DNA of 64,000 nt from Chitinophagales bacterium. GTDB lineage: Bacteria; Bacteroidota; Bacteroidia; Chitinophagales; Saprospiraceae. Below the pieces are notes generated by a model. It worked only from the letters and a program-made list of their open reading frames with translations. It had not been told where the DNA came from and did not search any database. Of this stretch, positions 1 to 64,000 are shown in pieces. The translations under genes were made by a program, and so were the position numbers. Numbering within the stretch: position 1 is the first letter of the stretch; every line of letters begins with the position of its first letter. Location: assembly GCA_017303475.1 (NCBI GenBank), contig JAFLBO010000016.1:1-64000 (forward strand), read 5' to 3'.

Positions 1-22
1 CTGTGAGTGTCTCGATGCTCAT

Positions 23-77
23 AAGGTAAAAGTTGGTTTGGATTCGCAACACAAACTTAAACTTTTACCTTTTTTTA
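23..77 (+). terminator. Intrinsic terminator of an upstream gene
   Basis: A perfect 12-bp stem pairs 23-34 (AAGGTAAAAGTT) with 60-71, and a T-rich run follows to about 77. A shorter inner pairing (GTTTG with CAAAC) can extend it. It is oriented to stop plus-strand transcription entering from left of the window, so the peroxidase gene probably has its own promoter. Confidence 0.7.
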
Positions 78-179
78 TATGTGAAAAACAGAACCGCTAA
101 CGCGCTTCAAATCGATACGAACCATTGCCTTTAAGAATCTTTTTAATTTATTTTTCACCATCACCTAATCTTTCGAACT

Positions 180-1838
180 ATGAAGCACCATTTTACCCCT
201 ACTTCATTACCCATTCCATCTTCACGATCCTACGAACGTGGAAAATTTGGCAGGCTATTTCCATGGTTGCCCCCCTGCATGAACGACTCACCAAGATCGC
301 GAATTGATATTTTTCAAATTGCCGAATCCATGTATGATGGAACCAATGATGATAATAACATACCTGCAGGATATACGTATTTGGGGCAATTTATCATTCA
401 TGACCTAAGTTTTGATCCAACTTCGATGAATGAAAGAGCGTTTGACCCAGAATACTTATGGAATTTTAGGACACCTGCATTAGACCTAGACTCTTTGTAT
501 GGAGCAGGACCAACTGTTCAACCCTATTTATATCAGGAGGGCTCCAGTGGCTTCGCATCCAAATTTTATTTGCCTAGCATGGTTAAAAATAGTTCTGAGG
601 ATACGAGCTATCAAAACCTTCCCAGATTAGGCAAAATTGCAGTTATAGCAGATCCAAGGAACGACGAAAACATCATAATTTCCCAGCTTCATGCTGCATT
701 TTTAAGGTTTCATAATGCTCTGGTAGATAAAGAAAAGTTTAAAGCCAATGCTTCAGATAGTGAGGCAAACCTATTCAAAAAAGCACAAAAGATTGTAAGA
801 TGGAGCTATCAATGGATCGTATTATTTGATTATCTCCCAAGAATCATTGACATCAATAACTGGCAAGGACTGGATGAATATAGAGAAGAGGAACTATCGA
901 AACTTAATGCAATTGAACTACATCAAAAAAAAATACAACTCATTAAAGACATTATATCTTCAAAAGCCCCTAAAAAATATTTTGATTGGAGAAATGAGCC
1001 ATTTATTCCTCTTGAGTTTTCAGCTGCAGCATTTCGGTTTGGACACAGTCAGGTAAAAACGACTTACCTATTCAATCTTGATCCTTCTTACCAAAAATTG
1101 CAGGAAGGGGTCTTCCAAAGCTTATTCGCAACAAAGACCGAGCAACCCTTCCGGGTTGACATGAGATTGTTTTTTTCGAATGACATCGAAGAGCGGAATG
1201 TCAATCATAGCATTGACACCAAAATTGCAATGTCACTAAAGAACATTCCAGGGAGAAAGAGCAATGATGATTCAGGTAGAATTGCTTTTTTACAATTGAT
1301 TAAAGAGTTAAAAGGTTTGAAAAAGCAATTAAGCAGAAAAGTCACACCAGCAGAAACAGGTCAGCCTATTGAGCAACTTTTAAACTCCTGGTTGGATGAA
1401 CTCCAAAATACGGATGTCAAAAAATTTATTTTGGATGCGTCCCTGAGGATTCAGGAGGACAATGTTGCTGAATTAAATTTAGCTAGAGCCATACTATTGG
1501 GATTACCAAGTGGACAGGATGTTGCCAGGGCTATGGGCATCAAAAGTCCTTTAACTATCGAAACTGATAATTTCCCTAATCACTTAAGAGACAACACACC
1601 TCTTTGGTACTATATTCTTTATGAAGCACAAACTTCCACTAAAGGTCAAACACTAGGACCAATTGGATCGCAAATTGTTTGCGAAGTTTTAATTGGTTTG
1701 ATATTAGCTGATAAATCATCATTCATAAACCAACATCCTAAGTGGATACCGGAAGACGCAGACGGCGTTGAAGCCCCACAATTTTCAATGTTAGATCTCC
1801 TTCGGATCGCAGGATTAGTCAGCTCACCCACCCCGTAA
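180..1838 (+). CDS. Animal-type haem peroxidase family protein
   Basis: A 552-residue protein of the animal haem peroxidase (cyclo-oxygenase/peroxidase) superfamily, which oxidises substrates with H2O2 or fatty-acid radicals at a haem. Visible family landmarks are the distal-histidine segment FIIHDLSFDP (His74), the calcium-loop-like LDLDSLYGAGP (about 101-111), the ADPRNDENIIISQLH stretch (157-171) and the proximal-histidine segment FRFGHSQV (His288). The C-terminal helix LARAILLGLPSGQDVA is also typical. There is no signal peptide, so a cytoplasmic location is likely. The natural substrate cannot be told from sequence. A promoter-like TAATCTTTC lies just before the ATG. The 3' end overlaps the convergent response regulator gene by 15 bases. 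Confidence 0.9.
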   Translation: MKHHFTPTSLPIPSSRSYERGKFGRLFPWLPPCMNDSPRSRIDIFQIAESMYDGTNDDNNIPAGYTYLGQFIIHDLSFDPTSMNERAFDPEYLWNFRTPALDLDSLYGAGPTVQPYLYQEGSSGFASKFYLPSMVKNSSEDTSYQNLPRLGKIAVIADPRNDENIIISQLHAAFLRFHNALVDKEKFKANASDSEANLFKKAQKIVRWSYQWIVLFDYLPRIIDINNWQGLDEYREEELSKLNAIELHQKKIQLIKDIISSKAPKKYFDWRNEPFIPLEFSAAAFRFGHSQVKTTYLFNLDPSYQKLQEGVFQSLFATKTEQPFRVDMRLFFSNDIEERNVNHSIDTKIAMSLKNIPGRKSNDDSGRIAFLQLIKELKGLKKQLSRKVTPAETGQPIEQLLNSWLDELQNTDVKKFILDASLRIQEDNVAELNLARAILLGLPSGQDVARAMGIKSPLTIETDNFPNHLRDNTPLWYYILYEAQTSTKGQTLGPIGSQIVCEVLIGLILADKSSFINQHPKWIPEDADGVEAPQFSMLDLLRIAGLVSSPTP

Positions 1839-2582
1839 TCGCACCTCAGCCTCTTCCCTGCTGCCTCTGGCTACCGGCACTACACTGCCATCGCAGAGCT
1901 CAAGGGCGCTGTCGGAACGATTAAAACGGTCCACTTGCAATAGGTTGACAATGTAAGAACGATGCACTTTTAGGAAGTCTGTGTAGTTTTCGAGTGCTGA
2001 TTCGTAGTTTTTCAAACTCTGGGAGGCGTGAAGCTTTTGCTTTGCGCCTCCCCGCATGAAATAAAAATAGGTGTAGTTCCAGTCAGCTTCCAGATAGAGA
2101 ATATCCGATACCGGTATCATTTCCAGGCCCCTGGATGTTGGTATGGCTATTCGTTTGGGCAACTTGCGCTGCTGCGCCTGATGAAATGTTTCCAGCGCAA
2201 TCTGCAATTGCTCCAGCGTGTACCGTTCCGCCTGTTTATGGCGCATTCTTTCCAGCGACTCCTGTAACAATTCCCGTTGAACAGGTTTGGTCAAAAAATC
2301 CAGCGCACCAAACCTAAAGGCCGCCTCCGCATATTTATTGTATGCGGTAATAAAAACTACCTGAAACGACGGCTTGCCCAGTTTTTCCAATAAATCAAAC
2401 CCAGTTCCATCTGGCATCTCCACGTCCAGAAACACCAACTCCGGTTGCAGGGCTTGCACCAAACCCAGCCCCTCGCCAACAGAGTATCCCTGCCCCAGTA
2501 CCTGCACATCAAGCTCTCCTTCCGTCAGCCTAAGCAAGGCTTCATGAGATTGTTTTTCGTCGTCAATAATCAGAGCGGTCAT
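1824..2582 (-). CDS. LytTR-family DNA-binding response regulator
   Basis: A 252-residue LytR/AlgR-type regulator. The N-terminal receiver has acidic residues D7/D8, the phospho-acceptor D53 in FLDVEMPDG, Thr79 and Lys99 in FLTKPV. The C-terminal LytTR DNA-binding domain covers about residues 145-250 (ILYLEADWNYTYFY, FLKVHRSYIVN). The start at 2582 gives a receiver that begins normally (MTALIIDDE). The frame stays open upstream for 73 more codons, but those codons are only CTCA repeats and a hairpin repeat, so I reject the longer start. No histidine kinase gene is adjacent, so it is an orphan here. The tetranucleotide array abutting the ATG could vary its expression (inference). Confidence 0.93.
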   Translation of the reverse strand: MTALIIDDEKQSHEALLRLTEGELDVQVLGQGYSVGEGLGLVQALQPELVFLDVEMPDGTGFDLLEKLGKPSFQVVFITAYNKYAEAAFRFGALDFLTKPVQRELLQESLERMRHKQAERYTLEQLQIALETFHQAQQRKLPKRIAIPTSRGLEMIPVSDILYLEADWNYTYFYFMRGGAKQKLHASQSLKNYESALENYTDFLKVHRSYIVNLLQVDRFNRSDSALELCDGSVVPVARGSREEAEVRLRGG

Positions 2583-2655
2583 GAGTGAGAGAGTGAATGA
2601 GTGAGTGAGTGAATGAGTGAGTGAATGAATGAGTGAGTGAGTGAGTGAGTGAGTT
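2583..2655. repeat. Tetranucleotide (TGAG)n array abutting a start codon
   Basis: About 18 imperfect TGAG units, with some TGAA variants, lie directly upstream of the response regulator ATG. Read on the minus strand this is a CTCA array ending at the start codon. It is followed by TTCGGTTGGG, part of the dispersed core element. Copy-number change would alter the 5' leader. Confidence 0.9.
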
Positions 2656-2689
2656 CGGTTGGGAAGTACGGGGAGTTTGGTGCTTTTTA

Positions 2690-2878
2690 CCACTAAGCCA
2701 CTTAGCACACTAAGTTTTTGTAGTCTTAGTGCCCTCAGTGGCTTAGTGGTTAAAGGCAAGGTTGGGTAATTTTTGCACATGTGCACGAAACCACTTGGCA
2801 CACTAAGCTTTTATAGTCTTAGTGCCCTCAGTGGCTTAGTGGTTAAAGGCAAAGTTGGGTAATTTTTGCACATGCGCA
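2690..2878. repeat. Two tandem copies of a hairpin-forming 93-bp repeat
   Basis: Two near-identical units with a period of 93 bases begin at about 2698 and 2791 and end in TTTTTGCACATG. In unit 1, bases 2690-2714 (CCACTAAGCCACTTAGC...) and 2725-2749 are imperfect inverted arms (about 21 of 25 matching). The unit could fold as a stem-loop in DNA or RNA. Nothing coding is convincing in it. It forms the left half of the 560-bp gene-poor stretch 2583-3142. Confidence 0.85.
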
Positions 2879-2910
2879 CCCCTAAATCCTACTTTGAGGC
2901 ACAAGCCCTA

Positions 2911-2954
2911 CCAATACCAAGCCGAACGCCAACTTACTCACTCACTCACTCACT
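2911..2954. repeat. Dispersed core element plus (CTCA)n array
   Basis: The motif GCCGAACGCCAACT at about 2920-2934 is followed by a CTCA array to about 2954. It is oriented opposite to the TGAG array at 2583-2655, so the pair brackets the 93-bp tandem repeats. The same core followed by different short repeats occurs near 7826, 12216 and 35920. Confidence 0.75.
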
Positions 2955-2969
2955 TTTTTCCTTCTCTTC

Positions 2970-3095
2970 CCACATCCAGAACTGCCATTCCTACGGAATC
3001 CCGGCAGAGGCTATTGGCCCAAGTACATTTTTGAACTGTTCAACGGCGCTATTCAGGGAATTACTTACCACTCAGGACCGGCCGGCAACAAGTGA
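2970..3095 (+). pseudogene. Possible 3' remnant of a protein gene
   Basis: One frame from 2970 to the TGA at 3093-3095 reads like real protein (about 41 codons, including RNPGRGYWPKYIFELFNGA and IQGITYHSGPAGNK). It has no start codon or upstream domain, and runs back into the CTCA array. I do not recognise the family. It may be the tail of a gene destroyed by repeat expansion, or chance. Confidence 0.2.
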
Positions 3096-3142
3096 TAACA
3101 ACGCTGGATGCGCCACATGATTCACCTTAAACAGTTACCATC

Positions 3143-3481
3143 ATGTACAGGAAGATTTTTGTTTTTTGCCTTTTTCTCACAGCAGCGGCTTGGGGAAATG
3201 CCCGTATCCAGCCGGAAACCACTTGTCCGGAGCCACAAAACGTAGCAAAAACCGGTCAAACCTCCAATTCTATCTCTCTGGCGTGGAGCCCTGCATTTAC
3301 CGGAGCTCAATACAGGCTCTGGTATACGAAAGATGGAGTCAGCAGTAGTTTTGTGTACACCACTAACCAGGAATACACCTTTAGCGGACTCACAGCAGGC
3401 AACTACACCGTATACGTTCAAACAGTTTGCAGTGGAGAGTCAAGCAACTACATAGGAATAGAGGAAAATGTCCTCATTTAA
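3143..3481 (+). CDS. Small secreted fibronectin type III protein
   Basis: A 112-residue protein with a signal peptide (MYRKIFVFCLFLTAAAWGNA) and one fibronectin type III domain of the kind common in secreted proteins of this phylum: CPEPQNV, SISLAWSP, YRLWYTKDG, the AGNYTVYVQT strand and the closing VCSGES. It lacks a T9SS C-terminal domain and ends straight after the domain. It could be a true small exported binding protein, or the N-terminal relic of a larger adhesin. Its stop overlaps the convergent neighbour by 8 bases (3474-3481), which leaves no room for a lost C-terminus in between. Confidence 0.7.
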   Translation: MYRKIFVFCLFLTAAAWGNARIQPETTCPEPQNVAKTGQTSNSISLAWSPAFTGAQYRLWYTKDGVSSSFVYTTNQEYTFSGLTAGNYTVYVQTVCSGESSNYIGIEENVLI

Positions 3482-4928
3482 GCATCTGGATTCGGGCAAT
3501 AAGCCAGGATTTGTTGGATACAGGTTTCAAGGTTTCTAGTTGGTCTAACAACCTGGTTTGTTCTGATAACCAGTCTTTGGCATTTGATCTTTTGCTTTTG
3601 GCAATGGCGCCTATCATTTGGAAATAATTGAGCATCGCATTTTTTCTATGATCTGCAATATTTGTTTTCCGATTGATAAAATGATGTATGTTCTCCAACC
3701 TGGAAAACAGGAAGTCCTCATCTTTTCCAAGCAACAGATACCGGTCTAAGGTTATTTTCAGCAACAGGTTTTTACCATTGAACTCACATCCTGGAATCTT
3801 GTAAATTTCGTTATTCAAAATCAGGCTATGGGCTTCTTCAAGCTCTCCCAAATAATAATGGATTGTGGCTTGCGCGAGCTGAATTACCGGCTCGCGCCAA
3901 GCCTCATCCAAAAATGGACTGAACTTAGTGATGAATTCATTAACGTAATCAAACTCCTCCAGATTAGCAGAAAATATGACAATGTTTAGAAAAGTTACTT
4001 GTGGCATCCGACCATTGTCAAGCAGGATATTAAACTCATCAGCATCTTTATACACAGCCAGCAAACTTGGACCTACAGAAGGATCATCAGTTTGGGTACG
4101 AATGCCGTAGTTGATAATTTGCCTGAGCATGGTTTTTTGGTCTTCCAGTGGAATAGTAACCAGGTTTTCGTGAAAAAGGCTAACCAAACGCTCAAAAGTA
4201 GCGGCTTGATAGTTGCTCTTCTTGGCCAGCAAAATTTCCAGATAAAGCTTGCTCATGGGAGACTGCTCTATGTGCCTTTTAATACCCGGAACCTTCAAAA
4301 TCCTGTTCAGATAAGGCATTGTTTTCTTGGGTCCTAACAAATTCACCCGACTCATCCATTCTGCCGCAAACCGAAGATAAGTAGACAACGCTTGGTGCAA
4401 GAGGTTTTCTGTTGCATATTCCAGATAGGGTACATCGTTGGCCGACTTAGGAGTATCCGGATTGAAATACACCTGCTCAAAGGTTTTGAAAAGGAAGTAC
4501 CAGTCTTCCGGAGCTTTTAACTGTTGTTTTTTCAATTTAGTGGTAAAGGCCTCTGCCTCTTCCCGAAAATATGCTCCTGCATTTCGTTGTCCGAGCGCTG
4601 ATATAAGCAGGTATTCTTCTGTGGAAGTAGGTGGCAGATTGACCGGGCCAAGGGCTACCTCTAAAGCCAGGAAACGCTCCAATTGCCGGGCCATGTCCGA
4701 CATCAGGTTGTACAGTTTAGCGTCGGAGTAGGTGTTTTTTCCGAAACAGGATTCATAAACAGCCTTAAGCTCCGGCTTTTCCGGATCAAATGCTGGGTGT
4801 TTTTTCTTTAGCTGACGGTAAAAGATCAGGAATCGGTCAGGCGCCTTAAAGTATGGTGATTCCAAAAATCGTTCCCAGCTCTTCTGATCTTCTGCATCCA
4901 GCAACCGCAACAAATGAAGTAATTTCAT
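3474..4928 (-). CDS. Unrecognised helical protein, 484 residues
   Basis: A long open frame with normal codon usage, starting MKLLHLLRLLDAEDQKSW and followed by FLESPYFKAP. No signal peptide, membrane segment or catalytic motif is visible. The sequence is rich in Leu, Glu and Lys with alternating amphipathic stretches, which suggests a helical-repeat (TPR-like) cytoplasmic protein, perhaps a scaffold. I do not recognise a named family. The N-terminal pattern (LLRLLDAEDQKSW, then SPYF) resembles uncharacterised proteins that I believe are multicopy in Saprospiraceae, but this is from memory. It is monocistronic. A 490-bp gap separates it from the divergent hydrolase gene. Confidence 0.75.
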   Translation of the reverse strand: MKLLHLLRLLDAEDQKSWERFLESPYFKAPDRFLIFYRQLKKKHPAFDPEKPELKAVYESCFGKNTYSDAKLYNLMSDMARQLERFLALEVALGPVNLPPTSTEEYLLISALGQRNAGAYFREEAEAFTTKLKKQQLKAPEDWYFLFKTFEQVYFNPDTPKSANDVPYLEYATENLLHQALSTYLRFAAEWMSRVNLLGPKKTMPYLNRILKVPGIKRHIEQSPMSKLYLEILLAKKSNYQAATFERLVSLFHENLVTIPLEDQKTMLRQIINYGIRTQTDDPSVGPSLLAVYKDADEFNILLDNGRMPQVTFLNIVIFSANLEEFDYVNEFITKFSPFLDEAWREPVIQLAQATIHYYLGELEEAHSLILNNEIYKIPGCEFNGKNLLLKITLDRYLLLGKDEDFLFSRLENIHHFINRKTNIADHRKNAMLNYFQMIGAIAKSKRSNAKDWLSEQTRLLDQLETLKPVSNKSWLIARIQMLK

Positions 4929-5074
4929 GATATTATTTCAAATTTCAGACAAATCTACGTGCAATTTTCGACTAGATGAAATAAAATATAAACAATTGAT
5001 ATACAATAAGTAATGCAGTTAAAAACCAAACCAAAACTCAGTTTTTTTGACGAGAATTACAGAATTAAAATTTT

Positions 5075-5203
5075 TCAGAAGAAATCAGTATCCTCTAATG
5101 TTGCATCAGGTTTTGAGCGGCCATGAAGCATAAGTGATATAATCGGAACAACCCGCTCAGGATTTGGCGTTTCAGCATCTGCGGCTAATATACCCAACTG
5201 CAA
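5075..5203 (-). CDS. Possible small ORF or gene remnant (about 42 codons)
   Basis: On the minus strand one frame ending at 5075-5077 has protein-like composition (GILAADAETPNPERVVP, then SLMLHGRSKP and a C-terminus ATLEDTDFF). There is no ATG at a sensible place. TTG codons at 5203 or 5197 would be needed, and a stop lies not far upstream. It sits in the 490-bp gap 4929-5417, which otherwise holds only AT-rich DNA and the hairpin at 5290-5332. It may be a leftover C-terminus or a small peptide gene. Function unknown. Confidence 0.2.
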   Translation of the reverse strand: MQLGILAADAETPNPERVVPIISLMLHGRSKPDATLEDTDFF

Positions 5204-5289
5204 ACAATTAACCTCATACCAGCAAGAAATGCGAATACTTTAGGTAAAACCAATTAAGTAATCCTTGGATAATTAGGACGTACTAGACA

Positions 5290-5332
5290 CTCTCCGGCCG
5301 GCCGTTGTACCCGCGCAACGGCCGGCGGGGAG
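5290..5332. repeat. GC-rich inverted repeat
   Basis: Arms 5290-5307 (CTCTCCGGCCGGCCGTTG) and 5316-5332 pair with only small mismatches around an 8-base loop. It is strikingly GC-rich against AT-rich surroundings, with no T-run after it. It lies about 85 bases before the hydrolase start, so it could be a REP-like element or a leader structure. Confidence 0.65.
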
Positions 5333-5417
5333 AAAACATAGGGATTACAGATTTCCCTCCCTATTGCAACCCATATCTCCGGCAGTTGTCATTGGCCATG
5401 TCTTTCCATTGCCAATC

Positions 5418-6446
5418 ATGAAACACCTGTTACTATTCTGCCTCTTATTCCTGAAGATCATTCCAGGTAAAGCCCAAAACATCCCTTCCTTAATCAACCA
5501 TCAAGCACTGCTGTTTCGTATCGAAACCCGGCATGATTCCATTTCCTTTCTTGTGGCTGATACCAGCACCTCAGCGACCAAGCCCATTTTATTGTTTTGC
5601 CAGGGTTCATTGCCGGTACCCCTTTTCGCAGAAATTGAAACATATGGCCTCTATATGCTGGGAGGAGGCATAAGCAATTTCGATCTGCACAAACTCCGAC
5701 AACAATACCATATTGTGGTAGTTTCCATGCCGCATATACCTGCCATCGCCTCAAAAGATCAGATTAACGAGCAATTTCAGGTAATCACCAACCCTCTAAT
5801 CCCATACTCCTTTCCCAAACCATATCTGGAGGCAGATTACCTGAATAAATATGTGGAACGAGCTAGTCAGGTACTGGACTATTTGAAAAAACAATCCTGG
5901 GTAGATTCCCGAAAACTGGTAGTGGCCGGACATTCGCAAGGCTCCAAAGTGGCCACCAAACTGGCCCGTAACTATCCGGGAGTTACACACCTCGGACTAT
6001 TCGGCGCCAATCCGTTTGGCAGGGCAGATCAGGTGATCCGGCAGGCCCGGCAGGATGCGCAAGAGGGTAAAACAACCTGGGAGCAGGCCGATTCCATCAT
6101 GAACGACCAATACCGTTTTTTTGAAACAGTGCATCAATCAGATTCTCTGAAAGCCCATCCTGAATACCTTTCCTGGAATACCTTTTCAGAACCATTTTTC
6201 GACGATTGGCTGGCGTTGGATATTCCCATTTATCTTTCCTACGGAACCGATGATCCGGTGGCTACACTCTGTGATCTGGTACCTTTATTTTTTATTAAAG
6301 AAGGTAAAAAGAACCTTACCCTGAAAAGATATCTCCATTTGGAGCACAATTTTTTTCCGGTTGACCCCAATTCCCGGCAACCAAATTACAACCAGCCCCA
6401 CTGGCCTGAGGTCATGAACGCATTTCTGGCCTGGAGTATAAAATAA
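5418..6446 (+). CDS. Exported alpha/beta hydrolase
   Basis: A 342-residue alpha/beta-hydrolase-fold protein. The start at 5418 is chosen because it gives a clean signal peptide (MKHLLLFCLLFLKIIPGKAQ); an in-frame ATG at 5364 would bury it. The nucleophile elbow is GHSQG (Ser173) after the strand KLVVA. The acid is probably Asp278 or Asp279 in YGTDDPV, and the catalytic His is His310 in HLEHNFF, just before an Asp-Pro loop. The triad is therefore complete and an esterase or peptidase-like activity is likely, but the substrate is not predictable. It is probably periplasmic. The next gene begins 53 bases downstream with its own promoter-like element. Confidence 0.85.
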   Translation: MKHLLLFCLLFLKIIPGKAQNIPSLINHQALLFRIETRHDSISFLVADTSTSATKPILLFCQGSLPVPLFAEIETYGLYMLGGGISNFDLHKLRQQYHIVVVSMPHIPAIASKDQINEQFQVITNPLIPYSFPKPYLEADYLNKYVERASQVLDYLKKQSWVDSRKLVVAGHSQGSKVATKLARNYPGVTHLGLFGANPFGRADQVIRQARQDAQEGKTTWEQADSIMNDQYRFFETVHQSDSLKAHPEYLSWNTFSEPFFDDWLALDIPIYLSYGTDDPVATLCDLVPLFFIKEGKKNLTLKRYLHLEHNFFPVDPNSRQPNYNQPHWPEVMNAFLAWSIK

Positions 6447-6484
6447 CCTGAGGTCTGCGGCCTGCGTACCATTCCGATATTTCC

Positions 6485-6492
6485 TACCTTCG
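6485..6492 (+). promoter_or_regulatory. -7-like promoter element, near-leaderless start
   Basis: TACCTTCG matches the Bacteroidota -7 consensus TANNTTTG except at one position and ends 7 bases before the ATG at 6500. If it is used, transcription would begin at or within a few bases of the start codon. Confidence 0.4.
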
Positions 6493-6499
6493 CCGCACT

Positions 6500-7591
6500 A
6501 TGCTTCAGAACTGGCTTAAACCACTTTCAGCCTCTTTTTGCAAACACGCAGCAGATGCCCAACCTGACTGGGCGCTGGGAAAACACCTGCTCCTGCACCG
6601 CTCAGAATTTCCAGATCTAAAAAAAGTACGGGCCGCTATTATTGGTGTGGGCGATAAAGACGCCAACCTCATCAGGGAACAATTATATGCCTGTTCCTAT
6701 CCATTCCCTGCTGGAACCATTGCCGACCTGGGTAATTTACGCAAATCCGATGCCGCCCAGCTTATTCCGGTTATCTATGAATTGTTGAGCGGAAAAGTAT
6801 TGCCCATAATAATTGCCGGCAAAGATGAACTGGCAAAAGCCCATTTTCTGGCTTATCAGGAAGCAAAAGCCCTGGTGAACCTGGCTGTTATTGACGAGTC
6901 ATTCCAGCTCAATGGCCAGTATTCAAGCCTGTTGAGTCCAAGACATCCACATTTATTTCATTTTTCACTGATTGGGCTCCAGGTACATCAAACAGCGCCG
7001 CAAGCCATTGATTTTATTACTAAAAACCATTTTGACCTGGTAAGGCTGGGAAAATCCCGCGCCAACCTGGAAGAAACCGAACCGGTTCTTCGGGATGCTG
7101 ATTTGCTGGCTTTTCACCTTGGCGCGCTTAAACAATGTGAAGCGCCGGGAGTACAATCCCCTACTCCTTCAGGATATTTTACCGAAGAGGCATGCCAGCT
7201 ATGCCGCTATGCCGGCATGAGCGACAAACTCACCTCTTTCGGCCTGTACGGGTATCAATCAGATACCGACACCCACCAATTGACGGCTCAAACAGCCGCA
7301 CAAATGATCTGGTACTTGCTGGAAGGACTTTTCAATCGCAAAGGAGATTTTCCTGTATCTACAACAGGACTCACAGAATATGTGGTAGATTTTCGTAAGC
7401 TCAATTATCAGATTACGTTTTGGAAAAGTGTTAAAAGCGGTCGCTGGTGGATGCAGGTACCTGTTGCTACCAAACGGAAACACGACAGGCACAGGCTGGT
7501 GCCCTGTTCTTTCCAGGATTATCAATCGGCATGCAGAGAAGAATTGCCTGAACGACTGATGCAGGCAATGGAGCGGAAATATGAGATTTGA
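6500..7591 (+). CDS. Arginase/agmatinase-fold protein lacking metal ligands
   Basis: A 363-residue protein aligning by eye to the ureohydrolase (arginase, agmatinase, formimidoylglutamase) fold. Family landmarks can be followed but the manganese ligands are gone: the GGxH strand is IIIAGKDE (about 104-110), the DAHxD segment is AVIDESFQ (129-136), and the DxDxxDPxxAPG loop is FHLGALKQCEAPG (205-217), with all three Asp replaced and the closing APG kept. It is therefore most likely a catalytically dead pseudoenzyme or one with another activity. Similar degenerate proteins are often annotated as formimidoylglutamase in Bacteroidota. The C-terminus (YVVDFRKLNYQITFWKS) is a family-specific extension. 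No histidine-degradation genes are nearby. A heptad repeat array starts 22 bases after the stop. Confidence 0.75.
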   Translation: MLQNWLKPLSASFCKHAADAQPDWALGKHLLLHRSEFPDLKKVRAAIIGVGDKDANLIREQLYACSYPFPAGTIADLGNLRKSDAAQLIPVIYELLSGKVLPIIIAGKDELAKAHFLAYQEAKALVNLAVIDESFQLNGQYSSLLSPRHPHLFHFSLIGLQVHQTAPQAIDFITKNHFDLVRLGKSRANLEETEPVLRDADLLAFHLGALKQCEAPGVQSPTPSGYFTEEACQLCRYAGMSDKLTSFGLYGYQSDTDTHQLTAQTAAQMIWYLLEGLFNRKGDFPVSTTGLTEYVVDFRKLNYQITFWKSVKSGRWWMQVPVATKRKHDRHRLVPCSFQDYQSACREELPERLMQAMERKYEI

Positions 7592-7600
7592 GACGGTGGT

Positions 7601-7703
7601 CCCGAGTACTCGGGGTGGACGGTGGACGGTGGACGGTGGACGGTGGACGGTGGACGGTGGACGGTGGACGGTGGACGGTGGACGGTGGACGGTGGACGGT
7701 GGA
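7601..7703. repeat. GGTGGAC heptanucleotide array with adjacent palindrome
   Basis: Twelve perfect GGTGGAC units (7614-7697) plus six bases of a thirteenth. Immediately before is the perfect 14-bp palindrome CCCGAGTACTCGGG (7601-7614). The array follows the stop codon of the arginase-fold gene. A second array of the same heptamer lies at 9459-9587. Because seven is not a multiple of three, every reading frame gives the same seven-residue repeat, so apparent ORFs here are artefacts. Confidence 0.95.
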
Positions 7704-7778
7704 AAAATCAATATAATATATTGACATTAAACAAAATAAAAATTAATTATTTAATCAAAAAACCATTATTCATCTGGC

Positions 7779-7804
7779 CCCCCGCCCTAAAGGACGGGGC
7801 TTTT
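7779..7804 (+). terminator. Probable intrinsic terminator
   Basis: A GC-rich stem (CCCCGCCCT with AGGACGGGG, one mismatch, minimal loop) is followed by CTTTTC. It could end transcription from the arginase-fold gene. Confidence 0.45.
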
Positions 7805-7825
7805 CAATCAATACCCAATAAAACC

Positions 7826-7878
7826 AAACCGAACGCCAACTCAGGCACTCAGGCACTTAAACACTCAGGCACTTAAAC
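7826..7878. repeat. Dispersed core element plus ACTCAGGC-type repeats
   Basis: The core AAACCGAACGCCAACT (7826-7841) is followed by irregular repeats of CAGGCACT and CAGGCACTTAAA up to about 7878. The array ends 18 bases before the next start codon, so it would form the leader of that gene. Together with the array above it fills the 305-bp gap 7592-7896. Confidence 0.75.
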
Positions 7879-7896
7879 CTTCGGACACTCCACCCT

Positions 7897-8418
7897 ATGC
7901 ATCAACGACTATTAGCCGCAATATTGGTCATTTTATTTGGGGGTCTTGTTTTTCTCTACGTGCAGGAATTCAGATACCTGTCGAATACCATTGGTGTGCA
8001 GTGGCTGGTAGCTGGCTCCATGCTGACAGTGGCAGTGCTGACATTTGCCGGGCTTTGGCTTTGGCGAGACAGGTTTATTCCGCTGGACAGGCATTTACCG
8101 GAGGTGTTGCTAATCGGTGTATTCAGTGTGTTGTTTGCGCCGCTTTGGGGAAGTTTGATCAACAGATCCATGGGCAAAGAAACCCACCGTTCTTTCATCT
8201 TTGAATCAGAAACCGCCTATTACGCTTCTGGTTATGGTATATTAAAAGGCGAAAAACTCAAACCCACCGGCTGGAAACTTCGTGTGAACGATAAAAGTGT
8301 TTCCCGACTGTTTACGTACAAATCGCAGTCATATTATCCACTGAGCAAGCCCGGTGATGTTATCTTGTTGCCCATAAACAAGGGCCTCTTTGGATTTGAA
8401 GTAATCCTCCTCAAGTGA
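7897..8418 (+). CDS. Unrecognised three-helix membrane protein
   Basis: A 173-residue protein with three predicted membrane helices in its first half: about 5-24 (LLAAILVILFGGLVFLYV), 36-56 (WLVAGSMLTVAVLTFAGLWLW) and 69-88 (VLLIGVFSVLFAPLWGSL). A soluble C-terminal half of about 80 residues follows (ESETAYYASGYGILKGE, ILLPINKGLFGFEVILLK). No named domain was recognised. It is followed by a (TCAC)n array and the SH3-domain gene, on the same strand and 58 bases apart, so the two may be co-transcribed. Confidence 0.7.
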   Translation: MHQRLLAAILVILFGGLVFLYVQEFRYLSNTIGVQWLVAGSMLTVAVLTFAGLWLWRDRFIPLDRHLPEVLLIGVFSVLFAPLWGSLINRSMGKETHRSFIFESETAYYASGYGILKGEKLKPTGWKLRVNDKSVSRLFTYKSQSYYPLSKPGDVILLPINKGLFGFEVILLK

Positions 8419-8427
8419 TCTCCTCAT

Positions 8428-8470
8428 TCACTCACTCACTCACTCACTCACTCACTCACTCACTCACTCA
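8428..8470. repeat. Perfect (TCAC)n tetranucleotide array before a start codon
   Basis: An uninterrupted run of about 10.75 TCAC units between the stop at 8418 and the ATG at 8477, ending 6 bases before the start. Slippage would shift leader length and any promoter or ribosome spacing by four bases per unit. The same arrangement occurs at the response regulator start (2583-2655). Confidence 0.95.
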
Positions 8471-8476
8471 TTAACC

Positions 8477-9463
8477 ATGAGACCGATCTTCTTACTTTTA
8501 TTCTCTTTTGCAGCCTTAACGGTTCAAGCCCAGAACGCTTTATTTTTTCAGGAACAATTGGTGGTAACGGCTAACTCTCTGAATCTCCGCGAAGCGCCTG
8601 ATGCCAATTCAAAAAAAGTTGCCAGCTTAACCCAGGGGACTTTGTTGCAATTTCTGGAAGCCTGGAATGATGGTCAATACACCCAAATTGACACCACCGA
8701 CGAAAACTCCCCGATGGGCAGGTGGCTGAAAGTGCGCACGAAAAATCACACAGGTTGGGTATTTGATGTATATGTGAGCGGCACCACAGAGTTGTATTAC
8801 GAAAACGTGCCTCAATTTGACATGAAGTCAATTGCGCCTCTTTTCTGGTATGGAGTGTACGCCAGGGATTCCTTTTCAGATGAAATCAGAAAGGTGCAGG
8901 TGAGACTGGCGGAAGAAATGAATCCATTCTATGGGGCCAATGTAAAAATGCTCAAAACAAACCAAAAGGAGCCAAGTAAGTTCCTCATTGCCAGTCATAC
9001 CCCGCTTACAACTGGCTACTGCGGTCCACTTGGCGTATTCGACCCCGATCAGATGTTTTTCACCAAAGCTCTGGGACCAGGCACCCAACTTTCTATTTAT
9101 CCCGGGAACGACATGAACGATACCATTGTCAAGCCTTCATATGGCCTGGCAGCCACGGGATGTGCCCGATTTGAAGAGAATTTCGTGCGTATTTTTGATT
9201 ATCAGCTCACCTTGCTGGATTATATGGCAGAACCCATGGCTACACAGGACTTAACGCCCTGGGTTAGAACGGAATTCCCGGAAACAAACCCTTCTGTAGA
9301 CCTGCTTTGGTTTGGAGATCTTGACCACGACAACAAACCTGATGCTATTATCCAGGATTGCCCTTATGAAGTAGGTTGCCGAGCCTCCCTTTTTCTGTCT
9401 TCTAAAGCCAGGCAAGGGGAATATCTCAGGAAAGTGTGTGAATACTATTGGCCTGAGGGGTAG
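8477..9463 (+). CDS. Exported SH3-domain protein
   Basis: A 328-residue protein with a signal peptide (MRPIFLLLFSFAALTVQAQ), then a bacterial SH3 (SH3b) domain at about residues 28-95: VTANSLNLREAPDANSKKV, TQGTLLQFLE, GRWLKVRTKNHTGWVFDVYV. SH3b domains usually bind peptidoglycan or act as protein modules. The C-terminal 220 residues are not recognised; they contain a calcium-loop-like DLDHDNKPDA near 280 and several Cys (YCGPLG, GCARF, CPYEVGC). It is probably periplasmic. The stop codon TAG (9461-9463) lies inside the first unit of the heptad array at 9459-9587, so repeat changes there could alter the C-terminus. Confidence 0.8.
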   Translation: MRPIFLLLFSFAALTVQAQNALFFQEQLVVTANSLNLREAPDANSKKVASLTQGTLLQFLEAWNDGQYTQIDTTDENSPMGRWLKVRTKNHTGWVFDVYVSGTTELYYENVPQFDMKSIAPLFWYGVYARDSFSDEIRKVQVRLAEEMNPFYGANVKMLKTNQKEPSKFLIASHTPLTTGYCGPLGVFDPDQMFFTKALGPGTQLSIYPGNDMNDTIVKPSYGLAATGCARFEENFVRIFDYQLTLLDYMAEPMATQDLTPWVRTEFPETNPSVDLLWFGDLDHDNKPDAIIQDCPYEVGCRASLFLSSKARQGEYLRKVCEYYWPEG

Positions 9464-9587
9464 ACGGTGGACGGTAGACGGTGGACGGTGGACGGTGGAC
9501 GGTAGACGGTAGACGGTGGACGGTAGACGGTGGACGGTAGACGGTGGACGGTGGACGGTGGACGGTGGACGGTGGACGGTGGACGGT
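9459..9587. repeat. Second heptanucleotide array, GGTAGAC/GGTGGAC
   Basis: Eighteen heptamer units, a mix of GGTAGAC and GGTGGAC, plus GGT. It begins within the last codons of the SH3 gene and supplies its TAG stop. The orientation is the same as the array at 7614-7703. The rest of the gap to 9721 is AT-rich and presumably holds the promoter of the PLP-enzyme gene. Confidence 0.95.
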
Positions 9588-9721
9588 AAATTTGCATACC
9601 TACAATCTTTACATAACCTTTGCATGAATTTTTCCGGATATTGGTATTTAGGTGCTGAAAATCAGGCTCTAAATATCCAAAATCTGGTTTACCTACTTCT
9701 AACAGTCCATTTGCCTACTAT

Positions 9722-10909
9722 ATGAAATTTGATTCCTTGACGGTAAAAGAACGCCCGGAAAACAGAACAACCGCTCCGCACGTTTTGCCGCTTTATGCTA
9801 CCTCTTCCTTTGATTTTGAGAACATCGATCAGGGCATAGAGATTTTCAAAAATATTGAAAGCGGCCATGTGTATAGTCGCTATGCCAATCCCACGGTTGA
9901 TACTGTAGCGGCTAAAATAGCTGATCTGGAATCCTACGGCCTGGGCATTCAGGCATCGGCCGTAATGACCTCCAGCGGGATGTCGGCCATTGCTACACTC
10001 ATGCTTGGCACCTTAAAGTCTGGAGATAAAGTGTTGAGTCAGGCTAATTTATATGGCGGCACCACGGAATTATTAAAAAGTATCCTTAGTCCGCTGGGTA
10101 TTGAGCCTATTTTTACTGATTTAAAGAATCTGCATCAGGTAGAGACCATCCTTCAACAGGATTCTTCCATCAAAATGCTGTATTGCGAAACGCCCGCCAA
10201 TCCAACCCTGGCCTGTGTTGACATTGCTGCGTTGGCAGCCTTAGCCCGACAAAACGGCGCCTTATCTGCTATTGATAATACCTTTGCCACTCCAATGTTG
10301 CAAAAACCACTGGGTTTGGGTGTAGATTACATCATTCATTCTACCACCAAGTATCTCAATGGGCATGGTAATTCTATAGCCGGTGTAGTGGTAGGCCGTG
10401 ATCATGATGCCATGCGAAAAGGAGTTTGGAAAGCCATGAAACTTGTGGGCACCAATTGTTCTCCATTTGAAGCCTGGCTTACCAATAATGGCATGAAAAC
10501 CCTGGCGCTTCGTATGGAAAGGCATTGCTCCAATGCCCAAAAACTAGCCGAATACCTGGAGTCTCACCCGGCAGTTGCAAGGGTAAATTACCCCGGGTTA
10601 ACTTCCCATCCGGATCATGCTCTGGCTGCAAGGCAAATGCCGGGCGGGTTTGGCGGTATGCTGAGTTTTGAGTTGAAAGGCGGTTTGGAGGCTGGCATTG
10701 CCTGCATGAACAGGATTCAGTTTTGTTCACTGGCGCCAACGCTTGGTGATGTAGATACACTGATTCTTCACCCGGCTTCTTCCTCACACCTGGCTATTCC
10801 AAAGGATGTTCGGCTGGAAAACGGCATCACGGATGGTTTGATCCGTGTTTCCGTTGGAATCGAAAACATTGAAGATATTATTGCAGATTTGACACAGGCA
10901 ATTGCATAA
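9722..10909 (+). CDS. PLP-dependent trans-sulfuration enzyme
   Basis: A 395-residue member of the Cys/Met-metabolism PLP family (cystathionine synthases and lyases, methionine gamma-lyase, O-acyl-homoserine sulfhydrylase). The PLP lysine is Lys210 in HSTTKYLNGHGN. Other family marks are YSRYANPTVD (51-60), the phosphate-binding TSSGMSAI (83-90), ETPANPTL (156-163), DNTFATP (185-191) and the C-terminal HPASSSHLAIP followed by IRVSVGIENIEDI. The order of motifs suits a methionine gamma-lyase or homoserine-ester sulfhydrylase, but the specificity-setting residues cannot be resolved by eye. Cytoplasmic and monocistronic. I looked for a SAM riboswitch upstream and saw none. Confidence 0.9.
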   Translation: MKFDSLTVKERPENRTTAPHVLPLYATSSFDFENIDQGIEIFKNIESGHVYSRYANPTVDTVAAKIADLESYGLGIQASAVMTSSGMSAIATLMLGTLKSGDKVLSQANLYGGTTELLKSILSPLGIEPIFTDLKNLHQVETILQQDSSIKMLYCETPANPTLACVDIAALAALARQNGALSAIDNTFATPMLQKPLGLGVDYIIHSTTKYLNGHGNSIAGVVVGRDHDAMRKGVWKAMKLVGTNCSPFEAWLTNNGMKTLALRMERHCSNAQKLAEYLESHPAVARVNYPGLTSHPDHALAARQMPGGFGGMLSFELKGGLEAGIACMNRIQFCSLAPTLGDVDTLILHPASSSHLAIPKDVRLENGITDGLIRVSVGIENIEDIIADLTQAIA

Positions 10910-11014
10910 GTACGCTAATTTCGCTTTTTCCCTGAGAAAGGGCGTTTTAGTGCATGTTGGGGCTAAACCATCTGGTTTACCCTGTTTTATTCAAGCTAAA
11001 CAACATTGCTGACT

Positions 11015-11761
11015 ATGAAGCACACCTTTTTGCTGCTATTAACTGCCATAAGCTACAACCTGCTTATTCCATCAAGCGCCATAGCGCAACAACCCACGTC
11101 TGATTGGGCTAATGTGAGTTATCAGCCTCCTGCAGAAATATTGGTTAAACTGGAAACATCAGGCTGTCGAGGCTATTGCCCGGTGTATAAACTGACCTTC
11201 AATGTTGACGGAAGTCTCATTTATTCCGGTTATCGGCATGTGCCGGAGGTCGGTGAAAAGTATGCTAAACTGACGGCAGATGAATTTTCCAAATTGAAAA
11301 TGGCAGTAAGCCGCGCCAATTTGTGGGAGCACCCACGTCAATTGCCTGAAAAGGTGGTAGACGCCCCAAATCATACCCTAACGGTGTACGAAAAAGACAA
11401 AAAACACCAGGTAAAAGGTTCAGGCCCCCTGCCTGAAAATATCCAGGCATTGGATCAATTGATGCAGGATATTGCCGAAGCGCATGGATTTGAAGTAAAA
11501 AAAGGAGTAGACCCCAACGACCCGGCTTCCATGAAAGGAGAGGTAATTGTACACTTCAAACCTGAGGTTAATGCAGGTAATTTTTGCATGCAATTCATGG
11601 AATTCAAAACTCGTCCGGTTAGACGGATTGCAGAGGAAAATATCTGGCTGCTTGGTTTCAATCCTTCAGAATTGACAGAGCAGCAGTTTATCGAAATCAT
11701 TAAAGGTATGGATGGCGTACTGAATGTTTCATCCACCAGGAAAAAGCAAGAGCGGAACTAA
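11015..11761 (+). CDS. Exported DUF6438-domain protein
   Basis: A 248-residue secreted protein with a signal peptide (MKHTFLLLLTAISYNLLIP). The ATG at 11015 is preferred over an in-frame TTG at 11006. An N-terminal domain of the DUF6438 type is shown by SGCRGYCPVYKLTF and the following VDGSLIYSGYRH; the two Cys separated by three residues are the family hallmark. The C-terminal third (GEVIVHFKPEVNAGNF) resembles the fervidolysin-like propeptide segments found in peptidases, but no protease domain is present. Function unknown. The GtrA gene begins 9 bases after its stop, so the two probably share a transcript. Confidence 0.8.
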   Translation: MKHTFLLLLTAISYNLLIPSSAIAQQPTSDWANVSYQPPAEILVKLETSGCRGYCPVYKLTFNVDGSLIYSGYRHVPEVGEKYAKLTADEFSKLKMAVSRANLWEHPRQLPEKVVDAPNHTLTVYEKDKKHQVKGSGPLPENIQALDQLMQDIAEAHGFEVKKGVDPNDPASMKGEVIVHFKPEVNAGNFCMQFMEFKTRPVRRIAEENIWLLGFNPSELTEQQFIEIIKGMDGVLNVSSTRKKQERN

Positions 11762-11770
11762 GTACAGGGC

Positions 11771-12157
11771 ATGCAAGAACTGATTCTTAAATTTTTGAAA
11801 TTCGGAGTGGTAGGCGCGTCCGGAGTAGTGGTAGATTTCGGCGTTACCTGGCTCCTGAAGGAACAGGCAAAACTCAATAAGTACATTGCCAACAGTGCAG
11901 GATTTGCCTGTGCCGTTGTCAGTAATTATATCCTTAACCGAATTTGGACTTTCCATAGCGCCGACCCCAATGTAGGCATTCAGTTTGCCAAATTCACGGT
12001 AGTAGCCCTCATCGGCCTGGGTATGAACAACGCCATCATTTATTTCCTCAACGAAAAACGTGGCGTAAGATTCTACATGTCCAAACTCATTGCCACCGGC
12101 GTGGTGATGCTCTGGAATTTCGGCGCCAACCTATTGTTTACGTTTAAGAGTGTTTGA
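11771..12157 (+). CDS. GtrA family membrane protein
   Basis: A 128-residue GtrA/DPMS-like protein with four predicted membrane helices. The family signature is seen in LKFGVVGASGVVVDF near the N-terminus and NYILNRIWTF in the middle, closing with FGANLLFTFKS. GtrA proteins help move or use polyprenyl-linked sugars across the inner membrane. No glycosyltransferase partner is nearby. The last four codons lie inside the left arm of a 48-bp perfect inverted repeat (12148-12263), so the stop codon belongs to the repeat. Confidence 0.9.
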   Translation: MQELILKFLKFGVVGASGVVVDFGVTWLLKEQAKLNKYIANSAGFACAVVSNYILNRIWTFHSADPNVGIQFAKFTVVALIGLGMNNAIIYFLNEKRGVRFYMSKLIATGVVMLWNFGANLLFTFKSV

Positions 12158-12263
12158 GTTTTCGAGTGTTTGAGTTTTCGAGTTGGCGTTCGGTTGGGTA
12201 TTTTGTCCCTCCCTAAACCGAACGCCAACTCGAAAACTCAAACACTCGAAAACTCAAACACTC
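12148..12263. repeat. Long perfect inverted repeat between convergent genes
   Basis: Arms 12148-12195 and 12216-12263 are perfectly complementary over 48 bases around a 20-base loop. Each arm holds the core AACCGAACGCCAACT (or its complement) and two units of the 16-base repeat TGTTTGAGTTTTCGAG. It overlaps the gtrA stop and ends 15 bases from the M28 peptidase stop. It probably serves as a bidirectional terminator, though its length is far beyond what termination needs. Confidence 0.9.
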
Positions 12264-12277
12264 GAAAACTCCCACAC

Positions 12278-14017
12278 TCAATTAGCAAATACCATTTGTC
12301 GGGCGTCTACCGCTTTTCCACCTATTTGGAGTACGTAGGAAAACGTGCCGCGCACCCCGTATCCGTGGGTGTACAGTTCCTCATTAAGCCCTTGTTTCAA
12401 GGAAACCGGTATTTCCTGTATCAGTTTACCCTGTAAATCAAAGATTTGGATAGAAGCTTTGGTGTTTGGTGGAGGCAATTCCTTTACCCAAAAAGAAATC
12501 CAGGTGGCCTCATCAAAAGGATTTGGCCTGTTTTGAAACAACTGGTAATTATTCGCATCAGCCTGATCCTCAGGAGTTTCAGTGGCTGAGGTTTGTACTA
12601 TTTTCTCCGCCGAAAACAGACTCTCAGCGCCCCATGCATCTACACCCGCCACACTGACATATACAGGGCCGGTAGGATTGCAGGTGAGCTCCGTTTGCAA
12701 ACCCGGGCCAATAGCGTACACTGTATCCCAATCATTGGTCAAGCTGCGCAGTGCTACCCGTATGGTATGGGTGTCAACCGGATTATTCCAAAACAGGTTA
12801 AGTTGGTTGCCAGTACGGGTTACTGAAAATGTTGGCGGAAGCGCCACATTTCGGGCTGCCATGGCCAGGGCGTTGCAGTTTATGAGGGCATTCCGACTCA
12901 AATAATGGAAATCTACAAAAAACGAATCCACCTCGCCATCGTTGTTGGTATCGGCTCCCAAAATATCCTCAGAGGTATGTTGCCGGTCTGAATATCCAGG
13001 ACCGTTGCTTGCATCACCATGCTCATTTGCGGAAGTGAACCGCATAGCCGGATATCCTTTTTCTCTAAATGGAATATGATCCCCACCCCGGCCTGTGCGA
13101 TCCTCAGGGCTCATAATGCGCACATTCATAGGCACTTCTGCCAAAGGAAGCATGTTCTCCCGGTATTCCAGCTTGATATATCTGGCTAATTGCTTGTGTT
13201 TGGAATTAAATCCTCCAGCAGAAAACAACCGTACACTGGTAGAGTCAATATGGTCCAATCCAGGGCAGGACGGCGGAGACGAAGTTTGACCGCAGAGCAC
13301 TCCGCCAATCACGTCGTTGTTTAAAACTGCCCGCAACAGAATATTTTTTTGCATAACGTAGCTGGCAAATGCATCAGCCCCAAGCAAACCTTGCTCCTCC
13401 GCAGTGGTTATCAAAAACACAATCGTATTCTCGAACTGGTACTTCGAAAGTATCCGGGCGGATTCCAATACTAGTGCGGTTCCGGTGGCATTGTCTTCCA
13501 CCCCTTCGGCCAGACAATTAACATCGCAAAGCACATCGCAGCGACTGTCCATATGTCCTTCAACGAGCACCACGCCACTACCAGGCACACTGCCGGGTAG
13601 TACGGCAAAAATATTCCGGTGTTGCCCTACCCCACAGATATCCAGGTCGAATTGGAGATATGATGGAATTAGTCTCCCGTTATTGGCGGCGCCGATCTCG
13701 GCAAATTTTTGGTAAGCCCAGCGCCTGGCAGCCCCAAAACCCTCGGTAGCGGAAACGGTGTCGCTGCCCGAGTTTCGGGTTCTAAAAGAAGCGAGCTTTA
13801 GTATACTAGCTTTCAGGGAATCCGGGGAAATTGCCGCCTGTAGTTCAGCAGCTATTACCTCAGGCAATACCGGGGTAGGTGTGGCAGGCAGATAAGCTGC
13901 GCCTGAATAGTTCCCCAGCATTACTTGCTCCGCAACAGAGGACGTAGAAAGGATATTGGTTTGCGCACCAAGCCATTGCGCATCGAAAAGCAGACAAGAC
14001 AGTAAAAGATATTTCAT
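12278..14017 (-). CDS. Secreted M28 family zinc peptidase with T9SS sorting domain
   Basis: A 579-residue exported metallopeptidase. The start at 14017 gives the signal peptide MKYLLLSCLLFDAQWLGAQ; an upstream in-frame ATG at 14044 is less likely. The M28 metal and catalytic residues are all present: His155 and Asp157 in EGHMDSR, Asp175 in VEDNATG, Glu207/Glu208 in TTAEEQG, Asp235 in NNDVIGG and His314 in GGDHIPF. This predicts an aminopeptidase-type, two-zinc enzyme. A fibronectin-like region follows (about 395-480). The last 90 residues are a T9SS type A sorting domain (LFQNRPNPFDEATWISFWV, DLQGKLIQEI, GTFSYVLQIGG), so it is exported across the outer membrane and probably surface-attached. 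Confidence 0.92.
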   Translation of the reverse strand: MKYLLLSCLLFDAQWLGAQTNILSTSSVAEQVMLGNYSGAAYLPATPTPVLPEVIAAELQAAISPDSLKASILKLASFRTRNSGSDTVSATEGFGAARRWAYQKFAEIGAANNGRLIPSYLQFDLDICGVGQHRNIFAVLPGSVPGSGVVLVEGHMDSRCDVLCDVNCLAEGVEDNATGTALVLESARILSKYQFENTIVFLITTAEEQGLLGADAFASYVMQKNILLRAVLNNDVIGGVLCGQTSSPPSCPGLDHIDSTSVRLFSAGGFNSKHKQLARYIKLEYRENMLPLAEVPMNVRIMSPEDRTGRGGDHIPFREKGYPAMRFTSANEHGDASNGPGYSDRQHTSEDILGADTNNDGEVDSFFVDFHYLSRNALINCNALAMAARNVALPPTFSVTRTGNQLNLFWNNPVDTHTIRVALRSLTNDWDTVYAIGPGLQTELTCNPTGPVYVSVAGVDAWGAESLFSAEKIVQTSATETPEDQADANNYQLFQNRPNPFDEATWISFWVKELPPPNTKASIQIFDLQGKLIQEIPVSLKQGLNEELYTHGYGVRGTFSYVLQIGGKAVDARQMVFAN

Positions 14018-14223
14018 GAGCAGGTATTGTTTGTAAGACGGCATTGGGTTTACCGCAGACTTTCATTCAAAAGTAAATCAAGGCTAACGTTTATCTGTCT
14101 GGCGGTTCAGGGTTCGTTCACGGGATGAAAACACCCGTTGGCTCTGACAAATTTAGGCACTCACTCATTCTTTTTACATTTTATGCAATGCAGCTACTAT
14201 TTTTCCGGGGTAATTGTACCACA

Positions 14224-17200
14224 ATGAAACACATACTACTACTATCGTTTTTTTATCTGCATTCATACATTTTGACCGGCCAATCTGCGCCGGATTGTGC
14301 CACGGATTGGTGGACCATGTATGACCTTCAATTTCAGGAATTTAGAAACTCCCACCAACAGTATGAGGAGGGTATTCTGCAAATTTTCGAACAAAAGAAA
14401 CAAGTATTTGTACTGCCGGAAAACCCTAAAACCATTCCGGCGGTGGTGCATATTGTTCACGACAACGGACCGGAAAATCTCAGCAATGCAAAAGTGGAGC
14501 AAGCCATAGCATGGCTTAACCAGGCCTTGGCCAACCAGGGTAATTTTAATCAGGGAACCGGCACTGATTGCGGCATTCAATTTTGTCTGGCTAAACGTAC
14601 GCCGACCAATACTGTTACCAACGGAATTACCCGAACAGTGAATGCGCTTACGGAAATGGAAATGGAGTTCGATAATCTGGCGCTAAAAAACCTGATACGC
14701 TGGGAACCCAAACAATACCTGAACATCTGGGTAGTAAAGAAAATTTGCTCCGCATCCTATGGTTGTGGCGTGTATGGTTACGCCCATTTACCCTATGCAC
14801 ATGGCTCCAACATAGATGGGATCGTAATGGAAGCCAGTTATCTGGAAGATCTCAGCAAAGTTGCAGGTCTGGCCCATGAGGTTGGGCATTATCTCGGACT
14901 TTACCACACCTTTGAGGGTAGTTGCAACAACAATAATTGCCTCATAGATGGTGATCGCATTTGCGATACTCCGCCGGATGAAAGCACCGCCGGTGTACCC
15001 TGTGGCGATCAGGTCAACACCTGCAATACAGATACCCAATCCGGCCCGTTCAGTACCGATCAGCCTGATATGAGCTGGAATTTCCTGGATTATGGCATTT
15101 TGGCATGCTTTCATGATTTTACACCAGATCAGGCCACGCGCATGAATGCTACCCTTGAAGGCATACGCAAGAGCCTGCTCGACTCAAAAGGTTGTCAGCC
15201 GCCGTGTACGGCCCAGGCAAATGCCAATTTTTTGGGCCCAAACACTGCTAATGCCGGCGAAACGATTACTTATACCAGTAACAGCACCAATGCCGGAAGT
15301 TATTCCTGGACAGTAAACGGACAACCTGCCGGCAATCAGGCCACACTGAATTACCAGTTCCTGACACCTGGAGAATATGTTATAAAATTGGTGGTACAAG
15401 CTGCCAATCCGGCCTTATGTGATCCGGATGAAATTACTAAAACCGTGCAAGTCAATTGCGCGGTAGTTTCTGCATTTACCGTAAGTAACCTGGCGCCAGA
15501 GGCAGACCAACAGGTATTTTTCACCAATAACAGCCAAAATGCCATCCAAACAGCATGGTACATCAATGGTGCATTACAAACCCAAACGCTTGATTCACTT
15601 GTATTTAACGCTCCAGGGGAGTATTCTATCCAACTGGCGAGCAGCAATGGCTTTTGTGCTGACACACAGGAAGTTGTAATTTTGGTTCAGGGTGTTTGTG
15701 TGCAAAAGACTTTTGAATATAGGCTGAAAGTTGAAAACACCTTTTGGGCCACCTCCGGTCTTACCTATATGTCTAGCGGAGCAATTTTATTGTCAATGGA
15801 AGCCCTGGGCAGTCAGAATTCCTGGTTACCACAAGTATCCTTGTTTAAACCTAATGGTCAGTTATTGTGGTCCAAAAATTTGACAGTAATTCCAGATATT
15901 GTAGAAAAATCTGTAGTCCGGACAACTCCGGATGGCGGATTCCTCATTTTTACGAAAGCCTTTTCGGTTAACGCAGACGGGAATATTGATAGTAATCACT
16001 ATTACCTGGGCAAATATGATGTAAACGGAAATAGTGTTTGGAGCAAACGGGTACATGAAGAAATGGCCTTCCCCGGCCCACCTATTGATATGCAGGTGTA
16101 CCCGGATGGAAACATCCTGCTGAAAGGCTCCTTCATTAGTAAACTTAACAGTTCAGGAAACCAAATTTGGGCTTTGGATTCTAGAATTTTTGACTTTGTT
16201 CGAACCACTTCAGATGGGGGTTTTATAGGTATATTAATGGGATCAAACTTGCAAATAATAGCCAAAATCAACCCCAACGGAAATACAGTATGGGAAAGGA
16301 CTTTAGACCTGCCTTCATTGACCTTAAAAGACGCATTGGTAATTAATAATGGTGATATTTATTTACTTGGTACTTTGGATGTGTTACCTGTTGGAGTGGT
16401 ACATGGACAATTGATTAAATTACATGATGATGGTGAGTTGGCTTGGTCAAAATCATACAGGCAAATTCCGGTTTCCTCGTATCTGTTTGAGCGTTTTTGC
16501 CTGGGCAATAATGGCGAATTAGTTGTTACCGGAAGTGCAAAAGTGGATGATCCTGGTGTAGGGCCTCTGAAAAATTACAATATTTTAATGGGCATAGATA
16601 CTTCAGGCACTGTACTATGGAATTCCCATTTCGAAAACAGCAATACTATTCAAAGTATACTTAGTATTCCAGGAGCAGGTTATTGTATGGCAGGTTTTGA
16701 GGGCTGGATAAGGCGGACTAATAATCAGGGTGAAATAGTCAAATGCCCTGGCTCCCCTCGGGAAATCACTACCATAGATATAGCCACAACCGGCATACCT
16801 CTCTTTCAGTCATCACCTTTTATTCAGCTGGAAATGCTGGATGTACCTCTTCCCCTTACCCCAATTCCTGCCACACTCGACACTTTTTGTGCACCATCCT
16901 GCCTCATTGCCGTAGAAATTTGTAACAATAACCTCGACGATGATGGCGATGGACTTTTTGATTGTCTGGATCCACAATGTAATTGCGAAGAAGAACGATG
17001 CGATTCTAAAACCGGCAACCTATGGTATTTTGGCGACAAAGGCGGCTTAGACTTCAGTACTTCACCTCCTACCCCAATTGGTAATGGGCAATCCTCTTCC
17101 GACAACAACTCAGCCACCTTATGCGATGCCAAGGGGAATTTATTGCTCTACACCGATGGCAAACAAGTTTTCAACCGGTTTCATCAACCCATGCCTAATG

Positions 17201-19635
17201 GCAATATCATGAACGGCCAATTGGTATTTGACGCCATGATTATCCCCCATCCCGGACAAGCTGGCCAATACTATGTTATAGGCAATTACGACGGTGGGGA
17301 AACCTACTACAGCCTGGTTGACTTAACGCTGAATGATGGTCTGGGAGATGTGGTTCCAACGCAAAAAAACCTGGTCCTGGCCTTTCAAGCGCAAGGAATG
17401 GCCGCGATAAAAAGCTGTGCTTTTGAGGGCTACTGGTTTGTTACACGCAAATTTGACCAGCAAGGTAATTTTCTGGCCTTTCGGATTGACCAAAACGGGA
17501 TAAACCTTACCCCGGTTGTTAGCCCAACCAATCAACCAGTGGGTTTGGTTAGGCAAATCAAAATCAGTCCTGATGGTCAGCGTATTGCCTGTACCTATTA
17601 CAGTAATTCGGTGTTCGACAGCTCTGCAGTTTCCATCTACAGATTCGATCCGGCCTCAGGGGGAACAGTTACTAATCCACAATTACTGGGTAAATTCAAG
17701 GAGCCTTTTAAAGCATTCGGTGTCGAGTTTTCACCAAACGTGAGGTACTTGTATGTAACCGGAACCTTGCCTGGCACCTTCCAACTCGTGCAATACGATC
17801 TGCATGCAGGAAATACACAGGCCATCATCAATTCCAGAATTGGCATTTCCAAACTACCTGGCCAAATCATTGGTTTCTTGCAGTTGGCTCCGGATGGAAA
17901 AATCTATGCGCCTACTTACCCATTTGTACAGCAAATCGCCTATTACCTGGATGTGATCAATAAACCCAACAATCCGGGATTAACCTGTGAGTTTAAGCAT
18001 AATGCCATTGACCTTTCGGGTTTTATCCCAATTGGATCGGCTAAAGATGGCACCTGTAATATCATTGCCTCTATCCTGAGCGGGCCCTCTATTAGCATAA
18101 CACCCGAGTCTCCGGATACAGTGTGTACCATTGGCGCACCTGTTCTTTATGAACTGGAGCCACTGGCTTGTGGTCTGGACTCCATTACCTGGCAAGTGGA
18201 CGGACTCGGGGCGCAAATCCAATCCAATTTCCAATCTGCCGTCATTACTTATCTGAATTACGGTCATGCCAGGGTGATCGTTAAGGCGTTCAGTCCATGT
18301 GGCAATGTCTCGGATACCCTGAACGTGCTGATTGTTGCCCCAAACAATCATATCCTGAATTTAGGACCAGATCTGGAAGTGTGTGATAACGGGGTTTTCA
18401 CCTTCCATGCCGGACCCGATTTTGCCCGTTACCTCTGGAGTGATGGCTCTACGGATTCTACCACTACCACTTTATTCCCGGGCGTTTACTGGGTAAATGT
18501 GTGGGATGCCTGCGGCAACCTTCAAACGGATACCGTAGTGGTGACCATCAAGCCTGCTTCTGTGCTTAATGTAGGCCCTGATATACCTCAGAGCTGTTCC
18601 GGAATTACCCAAACCTACACACTGCCCTCTGGGTTCAGCAGCTGGAGCTGGTCGCCGGGCGACTTCCTCAATTGCACCGATTGCCCGGAGGTGTCGGTTA
18701 GTCCGGCCGTTTCCAACTCCTGGGTGGTGGTTGCTACCACAGCGGATGGTTGTATTTCTGTTGATACACTTCGTGCCGAAATTCGGGACACCTTGTTGTT
18801 TGCCCTGGACACTTTTGTGTGTAGTGGGCAAAAACTTGCTCTTTTTGGTTATCAATGGCCGGCTGATACTACCGCACAGGTTTTTGCGCCAGCCATTGGG
18901 CCTGGCTGCGATACTATTTGGACCCTTCAGGTAATGGGTGTTGATGCGGTGAGTACTACCATAAACGTGACTATTTGCGCCAATACCACTTATACGTACA
19001 ACGGGCAGAATCTATTGCCGGGAACTACGACCAGTTTCCCGTTCAGCACTCAGCAACAATGCGATTCTACCGTATTGGTCACTGTAAACAGCTATGCCCC
19101 ATTGGTTGTTACACTGCCCATGGATACCACGGTGCGTATTGGCGGATCGGTGTTACTGGAAACCAAGGTTAATGGCAGCGCACCATATACTTATAGTTGG
19201 ACACCCCCTGATTTTCTGACTTGCCAGAACTGTCCTGGGCCTTTGGCTACTCCGTTAGACTCAACACAATACGTGGTTGTGGTTACAGATGCTAATGGAT
19301 GCAGTGTGGAAGAAAGCATTTTAATTCTCATCAATCAGGAGTGCCGTATACGTATACCAAACGCCTTTACACCCAATGGCGATAGCACTAATGATATTTT
19401 CCAACCATTGCTGGATCCTTGTATCAGCAAGGTTATAGGCTGGAAAGTGGTCAATCGCTGGGGAGAAACCGTTTTTGAGCAATATAACTTATTGGGTACA
19501 GACCAGCAACTGGGTTGGGATGGGAACTGGAAAGGCGCTGCACACCCTTCAGATGTATTGATCTGGTATGGAACTTTTGAAAAATACAACGGAGAACGAG
19601 TCTCAGAAAGTGGTCAGGTAACCCTCATTCGATAA
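14224..19635 (+). CDS. Giant secreted M43 metalloprotease with PKD domains and type B T9SS tail
   Basis: A 1,803-residue protein. The start at 14224 gives a signal peptide (MKHILLLSFFYLHSYILTGQ). The M43 (cytophagalysin/pappalysin-like) protease domain has the extended zinc motif HEVGHYLGLYH at 218-228 and the later segment DYGILACFHDFTPDQATRM. Two PKD-like domains follow (about 325-490), then a beta-propeller-like region to about 900. An aspartate-rich calcium motif NNNLDDDGDGLFDCLDP lies near 935, followed by a second propeller-like region and several more Ig/PKD-like modules. The last 97 residues (from IPNAFTPNGDSTNDIF, with NRWGETVFE and GWDGNW) form a CHU_C type B sorting domain. It is probably cell-surface anchored and degrades proteins. 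A paralogue lies at 47224-53907. Confidence 0.9.
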   Translation: MKHILLLSFFYLHSYILTGQSAPDCATDWWTMYDLQFQEFRNSHQQYEEGILQIFEQKKQVFVLPENPKTIPAVVHIVHDNGPENLSNAKVEQAIAWLNQALANQGNFNQGTGTDCGIQFCLAKRTPTNTVTNGITRTVNALTEMEMEFDNLALKNLIRWEPKQYLNIWVVKKICSASYGCGVYGYAHLPYAHGSNIDGIVMEASYLEDLSKVAGLAHEVGHYLGLYHTFEGSCNNNNCLIDGDRICDTPPDESTAGVPCGDQVNTCNTDTQSGPFSTDQPDMSWNFLDYGILACFHDFTPDQATRMNATLEGIRKSLLDSKGCQPPCTAQANANFLGPNTANAGETITYTSNSTNAGSYSWTVNGQPAGNQATLNYQFLTPGEYVIKLVVQAANPALCDPDEITKTVQVNCAVVSAFTVSNLAPEADQQVFFTNNSQNAIQTAWYINGALQTQTLDSLVFNAPGEYSIQLASSNGFCADTQEVVILVQGVCVQKTFEYRLKVENTFWATSGLTYMSSGAILLSMEALGSQNSWLPQVSLFKPNGQLLWSKNLTVIPDIVEKSVVRTTPDGGFLIFTKAFSVNADGNIDSNHYYLGKYDVNGNSVWSKRVHEEMAFPGPPIDMQVYPDGNILLKGSFISKLNSSGNQIWALDSRIFDFVRTTSDGGFIGILMGSNLQIIAKINPNGNTVWERTLDLPSLTLKDALVINNGDIYLLGTLDVLPVGVVHGQLIKLHDDGELAWSKSYRQIPVSSYLFERFCLGNNGELVVTGSAKVDDPGVGPLKNYNILMGIDTSGTVLWNSHFENSNTIQSILSIPGAGYCMAGFEGWIRRTNNQGEIVKCPGSPREITTIDIATTGIPLFQSSPFIQLEMLDVPLPLTPIPATLDTFCAPSCLIAVEICNNNLDDDGDGLFDCLDPQCNCEEERCDSKTGNLWYFGDKGGLDFSTSPPTPIGNGQSSSDNNSATLCDAKGNLLLYTDGKQVFNRFHQPMPNGNIMNGQLVFDAMIIPHPGQAGQYYVIGNYDGGETYYSLVDLTLNDGLGDVVPTQKNLVLAFQAQGMAAIKSCAFEGYWFVTRKFDQQGNFLAFRIDQNGINLTPVVSPTNQPVGLVRQIKISPDGQRIACTYYSNSVFDSSAVSIYRFDPASGGTVTNPQLLGKFKEPFKAFGVEFSPNVRYLYVTGTLPGTFQLVQYDLHAGNTQAIINSRIGISKLPGQIIGFLQLAPDGKIYAPTYPFVQQIAYYLDVINKPNNPGLTCEFKHNAIDLSGFIPIGSAKDGTCNIIASILSGPSISITPESPDTVCTIGAPVLYELEPLACGLDSITWQVDGLGAQIQSNFQSAVITYLNYGHARVIVKAFSPCGNVSDTLNVLIVAPNNHILNLGPDLEVCDNGVFTFHAGPDFARYLWSDGSTDSTTTTLFPGVYWVNVWDACGNLQTDTVVVTIKPASVLNVGPDIPQSCSGITQTYTLPSGFSSWSWSPGDFLNCTDCPEVSVSPAVSNSWVVVATTADGCISVDTLRAEIRDTLLFALDTFVCSGQKLALFGYQWPADTTAQVFAPAIGPGCDTIWTLQVMGVDAVSTTINVTICANTTYTYNGQNLLPGTTTSFPFSTQQQCDSTVLVTVNSYAPLVVTLPMDTTVRIGGSVLLETKVNGSAPYTYSWTPPDFLTCQNCPGPLATPLDSTQYVVVVTDANGCSVEESILILINQECRIRIPNAFTPNGDSTNDIFQPLLDPCISKVIGWKVVNRWGETVFEQYNLLGTDQQLGWDGNWKGAAHPSDVLIWYGTFEKYNGERVSESGQVTLIR

Positions 19636-19641
19636 AAGCTT

Positions 19642-20601
19642 ATGTTTTTAACCAAACTCCGGGCCTTATGGAACCCGGACCAGTACCAAGGTTGGGGACG
19701 AACCCAACAGTACTTCGAAGGCTGGTATTTCAAGGTTGTATCCCGGGATGAACGGCATGCCATGGCATTCATCCCGGGAATTTCCATGGGCAAGAAAAGT
19801 CATTCCTTTATTCAGGTGATGGATGGCAAGGCGTGCAAGGCCACCTATCATAGGTTTACTGCGGGAGATTTTGTTCCATCGCACAAGGAATTTGACGTTA
19901 AGCTTGGCCCAAACCAATTCAATGGCAGGGAAATACGCCTTCAGCTTCCTGATATTACCGGTACAATCAGGCTTCAGAACACCACACCCTGGCCCAAAAT
20001 GTTGGGGGCTCCGGGCATCATGGGCTGGTACTCTTTTGTGCCATTTATGGAGTGTAATCATGGCATAGTGAGCCTGGATCACGAGTTGGAAGGTGTGTTA
20101 CGGATCGATGGGAAAGAGGTGGATTTCACAGGAGGCCGTGGCTATATAGAGAAGGATTGGGGCCAATCTTTCCCGCGCGCCTACGTGTGGATGCAAAGCA
20201 ATCATTTTGATACCGAAGGAAAAACCTCTTTGATGGCATCGGTGGCACATATTCCCTGGCTTGGCAGTTACTTTATCGGCTTTATCAGCGGTTTTTGGCT
20301 GGATGGTCGTTTGATCAAGTTTGCCACCTACACAGGCGCTAAAAAACACCTGGAATTATCCGATCAGCAACTTAGGCTTGTACTGCAACAATCCGGTAAA
20401 GAGTTGCGCATTTTAGCACAACAAGCACCTGGCACAGCACTTATTTCTCCGCTTTCCGGAGAAATGACCGGTAAAATCCAGGAAAGCCTGCAAGCCACCC
20501 TTCAGGTGGAATTGTTAGACAAGGGTGTGCGTATTTTTGAAGGCACCGGTCGAAATGCCGGTTTGGAAGTAGCTGGCAACATGGAGGTATTGACCAATTG
20601 A
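19642..20601 (+). CDS. Tocopherol cyclase-like family protein
   Basis: A 319-residue protein matching the tocopherol-cyclase-like family (PF14249) by its opening WNPDQYQGWG, FEGWYFKVVS, FIPGISMG and the central GRGYIEKDWGQSFPRAYVWMQSNHF-type block (only part quoted: YIEKDWGQSFP). Bacterial members outside cyanobacteria have no proven cyclase role; the fold is lipocalin-like and may bind a lipid. No signal peptide. It begins 6 bases after the M43 protease stop, so some read-through transcription is possible. The Crp/Fnr gene follows after 15 bases, but a promoter-like element lies between them. Confidence 0.85.
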   Translation: MFLTKLRALWNPDQYQGWGRTQQYFEGWYFKVVSRDERHAMAFIPGISMGKKSHSFIQVMDGKACKATYHRFTAGDFVPSHKEFDVKLGPNQFNGREIRLQLPDITGTIRLQNTTPWPKMLGAPGIMGWYSFVPFMECNHGIVSLDHELEGVLRIDGKEVDFTGGRGYIEKDWGQSFPRAYVWMQSNHFDTEGKTSLMASVAHIPWLGSYFIGFISGFWLDGRLIKFATYTGAKKHLELSDQQLRLVLQQSGKELRILAQQAPGTALISPLSGEMTGKIQESLQATLQVELLDKGVRIFEGTGRNAGLEVAGNMEVLTN

Positions 20602-20603
20602 AT

Positions 20604-20611
20604 TATCTTTA
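20604..20611 (+). promoter_or_regulatory. -7-like promoter element, near-leaderless start
   Basis: TATCTTTA resembles the Bacteroidota -7 element and ends 5 bases before the ATG at 20617, which predicts a leaderless or nearly leaderless message. A TTG lies about 10-20 bases upstream inside the previous gene's 3' end. Weak evidence. Confidence 0.35.
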
Positions 20612-20616
20612 CACAC

Positions 20617-21213
20617 ATGGTTACTGAAGCGCAAAATATCATCCTGCAAAATATTGCCAGACATATATCCCTCACTGCAGCTGAGGCATCTCATTTTTTG
20701 AGTCTGCTTACGGTTCAGCCTGTGGCTAAAAAACAGTTTTGGTTAAAAGAGGGCGAAATTTGCCGGCACTCAGCCTTTGTTTTTGAAGGTTGTTTGCGCG
20801 GGTACACCGTTGATGTTAATGGTTTTGAACACATCCTTCAATTTGCCCCACCCAACTGGTGGATATCCGATATGTACAGCCTGCTTACCGGCAATCCAGG
20901 GCAATTGATGATAGATGCTCTGGAACCAACGCAGATACTCCTGCTCGCCAAAACTGATCAGGAACAATTGTATAAAGACATACCAAAATTTGAGCGTTTC
21001 TTCCGAATCATCACCGAAAACTCGCTGGTAGCCAACCGTCAAAGGGTCATTGATGCTATGAGCCTTAGTGCCCGCGAACGTTATGAGCAATTTTGCCAAC
21101 GCTACCCTACCCTGATTAACAGCATCCCGCAAAAACAGATTGCTGCCTACATTGGTGTTACCCCTGAGTTCTTAAGTAAATTGAGAAATACCCGGAACAA
21201 AACCAAGGGTTAG
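20617..21213 (+). CDS. Crp/Fnr family transcriptional regulator
   Basis: A 198-residue regulator. It has an N-terminal cyclic-nucleotide-binding-like beta-barrel (about 25-115: FWLKEGEICRHSAFVFEG, EHILQFAPPNWWISD) and a C-terminal winged helix with the recognition-helix region IPQKQIAAYIGVTPEFLSKLR (quoted in part: YIGVTPEFLSKLR). The conserved cAMP-binding Arg-Ser pair of true CRP is not visible, so the ligand is uncertain or absent. This short form is common in Bacteroidota, where it often controls an adjacent oxidoreductase gene. The pirin gene downstream, on the same strand, is the obvious candidate target (inference). Confidence 0.92.
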   Translation: MVTEAQNIILQNIARHISLTAAEASHFLSLLTVQPVAKKQFWLKEGEICRHSAFVFEGCLRGYTVDVNGFEHILQFAPPNWWISDMYSLLTGNPGQLMIDALEPTQILLLAKTDQEQLYKDIPKFERFFRIITENSLVANRQRVIDAMSLSARERYEQFCQRYPTLINSIPQKQIAAYIGVTPEFLSKLRNTRNKTKG

Positions 21214-21305
21214 TGCATGTTGGCTTTTTTCTTAATCTAGTTTATTGGCAGACCGCGCCTCACACCCCCACCTTTGTACCATCACAAAACAATCCTTTGT
21301 CAGTC

Positions 21306-22181
21306 ATGAACAGAAAACAATTCCTTCGCAACAGTCTGCTCGGCGCAGGAGCGCTCGCCACCTCAGGAGTCGCCAAAGCTGTGATCGACAATAATATTGA
21401 CGAATTGAAACCACTGGAAATCTTAGGATTCAACCACATTCCCAACACAAAATCCAACATTATGGCCAATACTGTTTTGCATAAAGCCGAATCCCGTGGG
21501 CATGCCAACCACGGATGGCTCAACTCGCACCATACCTTTAGCTTCGCTAATTACTACAACCCCGAGCGTATGCACTTTGGTGTATTACGGGTATTGAACG
21601 ATGATACCGTGGAAGCAGGCATGGGCTTTGGCACCCACCCGCACGATAACATGGAAATCATCAGTATCCCGCTGGAAGGCGATCTCGAGCACAAAGACAG
21701 CATGGGCAATATTGCCACCATTCGCCAGGGAGATGTACAGGTGATGAGTGCCGGAACCGGTATTTATCACTCAGAATACAATCGGAACAAAGACCAAAGA
21801 GTCAAATTCCTGCAAATCTGGGTCTTCCCAAACAAACGCAATGTGACTCCCCGCTATGACCAGATAACCCTGAAAACGGCCGATGAAAAGAACAAGCTGT
21901 TTCAAATTCTGTCACCAAATTCCGACGACGAAGGTGTTTGGATCCATCAGAATGCCTGGTTCCATATGGGCAATTTGGATGCCGGTTTCGAAACAGAATA
22001 TCAGTTAAAAGGTGGCGCCGGAAACGGGGTGTATGTATTTGTGCTGGATGGAGAGGTAACTGTGGAAGGGCAAAAACTGGACAAACGCGATGGCTTTGGT
22101 ATTTGGAATGTGGAGCGTTTCACCTTGAAAGCAGATTCACAGGCTCGGGTATTACTGATGGAAGTTCCAATGAATGTTTGA
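21306..22181 (+). CDS. Pirin family protein with an N-terminal export-like extension
   Basis: A bicupin pirin (YhaK/quercetinase type). The metal-site segment is GTHPHDNMEIISIPLEG with EHKDSMG after it, followed by MSAGTGIYHSE. From the ATG at 21306 the protein is 291 residues and opens RKQFLRNSLLGAGALATSG, which looks like a Tat-like or Sec signal. From an internal ATG at 21462 it is 239 residues and starts exactly where usual cytoplasmic pirins start (MANTVLHKAESRGHANHG). The frame is also open back to 21213, which I reject. Pirins bind Fe or other metals and some oxidise flavonols. An exported pirin would be unusual. It follows the Crp/Fnr gene by 92 bases. Confidence 0.9.
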   Translation: MNRKQFLRNSLLGAGALATSGVAKAVIDNNIDELKPLEILGFNHIPNTKSNIMANTVLHKAESRGHANHGWLNSHHTFSFANYYNPERMHFGVLRVLNDDTVEAGMGFGTHPHDNMEIISIPLEGDLEHKDSMGNIATIRQGDVQVMSAGTGIYHSEYNRNKDQRVKFLQIWVFPNKRNVTPRYDQITLKTADEKNKLFQILSPNSDDEGVWIHQNAWFHMGNLDAGFETEYQLKGGAGNGVYVFVLDGEVTVEGQKLDKRDGFGIWNVERFTLKADSQARVLLMEVPMNV

Positions 22182-22243
22182 GAACAGTTCGGCTGAATTA
22201 GTGTTATATAATGCCCCAACACGAGGGTTTCTCAAAAGTAATG

Positions 22244-22340
22244 TTCACCATATAAGCGCTTGAAGTGAGTCTCATAGTGAGAGTCTCACTCAAAGTGAGA
22301 CTCTCACTATGAGACTCACTTCAAGCGCTTATATGGTGAA
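22244..22340. repeat. 97-bp near-perfect palindrome
   Basis: Arms 22244-22290 and 22294-22340 are perfectly complementary over 47 bases around a 3-base loop. The arms contain an inner series of GTGAGTCTCA/GAGTCTCACT units. It lies in the 212-bp gap between pirin and nitroreductase genes. There is no T-run, so it is not a standard terminator. It would form a very stable cruciform or RNA hairpin. Confidence 0.95.
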
Positions 22341-22393
22341 AACAGTAACTCGACTTATAAGTCAGCCTCATTTCAAACTGCAGGAATAGCATC

Positions 22394-22972
22394 ATGGTTA
22401 AAACCGCACAGACCCGGCTACCGGTGATAGATTTGATCAGGAACCGATGGAGTGCCAGGGCTTTTTCAAAAAAGAACATTACCGACGAGCAAATCTTAAC
22501 GCTTATTGAAGCGGCATCCTGGGCGCCGTCTGCCAATAACGAGCAGCCTTGGAGATATCGTTACGCTCTGAAAGACTCTCCTGGCTTCCAACGGATGTGG
22601 GAATGCTTGTTGCCAGGCAATCAGCCCTGGACTAAAGAAGCCGCCGCACTGGTACTTTGTACGGCCAAAAAGAATTACAGCCGCAATGGCCAACCCAATT
22701 ATTACGCGTTGCATGACGCCGGCATGGCCAACGCTTTCCTGATTTTACAAGCCACAGAAATGGGCATTTATGGCCACATCATGGCAGGATTTAACAAAGA
22801 AAAACTTCAGGAAACCTTCCAGTTAGAAGAAGATGAAGCCCCCGTTTGCATTATTGCGCTCGGATTTTTGGGAGATCCTGAACAACTTGAAGAACCCTTC
22901 CGCACCCGGGAAACCACCCCGAGAACCCGTATGGCCATTGAAGCGATCATCCCGGATTCTCCAAATTTCTGA
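22394..22972 (+). CDS. Nitroreductase family protein
   Basis: A 192-residue FMN-dependent nitroreductase-fold protein. The N-terminal FMN-phosphate motif is NRWSARAFSKKNITDEQI, and the flavin-site segment is AASWAPSANNEQPWRY. ALHDAGMANAFLILQATEMG is the dimer-helix region, and the late ALGFLGDPEQL is typical. These proteins use NAD(P)H to reduce nitro groups, quinones or enones. Cytoplasmic homodimer expected. It begins a run of short genes (receiver-like protein, 4Fe-4S/CDGSH protein, ApaG) that are closely spaced and probably co-transcribed. Confidence 0.92.
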   Translation: MVKTAQTRLPVIDLIRNRWSARAFSKKNITDEQILTLIEAASWAPSANNEQPWRYRYALKDSPGFQRMWECLLPGNQPWTKEAAALVLCTAKKNYSRNGQPNYYALHDAGMANAFLILQATEMGIYGHIMAGFNKEKLQETFQLEEDEAPVCIIALGFLGDPEQLEEPFRTRETTPRTRMAIEAIIPDSPNF

Positions 22973-22979
22973 CAATAGT

Positions 22980-23339
22980 ATGGACCAAAAAATTCAGGTT
23001 CTGGTCATTGGCCGGCATCCGGAAATTATGCAAACGGTTACCGAACTCATTAACAAAACCGAAGATTGGGAAGCTACCGGAGCACTTTCTGATGAAACGG
23101 CTATTGAATACTACCAAAAACGTAGGTTCGATGTAGTTTTAATTGGCGGTGGCGTAGAACCTGAAAGTGAAGCCAAACTTCGCGCTATATTTACGTTTCA
23201 AAATCCACTGATCCGGATTGTACAACATTACGGCGGTGGTAGCGGCCTGCTTTTTGCAGAAATTAAAAACGCTCTGTTGAAACAGGCCGAAGGCAAAGAC
23301 ACCCTGGTTGAAAATCCTTATCCTGATACGTCCTTATGA
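22980..23339 (+). CDS. Small receiver-like protein of unknown function
   Basis: A 119-residue protein starting at the ATG 22980 (MDQKIQVLVIGRHPEIMQT). The longer open frame from 22833 runs through the nitroreductase gene and is rejected. It has the alternating strand/helix look of a response-regulator receiver fold: QVLVIG, then FDVVLIGGGVEPESEAKL at the position of the phospho-Asp strand, but with a glycine run rather than a clear acceptor Asp. Its stop overlaps the next ATG by four bases (ATGA), showing translational coupling to the iron-sulfur protein. The partnership suggests a shared redox or sensing role, which is inference. Confidence 0.75.
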   Translation: MDQKIQVLVIGRHPEIMQTVTELINKTEDWEATGALSDETAIEYYQKRRFDVVLIGGGVEPESEAKLRAIFTFQNPLIRIVQHYGGGSGLLFAEIKNALLKQAEGKDTLVENPYPDTSL

Positions 23340-23764
23340 GCGAAACAACCAAAAAATACACCAACGGCGAAGTTTCCGTAGTCTGGAAACCTGATGCCTG
23401 CATCCATTCCCGGCTGTGCTGGACCCAATTGCGTGAAGTATTTGATCCGCGAAACAGGCCATGGGTAAACATGGAAGGCGCTTCCACAGAAAAAATCATT
23501 GAACAGGTTTCCAAATGCCCAAGCGGCGCCCTAAGCTATTTCATGAACGAAGCAGCAAATCCGCCGGAAGAAATTTCCGCTGAAACCAGGATCGAAGTGA
23601 TCCCAAATGGCCCATTGCTCGTATATGGTAATCTAACCGTTCAACTCAGAGACGGCAATACGGAAACCCGGAACAAGGTAACTGCCTTTTGCCGCTGTGG
23701 CCAATCCAAAAACAAACCCTTCTGCGATGGTAGTCACATCGGCGCAGGATTTGAGGATGCCTGA
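23336..23764 (+). CDS. Fused 4Fe-4S mono-cluster and CDGSH iron-sulfur protein
   Basis: A 142-residue two-domain protein. The N-terminal half is a divergent 4Fe-4S mono-cluster domain (Fer4_19 type) with CIHSRLCW (about 21-28) and CPSGAL (about 61). The C-terminal half is a CDGSH domain with the 2Fe-2S ligand set in FCRCGQSKNKPFCDGSH (three Cys and one His, about 120-136). Such proteins carry electrons or clusters; the fusion is known in Bacteroidota. It is translationally coupled to the upstream receiver-like gene. The nitroreductase two genes upstream is a possible electron partner (inference). Confidence 0.9.
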   Translation: MSETTKKYTNGEVSVVWKPDACIHSRLCWTQLREVFDPRNRPWVNMEGASTEKIIEQVSKCPSGALSYFMNEAANPPEEISAETRIEVIPNGPLLVYGNLTVQLRDGNTETRNKVTAFCRCGQSKNKPFCDGSHIGAGFEDA

Positions 23765-23843
23765 TTATTGGCCTGCCTGAAGTGAACAACAAGATTTTGT
23801 AAAAAGTCGCTGAACAAAAAGCGATAAAACGTATTTTTACGGC

Positions 23844-24230
23844 ATGGATATAGCTGTAACTAATGGCATTACTGTAGCCGTTGAAACCCAGTTTTTACCC
23901 ATGCATTCCAATGCAAGGGAAGATCGCTTCATATTTGCCTATTTCATCCAGATTGAAAATGGCAGTCCCTACACCGTGCAATTGCTTGGCAGACATTGGT
24001 ATATCCACGATGGACCAGGCAGAATCCGCGAGGTAGAAGGAGATGGCGTGATTGGCCAACAACCCATTATTCCTCCGGGAGAAAAGTTTGAATACCAATC
24101 CTACTGTGATCTCGGAGCCGAAATTGGAAAAATGCGCGGCTATTACATCATGAAAAGGCTTGAAGACGACACTCAATTCCAGGTGGAAATTCCGGAATTC
24201 AAGCTGATTGAGCCTAGTTTGTCCAACTAA
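23844..24230 (+). CDS. apaG: ApaG family protein
   Basis: A 128-residue ApaG protein (fibronectin-III-like fold). Family marks: VAVETQFLPMHSNAREDRFIFAY, RHWYIHDGPGRIREVEGDGVIGQQP (quoted in part: WYIHDGPGRIREVEG) and the PPGEKFEYQSYC strand with GYYIMKR. E. coli ApaG is linked to magnesium/cobalt homeostasis and Ap4A-related stress, but its molecular role is unsettled. The length fits the family. It ends 12 bases from the convergent tolC-like gene. Confidence 0.9.
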   Translation: MDIAVTNGITVAVETQFLPMHSNAREDRFIFAYFIQIENGSPYTVQLLGRHWYIHDGPGRIREVEGDGVIGQQPIIPPGEKFEYQSYCDLGAEIGKMRGYYIMKRLEDDTQFQVEIPEFKLIEPSLSN

Positions 24231-24242
24231 GCCCCAGTTCTT

Positions 24243-25592
24243 CTATTTCAATTCAGCCAGTCTGCCGGCGGTTTTCAGCAATTTCAACACGGCCAGTTTG
24301 TAGCTGAATACCTGTTGCCAATAGTTGGTTTCTGCCTCAGACAAAGCGGTTTGTGCATTGAGCAAATCGGTAAGCGAAGCCACTCCTTCCTTGTATTGCA
24401 ATACCAGCTTATCCGTGATTTCACGAGCCAGCGCTACGTTCTCTGTTTGAGTGCGCAAGGCTCGCAAACTGGTGGCCAATTGCTCTTTAGCCTGCCTAAA
24501 TTCCAGTGCCTTGGCATCATTCAACTGCCGGTGGTCTTCTTCCAGTTTTTGCTCTTCAAGTTTAAATAACCAGGCTTTATTATGAACCCTGAAGCCGTCA
24601 AAAATGGGTATTTTTAAACGCAAACCAGCACCTGCAGCGCCATACCAGGTTCTGTCCGTATCAAAAAAATTGATATCCGGCCTGAATGCCTGTGCCGAAA
24701 TGGTTGCAAAGCCGCTCAAACTTGGCAAAGCTTCCGCAATAGCACTCCTGCGCTGAATATGCAAGAGTTCGCGCTGGTTGGCAATTAACCTGCTTTCTGT
24801 AGTGGTTTTAGGGTCGAGGGTCAGGCTCTGCCATCTGGATGAATCTGCGGCAGGATCGCTAATTTCTGCACTCATATCAAGCATTTCATCAGATGGTAGA
24901 CCACAGAGAAACAAAAGGGTTTGTCTCAGCGCACTGATTCCGGTAAGCAAATTCTGGCGTTGCGTCTCCAGGTTGGTTCTCGCAACCCTGATCCGTTTCA
25001 CATCAGTTGGCACAACATACCCGTTATCCAGCTGAAGTTGAGCCATGCCCTGCAAGGCATCCAGTTTGCCTAAGTTGGCATTTACTGCGCGCAAAAGTTG
25101 CTCTACCTGCAATGTTTGGTAATATACCGATGCCGTGTTAAAAATGACCTCATCTTCAGAGCGTTCTACCAACAAATCACTGATGCCCCTGCTGGTTTTC
25201 AAGGCTGGCACACTTCTTCTGGCGGCTTCATTTACCAGGTTTTGTTGCAGGGTAACCGTGCCGCCCAATTGCCAGGGCTGACCAAATTGCACAGGGATAA
25301 ATGTTCCTTCCTGCCGGTTAAGCGCTTCTCCCGGCATCAATTGAGTAGGGATGAGAGGCCAGTAATCAAGACCAATATTAGCCGTTATTTGAGGGAAACC
25401 TTCACTTCTGGCTTCTTTCACCCTGCGTTCCAGAATCTGGCGGTCTATTTTGGCCTTTTTTACCTGTGCACTGTTGGCCAACGCCAGTTCAATACTTTCT
25501 CCCAGGCGCAAGGCTCGCACACTTCCGGAAGTTTGAGCGCCGGCCCGAAAACCGAACACCAGGCCAAGCGCAATAAGCGGTACATATTTCAT
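24243..25592 (-). CDS. TolC family outer-membrane efflux protein
   Basis: A 449-residue outer-membrane efflux protein. The start at 25592 (MKYVPLIALGLVFGFRAGAQ) gives a good signal peptide; ATGs at 25604 and 25616 are alternatives. The two-fold repeated helical hairpin of TolC is visible: ESIELALANSAQVKKAKI at the start of repeat 1, TSRGISDLLVERSEDEV, then LRTQTENVALAREITDKL and YKEGVASLTDLLNAQTALSEAE at the end of repeat 2. It forms a trimeric channel for an RND or ABC pump. No membrane-fusion or pump gene is next to it in this window, so its partner is encoded elsewhere. The next gene upstream on the strand is AMP nucleosidase, 45 bases away. Confidence 0.93.
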   Translation of the reverse strand: MKYVPLIALGLVFGFRAGAQTSGSVRALRLGESIELALANSAQVKKAKIDRQILERRVKEARSEGFPQITANIGLDYWPLIPTQLMPGEALNRQEGTFIPVQFGQPWQLGGTVTLQQNLVNEAARRSVPALKTSRGISDLLVERSEDEVIFNTASVYYQTLQVEQLLRAVNANLGKLDALQGMAQLQLDNGYVVPTDVKRIRVARTNLETQRQNLLTGISALRQTLLFLCGLPSDEMLDMSAEISDPAADSSRWQSLTLDPKTTTESRLIANQRELLHIQRRSAIAEALPSLSGFATISAQAFRPDINFFDTDRTWYGAAGAGLRLKIPIFDGFRVHNKAWLFKLEEQKLEEDHRQLNDAKALEFRQAKEQLATSLRALRTQTENVALAREITDKLVLQYKEGVASLTDLLNAQTALSEAETNYWQQVFSYKLAVLKLLKTAGRLAELK

Positions 25593-25637
25593 GGTGCTAT
25601 CCATTCTTGTGGTCATTGGGATTTAAATCAAACTGCA

Positions 25638-26495
25638 TTACATCTCAAACTTCAGGTGCTTTACAGTAATGCCATTATTCATCAGCTGCTTCAAAGAACC
25701 AACGCCAATAGCCAGATGCGCCTTGGCAAAATTGGCCGTTACTACCCGGTCGCTTGCCTCAGTTTTCACCCCATCGCTGGTCATAGGCATATCGCTTACC
25801 AGCAGCAATGCGCCGGCTGGCATCTGATTTTTGAATGCAGCTACAAAGATGGTAGCCGTTTCCATATCAATGGCAATACAACGCAGATCCCGAAGTTTTT
25901 GCTTGAAGTCTTCGCGGTGTTCCCAAACACGTTTGTTGGTTGTGTACACCACACCGGTCCAATAATCCTTTTCGTAATCCCGAATGGTGGTAGATACCGC
26001 TTTTTGCAAAGCAAAGGCTGGAAGTGCAGGCACTTCTGGCGGCAAATAGTCGTTACTGGTACCCTCCCCGCGTATGGCCGCAATAGGCAAAATCAAATCC
26101 CCAATCTGGTTTTTACCAGTTTTCAAGCCACCGCATTTGCCCAAAAACAAAACAGCTTTAGGTTTAATGGCCTCCAGCAGGTCGATCACCAAACCGGCAT
26201 TCGGGCTTCCGATACCAAAGTTAATAATGGTAATACCATCCGCTGTTGCAGCCTGCATGGGTCTGTCGAGGCCGTAGATGTCTACCTTGTGTTGCTCGGC
26301 AAAATCCTTGACATAACCGGCAAAATTCACCAATAATATATAGGAACCAAATTCCGACAAGGGCATGCCGGTGTAACGAGGCAACCAGTCTTTGACGATG
26401 GCCGCTTTGGAAGATTTTTCAATGGCAAAATTTTCACGCCATAGTTCATCCAGTTCTGCCTGGGTAATTTTGCGTGGTGCTGGTTCATTATTCAT
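25638..26495 (-). CDS. amn: AMP nucleosidase
   Basis: A 285-residue nucleosidase/phosphorylase-fold protein of the short Bacteroidota AMP nucleosidase type, which splits AMP to adenine and ribose 5-phosphate. Visible marks are FGSYILLVNFAGYVKDFA, the phosphate-loop region NFGIGSPNAGLVIDLLEA, FLGKCGGLK, and the catalytic-site segment AIDMETATIFVAAF with VSDMPMTSDGVK near the C-terminus. It lacks the large N-terminal regulatory domain of the E. coli enzyme, as expected in this phylum. Cytoplasmic. RDD-family and tolC-like genes flank it on the same strand with short gaps. Confidence 0.9.
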   Translation of the reverse strand: MNNEPAPRKITQAELDELWRENFAIEKSSKAAIVKDWLPRYTGMPLSEFGSYILLVNFAGYVKDFAEQHKVDIYGLDRPMQAATADGITIINFGIGSPNAGLVIDLLEAIKPKAVLFLGKCGGLKTGKNQIGDLILPIAAIRGEGTSNDYLPPEVPALPAFALQKAVSTTIRDYEKDYWTGVVYTTNKRVWEHREDFKQKLRDLRCIAIDMETATIFVAAFKNQMPAGALLLVSDMPMTSDGVKTEASDRVVTANFAKAHLAIGVGSLKQLMNNGITVKHLKFEM

Positions 26496-26515
26496 AACAT
26501 TCGCTTTTTATCAAA

Positions 26516-26962
26516 TTACCGGTCGTTGATCACACAGGTTTTGGAAATGCTATCGTGCCAACCTTTATCCGCGAAAAAAGAAAATGGCTCAAACGGGATC
26601 AAACGACATACAGAACGCAGGGCGGCTTTGTTCCAATCCAGAGGCATTCCCTCAATGGTAACCGCACGGGTTCCTGTGATGTATTTACCAAGTGTTTTAC
26701 CATTTAAAGCGCCCTCCATCAAGGTATAATACCCCCAAACAGTGGCATAAATGAGTAAAAACGATAGTAAATTCAGGCCTTCGTTTACCTCTCCTTCTTC
26801 CAAAACCATCGCCTCAAACCCGAATACAACGCCTCCAGCGAGAACCTGCGACAAAATCCTGTCAATGAGGTAATTGACAAATCGTTTTCCGGTATCTGCC
26901 AGATCCATGCGTTCCGGCTCTTCAGGGGTGTCAAACGGGCGGTCGAGAATTTCGTTTTGCAT
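26516..26962 (-). CDS. RDD family membrane protein
   Basis: A 148-residue RDD protein with about three membrane helices. It has the defining Arg-Asp-like motif near the start of helix 1 (GKRFVNYLIDRILSQVLAGG), a second helix LLSFLLIYATVWGYYTLME, and the signature GALNGKTLGKYITGTRAVT, closing with AALRSVCRLIPFEPFSFF. The function of RDD proteins is mostly unknown; a few are Na+/H+ antiporters. It is transcribed divergently from the C1 peptidase gene across a 189-bp gap. Confidence 0.9.
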   Translation of the reverse strand: MQNEILDRPFDTPEEPERMDLADTGKRFVNYLIDRILSQVLAGGVVFGFEAMVLEEGEVNEGLNLLSFLLIYATVWGYYTLMEGALNGKTLGKYITGTRAVTIEGMPLDWNKAALRSVCRLIPFEPFSFFADKGWHDSISKTCVINDR

Positions 26963-27151
26963 ATGGAATTGATTTTAACGGCGAAAGTCTGCCAAATCCG
27001 GCAATCTTGCTGTAAAATCTTTCCGACAAATGGTCGCTGGGCATTTTCAACAAGGCCTTTAAGCCCTTGAAATGGTCCGTGGTCTATGTCCTGCGTTGGT
27101 ACATATCGGACAAAGTACCTTGGCCTCTGTTACCAAAATCATTGTCATTTC

Positions 27152-28306
27152 ATGAAAAAAACAGCCTTTTTACTGTTCCTGCTAGGCATAATTATCGTTC
27201 CAGCAGTCAGTCAGGATTTACCCACAGATATCAACGGGTACCATTTCACTCCGGTTAAAAAAATGGAAGCCATGCCGGTGCAAAACCAATTCAAATCCAG
27301 CACCTGCTGGGTGTATTCCACCAATTCTTTCCTGGAGAGCGAGCTGATCCGCTTGGGTAAAGCACCTGTAGATCTCAGCGAAATGTACGTGGTGCGCGCC
27401 GCTTACATCAAAAAAGCTGAAAATTACATTCGTCGCCAGGGAGCCGCAGCCTTCAGTCAGGGTGCTGAGAACCATGATGTTATGAATCTGGTACGCGAAT
27501 ACGGTATTGTGCCTCATGCAGTATACAGCGGCATGCCTGCCGGACAAGACAAACCCGTTCATGGCGAAATGGAGGCTGTATTGAAAGGCATTGTGGAAGC
27601 GGTGCACAAAATGCCCGATGGCAAGCTTAGCAAGCAATGGAAATCTGCCTTTATTGGCGCGCTGGATGGTTACATGGGTACTCCTCCGGCCAGCTTCCAA
27701 TGGGAAGGTAAAACCTACACTCCGCAAACCTACTTTCAAAGCCTGGGTATCAAGCCGGATGATTATGTCGCCTTAAGCTCCTATAATCACCACCCGTTTT
27801 ACAAACCATTCGTATTGGAAGTGTCAGACAACTGGTCGAACGGCATGTTTTACAACGTAACCATAGATGAACTGGTTCAGGCTGCTGAGCATGCTGTAAC
27901 TAATGGCTACACCATTGCCTGGGCAACCGATGTAAGTGAAAAAACCTTTTCTGCGAAGGAAGGTCTGGCCATCATGCCTGACAAAGCCTGGGATGACATG
28001 TCTCAGGGCGCGCGCGATTCTCTCTGGAAAGCGCCGGTTAAGGAGAAATGGGTAAGCCAGGAGGAACGTCAACAGGCTTTTGACGAGCTAAGTACCACTG
28101 ACGATCATGGTATGCACATCACCGGCATGGTAACAGATCAGGTCGGTACCAAATACTTTACTGTAAAAAACTCATGGGGTACCGTTAAGAAAGACATGGC
28201 TGGCTACCTGTACGTTTCACAGCCTTATTTCAGGTTTAAGACCATGGCAATTATGGTACACAAAGATGCTTTACCCAAAGGATTGCGCCAAAAGCTGGGT
28301 TTGTAA
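27152..28306 (+). CDS. Exported C1 family (bleomycin hydrolase-like) peptidase
   Basis: A 384-residue papain-superfamily aminopeptidase of the C1B/PepC type. The start at 27152 gives a signal peptide (MKKTAFLLFLLGIIIVPAVS). The catalytic Cys is Cys52 in QFKSSTCWVYSTNSFLESE, the His is His319 in DDHGMHITG and the Asn is Asn340 in VKNSWGT, so the triad is intact. Classical PepC enzymes are cytoplasmic; the exported form is typical of Bacteroidota. It probably trims peptides in the periplasm. The frame is open 66 bases further upstream, but that start would hide the signal peptide. Confidence 0.92.
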   Translation: MKKTAFLLFLLGIIIVPAVSQDLPTDINGYHFTPVKKMEAMPVQNQFKSSTCWVYSTNSFLESELIRLGKAPVDLSEMYVVRAAYIKKAENYIRRQGAAAFSQGAENHDVMNLVREYGIVPHAVYSGMPAGQDKPVHGEMEAVLKGIVEAVHKMPDGKLSKQWKSAFIGALDGYMGTPPASFQWEGKTYTPQTYFQSLGIKPDDYVALSSYNHHPFYKPFVLEVSDNWSNGMFYNVTIDELVQAAEHAVTNGYTIAWATDVSEKTFSAKEGLAIMPDKAWDDMSQGARDSLWKAPVKEKWVSQEERQQAFDELSTTDDHGMHITGMVTDQVGTKYFTVKNSWGTVKKDMAGYLYVSQPYFRFKTMAIMVHKDALPKGLRQKLGL

Positions 28307-28328
28307 CCAAAAAAGGTGGTTCAAAAAC

Positions 28329-28357
28329 TTGACGGTTCAAAATCCGCTCTATCTTTC
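28329..28357 (+). promoter_or_regulatory. Candidate promoter of the APC permease gene
   Basis: TTG at 28329-28331 and TATCTTTC at 28350-28357, spaced 18 bases, resemble the Bacteroidota -33/-7 pair. The predicted leader is about 28 bases. Confidence 0.35.
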
Positions 28358-28392
28358 GGCCCAAGAATTTAAAAACTAAAACTCTTCCTTGT

Positions 28393-29820
28393 ATGGCAAA
28401 CCTTTGGGTACGTAAACCACTTTCCCAACTTTTGGCGCAAGCCAGCGACTCTGAAAAGGGTCTTAAACGCACATTGGGCGCCTGGAATCTGGTGGCGCTT
28501 GGTATAGGCGCCATCATTGGCGCCGGCTTGTTTGTACGGACCGCAGCTGCCGCTGCCGAAGCAGCCGGGCCTTCCGTAACGCTTTCTTTCATTGTAGCTG
28601 CTATAGGCTGTGCTTTTGCGGGTTTGTGTTATGCCGAATTTGCTGCCATGATACCCATTGCAGGTAGTGCTTACACATATGCCTATGCTACCATGGGCGA
28701 ATTGGTAGCCTGGATTATTGGCTGGGCGTTGGTAATGGAATACGCTCTTGGCGCCGCCACTGTTTCTATTGCCTGGAGCGAATACCTCAATAAACTATTA
28801 GGTGGGGCCATACCCTTTGAATGGTGTCATAGTCCGATGGAAGGTGGCATCATGAATGCACCAGCATTGATCATTCTGCTTGCATTGACACTCGTATTGA
28901 TCAAAGGTACGCAGGAATCTGCCCTTCTGAACGCTATTATTGTAGCGATTAAGGTGTCTATCGTACTCATCTTTATTGCAGTGGGTTGGAGTTATGTAAA
29001 CCCGGAAAACCATGTTCCTTATATGATTCCGGAGGGTACCCCTGGACATGAAGGACTGTTTAAACACGGTTGGGGTGGCGTACTTGGTGGAGCGGCTATC
29101 GTATTCTTTGCCTTTATTGGTTTTGATGCGGTGTCTACTGCTGCCCAGGAAGCTAAAAAGCCGGAGCGTGATATGCCAATTGGCATTTTGGGTTCTCTCG
29201 CAGTTTGTACCATCCTGTATATCCTTTTCTCACACGTATTGACCGGAGTTGCCAACTGGCAGGAATTCAAAACGGCCGGTAAAGAAGCTTCTGTTGCTTA
29301 TGCAATCCAGAACCATATGCCCGGCTACGAATGGCTGGCTACAGCGGTTACGGTAGCTATTTTGGCAGGTTTCTCCTCCGTTATTCTGGTGATGTTGCTG
29401 GGTCAGAGCCGCGTGTTCTACTCCATGGCCAACGACGGACTCATCCCTGGCGTATTTGCTGAACTGCACCCTAAATTCCGCACACCGTACAAATCCAACT
29501 GGATCCTGTTCCTGTTCGTAGGCGCTTTTGCAGCCTTTGTACCGGGCAGCATGGCAGGTGATTTGACCTCTTTTGGCACCTTGCTGGCATTTGTTCTGGT
29601 GAGCCTTGGCGTATTGTTTATGCGCAAATCCAATCCGGAGCAGCCACGTCCGTTCAAAACCCCACTGGTTCCAATAGTTCCTATTTTGGGCGCTGTGATC
29701 TGCCTGGGTATGATTGTAGCTATTGATCCATTCACGCTTAAAGCTGCTTTTGCCTGGATGATACTTGGCTTGCTCGTGTACTTCGGCTACAGCCGCAATC
29801 ACAGTAAATTGCAGTCCTAA
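28393..29820 (+). CDS. APC superfamily amino-acid permease
   Basis: A 475-residue inner-membrane transporter of the amino acid-polyamine-organocation superfamily, nearest in pattern to cationic amino-acid (CAT/YfnA-like) permeases. About 12 hydrophobic helices are visible. Helix 1 carries the unwound substrate-binding motif GIGAIIGAGLFV, and helix 6 reads FFAFIGFDAVSTAAQEAKKPERDMP (quoted in part: FIGFDAVSTAAQEAKKP), a strong family signature. The substrate cannot be fixed from sequence. Monocistronic, with its own promoter-like element upstream and a good terminator directly downstream. Confidence 0.93.
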   Translation: MANLWVRKPLSQLLAQASDSEKGLKRTLGAWNLVALGIGAIIGAGLFVRTAAAAAEAAGPSVTLSFIVAAIGCAFAGLCYAEFAAMIPIAGSAYTYAYATMGELVAWIIGWALVMEYALGAATVSIAWSEYLNKLLGGAIPFEWCHSPMEGGIMNAPALIILLALTLVLIKGTQESALLNAIIVAIKVSIVLIFIAVGWSYVNPENHVPYMIPEGTPGHEGLFKHGWGGVLGGAAIVFFAFIGFDAVSTAAQEAKKPERDMPIGILGSLAVCTILYILFSHVLTGVANWQEFKTAGKEASVAYAIQNHMPGYEWLATAVTVAILAGFSSVILVMLLGQSRVFYSMANDGLIPGVFAELHPKFRTPYKSNWILFLFVGAFAAFVPGSMAGDLTSFGTLLAFVLVSLGVLFMRKSNPEQPRPFKTPLVPIVPILGAVICLGMIVAIDPFTLKAAFAWMILGLLVYFGYSRNHSKLQS

Positions 29821-29844
29821 ATCACCTGCTAAATAGCACATAAT

Positions 29845-29890
29845 AAGGTGTTTGGGTTATTTCCGGCAGGAGACTCAAACACCTTTTTTT
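29845..29890 (+). terminator. Intrinsic terminator after the permease gene
   Basis: A perfect 10-bp stem, AAGGTGTTTG (29845-29854) with CAAACACCTT (29876-29885), is followed by a run of Ts to 29890. Confidence 0.8.
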
Positions 29891-29912
29891 CTTAACCGGA
29901 TAAACCAAGCTT

Positions 29913-30722
29913 ATGTTAGCCAAAATATTTCTCGAACTGACAGAATACCCCTGGTTTCGCCGCACTGTGTGGAAACCCATCTATAATCACCTCGCCAAAC
30001 GGTTTCCATACGAAAACTGGGTATTCATGAACTATGGCTTTGACCCGTCCAATGAACAGGACCGACCCGCATTGCAGGAACAGGATGAGCCAGACCGTTA
30101 CTCAATTCAGTTGTACCATTTTCTGGCTGTTCAAACAGACATTAAAGGCAAAAAAATGCTTGAAGTAGGCAGTGGTCGCGGCGGAGGCGCTTCATATATT
30201 GCACGCTATCTCCAACCTGCTGAAATTACCGGGATGGATATTGCTGAAAATGCAGTGTCTTTTGCGAACAAACGCCACCAATCGCCCAACCTGAAATATG
30301 TTACCGGCAACGCCGAACAAATTCCCTTCCCGGACAACACTTTTGACGTTGTGATCAATGTGGAATCCAGCCATGCCTATGGATCGGTGGATAAATTTTT
30401 TGCCGAAGTAGCCAGGGTTTTAAAACCGGAAGGCGTGTTTTTGATCACCGATATGCGGGACCCGAACAATATTGCGAAGTTTGAACAAAGTCTGCTGGGC
30501 AGTGGGCTTCAGCTGGTTTCTCAAGCGGTAATCAATGACCATATTGAGGAAGCCATAGAAAACGAAGACGACCTCAAGCGCGCACGCATACGCGCTGCGG
30601 TGCCAGCTCAATATGTCAAATTTTTCGAGGAATTTGGTGGCGTAAAAGGCTCCCAAATCCACAAAGATGTACGAGACCGGAAGCTGATTTACTTCTGGTA
30701 TAAGTTAAAAAAATCGGAGTAA
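29913..30722 (+). CDS. Class I SAM-dependent methyltransferase
   Basis: A 269-residue Rossmann-fold methyltransferase. The SAM-binding motif I is KMLEVGSGRGGGASYIARYL (about 84-103), motif II ends MDIAENAV, and the Asn-rich motif IV block is NTFDVVINVESSHAYG. RVLKPEGVFLITDM is the usual post-motif strand. The arrangement resembles the phthiotriolone/sterol methyltransferase group of small-molecule enzymes, but the acceptor is unknown. There is no signal peptide, although the N-terminal amphipathic stretch could touch the membrane. It is followed by a large repeat region and has no clear operon partner. Confidence 0.9.
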   Translation: MLAKIFLELTEYPWFRRTVWKPIYNHLAKRFPYENWVFMNYGFDPSNEQDRPALQEQDEPDRYSIQLYHFLAVQTDIKGKKMLEVGSGRGGGASYIARYLQPAEITGMDIAENAVSFANKRHQSPNLKYVTGNAEQIPFPDNTFDVVINVESSHAYGSVDKFFAEVARVLKPEGVFLITDMRDPNNIAKFEQSLLGSGLQLVSQAVINDHIEEAIENEDDLKRARIRAAVPAQYVKFFEEFGGVKGSQIHKDVRDRKLIYFWYKLKKSE

Positions 30723-30744
30723 GCCACCTAAGGTTTGCTTTTTG

Positions 30745-31030
30745 CGTCATTAGGGGACATTGGGAGTCATTTGGAGTCATTTAGGGTCATTTGAGAAGTC
30801 ATTTAGAGTCATTTAGGGTCATTTGAGAAGTCATTTAGAGTCATTTAAGGTCATTTGAAAAGTCATTTAGAGTCATTTAAGGTCATTTGTTTTATTTGTA
30901 AAACTTTGATATAAAATGCCTCATAAAATGACCACAAATGACTTCAATGACCCTAATGGCTTCAAATGACCTTAAATGACCCCAAATGACCCTAAATGAC
31001 CTTAAATGACCCCAAATACCCCAAATACCA
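30745..31030. repeat. Opposed decamer arrays (GTCATTT left, AAATGAC right)
   Basis: The left half (30745 to about 30889) holds about 13 units of GTCATTTRRG-type decamers. The right half (about 30925-31030) holds about 10 units of the reverse complement, AAATGACCYY. The halves face each other across about 35 AT-rich bases, giving a large imperfect palindrome. It fills the 350-bp gap 30723-31072 before folA. No coding potential was seen. Confidence 0.93.
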
Positions 31031-31072
31031 TACCCCTCCCTTGGCCATTTTCAACATTTCTTTTTTCCATCA

Positions 31073-31576
31073 ATGCTCATTTCAGCTATTGTAGCTACCG
31101 CTAAACACAACGTGATTGGCAAAGACAACCAGATACCCTGGTATTTGCCGGCAGATTTGTCTTATTTCAAAAAAACCACCCTAGGGCACCACATCATCAT
31201 GGGCCGGAACAGTTTTCACAGCATTGGCAGGCCATTGCCTAAACGCACCAATATTGTCGTTACCCGTGACCCTTTTTTTTCTGCCGATGGCGTAATGGTG
31301 GCGCATTCGGTAGAAGAAGCGCTTGGCCTGGCTTATGATGGCGGGGAAGAGGAGGTATTCATCATAGGTGGCGGTGAAATATACCGGGAAACGGCTGAGT
31401 TATGGGATAAAATATACCTCACCCGCGTGGATCTGGAGGTGGATGGTGATGTCTTTTTTCCGGAAATAAACACCGAAGAATGGACTGAAACCTGGAGTGA
31501 AGCGCACCAGGCCGACGAAAAAAACGAACATGCCTTCACATTTTGTGTACTGGAAAGACTTACCGAAGAAGGTTAA
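31073..31576 (+). CDS. folA: Dihydrofolate reductase
   Basis: A 167-residue DHFR, which reduces dihydrofolate to tetrahydrofolate with NADPH. Family landmarks: ISAIVATAKHNVIGKDNQIPWYLP at the start (quoted in part: VIGKDNQIPWYLPADL), with Trp in the Met20-loop region, the acidic substrate residue Asp in PADLSYFKK, the MGRNSFHSIGRPLPKR NADPH-binding segment, and the glycine pair IIGGGEIY. The length is standard. Cytoplasmic. Its leader region is occupied by the opposed decamer arrays, which may affect its transcription. Monocistronic; a strong promoter for the next operon follows. Confidence 0.96.
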   Translation: MLISAIVATAKHNVIGKDNQIPWYLPADLSYFKKTTLGHHIIMGRNSFHSIGRPLPKRTNIVVTRDPFFSADGVMVAHSVEEALGLAYDGGEEEVFIIGGGEIYRETAELWDKIYLTRVDLEVDGDVFFPEINTEEWTETWSEAHQADEKNEHAFTFCVLERLTEEG

Positions 31577-31618
31577 AAGCCACTTTTTTTCTTTTTTGGA
31601 AATTTTCGCTGAAAAGTC

Positions 31619-31653
31619 TTTGAAAAAAAAACGGGCATTTTTTTATACTTTTG
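31619..31653 (+). promoter_or_regulatory. Bacteroidota-type promoter of the glycogen-synthase-domain operon
   Basis: TTTG at 31619-31622 and TACTTTTG at 31646-31653 match the -33 and -7 elements, spaced 23 bases across an A/T-rich run. The predicted leader to the ATG at 31768 is about 105-110 bases, long enough for structure, though none stood out. Confidence 0.65.
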
Positions 31654-31767
31654 CACCCGAATTTCGCGGAGCATAAACTCACACATTTTGTCTGCGCGCT
31701 CTTCGCGAACCCCGGTTTTTCTTCAAATCGTGCTTACACACACCAATCCAGACTGGTTTATTGACAC

Positions 31768-32586
31768 ATGGAAAAGAAGCGTTTGCTCCTGATCACACAA
31801 GAACTCGCGCCCTATACGGAGGGCACTGACATCTCCGAACTGGTGGGAAAAATACCCAAATTCTTTGCCGACAATGGTTATGAATTGCGGATTCTGATGC
31901 CTCGCTACGGGGTCGTAAACGAACGTCGGCACCGGCTACACGAGGTGGTTCGGCTCAGCGGGATGAATATCATTGTAGACGACGACGATTATCCATTGCT
32001 CATCAAGGTTGCTTCTTTGCCGGGTTCTCGTTTGCAGGTTTATTTCCTGGACAACGAGGAGTTTTTCAAGCGCAAGCTAGTATTTGAAGATGAAAAGGGA
32101 CAGCCATTCGAAGACAATGCTGATCGAGCAGCTTTCTTCTGCAAAGGCGCCATCGAAACCGTGAAAAAATTTGGCTGGCCACCGGATTATGTGCTTTGCA
32201 CGGGTTGGATGACTAGCTTGTTGCCTTTGTATTTGCGTACAGCTTACAAGACAGAGCCCATCTTTGCCAATGCACAGATCATTTATGGCGCTTTTGACAC
32301 TCCGCGCGAAAAAGAAGGTGGTGAACGGTTTTTCCAAAAAGCTGCCATCAACAACCTGACCAAAAAACAACTGGAACCATTCCGGGATGGTGAAGGCTTG
32401 TCTATGCACAAAGGCGCGGCATTTTACGCCGATGCCGTAGTGGTGGGCAGCGAATCGCTCGACAATTCCGTTCCACATCTGAACGCCTCAGGAGAAAAAC
32501 CGGTGTTGCCCTGGCAGCCTGCTGAAGAAGCATTGCCCGGATACCTGGAATTCTTCAAAGGACTTTCCGAAAATGTGCCTGCCTGA
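31768..32586 (+). CDS. Glycogen/starch synthase N-terminal domain protein
   Basis: A 272-residue protein consisting only of the N-terminal Rossmann domain of GT5 glycogen/starch synthases: LLLITQELAPYTEGTDISEL, LRILMPRYGVVNERR, VYFLDNEEFF and VLCTGWMTSLLPLYLRT. The usual lysine motif KTGGL is replaced by TEGTDISEL, and the C-terminal UDP/ADP-glucose-binding half is missing, so it is unlikely to polymerise glucan alone. This truncated form, followed by a DUF4270 lipoprotein and glmS, is a conserved neighbourhood in Bacteroidota as I recall it. A role in envelope sugar sensing or regulation is inference. Confidence 0.85.
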   Translation: MEKKRLLLITQELAPYTEGTDISELVGKIPKFFADNGYELRILMPRYGVVNERRHRLHEVVRLSGMNIIVDDDDYPLLIKVASLPGSRLQVYFLDNEEFFKRKLVFEDEKGQPFEDNADRAAFFCKGAIETVKKFGWPPDYVLCTGWMTSLLPLYLRTAYKTEPIFANAQIIYGAFDTPREKEGGERFFQKAAINNLTKKQLEPFRDGEGLSMHKGAAFYADAVVVGSESLDNSVPHLNASGEKPVLPWQPAEEALPGYLEFFKGLSENVPA

Positions 32587-32646
32587 TGGCGGTGAATTGC
32601 ATTCGGATGTAACGCTTGACCGTTTCCCATTTACATGATCCAAATT

Positions 32647-34002
32647 ATGAAACAAAGACTTCCGGTATTGGCCGGTATTCTACTGGCAGCACTGGCCCTG
32701 TGGACCGGTTGTAAAAAACCAGGTGCACTTGGCTATGATCTGCTTAATGATGAATATGCAGACTACCTGTTTACAGATACCATTCAGCTTCGTTGCACGA
32801 TTGAAAGAGAGGATAGCTCGCTGACATCTGATTTGAGCTCAACTGCGGATTTTTTCCTGTGCGGAACACTAAATGATCCTCAGTTTGGCAAATCCACTTC
32901 AGAGATTTTTGCCCAGATGATTGGACAAAACCTGAACCCGAATTTCGATACCATTATCCACGCTTTCGATAGCCTGGTACTTTACCTGAACTATGCTCCC
33001 GAGGGCTTTTATGGCGACACGTTACAACCTCATACGGTTCGTGTTTTTCGTGTAGATGGCGGTTATAAAGTACTGGACGAAAAGGAATACTACTCTACGA
33101 ATTCCTTCCCGGCAGGTACAGAAATTGGCCGGATTGAAAACTTTTACCCCAAACCCACCGCATCAGATTCGTTGTTTGATGGTGTAGAAGGATCATTTTT
33201 GCGTATCACGATGGATCCGGCTTTTGGTATGGAATTATTTAACCTGGATACTTCAAAATATGAAGCCGACACACTGTTTCAGTCTGTATTTCGCGGGTTA
33301 AAAATCACTGCAGAAGCTGCCTCCGGAATTGGCGCAATGATGGCATTTGACCTCAACAATAGCTCACTGAGCAGAATGCGTCTGTATTACCATCTAAAGT
33401 CGGATACTTCTGCTTTGAAGTATGATTATTTCTTCGAAGGCGCCAATAAATTCACTCATTTCATCCACGACCACAATGGCTCTCCTGCAGGCCTGCAACT
33501 TGGAAGTGTTTCAGACGATCTGCTCTACGTACAAGGCTTGGAGGGCATTCGGGTAAAAATTGAATTTCCTTATGCACAGTGGATGGACAATATTGCGGTC
33601 AACCAGGCACAACTGGTGCTCAATGTGGCTGATCAAAGCACCTTCCTGACACCCGCCGATCAGATTTTCCTTACTCAGTACAACGAAGCTGACACCGTTT
33701 TTGAACTGACGGAAGACGTTCTGTATTCTTTTGGCACTAATCTGACAGGAGGATTCGGCAATTTTGGCGGTGATCCGCAAAAAGTGGTGATCAACGGGAA
33801 TACCGTTACACAATACAGGATGACATTGAGTGAGATTTTCCAGGATTTTGTGGACGACAACAACAGCACCAACAACAAAAAGCGAACCGTCTACATGGGT
33901 GTTTACCCTCGAAGCCGCTCAGCTCAAAGGGCAGTGTTTTATGGTCCACGAAGCACTATACTTCCAGCCAAACTGGAATTAACCTATACATTGGTGAAAT
34001 AG
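32647..34002 (+). CDS. DUF4270 family lipoprotein
   Basis: A 451-residue exported lipoprotein. From the ATG at 32647 it has a signal peptide ending in the lipobox ALWTGCKK, with the lipid-accepting Cys about 22 residues in; an ATG four codons upstream (32635) is an alternative. DUF4270 features include GYDLLNDEYADYLFTDT after the Cys, FFLCGTLNDPQFGKSTSEIFAQM (quoted in part: LCGTLNDPQFGKSTSEI) and the repeated Ig-like beta segments. The function of the family is unknown. It probably sits at the outer membrane. It lies between the glycogen-synthase-domain gene and glmS with short gaps, consistent with one operon. Confidence 0.88.
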   Translation: MKQRLPVLAGILLAALALWTGCKKPGALGYDLLNDEYADYLFTDTIQLRCTIEREDSSLTSDLSSTADFFLCGTLNDPQFGKSTSEIFAQMIGQNLNPNFDTIIHAFDSLVLYLNYAPEGFYGDTLQPHTVRVFRVDGGYKVLDEKEYYSTNSFPAGTEIGRIENFYPKPTASDSLFDGVEGSFLRITMDPAFGMELFNLDTSKYEADTLFQSVFRGLKITAEAASGIGAMMAFDLNNSSLSRMRLYYHLKSDTSALKYDYFFEGANKFTHFIHDHNGSPAGLQLGSVSDDLLYVQGLEGIRVKIEFPYAQWMDNIAVNQAQLVLNVADQSTFLTPADQIFLTQYNEADTVFELTEDVLYSFGTNLTGGFGNFGGDPQKVVINGNTVTQYRMTLSEIFQDFVDDNNSTNNKKRTVYMGVYPRSRSAQRAVFYGPRSTILPAKLELTYTLVK

Positions 34003-34052
34003 CGGGACAACGCCGTCTTAAAAGCTATTTACCCAAAACCACCTATACTGTC

Positions 34053-35894
34053 ATGTGCGGAATTGTCGGTTATATCGGACCAAAAAAAGCCTATCCAATC
34101 CTGATTAAAGGACTTACCCGCCTGGAATACCGTGGGTACGATAGTGCAGGTATTGCCCTGCAAAACGGCTCATTGCGTGTTTATAAAAAGAAAGGGAAAG
34201 TAGCAGACCTGGTAGCGTTTGCCAAAGATCAGGATACTGAAGGCCATATCGGCATGGGGCATACACGTTGGGCCACTCACGGTAAACCGGACGATACCAA
34301 CGCTCACCCGCACACCAGCAACAGTGGCCGACTTGTATTGATTCATAATGGCATTATTGAGAACTATGCCATTATCAAAAGTGCGCTCCAGCGTCATGGT
34401 TATACCTTCAAAAGTGAAACCGACACAGAGGTACTGGTCAACCTGATTGAAAAAATACAGCTGGAAAACAGCCTGCCACTGGAAGAAGCCACCCGTCTTG
34501 CCCTCACACAGGTGCATGGCGCCTATGCCATCGTAGTGATGGATCGTGACGATCCCAACAAACTGGTGGCCGCACGCAGATCCAGCCCACTGGTTATTGG
34601 TGTTGGCAAAGGTGAATTCCTTATTGGTTCTGACGCCACTCCTATTGTGGAACATACCAAAAACGTAGTATACCTGGAAGATGAACAGGTGGCTACTTGC
34701 ATTTTGGGACAAGAATTAAGCATCAAAACACTGCGCAATGAGGTGGCGCCGCACAGTGTTCACGAAATTGAGCTGGAAATCGGGCAGCTGGAAAAAGGCG
34801 GTTACGACCACTTCATGCTCAAAGAAATATTCGAGCAGCCAACCACCATTGCCGAGTGTATGCGGGGCCGAATGGATTCCGAACATGGCTGGGTGCGGCT
34901 TGGCGGGATGGATGAGCACATGAAGCGGATTGTCAATGCCAAACGAATGATCATTCTTGGTTGTGGCACTTCATGGCACGCCGGCATGATAGCCGAATAC
35001 CTGATCGAAGACCTGGCTCGCCTTCCGGTGGAAGTTGAATATGCTTCAGAGTTCCGTTATCGCAATCCAGTGGTACGGGAAGATGACATAGTATTGGCCA
35101 TCAGTCAGTCCGGTGAAACAGCAGACACATTCGCTGCACTGGAACTGGCAAAAGAACGGGGCGCGCTGACGTACGGCATTGTAAACGTGGTTGGCTCATC
35201 CATTGCCCGACTCACGCACAGTGGTTCGTACATACACGTTGGGCCCGAAATCGGGGTGGCATCCACCAAGGCCTTCACTGGCCAGGTAACCATGCTGAGT
35301 ATGATGGCCTTGATATTGGGCTATGAGCGCGGGTATCTGCCCAAATCTCAATACCAAAAACTAGTACAGGAATTGTCGCTAATCCCGCAAAAGGTGGAGG
35401 ATTTGCTTCAAAAATGTCAAAAACAGGTAGCTTATATTGCCGGAGAGTTTAAAGATGCCAACAATGCTTTATACCTTGGGCGCGGATACAACTTCCCGGT
35501 GGCGCTGGAAGGGGCGTTAAAGCTGAAAGAAATCAGCTACATACACGCAGAAGGTTATCCTGCTGCCGAAATGAAACACGGCCCGATTGCTTTGATTGAC
35601 GAAAACATGCCTGTTTTTGTTATCGCAACCAATAAAAGTGCTTACGAGAAAGTTATCAGTAATATTCAGGAGGTAAAAGCCCGCAAAGGCGTGGTAGTAG
35701 CCGTGGTAACAGAAGGCGAAGAAACCATCAAAAAGCTGGCAGATCACACCATTGAAATACCGGAAACAGAGGAACCATTCACCCCGCTGCTATCCGTTAT
35801 TCCTTTGCAACTCCTGGCATACCACATTGCCGTTCTCCGTGGCTGCGATGTAGATCAACCCAGAAATCTGGCGAAATCCGTAACGGTGGAGTGA
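34053..35894 (+). CDS. glmS: Glutamine--fructose-6-phosphate aminotransferase (isomerising)
   Basis: A 613-residue GlmS, which makes glucosamine 6-phosphate, the first committed step to UDP-GlcNAc for peptidoglycan and LPS. The class II glutaminase domain starts with the nucleophile Cys2 (MCGIVGYIG) and has GHTRWATHGKP and HNGIIENY. The two SIS isomerase domains show CGTSWHAG, SQSGETADT and the C-terminal catalytic tail DQPRNLAKSVTVE. All catalytic regions are present. No glmS ribozyme was seen in the short upstream gap (51 bases). It is probably co-transcribed with the DUF4270 gene. Its stop is followed directly by a repeat element. Confidence 0.97.
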   Translation: MCGIVGYIGPKKAYPILIKGLTRLEYRGYDSAGIALQNGSLRVYKKKGKVADLVAFAKDQDTEGHIGMGHTRWATHGKPDDTNAHPHTSNSGRLVLIHNGIIENYAIIKSALQRHGYTFKSETDTEVLVNLIEKIQLENSLPLEEATRLALTQVHGAYAIVVMDRDDPNKLVAARRSSPLVIGVGKGEFLIGSDATPIVEHTKNVVYLEDEQVATCILGQELSIKTLRNEVAPHSVHEIELEIGQLEKGGYDHFMLKEIFEQPTTIAECMRGRMDSEHGWVRLGGMDEHMKRIVNAKRMIILGCGTSWHAGMIAEYLIEDLARLPVEVEYASEFRYRNPVVREDDIVLAISQSGETADTFAALELAKERGALTYGIVNVVGSSIARLTHSGSYIHVGPEIGVASTKAFTGQVTMLSMMALILGYERGYLPKSQYQKLVQELSLIPQKVEDLLQKCQKQVAYIAGEFKDANNALYLGRGYNFPVALEGALKLKEISYIHAEGYPAAEMKHGPIALIDENMPVFVIATNKSAYEKVISNIQEVKARKGVVVAVVTEGEETIKKLADHTIEIPETEEPFTPLLSVIPLQLLAYHIAVLRGCDVDQPRNLAKSVTVE

Positions 35895-36124
35895 GTGTTT
35901 GAGCGTGGGAGTGTTTGAGTTGGCGTTCGGTTTGATATTTTGTAAGGCTTACGCCTTTACGAAAAGTTTAAAGCTAATGTAATGCCGACACCGCCTCCCA
36001 CTAAATCCTGGTTGTTGGATCACCGCCCTCCTCTTTCCTCTACCCAAATCGAGCACCAACTAAAACACCAAAACACTAAAACACCAAAACACCAAAACAC
36101 TAAAAACCCAAAAACTCAAAAACA
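35895..36124. repeat. Dispersed core element and ACACCAAAA/ACACTAAAA array
   Basis: Just after glmS is GAGTGTTTGAG twice, then the core GAGTTGGCGTTCGGTTT (about 35919-35936), the complement of AAACCGAACGCCAACT. Further right, 36059-36124 is a G-poor array of AAAACACCA/AAAACACTA units ending 6 bases before the next ATG. The middle part shows nothing recognisable. This fills the 236-bp gap. Confidence 0.8.
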
Positions 36125-36130
36125 GACAAT

Positions 36131-36838
36131 ATGAACAACCTAGATATAGAATACAATACCGAACGACCTGGCATCCGGTTTCCGGAATACGGACGTTCCA
36201 TTCAGGAAATGATTCAGCATGCCATCACGCTGGAATCGCCTCAAAAACGGCAAAAAACAGTGGAGTCAATCGTAGGCCTGATGATTCAGCTTGGACCGCA
36301 GGGCAACCGGAACATGGATGATTACCGCGAAAAACTGTGGAATCACGTGTTCGCGCTGGCTAATTATGAACTCGACGTAACACCACCTCCAGGTATTGTG
36401 ATCCGTCGGGAAGAAGATCGCCCCAAGCCGGAGCCACTGGGATACCTGAATTCAGCCACCCGCATGAGGCACTACGGCAATAGCGTACATGCGCTGATTC
36501 AAAAAGCCATTGAGATGCCTGATGGCCCTAAAAAAGAAGGTTTTGTAGAGGTAATTGCCTCCTATATGAAGCTGGCGTACAAGACCTGGAATAAAGAACA
36601 CTATGTGAGCGATGATATCGTGAAAGAAGACCTGGAAATCCTTTCTGACGGCCAGCTTTCACTGCATGAAGGTCACGATTCTTTAGATAAACTGGCTGCG
36701 GGCGCTGGCAAACTCGACAACCGCAACAGAACCAATAATGGAGGCAACGGCGGCGGTGGGCGCAGGCGTGGCGGCAGAAACCGTGGCGGCGGTCAACGCA
36801 ATTCCGGCGGCAATAATTCCCGGCGGAGAAAACGCTAA
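36131..36838 (+). CDS. DUF4290 family protein with Arg/Gly-rich tail
   Basis: A 235-residue cytoplasmic protein of the DUF4290 family, conserved across Bacteroidota. The conserved domain spans about residues 1-180 (LDIEYNTERPGIRFPEYGR, ESIVGLMIQLGPQGNRN, LWNHVFALANYELDV). The C-terminal 50 residues are low complexity (RRRGGRNRGGGQRNSGG), like RGG RNA-binding tails, so nucleic-acid binding is plausible but unproven. The family function is unknown. Its leader is a G-poor repeat array. The next gene has a separate promoter. Confidence 0.88.
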   Translation: MNNLDIEYNTERPGIRFPEYGRSIQEMIQHAITLESPQKRQKTVESIVGLMIQLGPQGNRNMDDYREKLWNHVFALANYELDVTPPPGIVIRREEDRPKPEPLGYLNSATRMRHYGNSVHALIQKAIEMPDGPKKEGFVEVIASYMKLAYKTWNKEHYVSDDIVKEDLEILSDGQLSLHEGHDSLDKLAAGAGKLDNRNRTNNGGNGGGGRRRGGRNRGGGQRNSGGNNSRRRKR

Positions 36839-36912
36839 ACAACAGCGTTATGGGCTTGTATTGCAAAATTTTCAATTCATTTGCAAAAAAAAGTTAAAAA
36901 ATTTTAGCCCAA

Positions 36913-36946
36913 TTTGATGCGCTTTTAAAAAAGGAACATACCTTTG
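36913..36946 (+). promoter_or_regulatory. Bacteroidota-type promoter
   Basis: TTTG at 36913-36916 and TACCTTTG at 36939-36946, spaced 22 bases, match the -33/-7 consensus well. A start site near 36952 is expected, about 140 bases before the next ATG. Confidence 0.65.
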
Positions 36947-36952
36947 CCTCAA

Positions 36953-37074
36953 TGTATATTCTGTTGAATATCCTGCAAGAAAATATAGCCAACAGGCTTT
37001 AAGATAAAGGTTTAAAATGAAGCGTGTTTTGATGACGTCCTTCTCCGAAAACGTTCGGAGGGGGACTTTTTTTT
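36953..37074 (+). ncRNA. Candidate short RNA or attenuated leader
   Basis: About 120 bases bounded by a strong promoter (36913-36946) and a strong intrinsic terminator (37037-37074), with no conserved ORF between. An ATG at 37018 opens a 30-codon frame (MKRVLMTSFSENVRR...) across the terminator, which could be a leader peptide. The region could encode a free small RNA or be the attenuator leader of the RsmB-type methyltransferase gene that starts 20 bases after the T-run. I could not match it to a known RNA family. Confidence 0.4.
37037..37074 (+). terminator. Strong intrinsic terminator or attenuator
   Basis: A 13-bp stem (37037-37049 with 37054-37066, two G-U pairs) around the tetraloop AACG is followed by eight Ts. 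It lies upstream of the start codon at 37094. Confidence 0.85.
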
Positions 37075-37093
37075 ATCCCCCTACCCTACCCCC

Positions 37094-38320
37094 ATGCACC
37101 CACTGTTAGTCCGAATTGTTGCACAAAACCTCCAGCAGATCTTCCTGGAGAACCGCCATGCCGATAAAGTCATTGAACATGCCTTGCGTGCACACCCCAA
37201 AGCTGGCAGTCGTGACCGCGCTTTCATTGCCGAAACCACCTATGAAGTGTTGCGTTATTTCCGCTTATATCAGGAAATTCTGGGCAGGGAACCTAAATCA
37301 GAATGGGATTTCTGGCAATTAATAGGTGTGCATTTAGCCTTAAAAAACACCGAATTGCCTGCCTGGCGGGAATTTGAAGCCCTCAAAACATCTGAATTTA
37401 CTACCAATATACAAGCCTGGAAAAACAGGCTCAGCCAACCGGATGCCATAGCCAGAGATATCAGGGAAAGTATTCCCACCTGGCTGGATAATCTCGGACA
37501 TCAGGAACTCCCCGATCAATGGCAAGCCACCCTGCATGCTTTAAATCAACCCGCATCCGTGGTGCTCAGAGCCAACCGATTGCGCACCTCTCAGCAGGAA
37601 TTGCTGCAGGCATTGCAACGCGAATCCATCGAGGCTCAACCTATGCCTAATACAGACGCATTGGTACTTAAAGCCAGAAAAAATGTATTTCAAAGCACTG
37701 TTTTCAAAAAAGGCTGGTTTGAAGTGCAGGATTTTAGCAGTCAGAAAGTGGCCCCCTTCCTGGCGCCCGAACCCGGCATGCGGGTGGTGGACGCCTGCGC
37801 TGGTGGTGGTGGCAAAACCCTTCACCTGGCAGCCATGATGCAAAATAAAGGCTCCATTATTGCCCTCGATACCCACGCCTGGAAACTGGACGAACTCAAA
37901 AAAAGAGCCCGAAGAGCCGGCGCCAACAACATTGAAACCCGCCCCATCGAAAGTAAAAAAACCATCAAACGACTCTACAATACTGCCGACCGACTTCTGC
38001 TTGATGTACCTTGCAGCGGGCTTGGCGTGCTGCGCAGAAACCCGGATGCCAAGTGGAAACTCCAACCAGAACAAATAATCCAGCTCCGACAAACCCAACA
38101 GGAAATTTTGCAATCCTACGCACCAATTACCAAACCCGGCGGACGAATGGTATATGCAACTTGCAGTATTTTACCCTCAGAAAATCAGGAGCAAGTGCAG
38201 ACCTTCCTTCAAAGTCAGGTTGGACAGGATTTCACCCTGATCTCAGATCAGAAAATTCTACCACAAGATGAAGGGTTCGATGGATTTTACATGGCTCTTC
38301 TGGAACGAAAACCCCAGTAA
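37094..38320 (+). CDS. RsmB/NOP-family RNA (cytosine-C5) methyltransferase
   Basis: A 408-residue SAM-dependent RNA m5C methyltransferase. The N-terminal NusB-like helical region (about 1-140) is followed by the catalytic domain: SAM motif DACAGGGGKTLHLAAMM, motif IV DVPCSGLGVLRRNPDAKWK with the Cys that releases product, and motif VI YATCSILPSENQEQV with the catalytic Cys. Substrate is most likely 16S rRNA C967 or another rRNA site. Cytoplasmic. Expression may be controlled by the terminator at 37037-37074, directly upstream. The next gene follows after 75 bases. Confidence 0.92.
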   Translation: MHPLLVRIVAQNLQQIFLENRHADKVIEHALRAHPKAGSRDRAFIAETTYEVLRYFRLYQEILGREPKSEWDFWQLIGVHLALKNTELPAWREFEALKTSEFTTNIQAWKNRLSQPDAIARDIRESIPTWLDNLGHQELPDQWQATLHALNQPASVVLRANRLRTSQQELLQALQRESIEAQPMPNTDALVLKARKNVFQSTVFKKGWFEVQDFSSQKVAPFLAPEPGMRVVDACAGGGGKTLHLAAMMQNKGSIIALDTHAWKLDELKKRARRAGANNIETRPIESKKTIKRLYNTADRLLLDVPCSGLGVLRRNPDAKWKLQPEQIIQLRQTQQEILQSYAPITKPGGRMVYATCSILPSENQEQVQTFLQSQVGQDFTLISDQKILPQDEGFDGFYMALLERKPQ

Positions 38321-38395
38321 TATCCTATAGACTTGTTCTTGCGCAAACAGCACACCATCCCAACAAGTCTAAATATTAACCTCCAAACCCAGCCC

Positions 38396-38908
38396 ATGAC
38401 ACTCGAATTTCTACTCAAAGATTATACAGCTTATAACCAATGGGCCAATGAGCGCATTATCCAGTGGCTGAAAACCAAACCCGCTGAAAAAATGACGGCA
38501 GAGGTGCCCTCCAGCTTCCCCAGCCTGAGAGCAACGCTTTTACATATCTGGGCTGCGGAAGACATCTGGCTGCTTCGCCTGCAACAAATATCGCCGACAT
38601 CCTTCCTGTCTAACACCTTTCAAGGTTCAGACGTGGAGCTTTTTGAACGATTATTGCAAAATTCGGAAGCTTTTAAACACTTTGTGCAACGCCAGAGTGC
38701 CGAGTATTTTGAACAAACAACCAGCTACAAGCATACTACCGGCAAAGCCTATGAGCAATACAGTGCTGAAATCATTCAGCATTGTATGCAACACAGTACG
38801 TTCCACCGCGGACAAATAGTAACCATTGCCCGGAATCTGGGACTAACCGATCCTCCAAAAACCGACTACATTGAATATGTTCGGTTGCGGCAATCAGGTA
38901 TGCTTTAA
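38396..38908 (+). CDS. DinB family protein
   Basis: A 170-residue DinB/YfiT-like four-helix-bundle protein. Metal-ligand histidines are in LLHIWAAEDIW and HCMQHSTFHRGQIV, the usual three-His pattern. The start ATG at 38396 (MTLEFLLKDYTAYNQWANE) matches the family; a TTG frame from 38333 adds a poor extension. Members are metal-dependent thiol or hydrolase enzymes, many of unknown role and some stress-induced. Located between the methyltransferase and the SbcCD genes, 12 bases before sbcD, so possibly co-transcribed. Confidence 0.9.
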   Translation: MTLEFLLKDYTAYNQWANERIIQWLKTKPAEKMTAEVPSSFPSLRATLLHIWAAEDIWLLRLQQISPTSFLSNTFQGSDVELFERLLQNSEAFKHFVQRQSAEYFEQTTSYKHTTGKAYEQYSAEIIQHCMQHSTFHRGQIVTIARNLGLTDPPKTDYIEYVRLRQSGML

Positions 38909-38920
38909 ACCCACAGGTAT

Positions 38921-40051
38921 ATGCGTATTCTCCACTTTTCCGACACACACCTAGGCTTTCAGGCATTTGACCGTGTGAACGACGCTGGTGTCAACACCCG
39001 TGAACAGGACGTTTATGACGCCTTTGAGCGTGTGGTACAGCGAATACTGGAGTTAAAACCGGATCTGGTTATACACTCCGGCGATTTTTTTCACCGCCCG
39101 AGCCCATCCAACCGTGCCCTTACCTTCGGGCTGGAGCAACTCAGGCTGATTGGTCAGGCAGGTATTCCAATCAGCATCATAGCCGGCAATCATGAGACGC
39201 CCAAAACCATTTACAATTCCCCTATTCTAAGGGCCTTGCGAACCCTGAATGAGGTATATCCCATTTTTGGTGAATCCTGGGAAAAGCACCATTTCGGTCA
39301 GGTAGTGGTACACGGTATACCGCATATCAACGACCAGCGTATGTTGTTGCAGGAGCTGGAAAAGCTGGAAGCTGTTTCAGGCAAATTCAACATCCTGATG
39401 CTGCATACCTCGCTGGGCAAACGCTTTTTGATGGAGGAATATGGGGAACAGATATTCCCGCCAGCCTTTGAAGAAAAGCTGCAGCAGTTCCAATACATCG
39501 CACTGGGGCACTGGCACAATGTCCAATCCTTGAGCTTACACCCAAATGCCTGGTATTCAGGTAGTATTGAGCGATTGAGCGACACAGAAATTGATTCAGA
39601 GAAGGGTTTTCTGCTGCTGGATATTGCCCCCGACAATAGTTGCAACATTCAGTTTGAAGCTATAAATACCCGTCCGTGGTTGCGGTGGGAGCAGTCCAAT
39701 TGCCACGAACTTTCTGTGGCTGAGATGGAAGCCTCCCTACTCCATTTTCAGGAAAACCAGCCAACGCTGGACGCCATTTTGTCCATTACCTTCAACGATA
39801 TTCGTCCGGAACAAACCCTTGAACTGGGCAATATCAGATTGAAGCAATTGTTCCCGGAAGCATTTCAGATCATTCCCAAACGCAAAACTTTTTCTGACCG
39901 AACCTTTGTACAAGGCATTGAGAGCCATCAGTTTGACCGGCTCGACAAGGTTTTTGCCGATTATTTGCGCAGTAAATTTCCACAGGATGATTTACTGGCT
40001 AACCAGTTGATCGAACGCGCCAATCGTTATTTTCAGCCCGAAAACCTATGA
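38921..40051 (+). CDS. sbcD: SbcD-type DNA repair exonuclease (Mre11-like)
   Basis: A 376-residue calcineurin-like metallophosphoesterase of the SbcD/Mre11 family, the nuclease half of the SbcCD complex that trims DNA hairpins and double-strand ends. The two-metal motifs are all present: HFSDTHLGF (9 residues near the start), HSGDFFHRP, AGNHETP and LGHWHN, plus the late YSGSIERLSDTE. The ORF overlaps sbcC by four bases (ATGA at 40048-40051), so the two are translationally coupled. SbcCD is known to attack long palindromes, which is notable given the long palindromes in this same window. Confidence 0.94.
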   Translation: MRILHFSDTHLGFQAFDRVNDAGVNTREQDVYDAFERVVQRILELKPDLVIHSGDFFHRPSPSNRALTFGLEQLRLIGQAGIPISIIAGNHETPKTIYNSPILRALRTLNEVYPIFGESWEKHHFGQVVVHGIPHINDQRMLLQELEKLEAVSGKFNILMLHTSLGKRFLMEEYGEQIFPPAFEEKLQQFQYIALGHWHNVQSLSLHPNAWYSGSIERLSDTEIDSEKGFLLLDIAPDNSCNIQFEAINTRPWLRWEQSNCHELSVAEMEASLLHFQENQPTLDAILSITFNDIRPEQTLELGNIRLKQLFPEAFQIIPKRKTFSDRTFVQGIESHQFDRLDKVFADYLRSKFPQDDLLANQLIERANRYFQPENL

Positions 40052-42453
40052 TCCTCAATACCCTTCGACTTTCCAACTACAAACAATACAACCAACTGGA
40101 ACTGGATTTCCGGGAAGGCCTGGTGGGTATTATCGGAAAAAACGGAGCGGGAAAATCTACCCTGTTCGAGGCTATTCTATTTTGCTTGTTCGGGAAGGAG
40201 GAGGGGAATAAAATGCACGTCCGCTCAGCCTTTGCCGATCCCAAGGCCGTGGTGGAGCTGGAACTCTGCTTTTCCATTGGAGAGACTTTATACCGGGTAA
40301 AAAGGGAATTCCGGGGCAAGGCGCTCACCGTTGGCGCTGAATTGTTTAAAAACGACAACCTGATTGCCAAGGGCGTTTCGCCTGTCAATGAAGAATTGGT
40401 AAAAGTCCTGCAAATGGAAAGGGACGCCTTCAAACGTTCCGTTTTTTCCGGGCAAAAAGAACTCTCCGAGCTTTCAGAAACCACTGGCGAAGCCCGAAAG
40501 AAAATGGTGCGCAGGATGCTGGGACTGGACACGCTGGATGAAACACAAATACGTATCAACTACGACTTGCGGGATTTGAGTAGTCAGGCCATCGGTCAGC
40601 GACAAAACCTGCTTTCAGATGAGGCCATTGCCGCGCTGAAAGAATCCATGGATGAGCGACACAATCTATTGGAATCGAATCAGTTACTGGTAAAAGATGC
40701 CAAAACAAAACTGACCAGCGCTCAGGCCCAATACAAAACGGAGCAGGAAAAATTCAATCATGAAGAGGCCCGTTTTAAACAACACCATGCCCTCCTCAAT
40801 GAACGCACCCAACTCAGCGAAAGGCTGACCGGACTGGAACAGCAAAAACGCAGTCTTGAATCGAAATTGGCCGAACTGCAAGGGCTTAAAACCACTCTGG
40901 CTGATGTCAAATCCAAATGGACGCAGTTTGAACAGGAAAAGAAACAACTTGACTGGCTGGAAACAGAACACTCCAGGTATATCAACCGCCAGGCCCGTTT
41001 AGCCAAGATTGAAGAAAGCAAAGCACAGTTACTCACCCTTGAACAGAAAACCGTACAAATCCGGGAAGACCTGAATGCCCGCGATGCGGTAACCCAAAAC
41101 CTGACTGCCACTCAACAAGCTATAGCCAACCTGGAGGCGGCCATGGATACCCGCCGCACAGAACTAACCGGTTTAAACCAGCAAATTGGAGGCATACAGG
41201 CGGGTATACGGGAGCGAGAGGAAAAACTGACTAATCTCAGGGCCCTGGGCAATGCCGGCAATTGCCCAACCTGCCTGCAACCATTATTGGCCGGCTATGA
41301 ACACGCCCTTTTGGCCTTAGAAGCTGAAATAAACAAACTTCAGCAAGAGCAATTACAAACACTCGACGACCGGAAAAAAATAGTTACGGCTGAGGGCCTG
41401 CAACTCAAAGCCCAACAGGAAGAGGCCCGTGGCAGACTGGAAAAATGGCTACAAGAGCAAACCCGATTAAAAGAACTGGAACGCCAGCTCCTGGCAGAAA
41501 CCGACCAACAAAAGTCCCTGGAAGCGCGAATCAAGGCCGATGAAACCATCTTGAAAGAAATCGGAGAAGTACAATTTGATGAACATTCCTATCAGCAACT
41601 AAAAACCCGGCTTTCTGCCCAGGAAACAAGTTACCGCGAATATTTATCCCAAACCAATTATCTGGACAGGGAATTACCTGCAACTGAAAACAACCTGCGT
41701 AGCAACCAGGCAGCTTTACAGCAAACTACATCCGACACGGCTGCCAAACAACAATTGCTGGACAAGCTCGGATTTGAAGAAGCTGCTTACAATGCAGCCC
41801 GGCAGGCACTGGCAGATTTTACAGAACGTTATCAGAAGCAATCAGAAGCCTTGCGTGAACTGGAAAAAACCGGCCATGAACTCCAAACGGAACAAGAAAA
41901 AGCCACAGAAAAACTGCGTGTCAACGACAGCATACTGACGCAAATCAGTCATAAACTGGAGGAAGTTGAATTGCTGCGGAAACTAGCCGATATGCTGGGA
42001 TTATTCAAAACTGAAATTCTGGAAAAAGTAAGTCCAGGCATCACCCGTGAGGCCAGTGAGTTATTTACCAGGATCACGAAAGGCAAGTACGAGGGTATTC
42101 TGGTGGACGAGAATTTCGACTTTGCTATAGCCGACGGCGGTATTTTTTACCCCATTGACCGGTTCAGTGGCGGAGAAGTAGATTTGGCCAATTTCTGCCT
42201 GCGGATTGCCATTACCAAAGCAATTATGGACCTGAGCGGCTCGGGGCAGCGCATGGAATTCCTGGCTTTTGATGAAATTTTTGGCAGCCAGGATGAAGAA
42301 AGACGTCTGGAAATGATGCTAGCATTGAACTACCTGCAGGAACAGTTCCGGCAGATTTACATTGTATCGCACATTGACAGCCTGAAGGATTATTTTCCTC
42401 ACTTGCTTGAAGTTCAATTTGCCGCCGAGGGTAGTCAGGCACTTTGGCGCTAA
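40048..42453 (+). CDS. sbcC: SbcC-type ATPase (Rad50-like)
   Basis: An 801-residue SMC-like ATPase that partners SbcD. Walker A is GIIGKNGAGKSTLFEA near residue 28. Two long coiled coils flank the zinc-hook motif CPTCLQPL at about residue 408. The ABC signature is FSGGEVDLANF and Walker B is FLAFDEIFGSQD, followed by the switch HIDSL. It is shorter than E. coli SbcC (over 1,000 residues) because of shorter coils, close to Rad50-like forms. ATP-driven dimer closure should gate the nuclease. Convergent with rsmI, with only two bases between their stops. Confidence 0.94.
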   Translation: MILNTLRLSNYKQYNQLELDFREGLVGIIGKNGAGKSTLFEAILFCLFGKEEGNKMHVRSAFADPKAVVELELCFSIGETLYRVKREFRGKALTVGAELFKNDNLIAKGVSPVNEELVKVLQMERDAFKRSVFSGQKELSELSETTGEARKKMVRRMLGLDTLDETQIRINYDLRDLSSQAIGQRQNLLSDEAIAALKESMDERHNLLESNQLLVKDAKTKLTSAQAQYKTEQEKFNHEEARFKQHHALLNERTQLSERLTGLEQQKRSLESKLAELQGLKTTLADVKSKWTQFEQEKKQLDWLETEHSRYINRQARLAKIEESKAQLLTLEQKTVQIREDLNARDAVTQNLTATQQAIANLEAAMDTRRTELTGLNQQIGGIQAGIREREEKLTNLRALGNAGNCPTCLQPLLAGYEHALLALEAEINKLQQEQLQTLDDRKKIVTAEGLQLKAQQEEARGRLEKWLQEQTRLKELERQLLAETDQQKSLEARIKADETILKEIGEVQFDEHSYQQLKTRLSAQETSYREYLSQTNYLDRELPATENNLRSNQAALQQTTSDTAAKQQLLDKLGFEEAAYNAARQALADFTERYQKQSEALRELEKTGHELQTEQEKATEKLRVNDSILTQISHKLEEVELLRKLADMLGLFKTEILEKVSPGITREASELFTRITKGKYEGILVDENFDFAIADGGIFYPIDRFSGGEVDLANFCLRIAITKAIMDLSGSGQRMEFLAFDEIFGSQDEERRLEMMLALNYLQEQFRQIYIVSHIDSLKDYFPHLLEVQFAAEGSQALWR

Positions 42454-42455
42454 AG

Positions 42456-43118
42456 TTAGGCGCCGGCCACCACCACCACTATTTCTCCTTTCACTTCCTT
42501 GCTGGAAAAATGGGTGATTAAGTCGGCAATACTTGCCGTTTTAACCTCTTCAAATTTTTTGCTCAATTCGCGGGCCACACAAGCCTCGCGTTCAGGGCCA
42601 CAGTGTTCCTTGAGTTCTTCCAGGCACTTGATCAATCTGAAAGGCGACTCGTACAAAACGAAAGTATGTGGCAACGCTGAAAGATACTTGAGTCGGGTTT
42701 GTCGCCCTTTTTTATGTGGCAGAAACCCTTCAAAATGAAAAGTATCGCATGGCAGTCCGCTGGCCACCAATGCCGGCACGAAAGCGGTTGCGCCTGGCAA
42801 GCATTCCACACGCACACCCTTGCGCCGGCAGGCTCGGGAGAGCAGGAATCCGGGGTCTGAAATACCCGGTGTGCCTGCATCCGAAACCAGCGCCATATCT
42901 ACACCGGATGCCAATTCATCCACTACGCGCTCTACCACAGCATGTTCGTTGTGTGCGTGAAAAGCGCGTAGTGGGGTTTTGATCTCAAAATGGTCCAGCA
43001 GCCGTTTGCTGGTACGGGTATCTTCCGCCAACACCACCGACACCTCCTTCAGCACGCGAATGGCGCGCAGGGTCATGTCTTCGAGATTGCCGATGGGTGT
43101 AGGAACGATATACAGCAT
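42456..43118 (-). CDS. rsmI: 16S rRNA (cytidine-1402-2'-O)-methyltransferase
   Basis: A 220-residue RsmI of the tetrapyrrole-methylase fold, methylating the ribose of C1402 in the ribosomal decoding centre. The start at 43118 gives the classic opening LYIVPTPIGNLEDMTLRAI. Other marks: EDTRTSKRLLDHF, VSDAGTPGISDPGFLL, the substrate block PCDTFHFEGFLPHKKG and LYESPFRL. The C-terminus stops at GEIVVVVAGA, without the longer tail of the E. coli enzyme. Its ATG overlaps the purS stop (TAATG), so it is coupled to purS. Confidence 0.94.
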   Translation of the reverse strand: MLYIVPTPIGNLEDMTLRAIRVLKEVSVVLAEDTRTSKRLLDHFEIKTPLRAFHAHNEHAVVERVVDELASGVDMALVSDAGTPGISDPGFLLSRACRRKGVRVECLPGATAFVPALVASGLPCDTFHFEGFLPHKKGRQTRLKYLSALPHTFVLYESPFRLIKCLEELKEHCGPEREACVARELSKKFEEVKTASIADLITHFSSKEVKGEIVVVVAGA

Positions 43119-43369
43119 TAAGCGGCTTTGATGGAAATATGGAAGGTTTCCATGATGAGGTTTGCAAGCAGTTTCTGGCAAGCAGTTTCTACTTTTTGGC
43201 GCGCTTCGGTTTCGCTGTTAGCCTCCAGGGTCATGGTTACGTGCCTGCCAATACGCACATCCTGTACACCGGAGATGTCGAGGTGTTTCATATTGTTGAC
43301 CACGGCTTTGCCCTGGGGATCCAGCAATTCGCGGTGCGGCATGATGTCGATTTCTGCAATGAATTTCAT
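43118..43369 (-). CDS. purS: Phosphoribosylformylglycinamidine synthase subunit PurS
   Basis: An 83-residue PurS, the small subunit that bridges PurL and PurQ in the fourth step of purine synthesis. MKFIAEIDIMPHRELLDPQGKA at the start (quoted in part: IDIMPHRELLDPQG) and DVRIGRHVTMTLEA are the family hallmarks; AxxKVETACQKLLANLIME ends the fold. The ATG at 43369 is preferred over the longer open frame to 43444, which overlaps pssA. purL and purQ are not in this window. Stop overlaps the rsmI start. Confidence 0.92.
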   Translation of the reverse strand: MKFIAEIDIMPHRELLDPQGKAVVNNMKHLDISGVQDVRIGRHVTMTLEANSETEARQKVETACQKLLANLIMETFHISIKAA

Positions 43370-43392
43370 GTTATAGAACGATTGCGACAGGT

Positions 43393-44109
43393 CTACCCTG
43401 CCAATATTTGCTTTTTTTGAATGACAGACAAGAGAATGTAACAAACGATGATAGCAGAAAGCGCCAACTCTTTTAGTACAAAAGAAAAAGCTACGAGTAA
43501 TACCACAAAAACGAGGTTCAGAGCATTACTTTTCCAATCAAAACGTTTAATCTTCATTCCGAACATAGGCACTTCACTCACGAGTAACCAAGACAAAGCT
43601 GCAATCAACCCGTAAATAAGCCAGGGCATTTCCATTAATACACCGGCGCCAAACCGGTTGTGTTGTGCCCCCAGCGACAATCCCAAAACAAAAACTGTGC
43701 AGGCTGGCGTGCTCAGGCCTAAAAAATAACTGGTTTGCCGGGTATCCAGGTTAAATTTGCCCAACCTGAAGGCCGAAAATGCCGTTAATATGAACGCAGG
43801 AAGCGCATGTAACTGGATCAAACCCGTTTGACTACCTGGGGCAACAGCTACCTGCCCAACCAGCATTTGATACAACATAACCCCTGGAACTACCCCAAAA
43901 CTAACTACATCTGCCAGGGAATCTAATTCTTTCCCCAAAGGAGAACTAACTTTCAAGGCCCGAGCCACCATACCATCCAGATAGTCGAAAAGGAATGATC
44001 CGACCGTAAAGAGCGCCGCCGTTTCAGGCTGCCAATACAGGATATGGAGGATAGCACAACAGCCACAGAACAGATTGGCCAGGGTAAGTGCGTTGGGGAG
44101 TTGTTTCAT
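43393..44109 (-). CDS. pssA: CDP-diacylglycerol--serine O-phosphatidyltransferase
   Basis: A 238-residue membrane enzyme making phosphatidylserine from CDP-diacylglycerol and serine. The CDP-alcohol phosphatidyltransferase signature is intact: DYLDGMVARALKVSSPLGKE followed by LDSLAD (D-G-x2-A-R-x8-G-x3-D-x3-D). Six or so membrane helices are visible. The start at 44109 (MKQLPNALTLANLF) is chosen because the upstream ATG at 44118 lies inside the -7 promoter element at 44116-44123. First gene of a likely pssA-purS-rsmI operon (24-base and overlapping gaps). Confidence 0.94.
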   Translation of the reverse strand: MKQLPNALTLANLFCGCCAILHILYWQPETAALFTVGSFLFDYLDGMVARALKVSSPLGKELDSLADVVSFGVVPGVMLYQMLVGQVAVAPGSQTGLIQLHALPAFILTAFSAFRLGKFNLDTRQTSYFLGLSTPACTVFVLGLSLGAQHNRFGAGVLMEMPWLIYGLIAALSWLLVSEVPMFGMKIKRFDWKSNALNLVFVVLLVAFSFVLKELALSAIIVCYILLSVIQKKQILAG

Positions 44110-44115
44110 CGGGCG

Positions 44116-44123
44116 CAAAAGTA
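44116..44123 (-). promoter_or_regulatory. -7 promoter element giving a leaderless pssA message
   Basis: On the minus strand TACTTTTG exactly fits TANNTTTG and ends 6 bases before the pssA ATG at 44109. The transcript would start at or next to the start codon. No good -33 TTG was found at the usual spacing. Confidence 0.5.
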
Positions 44124-44327
44124 GGGAATCTCTTTGGAAGCATTATTGGCTAATTTACGTCAATTTTGCGCCAGATTACGCTGAACAAATAGGGGGAAAC
44201 ACAGCGTTACACAATCTTAAGAAATATTTGACATAAGTACCATCCAACAAAGCAAGGGGTTCTTGCGTCTTATACAAACCTGAAAACTGTTTTTTGACCA
44301 ATTCCCATCCCAGATAAACATCATACC

Positions 44328-47072
44328 ATGAGAAAAACGCTTTTTTTACTCGCTTTTGCCCTATTGGCGCAGGTAGCTTACGCCCAACCAACCAACGATG
44401 AGTGTTCCAGCCCGATTGCACTGCCGAACAGCCCTAATTTCTGTAGTCCGGCAGATGCTTTCACTAACGTTGGCGCCACGCCTTCAACATATGGCGTGCC
44501 CAGTTGCTTTGGTTCGGTGCAAAACGACGTGTGGTTTACCTATACCCCCACCGCAACGGATATTACCATCACTGTTCGTGGCGCAACCGCTCAATCGCCC
44601 GGCGGAACCCTGCAAGATCCTCAGGTAACCCTATACTTTGGCACTTGCGGCGGTGTGATCAACGAGCTGGTGTGCGATGCAGCCTCCGGCAATGCCAATG
44701 TAGCAGAAGCATATAAAGGCGGTCTGTTTGTAGGATACACCTATCTGATCAGGGTGCAAGGCGCAGGTGGTCAAACAGGTACTTTCCAAATATGTATCAA
44801 CAACTACAACCCTCCGGTGGAGCCAACCTCAGATTGCCCAACGGCTTCCATTTTGTGTGACAAATCTCCTTTTGTGGTAAAATATGTAACAGGGGCCGGT
44901 ACTAATAATGGTGAAATGCAGGATGCCACCTGTTTTAATAATGGAGTTCCCGGCATTTTTGAATCCAACTCCACCTGGTTTGTCTGGACTTGCTCTCAAT
45001 CCGGCACCCTGACCATGACGCTTACCCCGTTGAATGGCCCTGATGACCTGGACTTCGTGATTTATCGGTTGCCGAATGGCATTGGCAATTGTAATGGTAA
45101 AGTACTGGAACGTTGTATGGCCTCCGGGCAAAGTCAGGGTATCAACTCGGCGGCCTGCCTGGGCCCCACCGGCATGAGAAACGGCGATTCCGATATTAGT
45201 GAGGATGCCGGTTGTTCGGAATCGGGTGATGATGCCTGGCTGAAGCCATTGGATATGATACAGGGAGAAACCTATGCTCTGGTAGTGAACAACTTTTCTG
45301 CCACTGGCAACGGCTTTTCAGTAGAATTTGGTGGAACCGGAGAATTCCTCGGTCCGGAAGCCAAGTTTGAAACCATACCATCTGCTGTTTGTCTGGGAAC
45401 AGATGTGCAGGTAATAGATGCCTCATCTTTCCCAATCGGAGCCATTACAGGCTGGAAATGGAGTTTTGGCGCCTTTGCTACGCCACAAACCGCAACAGGC
45501 CCCGGCCCGCACACCGTTTCCTTCAACACCCCTGGAGTGAATCCGGTGGTACTTACCCTGGAAACAGACCTTGGCTGCAAAGTAACGGATATTCAATCTG
45601 TTACCATTTTCCCGGATGTGGAAGTTGACACCGTGATTGCAGCTCCAGACTGCAACGGTACAGCCAACGGACAGGTGGTTATTAACAACATTACCAGCGG
45701 CACACCGCCATATCAGTTCAGCTGGAACAACGGGCCATTCACTAACAGCAATACCCTGGAAAACCTTGGGGTTGGATTGGTGAATCTGGTGATCAGAGAC
45801 GCCAATAATTGCGAAACTGAGTTGGACATTCAGGTAGATGAACGCATACTCACGGCAGAAGCAGTGGTAGCCTCGCCTTTGTGTTTTGGCGATTCCAACG
45901 GAGAAATTGCCTTGAATGTGACGAATGGAAAAAATCCGGTACAATTCAACTGGGGCAGCGGGTACATACCAAGCAATTCGCAGGGAGGTTTTGCAGCCGG
46001 TGTTTATACCATTCAGGCAATTGATGCAGTGCTTTGCGAGGGTACTTTTACAGTAACCGTGACGGATAATCCTCCACTTGAATTGATGGTAGACACCGTA
46101 GATATATCCTGCTTTGGCGCTAACGACGGCATGGCAGAGGCTATTCCATCGGGTGGAGTGGGTTTGTATCAATACCAGTGGTCGAATGGCGCCGTTACCC
46201 ATACCATCAGTAATCTTGCTCCTGGCCAATACGATGTTACAGTATCTGACCGCAATGAATGTGTGGTGATTAGTGGCGTATACATCACAGAGCCGCCTGA
46301 TGTGGCGGTGAATTTGATTGACGTGCTGGATTTGATTTGCAACGGCACACCTGAAGGCGAGATTCGGGTAGAAGGCTTAGGCGGCAGGCCACCGTATTCG
46401 TTTAGTCCGGATGGCATCCAGTTTTTCCCTTCCGACACCTTAAATAACCTGCTGGCTGGCGATTATTGGGTAAAAATCAAGGATGCCTTTGGTTGTCAGG
46501 ATTCTGTATTTGCCACTATCAGTCAGCCCCCTGCCTTGATAGTGGCGGCAGTACCGCAGGATACCACGCTGAATTTAGGGTTCACGGTAGACATTTCCAC
46601 GGTGACGGCTCCGCTTGGCAGACCGGTGGTTTTTGACTGGACTCCGGGCACGGGGTTAAGTGAAACTAATGTGCCCAATCCGGTAGCAACGGCTATAGAT
46701 AACATCACGTACATTGTAAAAATAACGGATGAAGATGGTTGCATGGCCTTTGACACGGTGCACATTAGGGTTAAAAAAGACCGTCCGGTGTATTTCCCGA
46801 ATATATTTTCACCGGACAAGCCATATCCTAATGATCATTTCACCGGTTTTGGTGGACCTGCTGCATCACAGATTACCCTTTTGCGCATTTTTGATCGCTG
46901 GGGAAGTATGGTGTACGAGAACACCAATTTTGATTTGAACGAACCTAATTTGGGTTGGGATGGCACAGCCAAGGGTCAGAAGGTGGACGGCGTTTTTGCC
47001 TGGTATGCTTTGGTACGGTTTATAGATGGGGAAGAGTTAAAATTTGAAGGAGATGTAACGGTGCTCAGGTAA
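44328..47072 (+). CDS. Secreted SprB-repeat protein with type B T9SS sorting domain
   Basis: A 914-residue surface protein. A signal peptide (MRKTLFLLAFALLAQVAYAQ) precedes PTNDECSSPIALPN, a common opening of the phylum's surface proteins with two jelly-roll-like domains (to about 340; NDVWFTYTP, STWFVWTCSQSGTLTMTL). A PKD-like domain follows (VIDASSFPIGAITGWKWSFG, about 350-425), then four or so SprB-type repeats (CNGTANGQVVINN, FSWNNG, CFGANDGMAEA, YQWSNG, about 430-720). The last 97 residues are a CHU_C type B sorting domain (YFPNIFSPDKPYPNDHF, DRWGSMVYEN, GWDGTAKG). No catalytic domain is seen; adhesion or gliding-surface roles are likely. Confidence 0.9.
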   Translation: MRKTLFLLAFALLAQVAYAQPTNDECSSPIALPNSPNFCSPADAFTNVGATPSTYGVPSCFGSVQNDVWFTYTPTATDITITVRGATAQSPGGTLQDPQVTLYFGTCGGVINELVCDAASGNANVAEAYKGGLFVGYTYLIRVQGAGGQTGTFQICINNYNPPVEPTSDCPTASILCDKSPFVVKYVTGAGTNNGEMQDATCFNNGVPGIFESNSTWFVWTCSQSGTLTMTLTPLNGPDDLDFVIYRLPNGIGNCNGKVLERCMASGQSQGINSAACLGPTGMRNGDSDISEDAGCSESGDDAWLKPLDMIQGETYALVVNNFSATGNGFSVEFGGTGEFLGPEAKFETIPSAVCLGTDVQVIDASSFPIGAITGWKWSFGAFATPQTATGPGPHTVSFNTPGVNPVVLTLETDLGCKVTDIQSVTIFPDVEVDTVIAAPDCNGTANGQVVINNITSGTPPYQFSWNNGPFTNSNTLENLGVGLVNLVIRDANNCETELDIQVDERILTAEAVVASPLCFGDSNGEIALNVTNGKNPVQFNWGSGYIPSNSQGGFAAGVYTIQAIDAVLCEGTFTVTVTDNPPLELMVDTVDISCFGANDGMAEAIPSGGVGLYQYQWSNGAVTHTISNLAPGQYDVTVSDRNECVVISGVYITEPPDVAVNLIDVLDLICNGTPEGEIRVEGLGGRPPYSFSPDGIQFFPSDTLNNLLAGDYWVKIKDAFGCQDSVFATISQPPALIVAAVPQDTTLNLGFTVDISTVTAPLGRPVVFDWTPGTGLSETNVPNPVATAIDNITYIVKITDEDGCMAFDTVHIRVKKDRPVYFPNIFSPDKPYPNDHFTGFGGPAASQITLLRIFDRWGSMVYENTNFDLNEPNLGWDGTAKGQKVDGVFAWYALVRFIDGEELKFEGDVTVLR

Positions 47073-47223
47073 GGTTTGTTTTTTCCAGTGTCTTACTAAT
47101 TCCTGCTATTAAGGAATAATTTTGACTGAATGCCGACACACATGCATTCAAAGGGCCTATTATTGACTATTTAGGATTACTTTGGCTACCAATTCCAATG
47201 GTATAACCAAACTCTTTAGTCTA

Positions 47224-50200
47224 ATGACCCTGAACCTTATCCGCCTGTGTCTGCCTTTTATACTTATTATTCCTTATTCAGTTTTTTGCCAAAATCCTTC
47301 CGGATTTGTTTGTGGATTTGAGGCCAGTTCAGACACTCAAATACAAACCTTTGAACAACAGATTCAAAAGTATCTGGCTCGACACCCAAACCAGGCAGAA
47401 AAACCAATTTTCCCGGCTCCTTATGTAATCCCTGTGGTGGTTCATATCATCCACGATAACGGCCCGGAAAACATACCGGACAGTCGGGTTATAGCAGCTA
47501 TTAACCACCTTAATGATGGTTTTGCAGCACAAGGTTATTTTGCCGGACAAGGCTCTACCATGAATACCCAGATCCAGTTTTGTTTGGCAGCTAAAGACCC
47601 TAACGGCCAGGCAACCATCGGCATCACCCGCAACCAATCGGCATTAACCAATTTAGTGTTGGAAAATGACGATATCAATCTGAAGGATATAAACCGTTGG
47701 AAACCCAATGATTACTTAAACATTTGGGTAGTAAATGACATCAATAGTCTGTCTTTTGGGCCTGGAATTGCAGGATATGCTTTTTTCCCAAGCGCACATG
47801 GATTACCTCAGGACGGTATTGTGTGTGAAGCGAAATACTTCGGCCTCAGCTCGGCAGAGGATGCGTTATTAATTCATGAAGCAGGGCATTATTTGGGTCT
47901 TTACCACACTTTCGAGGGTGGTTGTACTAACAATGACTGTACTATAGACGGAGACAGGGTATGTGATACCCCTCCAGATATGGCTACACACACGGCTTGC
48001 CCATTTAACTCTTGTGTAACCGATGTCGCACCAGGCAGCCCTTTTAGTGGTGATGTAGATGATTTGACTGCCAACTTTTTGGATTACTCACCTTTTCCCT
48101 GTTATCAAAGTTTCACCGCCGGCCAAACCGATCGGATGCATGGCACGCTGGAGACTGCCCGGAAAAGCCTATTGCAATCAACCGCCTGTCTGGGTCCATG
48201 CAGCCAATTGTTTATGGCTGCTTTTACCCCATCGACAACATCAGCAATACTTGGCCAGCCAATCACTTTTACCAATAATTCCGTTAACGCTACCCAATTT
48301 ACCTGGTTTGATAACGGGGTTATTTTTTCTCAACAAGAACATCCTACTTATATTTTCAATACCCTAGGGGTACACCATATTGTGCTGGACATTACAAATA
48401 ACGATCCTAACTGTTTAGCAACAACTGGATTATTGATTCAGGTCAGTTGTAATATCCAGGCCGCATTTTCCCCAGATCAGCTAGTGGCAACGGAAGGCTC
48501 TTCCGTACATTTTAGCAACCAGACTACCGGCGGTGGTGTTGATACTTATGAATGGAATATTAACGGACAAGTAGTTTCAGCAACTACTGATTTGGACTAT
48601 TTATTTACCAATCCGGGCTTTTACACAATAACTCTAACTGGATCCAACGCATTTTGCCAGCACTCAAGTTCCATTCAAATAACTATTACAAGTACTTGCG
48701 GACTAACCCCGGAACCAGGAAAGGTGGCTTATACAGGGGTACAAAAGTTGTTCCAGCCCAGAGAATTAGCCATACTGCCTGATGGTTCTATTCTGCAGGT
48801 AGGCGAACATTTTCAACGCCCAATGATAACCAGATGGGATGCAAACGGCAATTTAGTTTGGAACAGGGAAGCTTCAATAGACGGTACAGTTACTCAAATA
48901 GTTCCCACTTTGGATGGCAAATTTCTCATCACAGGCGATTTAAACAACGAGATGTTTTTAGCCACGATGGATGAAAACGGTAATGTACTGTGGAGCAAAA
49001 CATTCAGATTTACTCAGGAATTGGGGTTTAAAAGTCAACGAAGTTTTGAGGTAATGGCTGTAAATCCGGATGGTACTTTTGGATTTTTGCACCGGGACGA
49101 TTCCTCAACGATTGCGACATATCTGACTAAATTTACAACGGATGGTAATTTGATCTGGTCTACAAAACTATATAATCTTGAGCTTGCCGGATCATTACGG
49201 ATAGCAGAGGATGGCTCTGGCGATTTTGTATTTGCCGGACACGATCTGGGAATTATATCCGGAGGAGGTTTATTCTATTGTATTGTAGATCAAAACGGCA
49301 ATTTAAAGACTGCCAGAAAACACCGTTGCCCTGCCTTCCCTTTGAAGTGGCTACAAAATTTTGGACTTGGGATCCACAAAAATGGAGACTATACCCTCTT
49401 TTATACCGAGGGAGATGTTTCATTCCCTAACAGTATCAGGAAATTTATGGCGCGGTTTACACCCGATGGAACACAAATTTGGGGTTATCAATTTACTCTT
49501 CCGAACAGTGAGAAGTACAAAAGATGTTTCATCAGGCAATTACCAGACGAGAAAGGATTTGTTTTAATCGACTCCAGAACCGATGCCTCTTTTAATACGC
49601 TGGGCGACTGGCTGGAACGAATGGATACTGCGGGTCAAGTGTTGTGGACAAGGGACATTGGGGATACGCCTGCCAACGACTTTTGGGGCATGCCTCCAAT
49701 TTATGATTCCGGGAAATTGCGCAGTGTGCACTGTGATTTTTTCAACTTTGAATTAGAGGTGTTGAATGTTTACGACTCCAACCGCCCCATGACCTGTGCA
49801 CCAATCCTAAACAATCTGGAATTAACAACCCCGGTTACCTTTAGCACCAACAATACGAATATTTATGCCGCTACCAAAATCGTTCCGATTGAGGACATTC
49901 CTCTGGTATTGGCAAACGTTGCTTTGCAAAAAAGGGAAGTATGCACATATGCTGCAGCCTGCCCTGAAAATTGCGCAAACGAGCTGGATGACGACCTGGA
50001 TGGCCTAACGGATTGTTTTGATACAGACTGTCCATGCTTTACAAAAGACACCACATGTAAAGTGACACCGCCGCGCACCTTTGATGCTCAATTAAATTGG
50101 GAAAGCGCTGCTTCTGGCGTTTCCGTAACATCGGTTCCTATTGCTGGCAATTTGAATCCCGGGCAAGACAGCCTGCCTGAAATAGTATTACTGGAAGGAA

Positions 50201-53200
50201 TTTCCAATGTAACGAACAACCCAATTGCGTATAATTTACTGATTTTCAACGGAGACGGCTCAAATGCAACCACACCTTATATATTACCGGTTGCTGCAGG
50301 AATTTTGGCTAATCCTTCTGTTCAACCCACTATTGCAGATTTAGACAGAAACGGCGTTCCGGAACTTTTGGTAACCAGTAGCGATGGGTTGGTGCGAGTC
50401 TACTCGGGATTTAATCCCAATACAAGTCCTTGCATGTCCCAATGGGCTATTTCTGACCAACCAGCAAAAAGTCCTGCTTCCCGGGTATCTGTGGCTGATT
50501 TTAACGAAGATGGAACGTCCGAAATCTACTGTGGCAATCAGGTTTTTCAACTCAACATTGTCAACCCTTCAGTTCCGATTCTGTCACTTGTATTGAACGG
50601 AACCGGTGCTCAGGGAAATTTTGCCAACCAAAACAACGGACTGACACAAAACTCCAGCGCAGCAGACCTGCTTACAGTGGCAGAGTGTAATGGAGATCCT
50701 GATTGCAGAGGACTTGAAATTGCAGCTGGTTACCAGATTTATTCTGTGGATTTGGATCCGACTGATGGTGATGGTCTTGAAATCAAGGTGCAAAGAGATC
50801 TACATCAACTTGATCCCGGAAGCTTTTATCAGGATGGATATACTACCATTGCCGACATCAATCTGGATGGTGAAGCTGACATTTTGGTTAGCGGTGTGAG
50901 GAATAATGCAACCGGAGGGTTCTATGCGTGGAATAAAAATGGATTGGTGCATAACTTTATCCACAACTCCTTTGGCAAAATGAACGGCATGATTTGCATA
51001 GCTGAGGTATTTAATGATCAATCAGCCGGATATACGCAAAACTATCCTGAAATAATACTTAGTCAGCCTTCAGGACTGGTCTGTACCAATATTCAAAAAG
51101 CCCAGGATATGCCGGCACAGCCATTTTGGTGGCAATTACCTATTGCAGATCCAACAGGCTCCTCAGGAACGAGCGCATTTGACTTCAACGGTGACGGATT
51201 ATTGGAATTGGTACATCGAGACCAGAACAGCTTGCGGGTAATATATGGTGGTCCTGCCCCTTACCCCGTTGGCGTAGATGCAGATAGACAATGGTATAAA
51301 GCCCAGGGAGGTAGTATTACAAAGGATGAATACCCTGTAATAGCTGATGTGAACATGGATGGCCATGCAGACATTTTAGTTACCGGATATACTACCGGCA
51401 TTGGAGGCAATCCACCTCCCATCGATTCCCGTGGCACGTTGAGGGTGTATCAATCTGCTGGGATACCCTGGAGACCAGCAAGGGCACTTTGGCACCAGTT
51501 TCATTATTTCGGGTTAAACATAGCTGACAATCTGTGTGTGCCCAAAAACCAACAAAAGCACTGGCTTGACATGAATGGTCTGACCGACCGGCCATACAAC
51601 AGTCAGTTGACACAAATTTCCTCTCTAAATCCAGATGAAAGCTTTCAGGTTTCTGCGTCTGATCTGGTTGGTCAGGTAGATTCTGTAGTTTGTCAAACAG
51701 ACAGTTTCCGTTTGCATATCACACTTTGTAATCAGGGAATAGCCCCAATCGGGCAGGGGATACCGATAACGATTTATACAAGCAATCCCTTGGTTACAGC
51801 CGCAACCTTATTGACGGCGCCGATATTCTTACAGGAAATCATTCCTGCGGGGCAATGCCAGAGTTTGACATTACATATACCGGCCCTAATGAATACCAGC
51901 TTATACCTGGTGGTTAATGATAACGGATCGCTTACTACTCCTTACCAATGGAGTACAGATTTTCCATCTTCAACTCATTTGGAATGTGATTACAGCAATA
52001 ACCTGGATACATTTATTTTACAGAGTGAAACGCCACAACTAGATCTTGGGCCAGATTTTTCCCTGTGTAAAAATTCAGTAATTGAACTTTCTGCAACCCC
52101 AGGTTTTCAGCGATATCGTTGGCAGGATGGCAAAAACACACCTGATTTTACGGCTTATCAGCCAGGTAAATATTGGGTCGATGCCTTTGATGCCTGTGGA
52201 TTAAAACAAACCGATACCGTTATCATCCAGCTAAATGCCATCGATACCCTGAATTTGCCTGCACAGTTATCCATTTGCTCAGGAGATAGTGTGCATCTGG
52301 AGGCTAACGGATTTACAGAATACACATGGTCGCCAGCAGATAAGTTAAGTTGTTCAAATTGTAAAGAAGTGACTCTTTCGCCTGAGCAATCTATGGTTGT
52401 TTATGTTACTGCCAAAGAAGGTATTTGTTTTGTAACGGATTCAGTACAAGTAAACGTCAGTGCATTACCTGACATAACTTTGAGCCCTACACATGGATGG
52501 TGTGGCATGCCAGCGGTTATTTCCACATCTGTACTCGGCAACGATCCATTTCAATTTGCCTGGAATAATGGCAGCACAGAGCAGCACTTAACTACCCAGA
52601 CTGAGGGGACTTACACTGTTAATGTGACAGATCAAAACAATTGCAAGTCGAGCGCAGAAACGACCGTTTTCATTCAACCTGCATTGATACTGGACGCAGC
52701 ATTTACCTGGCCTGAGTGTGCTAATGAGACTAATGGCACCATTGACCTAATTATTGAAAGTGGTGAGTTGCCTGTAAGTTTTATTTGGTCTAACAACGCT
52801 ACCACAGAAGATCTTCAGCAGTTGGGTAGTGGGCAATACAGCGTGGAGGCAATTGATGCAAACGGATGTACAGCAGTTCATTCGGTTACCATTATAGAAC
52901 CACCTTTATTAACACTAGCTATTCAAATTGCACCTTTAATTTGCCCAGGCGACAGTGGCTTGCTGACTGCTGTTGTAAACGGCGGCGTCCCACCATTGCA
53001 ATTTAACTGGTCTGGTGGGGCAACCACACAAAACCTAATGACCAACGTACCAGGGCCATACCATTTAACTATAACAGACTCATTGGGTTGTACCGTAAGC
53101 CAAACTCAAACCTTCCAGCCTATATCACCTTTTTCTTGCATATTGGCTTCAGACTCCGTATCCTGTTACGGAGGGGCAGATGGTAGCATTACAGTACTTT

Positions 53201-53907
53201 CTGCCCAAGGCGGAACTGGCAATCTTGAATTTTCTCTGGATAATCAGCACTTTGGAGTGAACCTTCACATGACAGACCTGGTTGCAGGTCCGTATCAACT
53301 GTATCTGAAAGACAGTAAGGGGTGTTTGGATTCCTTTATGGTAGAGGTAGGGCAACCTGAACTCTGGCAATTACAAATATCGGGCGATGTAAGGGTTTTG
53401 CAGGGCGATAGTGTGTACCTGCACGCAGAAGTTATTTCAGAACCACAGAGTAATTTTGATATTAGTTGGCAGGCAAATGGCGCTTTTATGGCACAGGACG
53501 AATGGGATATTAGATATCCTATCTTCCAAAATACGGTTTTTGAAGTATTAGTGGAGGATGCAAATGGTTGTAAAAAAACCGAATCCTGGTTAGTGGAGTC
53601 AGATGCAATTCACAAGGTTTATGCTCCAAATATCATAGCCCCTGACAAGCCTGGTAATGCGAATCAACATTTCTTGTTATTCACGGATGCAAGTGCGGAG
53701 GAAGTGGTTTACCTGCTCATTTTTGATCGTTGGGGTAATCAGGTATTTGCCAGGGATCATTTTTCAGCCAATGAAATTTCCTATGGGTGGGATGGCACAT
53801 TCCGTGGGCAGCTTGTATTGCCGGGTGTTTATGTATGGTCGGCGCTGGTATTGTTCAGGGATGGTACTGTTCAAAACTTTCGTGGAGACGTGAGTGTTTT
53901 GCGCTAA
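47224..53907 (+). CDS. Giant secreted M43 metalloprotease with FG-GAP and SprB repeats and T9SS tail
   Basis: A 2,227-residue protein, the largest in the window. The start ATG at 47224 gives a signal peptide (MTLNLIRLCLPFILIIPYSV); an in-frame TTG at 47182 is rejected. The M43 protease domain has HEAGHYLGLYH at 218-228, the same position as in the 14224-19635 paralogue. Two PKD-like domains (about 325-495) and a beta-propeller-like region follow. An aspartate motif NELDDDLDGLTDCFDTDCP lies near 925, then five FG-GAP/VCBS calcium repeats (DLDRNGVPELL, DFNEDGTSEIY, DINLDGEADIL, DFNGDGLLELV, DVNMDGHADIL), Ig-like modules, SprB repeats (FAWNNG, FIWSNNA, FNWSGG) and a C-terminal CHU_C domain (FDRWGNQVFARDHF, GWDGTFRG). 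Probably surface-anchored. Confidence 0.9.
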   Translation: MTLNLIRLCLPFILIIPYSVFCQNPSGFVCGFEASSDTQIQTFEQQIQKYLARHPNQAEKPIFPAPYVIPVVVHIIHDNGPENIPDSRVIAAINHLNDGFAAQGYFAGQGSTMNTQIQFCLAAKDPNGQATIGITRNQSALTNLVLENDDINLKDINRWKPNDYLNIWVVNDINSLSFGPGIAGYAFFPSAHGLPQDGIVCEAKYFGLSSAEDALLIHEAGHYLGLYHTFEGGCTNNDCTIDGDRVCDTPPDMATHTACPFNSCVTDVAPGSPFSGDVDDLTANFLDYSPFPCYQSFTAGQTDRMHGTLETARKSLLQSTACLGPCSQLFMAAFTPSTTSAILGQPITFTNNSVNATQFTWFDNGVIFSQQEHPTYIFNTLGVHHIVLDITNNDPNCLATTGLLIQVSCNIQAAFSPDQLVATEGSSVHFSNQTTGGGVDTYEWNINGQVVSATTDLDYLFTNPGFYTITLTGSNAFCQHSSSIQITITSTCGLTPEPGKVAYTGVQKLFQPRELAILPDGSILQVGEHFQRPMITRWDANGNLVWNREASIDGTVTQIVPTLDGKFLITGDLNNEMFLATMDENGNVLWSKTFRFTQELGFKSQRSFEVMAVNPDGTFGFLHRDDSSTIATYLTKFTTDGNLIWSTKLYNLELAGSLRIAEDGSGDFVFAGHDLGIISGGGLFYCIVDQNGNLKTARKHRCPAFPLKWLQNFGLGIHKNGDYTLFYTEGDVSFPNSIRKFMARFTPDGTQIWGYQFTLPNSEKYKRCFIRQLPDEKGFVLIDSRTDASFNTLGDWLERMDTAGQVLWTRDIGDTPANDFWGMPPIYDSGKLRSVHCDFFNFELEVLNVYDSNRPMTCAPILNNLELTTPVTFSTNNTNIYAATKIVPIEDIPLVLANVALQKREVCTYAAACPENCANELDDDLDGLTDCFDTDCPCFTKDTTCKVTPPRTFDAQLNWESAASGVSVTSVPIAGNLNPGQDSLPEIVLLEGISNVTNNPIAYNLLIFNGDGSNATTPYILPVAAGILANPSVQPTIADLDRNGVPELLVTSSDGLVRVYSGFNPNTSPCMSQWAISDQPAKSPASRVSVADFNEDGTSEIYCGNQVFQLNIVNPSVPILSLVLNGTGAQGNFANQNNGLTQNSSAADLLTVAECNGDPDCRGLEIAAGYQIYSVDLDPTDGDGLEIKVQRDLHQLDPGSFYQDGYTTIADINLDGEADILVSGVRNNATGGFYAWNKNGLVHNFIHNSFGKMNGMICIAEVFNDQSAGYTQNYPEIILSQPSGLVCTNIQKAQDMPAQPFWWQLPIADPTGSSGTSAFDFNGDGLLELVHRDQNSLRVIYGGPAPYPVGVDADRQWYKAQGGSITKDEYPVIADVNMDGHADILVTGYTTGIGGNPPPIDSRGTLRVYQSAGIPWRPARALWHQFHYFGLNIADNLCVPKNQQKHWLDMNGLTDRPYNSQLTQISSLNPDESFQVSASDLVGQVDSVVCQTDSFRLHITLCNQGIAPIGQGIPITIYTSNPLVTAATLLTAPIFLQEIIPAGQCQSLTLHIPALMNTSLYLVVNDNGSLTTPYQWSTDFPSSTHLECDYSNNLDTFILQSETPQLDLGPDFSLCKNSVIELSATPGFQRYRWQDGKNTPDFTAYQPGKYWVDAFDACGLKQTDTVIIQLNAIDTLNLPAQLSICSGDSVHLEANGFTEYTWSPADKLSCSNCKEVTLSPEQSMVVYVTAKEGICFVTDSVQVNVSALPDITLSPTHGWCGMPAVISTSVLGNDPFQFAWNNGSTEQHLTTQTEGTYTVNVTDQNNCKSSAETTVFIQPALILDAAFTWPECANETNGTIDLIIESGELPVSFIWSNNATTEDLQQLGSGQYSVEAIDANGCTAVHSVTIIEPPLLTLAIQIAPLICPGDSGLLTAVVNGGVPPLQFNWSGGATTQNLMTNVPGPYHLTITDSLGCTVSQTQTFQPISPFSCILASDSVSCYGGADGSITVLSAQGGTGNLEFSLDNQHFGVNLHMTDLVAGPYQLYLKDSKGCLDSFMVEVGQPELWQLQISGDVRVLQGDSVYLHAEVISEPQSNFDISWQANGAFMAQDEWDIRYPIFQNTVFEVLVEDANGCKKTESWLVESDAIHKVYAPNIIAPDKPGNANQHFLLFTDASAEEVVYLLIFDRWGNQVFARDHFSANEISYGWDGTFRGQLVLPGVYVWSALVLFRDGTVQNFRGDVSVLR

Positions 53908-53932
53908 ACCCGTTAAAATCTTTCCTTTTCAC

Positions 53933-53964
53933 TTGGAAAATAGCACAAAATCGTGCTACCTTTG
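53933..53964 (+). promoter_or_regulatory. Promoter of the rpsL-rpsG operon with an operator-like dyad
   Basis: TTG at 53933-53935 and TACCTTTG at 53957-53964, spaced 21 bases, fit the Bacteroidota consensus. A perfect dyad TAGCAC-N6-GTGCTA (53941-53958) overlaps the spacer and the first bases of the -7 element, which could be a repressor site. Confidence 0.6.
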
Positions 53965-53996
53965 CCTCCGCTTTTGAAAGAGGGGGCATTTTTTAT
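53964..53996 (+). promoter_or_regulatory. Leader hairpin with T-rich tail before rpsL
   Basis: A stem pairs 53964-53969 with 53982-53987 (one G-U pair) and continues inside as CTT/AAG, followed by ATTTTTTATT. It looks like a terminator or attenuator at the very start of the str-operon leader. It could instead belong to the end of the M43 protease transcript. Confidence 0.4.
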
Positions 53997-54050
53997 TCCC
54001 TTTTTCATTGATTTTGAACGAGTTATCTCATTTTCACTTAAAATAACGGT

Positions 54051-54425
54051 ATGCCAACCATCAATCAACTTGTGCGGAAAAGCCGCGAAAAGGTGGAGTA
54101 TGCGAGCAAGAGCCGAGCGCTCAATGCCAGCCCGCAGAAGCGCGGCGTATGCACCCGTGTGTACACCACGACGCCGAAAAAGCCGAACTCCGCACTCCGT
54201 AAAGTAGCCAAGGTACGCCTCGTAAATGGTATCGAGGTGATCTGCTACATCCCGGGTGAAGGCCACAACCTTCAGGAACACTCCATCGTACTCGTACGCG
54301 GCGGTCGTGTAAAAGACCTGCCGGGTGTGCGTTACACCATTGTACGCGGCGCGCTTGACACCGCCGGTGTGCAGAAACGGAACAAGAGCCGTTCCAAATA
54401 CGGCACCAAGCGTCCGAAGAAATAA
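54051..54425 (+). CDS. rpsL: 30S ribosomal protein S12
   Basis: A 124-residue S12 of the ribosomal decoding centre. [14 protein letters not shown] opens as usual, [17 protein letters not shown] contains the streptomycin-target lysine, and the segment [20 protein letters not shown] with [20 protein letters not shown] is nearly invariant across bacteria. The lysine in TPKKPNSA is present, so the gene looks streptomycin-sensitive at that site. First gene of the str operon; rpsG follows after 30 bases. Confidence 0.98.
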
Positions 54426-54455
54426 TTTCCTTAAACACATTCACCTTATTATACA

Positions 54456-54926
54456 ATGCGTAAGCACAAACCGAAACCTCGAGTATTGGCCGCCGATCCG
54501 CGTTATAACGACACGATGGTAACACGTTTCGTGAATAACCTGATGTGGGACGGCAAGAAGAGCGTTGCGTTCAGCATTTTTTATGATGCATTGGACATCG
54601 TAAAAAACCGCACCAACGAGGACGAGCTGCAAGTGTGGAAAAAAGCACTCAACAACGTTATGCCACAAGTGGAAGTACGCAGCCGTCGTGTAGGCGGTTC
54701 TACTTTCCAGATTCCAACAGAACTTCCTGCTAACCGCAAGATCTCTATTGGCATCAAGTGGATGATTAAATACGCCCGCGCCCGCAGTGGCAAAGGCATG
54801 GCCGAAAAACTCGCTGCCGAAGTAATGGCTGCTGCCAAAGGCGAAGGCAACGCGGTAAAAAAACGCGAAGACGTACACAAAATGGCAGAAGCAAACCGCG
54901 CTTTTGCACACTTCCGTGGACGTTAA
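54456..54926 (+). CDS. rpsG: 30S ribosomal protein S7
   Basis: A 156-residue S7, the 16S rRNA 3'-domain assembly primer. Marks: [49 protein letters not shown] (quoted in part: [18 protein letters not shown]) and [19 protein letters not shown] at the end. Length and order after rpsL are standard. In E. coli S7 represses its own operon by binding mRNA; whether the hairpin at 54948-55000 takes part here is unknown. Confidence 0.98.
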
Positions 54927-54947
54927 GCCAGGCCGATCCTACGCTCT

Positions 54948-55000
54948 ACCGCCGAACATTGCAAACCCGATCCTTTTTCGGGAAAGCACTGTTCGGCGGT
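54948..55000 (+). terminator. Structured rpsG-fusA spacer, likely terminator or regulatory hairpin
   Basis: A perfect 11-bp outer stem, ACCGCCGAACA (54948-54958) with TGTTCGGCGGT (54990-55000), encloses an inner hairpin CCCGA (54966-54970) with TCGGG (54978-54982). GTTTTTAG follows a few bases later. It starts 22 bases after the rpsG stop in the 273-bp spacer, which is long for a str operon, so fusA may be separately controlled. Confidence 0.6.
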
Positions 55001-55199
55001 ATCCGCGTTTTTAGAGGTTTTGATGGCAGGCTAACCAAAGCTCACCTCAAAATTTTCCTCAAAAACATCGGGTTTACACAAAATTAACCTACAGGAAAAA
55101 AGTACTTTTTAGCCAATAAACGATACTTTGTTCCGAATAGCCGTATAAACCCAAAATTCTCATTCATTTTTCTTCACACATTCAATAAAGTAAAAAGTC

Positions 55200-57332
55200 A
55201 TGGCAACGGACCTTCGGTTTACCCGGAATATTGGTATCGCCGCCCACATTGACGCGGGCAAAACGACTTTCACCGAGCGTACGCTCTTCTATACCGGTGT
55301 TAACCACAAAATCGGTGAGGTGCACGAAGGCGCCGCAACGATGGACTGGATGGAACAGGAGCAGGAACGCGGTATTACCATCACCTCCGCTGCAACTAAA
55401 TGCCAGTGGACGGTAGAAGGACAAAAATACGATTTCAACATCATTGACACTCCAGGTCACGTAGACTTTACCGTAGAAGTAAACCGCTCTCTGCGCGTAC
55501 TCGACGGTCTGGTGTTCCTTTTCTCCGCTGTAGACGGCGTAGAACCTCAGTCTGAAACCAACTGGCGTCTGGCCGACAACTACCGTGTACCACGTATCGG
55601 CTTCGTAAACAAAATGGACCGCGCCGGTTCTGACTTTATGATGGTAGTGAAGGACATGAAAGCGAAGTTGGGCGCTAATGCCATTCCGCTCCAGGTGCCA
55701 ATCGGCGCCGAGCACAACTTCAAAGGTGTTGTGGATCTCGTAACCGGTAAAGCTATCGTTTGGAACGAACACGACCAGGGCATGACCTACACGGAAGTTC
55801 CGATTCCGGACGACTTAAAAGAAACGGTTCAGGAACTTCGTCAACAACTCGTTGAAGAAGTTGCATCTTATGATGACAACCTTTTGGAGAAATTCTTCGA
55901 CGATCCAGACAGCATCACCGTAGAAGAAATGCGTGCAGCTGTACGTGCAGCCGTTTGCGATCTGAAAATGACGCCGGTAATGTGCGGTTCTGCCTTCAAA
56001 AACAAAGGCGTACAGGCTTGTCTCGACGCTGCCTGCTACTTCCTGCCTTCTCCGATCGACATCGAAGCGGTTAAAGGTACTGATCCAAAAACAGATCAGG
56101 AAGTAGAGCGCAAACCGTCTGTGGATGATCCATTCACTGCACTGGCATTCAAAATTGCTACCGACCCATTCGTAGGTCGCCTGTGCTTTATCCGCGTTTA
56201 CTCTGGTAAACTGGATGCAGGTTCCTATGTATTGAATACACGTACCAACGACAAAGAGCGTATCAGCCGTTTGTACCAAATGCACGCCAATAAACAAAAC
56301 CCGATCGACTCTGTGGAAGCAGGCGATATCGCGGCAGCAGTTGGTTTTAAAGACATCCGTACCGGCGATACCCTTTCCGATGTGAACCACCCGATCGTTC
56401 TCGAATCTATGGTGTTCCCGGAACCGGTAATCGGTTTGGCAGTTGAGCCAAAAACACAGAAAGACCTGGACAAGCTGGGTATGGCCCTCAACAAACTGGC
56501 TGAGGAAGATCCAACTTTCCGCGTACGTTACGACGAAGACACCAACCAGACAGTAATTTCCGGTATGGGTGAGCTTCACCTTGAGATCATCGTTGACCGT
56601 CTGCGTCGCGAATTCAAGGTTGAGTGCAACCAGGGTGCTCCTCAGGTAAACTACAAAGAGGCTCTGACCAAAACTACTTCTCACCGCGAGCGCTTGAAAA
56701 AGCAAACCGGTGGTTCCGGTCTCTTCGCAGATATGGAATTCGAACTCGGACCTGCTGATGAGGATTTCCTGAACAGCGAAGACTTCAAGAGCGGCAAGAA
56801 AAAACTGCAGTTCGAGTGGGCTATCGTGGGTGGTGCTATCGACAAGAACTACCAAAAGCCAATCATGGATGGTTTCAACCAGATGATGAGCAATGGTATT
56901 CTGGCCGGTTACAACATTGATTCCATGAAAGTACGCGTTACCGACGGTAGCATGCACGCAGTGGACTCCAAGCCTATCGCATTCGAATTGTGTGCGAAAG
57001 AAGGTTTCCGCGCAGCTGCTCCGGCTACCAAGCCACAAATCATGGAGCCAATCATGAAGCTGGAGGTAATCACTCCGGAAGAATATGTTGGTCCGGTTAT
57101 CGGTGACTTGAACCGTCGTCGTGGTCTGCCGAAAGGTCAGGAAACCCGTATGGGCGGTGCAGTAGCTATCCAGGCTGAAGTACCTCTGTCTGAAATGTTT
57201 GGTTATGTTACTCAACTGCGTACACTGACCTCCGGTCGTGCTTCCAGCACCATGGAATTCAGCCACTACGCTCCACCACCGGAAAGCGTTTCTAAAGCAG
57301 TAATTGAAGCTGCAAAAGGTGGCAAAGCGTAA
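55200..57332 (+). CDS. fusA: Translation elongation factor G
   Basis: A 710-residue EF-G, the GTPase that drives translocation. G1 is [10 protein letters not shown]2 includes [10 protein letters not shown]3 is DTPGHVDF and G4 is [10 protein letters not shown], all in the first 150 residues. Domains II-V follow at normal length ([25 protein letters not shown], the domain IV tip near [14 protein letters not shown], and domain [16 protein letters not shown]). Acidic codon-rich insertions make it slightly longer than E. coli EF-G, as is common in this phylum. A possible promoter (GATACTTTG at about 55122-55130) lies upstream. It ends 28 bases before a good terminator. Confidence 0.97.
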
Positions 57333-57360
57333 TTGATACCTTAGACACACAAACATTGCT

Positions 57361-57386
57361 TGTTGGACCTCAATCCAACATTTTAT
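57361..57386 (+). terminator. Intrinsic terminator of fusA
   Basis: A perfect 7-bp stem TGTTGGA (57361-57367) with TCCAACA (57374-57380) is followed by TTTTAT. Confidence 0.75.
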
Positions 57387-57390
57387 ACAT

Positions 57391-57422
57391 CCCCCCGGTC
57401 ATGCATTTGCGTGGCCGGGGGG
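57391..57422. terminator. Second GC-rich hairpin after fusA
   Basis: Eleven paired bases, CCCCCCGGTCA (57391-57401) with TGGCCGGGGGG (57412-57422), and a 10-base loop. It has no T-run, so it may be a back-up terminator or a stable mRNA 3' end. Confidence 0.55.
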
Positions 57423-57432
57423 GGTTGCTATA

Positions 57433-57475
57433 ATGTCACGGCTAACGCCGTTGGGCGGCGGCTGCGCCGCTGCGG
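57433..57475 (+). repeat. REP-like element, copy 1
   Basis: ATGTCACGGCTAACGCCGTT (57433-57452) is followed by a GC-rich inverted tail (GGGCGGCGGCTGCGCCGC). Identical or near-identical copies lie at 61714 and 61775 (reverse orientation) and at 61850 and 61901 (same orientation). It occupies the middle of the 261-bp gap before the CotH gene; the rest of that gap shows nothing recognisable. Confidence 0.9.
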
Positions 57476-57593
57476 TGGGGTTGTGTCTGTGGGTGGCATT
57501 TTTTGCCCTGCAGGGATCTTTTCATTGTAGTATTATTGCGCAATATTTAGCTCAAGCTACTGACCAGGAAAGTGGCTTTCACCCTTATTGTCT

Positions 57594-60500
57594 ATGAAAA
57601 ATACCCTGCTCGCAATAATTGCGTGGTTGCTTACCTGTATCCAGGTCAATGCACAAACCATTTTCCTTAATGAAGGATCCAACAGAAATTACAACACTGT
57701 AGCAGATGAAAACGGTGAATATCCTGATTGGATTGAATTGTATAACCCGGGTCCGGACACGGTTTCTTTGCTCAATTACCGACTTTCTGACCGGCTGAAT
57801 AAACCCGATATGTGGCAGTTCCCCAATGTGGTGCTGGCGCCTAATGAATACAAGGTCATTTTTTGCAGCGGTAAAAATCGCGCGCCTATCACCTTGTTCA
57901 AACAAGTGCATAATACCGGCACTTTTACCCCGGTGATAGGCTGGAATGAACACCTTTTTACCGATTCCATTTATTGGGACGGTGTTTCAAACCTGCTTAT
58001 TAACACCTGTTCCTACAACAATGCCGGGTACACCGTAAACTCGGTATTTAACCAAAGCAGCACCTCTTTCTACTCTTCTTCCTTCACCTTTAACGACGGC
58101 AGTGAGTTTGCCTGTGGCGCGCCATTTGGCAACCGGGCAAAAATGCGACCAAACATGCGTATCAATCAGGTGGTAATAGGCAGCGGGAGTGTCCAAAATT
58201 CCCCGTACGATTACCCCGCACCTTATGGCAACTGGTATTGGGCATCGCGACATCAATTCCTGGTGCGGGCCGATGAGTTGATTGCCGCCGGATTGACTCC
58301 CGGATACATTACCAGCCTTGCTTTTGATGTAGCCTGGACAGATCCGAATATTGTGTATACCTACGTGGATTTCAACATAAAATTGACACAAGACACTAGC
58401 CTATCAATTGATTTCCAACAAATTAGCTCATCGCTGAATCTCCATACTAATTTCAGACTCTCAACGGAAGGCGATACTGTTTATCTGTTCAAGCCCGACG
58501 CACAACTTGCCGGCAGCCTGTTGGTAAACTCCAAAAATCTGGACAACAGTAATGGCAGTTTTCCAGACTCATCTAATAACCTGGTCATTTTTGCGCCGCC
58601 TACCCCCGGACAAAGCAACAATCAGTCTGAAACGTTTCTGGGTTACCTTCAGCCCCCGGTTATTGAAACGCCTGCCGGTTTGTATAATAACATCATTACC
58701 ACCAGCATTACAAACCCAAATGGCAGCAATTCCGTTGTCAGATACACCCTGGATGGCAGCGATCCGGACGAAAACGACCCAATTTTTGAGGGGACTCCCA
58801 TTACCATTTATTATTCAGCAATGTTAAAGGCAAGGGCCTTCCAGGCAGGTATTTTGCCCAGTAAAATAGTGGCTTCAAGCTACTTGTTGGGTATTAACCA
58901 TACCACCCCTATCCTCTCCGTTACTACCCAAAAGGATAACCTGTACGGCCCCAATGGTATTTTTGATAACTGGTGGACCGACTGGGAAAAAGCAGCTCAT
59001 GTTGATTATTTTGACCTGCAAGACACCCATCGGCTGGTCATTTCCCAGCAGGTAGCCATGCAGATGGACGGAGGCGCTGGCGGCAGCCGATTCCAACCCC
59101 AGCACTCCTTTCAAATCAACTTTGCACATTCTGCACTGGGCGACGGGCCGGTAGAGCACACTTTTATTCCAACCAAACCCAAACACACCAATTACGACAA
59201 AATATACCTGCGCAACGGCAGTAATCTATTCCTTTGGTATCCCTACAAAGATGCCTGTGCTGTGGAAGCCATGGGGGAGGCAACCAATAATTATTATAGT
59301 GGCTGGAGACCGGTCAGTGTGTACATCAATGGCAACTATTTTGGCTTGTATGAACTGCGGGAAAAATTTGACGATAGTTTCTTCAAAGCCGAAGATGATT
59401 GCGATAAAGACTCCATCGATATTTTATCGCTCAGTTTTTGGTACAGTAGCGTATTGAGGGCTGTTGAAGGTTCAACCGATGGTTTTTACACCGCCATGGA
59501 AGCTTTTGACAATCTGAATCCGGCAGATTCCACTTTCTGGGAGCAAACAGATCGCCTGTTCGACATGAAATATTACCATGATTACATCATTGCAGAATCA
59601 TGGGTTGGGAACAGAGACTGGCCAGGCAATAACATCAAAATTTACCGCTCTGATAAAACCAATTTCAGCTGGCGGTATTGCATCCAGGATTTCGAGCTCG
59701 CCCTGGCGCCGGGTGGTTGGACCTCTGTTTACGACAATCCGATCCAGTTTTTGCAGGATATAGACATCAATAACCCCTATGTAAGGGTCTGGAAACGCGG
59801 CATGGAAAATCCCAAATTCCGAAACTATTTCATTAACCGGTTTGCCGACCTGATGAATACAGCCTACCTGCCCGATTTATTGACCCGGGTGGAACAGCGC
59901 ATGTACGAGCAAACGGTGGTGGAAATGCCCAAACTATATGCCCGATGGGGAAATCCGAACGACATCCCCGGGCAAATGGCTGCATTTACCGACAATCACC
60001 TCGTGTATCAAAATAGTCTGACGGAACGCAGCCCATTGGTGCGCGATTTTATACAAAATAACCTGGGTCTGAATGGACAGGTTGAAGTGACCCTGGATGT
60101 ATTCCCGGCCGAAGCAGGCAGAATAACCCTGAACACCATCACCCCTGGCCCTCTGCCCTGGAGCGGCATATACTTCGATGGCAATGAGATCAGCATGACC
60201 GCCATTCCGGAGCCCGGTTATGCCTTTTTGTACTGGGATACCAACGAAATTCTGATGGCTGTAGATACCCATGCAACCATTGTGGTGAATGCCAACCAAA
60301 GCACCCTTTTCCGGGCGGTATTTGCCCCAACCGGCTTCCAGGGACGTATGGCTATCAGTGAATTGCATTACCACCCTGACAGCACCCGGAATTCCGACGA
60401 CTGGCTTGAGCTGTTGAACTATGGTAATGGAGCGCTGGATATTTCAGGCTGGCGCCTCACCGACGGCAATCCAGTGAACAATTTCAGTTTCCCGCAGGGC

Positions 60501-61571
60501 ACTGTGGTGGCGCCTCAGGAACGCCTGGTGCTTGCGCAGGATACCGCCCGTTTCCATAGTCAGCACCCGCAAGTACCCGTTTGGGGGCCGATAGGCTTTG
60601 GTTTGAGCAACAATGGAGAAACCATCAGCCTGTACAATCGCTTTGATGAGCTTGTGTTGGAAATGACCTACGACAACAACACTCCCTGGCCATTAGCGGC
60701 TGACGGATGGGGCCCAAGTCTGGAACTGCGCGCCGACAGCCTGAATCCCAACCTGCCGGAATCCTGGTTCCCGGGCTGTATTGGCGGTTCCCCGGGAATG
60801 GCTTATGCACCCTGTACGGAAGTTGTTCAAATAAGTGAAATCAACTATGCCTCGGCGCCTGACGCTAATGCAGAAGACTGGGTTGAGTTGTACAATAAAG
60901 GCAACCAGACTGTGGATCTTTCCAACTGGATTTTTAAGGATGCTGCTGAAGACAATACCTATATCCTGCCTGACCCAACCGTGCTCTCCCCCGGGGAGTA
61001 CCTGGTTTTATACCGCAATCAGGATTCTTTTGCCCTGATATACCCAACGGTGCCGAACATAGCCGGGCCCTTTGGATTTGGTTTGAGCGGCTCCGGAGAA
61101 GCCCTCCGTTTGTACGACGCCAATGGCCGCTTGTACCAATCGGTGTATTACGGCACAGAAAGCCCATGGCCCACCGGCGCCGACGGGAATGGATACACCC
61201 TGGAACTGATAGACTCTGTGGGCAATCCGAATCTGCCACAAGCCTGGATGGATGGGTGTTTAAAGGGATCACCTGGCGGGCCTTTTGTTCCTTGTCAAAC
61301 CAGCGCTACCTTCCAACCGTTTGTGCCCGGCGTGCTGGGCATTTTCCCCAATCCTAACCGGGGTGAATTTACCCTGCAAGCCGAAGGGCTCAATGATGCC
61401 CAGCCTTTTGATCTGAGCATTTGGGATGCCACTGGCAGACTAATTCAGCAGCAAAACGGCATCCAGCAGCGCTCAAAATTACCCTTGGGACGATTAGCAC
61501 CAGGAGTGTATTGGGTACAGGTAGCGCAGGAAGGTCGGTTCTGGAGCGGGCGCGTGGTGGTGATGCAATAA
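57594..61571 (+). CDS. Secreted CotH-kinase protein with lamin-tail domains and type A T9SS tail
   Basis: A 1,325-residue secreted protein. ATG 57594 (MKNTLLAIIAWLLTCIQVNAQ) gives a signal peptide; the TTG at 57588 is rejected. Order of domains: a lamin-tail domain (about 22-115, GEYPDWIELYNPGPDTVSL), a chitobiase-like C-domain (about 375-430, RYTLDGSDPDENDP), the CotH kinase domain (about 440-790; YDKIYLRNGSN, YFGLYELREKFD, and the acidic QDFELALAPGGW), then two more lamin-tail domains (about 920-1040 and 1080-1200; DDWLELLNYGNGALDISGW, EDWVELYNKGNQTVDLSNW). The T9SS type A domain is last (GIFPNPNRGEFTLQA, GVYWVQVAQ). CotH domains are secreted protein kinases; the substrate here is unknown. 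REP-like copies flank the gene in opposite orientations. Confidence 0.92.
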   Translation: MKNTLLAIIAWLLTCIQVNAQTIFLNEGSNRNYNTVADENGEYPDWIELYNPGPDTVSLLNYRLSDRLNKPDMWQFPNVVLAPNEYKVIFCSGKNRAPITLFKQVHNTGTFTPVIGWNEHLFTDSIYWDGVSNLLINTCSYNNAGYTVNSVFNQSSTSFYSSSFTFNDGSEFACGAPFGNRAKMRPNMRINQVVIGSGSVQNSPYDYPAPYGNWYWASRHQFLVRADELIAAGLTPGYITSLAFDVAWTDPNIVYTYVDFNIKLTQDTSLSIDFQQISSSLNLHTNFRLSTEGDTVYLFKPDAQLAGSLLVNSKNLDNSNGSFPDSSNNLVIFAPPTPGQSNNQSETFLGYLQPPVIETPAGLYNNIITTSITNPNGSNSVVRYTLDGSDPDENDPIFEGTPITIYYSAMLKARAFQAGILPSKIVASSYLLGINHTTPILSVTTQKDNLYGPNGIFDNWWTDWEKAAHVDYFDLQDTHRLVISQQVAMQMDGGAGGSRFQPQHSFQINFAHSALGDGPVEHTFIPTKPKHTNYDKIYLRNGSNLFLWYPYKDACAVEAMGEATNNYYSGWRPVSVYINGNYFGLYELREKFDDSFFKAEDDCDKDSIDILSLSFWYSSVLRAVEGSTDGFYTAMEAFDNLNPADSTFWEQTDRLFDMKYYHDYIIAESWVGNRDWPGNNIKIYRSDKTNFSWRYCIQDFELALAPGGWTSVYDNPIQFLQDIDINNPYVRVWKRGMENPKFRNYFINRFADLMNTAYLPDLLTRVEQRMYEQTVVEMPKLYARWGNPNDIPGQMAAFTDNHLVYQNSLTERSPLVRDFIQNNLGLNGQVEVTLDVFPAEAGRITLNTITPGPLPWSGIYFDGNEISMTAIPEPGYAFLYWDTNEILMAVDTHATIVVNANQSTLFRAVFAPTGFQGRMAISELHYHPDSTRNSDDWLELLNYGNGALDISGWRLTDGNPVNNFSFPQGTVVAPQERLVLAQDTARFHSQHPQVPVWGPIGFGLSNNGETISLYNRFDELVLEMTYDNNTPWPLAADGWGPSLELRADSLNPNLPESWFPGCIGGSPGMAYAPCTEVVQISEINYASAPDANAEDWVELYNKGNQTVDLSNWIFKDAAEDNTYILPDPTVLSPGEYLVLYRNQDSFALIYPTVPNIAGPFGFGLSGSGEALRLYDANGRLYQSVYYGTESPWPTGADGNGYTLELIDSVGNPNLPQAWMDGCLKGSPGGPFVPCQTSATFQPFVPGVLGIFPNPNRGEFTLQAEGLNDAQPFDLSIWDATGRLIQQQNGIQQRSKLPLGRLAPGVYWVQVAQEGRFWSGRVVVMQ

Positions 61572-61578
61572 CCCCCAG

Positions 61579-61706
61579 CGGCGCAGCCGCCCCAAAAAAC
61601 GGCGCAGCCGCCCCAAAAAACGGCGCAGCCGCCCCAAAAAACGGCGCAGCCGCCCCAAAAAACGGCGCAGCCGCCAAAAACGGCGCAGCCAAAAAAGCGG
61701 CGCAGC
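61579..61706. repeat. 21-bp tandem repeat array
   Basis: Four exact 21-bp units (61579-61662, each with CGGCGCAGCCGCCCC then six As) and about three shorter, diverged units to about 61706. The unit contains the palindromic GGCGCAGCCGCC-type core found in the tails of the neighbouring REP-like elements. Seven-codon reading frames through it on either strand are artefacts of the 21-base period. Confidence 0.92.
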
Positions 61707-61713
61707 TGCCAAA

Positions 61714-61943
61714 AACGGCGTTAGCCGTGACATTCCTGTAGCCCGCAGGGAAATGGGGAATTAATCAATATCAGAACGGCGTAGCCGTGACATTATAAAA
61801 TGCCCGATTTATGATTGGTTATGATACCAACGTTGAACATGGCACAAAAATGTCCCGGCTAACGCCGTTCAAACAATATACACCATCCATTTCCACAGGA
61901 ATGTCACGGCTAACGCCGTTTTTGGCGGCTATGCCGCTGTTGG
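61714..61943. repeat. Cluster of four REP-like elements
   Basis: Copies of the 20-base motif lie at 61714-61733 and 61775-61793 (reverse orientation, the second missing one T) and at 61850-61869 and 61901-61920 (forward). The last has a GGCGGC...GCCGC tail to about 61943. The forward copies begin with ATG and so create spurious MSRLTPF peptides. The two pairs face each other. Together with the 21-bp array they fill the whole gap 61572-61958. Confidence 0.9.
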
Positions 61944-61972
61944 GGTTATTATTAAAGTATGCAGTATCTTTC
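61940..61972 (+). promoter_or_regulatory. Candidate promoter of the FGE-domain gene
   Basis: TTG at 61940-61942 and TATCTTTC at 61965-61972, spaced 22 bases, fit the local promoter pattern. The predicted start near 61979 supports translation from the ATG at 62007 rather than 61959. Confidence 0.4.
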
Positions 61973-62006
61973 CCCTTATTTAATCAGGTTGAACCCGGAA
62001 GATTTT

Positions 62007-62828
62007 ATGACTAAACCATATTACTATACCCAAAGTTTGCTCCCGCAGGCTAACCTCAGCTTCCGTATGGTGCATATACCGGAAGGAGAATTCCTGATGG
62101 GTAGCGTGGAGGGCGAGCCGGATATTTTAGAAACTGAATTACCGCAGCACCCGGTGCAGCTTGATTCCTTTTGGATGGCGGAATATGCCGTAACCCAGGA
62201 GCTTTGGCAAGCCGTGATGCACAGCGATCCTTCTCATTTCAAAGGCCCTTTGCGCCCGGTAGAGAATGTTTCCTGGTTTGATGCTGCCGTATTTTGCAAT
62301 GCGCTGAGCAAGATAACCGGGCGAAACCCTGTTTACCTTACCCCAGGCCAGGAGCCATACGGTTGGGATGGTCAAACCTGGAAATTGCCTAATGAAGGCC
62401 GGGTAAACATAAATACCAAAGCAGACGGCTACCGGCTGCCTACCGAAGCAGAATGGGAATATGCTGCAAAAGGGGGAGCGCCAAAGCCTTTCCTTTATGC
62501 AGGTTCCGACCTGCTGGAACAGGTAGGCTGGTATAAAGGAAACTGTGAAAGCGAAACACATGACGTGGGGCTGTTGCTTCCCAATGCCTGGGGCTTATAC
62601 GATATGAGCGGCAATGTGTATGAATGGTGTGAAGATTGGGTTGACAAGTACACTGCGGAACGAAAAATCAATCCGCGTGGCCCAAAAGAGAGCGATTACC
62701 GCGTTATCCGCGGCGGCGACTGGGGCGACTACCCGCAGTACTGCCGCTCTGCGCGCCGCAGCAACCACAGGCCGGGGCGCCGTTTCTTCAATATCGGCTT
62801 CCGCCTTGTCCTCCAGTCAGTTGGTTAG
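62007..62828 (+). CDS. FGE-sulfatase (SUMF1) domain protein
   Basis: A 273-residue protein from ATG 62007 (289 residues if ATG 61959 is used). It is one formylglycine-generating-enzyme-like domain: VHIPEGEFLMGSVEGEPD, EYAVTQELWQAVM, GYRLPTEAEWEYAAKGG, GLYDMSGNVYEWCEDWVD and VIRGGDW, then NIGFRLVLQ. By my alignment to human SUMF1, the second active-site Cys (Cys341) is kept in YCRSARR but the first (Cys336) is replaced by Asp in GGDWGDYPQYC, so the protein probably does not make formylglycine. No signal peptide, so it is cytoplasmic. Bacterial FGE-like domains often serve as sugar-binding or effector modules. The Roco GTPase gene follows after 109 bases on the same strand. Confidence 0.88.
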   Translation: MTKPYYYTQSLLPQANLSFRMVHIPEGEFLMGSVEGEPDILETELPQHPVQLDSFWMAEYAVTQELWQAVMHSDPSHFKGPLRPVENVSWFDAAVFCNALSKITGRNPVYLTPGQEPYGWDGQTWKLPNEGRVNINTKADGYRLPTEAEWEYAAKGGAPKPFLYAGSDLLEQVGWYKGNCESETHDVGLLLPNAWGLYDMSGNVYEWCEDWVDKYTAERKINPRGPKESDYRVIRGGDWGDYPQYCRSARRSNHRPGRRFFNIGFRLVLQSVG

Positions 62829-62937
62829 CCAGACGGTCCTTCCTGTGAGCATGGGGGATCGACGTTGGGGAGTTTATGCATGAAAGAGAGGAAGGGGGAG
62901 GAAATTCTAATAACAACTAAACAGTTTATATAACCTT

Positions 62938-64000
62938 ATGATCAAACCAGCCATCATACGCAACATCGAATCTGTTATTGGCCTTACCCTGCATCCCGCA
63001 ACTGAAACAGGCCATGACCCCATTCAAAATGTGATGGCCTGCCATAAAGATCCTGACCGGCCAACACTTTGGCAGCCTCAGTATGTACTCCATTCTGATA
63101 ATGCAGTTGCAGGCTTAAATTTTTACGATTTAGGGTTAACAGACGAAAAATGGCTACAAGTAGTTCAACTCCTCCCGAATGAACGGATTGAAGCGCTCAA
63201 TTTGCGGGGTAATGCGCTGACATCCATGGCGGGTTTGGAAAAAATGCCTAACCTGAGATTCCTCGATTTAAGCGATAATTACCTGAAAGAATTTGCATTG
63301 CCGGAGGCTGCAGACAGGTTGGAGCATTTATGGTTGGGAGGGAATGATGACTTGGTTTCACCGCCGCCTGAAATCGTAAAACAAGGTCGCTTTGCTTTGC
63401 GCAATTACTTCAGAGAGCTGGCAGAGCAGGGGTCTGAAGTAGTATTTGAAGCCAAATTGCTCATCTTAGGAGATGCCGGCGCCGGAAAAACCACACTCGC
63501 ACGAAAAATTGAAAACCCGGATGCCTTGCCACCGGATGAAGTAAAAGACAGCACTACGGGAATAAAGGTGAGCAGGCTGCATTTGAAAGATCAAAGTCCC
63601 ACATTTACGATGCATGTGTGGGACTTTGGAGGTCAGGAGGTCTACCACGCCACTCATCGCTTTTTCCTGACTAAAAAATCACTCTATTTATTGCTTTGCG
63701 ACGGAAGGAAGGAAGAGCAATTCGACTATTGGCTGCAAATGCAGGAAATCTATGGTAAAGACAGTCTGTTGCTTTTGGTGGTAAATCAAAAAGGCGACAT
63801 GCAACCCAATCTACCCATGAGCGACCTGCGTCGTGATTACCCAAATGTGCAGGATGCTAATCCCAAAGTGGTTAACCTGCTCACCAATAGAAGCGGCGTT
63901 CTGGACCTCCGTACTCACATAGAATGGCATATCCGGAGTTTGCCACAATTCAAACGAGGGGAAAAGGTTCCTAAAAAGTGGGCTAGTATTCGTCGCAAAT
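62938..64000 (+). CDS. LRR-Roc (Roco family) GTPase, partial
   Basis: The first 354 residues of a protein cut by the window edge, starting at ATG 62938. After an unrecognised N-terminus (1-55) come leucine-rich repeats at about 60-140 (LPNERIEALNLRGNALTSM, MPNLRFLDLSDNYL, LEHLWLGGNDDL). Then a Ras-of-complex (Roc) GTPase domain: P-loop GDAGAGKTT (178-186), switch DFGGQEVYHATH (229-240) and NQKGD (283-287) in place of NKxD. A COR dimerisation domain should follow beyond the edge. Bacterial Roco proteins are dimeric GTPases of mostly unknown role. The FGE-domain gene upstream and same-strand spacing suggest a two-gene unit. Confidence 0.9.
   Translation, partial: MIKPAIIRNIESVIGLTLHPATETGHDPIQNVMACHKDPDRPTLWQPQYVLHSDNAVAGLNFYDLGLTDEKWLQVVQLLPNERIEALNLRGNALTSMAGLEKMPNLRFLDLSDNYLKEFALPEAADRLEHLWLGGNDDLVSPPPEIVKQGRFALRNYFRELAEQGSEVVFEAKLLILGDAGAGKTTLARKIENPDALPPDEVKDSTTGIKVSRLHLKDQSPTFTMHVWDFGGQEVYHATHRFFLTKKSLYLLLCDGRKEEQFDYWLQMQEIYGKDSLLLLVVNQKGDMQPNLPMSDLRRDYPNVQDANPKVVNLLTNRSGVLDLRTHIEWHIRSLPQFKRGEKVPKKWASIRRK

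Follow-up and report, generated by a model that had tools for sequence, protein, structure and literature searches.

A putative small RNA with a long invariant core and exchanged terminator scaffolds in one genus of Saprospiraceae

The intergenic interval between a DUF4290 gene and an RsmB-type methyltransferase gene, in a 64,000-nucleotide stretch of a Chitinophagales bacterium contig (the whole stretch analysed, here called the window), is probably a stand-alone small RNA gene of about 120 nt whose core serves as an extended seed for pairing in trans. Transcription would start just 3' of the TTTG/TACCTTTG promoter and would stop at a hairpin and a run of eight Ts ending at 37074, and the RNA body would consist of a variable 5' part, a near-invariant 18-nt segment and the terminator hairpin. 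The same 15-nt core is carried by several further predicted short RNAs of the genus, which have unrelated terminators (B1, B2, E and others). On sequence grounds these RNAs are a new small-RNA family, of an ordinary kind as such genes go, with an unusual long invariant core and exchanged scaffolds. An initial annotation had called the interval a small RNA or an attenuator; the former part is supported, as promoter, invariant segment and covarying terminator travel together through many genomes and varied loci, and the attenuator finds no support as the role that is conserved.

Table 1. Position and basis of the features of the interval and its flanking genes (window coordinates).
Feature	Positions	Strand	Basis
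Gene upstream, DUF4290	36131-36838	+	Pfam PF14123, E 1.7e-53
Bacteroidota-type promoter TTTG-N22-TACCTTTG (boxes 36913-36916 and 36939-36946, spacer 22 nt)	36913-36946	+	sequence; TAnnTTTG at the equivalent place in relatives
5' part of the predicted RNA, variable, with a presumed start site	36952-37000	+	0.14 bits/position; weak fold
Box AAGATAAAGGTTTAAA, class A, partly kept	37001-37016	+	0.82 bits/position, alignment A1
Ultraconserved segment ATGAAGCGTGTTTTGATG, proposed base-pairing seed	37017-37034	+	1.99 bits/position
15-nt core GAAGCGTGTTTTGAT within ATGAAGCGTGTTTTGATG	37019-37033	+	55 exact copies in the genus
30-codon frame beginning MKRVLM (stop 37107-37109)	37017-37109	+	judged accidental
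Intrinsic terminator: 13-bp stem (arms 37037-37049/37054-37066), 4-nt loop, T8 (37067-37074)	37037-37074	+	fold, covariation
Gene downstream, RsmB/F-type 16S rRNA methyltransferase	37094-38320	+	Pfam PF01189, E 1.9e-49

The promoter and terminator at 36913-37074 are genuine, and both lie where the initial annotation had placed them (Table 1). The promoter was compared with the Bacteroidota consensus as it is quoted in PMC7366714. Of the 31 distinct class A copies (class A being the element type seen in the window), 28 have TAnnTTTG 28-92 nt before the seed, at 30-84 nt from the core segment, compared with 2/31, 0/31 and 1/31 in three control windows farther upstream. The terminator has the most pairs of 15 terminator-like sites between 32000 and 42000, a total that does not exceed the shuffle mean of 13.6, so the terminator scan is by itself no proof. 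The predicted window RNA folds better than its shuffles (z = -3.5; none of 200 equally good), mostly because of the terminator. It is the conservation, together with the recurrence of the promoter, that places the element beyond chance. Consistent with a trans-encoded small RNA, the element has its own promoter and intrinsic terminator, holds no conserved open reading frame, and is independent of any one downstream gene.

The block 37001-37074 is conserved within one GTDB genus of Saprospiraceae. A 201-bp segment around the element has matches at E 0.01 or better in 34 of 60 relatives, frequently away from RsmB; the long matches (78-96% identity) cover approximately query positions 100-175 and end at the T run, while the weakest are of 20 bases. 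With up to one mismatch, the 18-mer ATGAAGCGTGTTTTGATG is present in 32 of the 60 relatives, all from the window's GTDB genus, and in 6 of 395 genomes sampled across the phylum, namely the window's own genome and five single-mismatch matches that look like chance. Among genomes of 84,980 species, 61 stretches contain the exact 18-mer. Those that resemble the small RNA are nearly all titled Saprospiraceae, Saprospirales, Lewinellaceae, Bacteroidetes or Bacteroidota, with one labelled Thermoanaerobaculia; the remainder lie in other contexts, for example in Pigmentiphaga. The exact 15-mer GAAGCGTGTTTTGAT has 55 copies in 37 of the 42 genomes of the genus, the other five having no exact copy, and its reversed pattern has none.

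All 55 contexts were inspected, and a hairpin and T run follow the core in 48 (31 of class A, 5 of B1, 6 of B2, 4 of E, and 1 each of F and G). A decayed B2 copy (G025:C34) and a copy that has no T run (G014:C71) do not have a proper terminator, and five of the 55 copies are in contexts that are not like those of a small RNA. A further class E copy, L204, has a core shorter by one base at the end, and covariance searching adds an F-like copy, L485, with one change. Across the 31 distinct class A copies, from which the bits per position in Table 1 were obtained, the stem arms reach 1.67 and 1.49 and the sequence beyond the T run 0.15. The 13-bp stem, which the initial annotation had proposed with its eight Ts, is paired in 99.2% of class A cells and covaries, with 36 double-change cells against a shuffle mean of 12.2 (none of 500 shuffles reaches this value).

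The terminators of classes A, B1, B2, E, F and G form several mutually unrelated contexts. TAnnTTTG lies no more than 20 nt before the core segment in all 11 class B copies, the controls for classes A and B giving 0-2, and the distance is 5 nt in five copies of class E; classes F and G have no TAnnTTTG promoter at the core. Some of the RNAs outside class A place the core at their extreme 5' end. Neighbours vary as well: class E adjoins ribosomal protein S16; B1 is flanked on one side by a Wzz-like protein and on the other by MeaB or a protein judged GNAT-like by eye; B2 is flanked by LpxB and by a protein bearing a T9SS sorting tail. Class A copies in a second group of genomes are flanked by Era and a dihydroorotase-like amidohydrolase, both of which are encoded on the other strand. 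The five genomes with B1 (G006, G016, G027, G030 and G034) lack a class A core copy, B1 is absent from class A genomes, and the two types have nothing in common except the core. Such mutual exclusion is expected if the core alone matters and the scaffolds are interchangeable. The comparison of classes demonstrates, at the level of sequence, that what is kept is the core, and neither the terminator nor the neighbouring gene. Since these 15 bases are constant while the rest varies, they probably locate the putative targets.

A covariance model built from class A (R1) has matches at E 0.01 in 88 of 398 genomes of the family, 27 of them of the same genus, and its strong matches are within the genus; in four genomes of the genus R1 has no listed match. 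The weak matches in other genera (best E 4.6e-6) were rejected as members, as those inspected mostly have a different core, CGGTTTTTGGGATGG. A second conserved pre-terminator element, in which a CTCTC hairpin and a T run come after the core (A)AATCGGTTTTTGGGATGG, was observed at L463-L484 and L487-L489, in other Saprospiraceae genera apart from L489, which is in the window's genus. It often lies 13-81 nt past the stop codon of a gene whose product has a T9SS-like C-terminal tail, and L471 and L488 have several copies of a close variant.

Two related contigs of approximately 38 kb from IMG/VR, whose viral status is that database's label, carry the exact 18-mer with a terminator on the minus strand (L156:1368-1443 and L159:204-278). 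In both, the 18-mer lies between the stop codon of a 327-aa frame and the terminator, and R1, whose alignment includes neither, scores them at 43.0 and 39.0 bits. The other three of the five IMG/VR hits to the 18-mer (L155, L157 and L158) have no terminator and were rejected, as was L490, a copy within a coding frame. Five of the proteins of L156 and L159 gave no PHROG match, and of five compared with Pfam one matched, a caspase-like peptidase (PF00656) in L159; comparing L156 with phage records gave no match. It is conceivable, if rather doubtful, that the 15 nt form a genus-wide RNA "address" that moves among terminator scaffolds unrelated to one another, and that a mobile or viral element has acquired it as well. 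If true, such an element would steer host mRNAs with the host's own regulatory word.

Readings of the interval tied to its own locus were weighed against the varied positions and forms of the element. A cis-acting attenuator or leader that governs RsmB through read-through draws on the window's subclade, where the T run ends just before RsmB (10 of 30 RsmB loci) and the gap to the RsmB ATG, 19 bases in the window, is too short for another promoter. An attenuator would be expected at a constant position upstream of the gene that it regulates; here, however, the element is absent at the other 20 RsmB loci, elsewhere it is antisense to both neighbours, and the single fold of the full RNA showed no alternative antiterminator pairing. 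We regard this reading as very improbable for the family, although within the window's own subclade some read-through control of RsmB could still occur. The initial annotation had also suggested that a 30-codon frame crosses the hairpin as a leader peptide might, and had put its start at 37018, one base past the actual ATG at 37017. A short conserved peptide beginning MKRVLM, whether leader peptide or small protein, would explain why 41 of the 42 distinct copies in classes A and B open with ATG AAG CGT GTT TTG ATG. A peptide under selection would keep its start and frame while accumulating synonymous changes, whereas these six codons have no synonymous change anywhere, the ATG is AAG in one class A copy (L078), no ATG is present at the core in classes E, F and G, and frame lengths range over 12-88 codons for class A and over 8-12 for class B. 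As neither start codon nor frame length is preserved, the peptide reading is rejected as scarcely credible.

Two further explanations concern the core itself. It could be a signal at the transcript end, belonging to an extended terminator or to a 3' processing signal, and not a regulator in trans. In favour, an intrinsic terminator lies directly 3' of 48 of the 55 copies, the similar core CGGTTTTTGGGATGG precedes terminators behind secreted-protein genes in other genera, and both IMG/VR contigs have the core behind a gene. In classes B and E, however, a promoter immediately precedes the core, so that there is no upstream gene to terminate, and we consider this explanation improbable. The core could alternatively be the site of an RNA-binding protein, the RNAs acting as sponges or scaffolds with no antisense regulation, and absolute conservation over 15-18 nt without established targets suits such a site as well as it suits a seed. 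CsrB binds a protein, and the sponges known so far have a short motif repeated many times, whereas each RNA here has a single copy of the core. Multi-copy RNAs such as CsrB are described in PMC6262261. A protein site is unlikely on balance, though less so than a transcript-end signal.

For the preferred reading, a seed acting in trans, the core would base-pair with mRNAs, most likely near translation starts, and would repress them. With one mismatch allowed, 250 sites of the antisense 14-mer TCAAAACACGCTTC were counted across 42 genomes, a number that includes the small RNA copies themselves, compared with 79 for the reversed pattern. A test of start regions covered 23 genomes, with G018:C210 and G018:C213 left out, seven loci that bear the small RNA dropped and three duplicate contexts merged. 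Sites fell in sense translation-start regions in 12 of 116 cases against 6 of 79 for the reversed control (Fisher p 0.62), and sites at starts in the antisense orientation numbered two in the test and two in the control. The test does not separate the sites from the control, so target pairing is putative. This result counts against the preferred reading, as do the core copies outside small-RNA-like contexts or with no proper terminator and the five genus genomes that have no exact copy. The candidate target at L212:1962-1975, in genome G014, pairs perfectly over 16 nt, flanks included, with the core variant of the same genome, which ends in GATC; it is 43 nt from the ATG of a lipoprotein-like gene, within the 5' UTR. 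The G014 copy that is the source of this variant (L071) has no T run. Further candidate sites are L208, L267 and L268, all in G026.

A/C-rich short tandem octamers were seen between genes at 36062-36113 and in other arrays. This AAAACACC repeat before DUF4290 was tried as a target and rejected: the repeat is present in L001 (the window's own genome), L010 (G017) and L108, but L012, L013, L014 and L122 have other sequence there. Perfect or near-perfect 7-bp tandem arrays of GGTGGAC, possibly phase-variable, are found at 7614-7703 and 9459-9587.

In the 64-kb window nothing reaches the gathering threshold of an Rfam 15 family, the best match below threshold being PyrR (24.9 bits, 54 needed), and a search of the open-access literature turned up no paper that deals with small RNAs in Saprospiraceae, co-mentions being incidental by title. 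The role of the core as a seed is suggested by likeness to GibS and Yfr1. GibS of Bacteroides thetaiotaomicron is likewise an intergenic small RNA of Bacteroidota with a long, highly conserved seed directed at translation starts; its single-stranded 5' seed acts on two mRNA starts (passages on GibS in PMC7366714). Against a seed role for the present core, isolated folds leave it only in part unpaired, with means of 0.44-0.75 in six short RNAs of the family, and in the window RNA too the core is partly paired. GibS differs in its length of 145 nt and its promoter type, an exchanged-terminator family is not among the features described in those passages of PMC7366714, and the likeness is one of description. 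Yfr1 of cyanobacteria shares an ultraconserved short unpaired stretch, there between two stem-loops, but belongs to a different phylum, with RNAs of 54-69 nt and the core ACUCCUCACAC, according to PMC2190773; that core was not found here, where the core is GAAGCGUGUUUUGAU. The sibling small RNAs of Neisseria and LhrC of Listeria are similar in having several related copies per genome, as outlined in PMC5362039 and PMC13350326, whereas the copies described here have only about 15 nt in common and unrelated terminators. A long invariant seed on differing RNA bodies would amount to a natural mutational experiment on what selection keeps in a small RNA, and its length agrees with the suggestion, made in a passage of PMC7366714, that some small RNAs of Bacteroidota require longer seeds.
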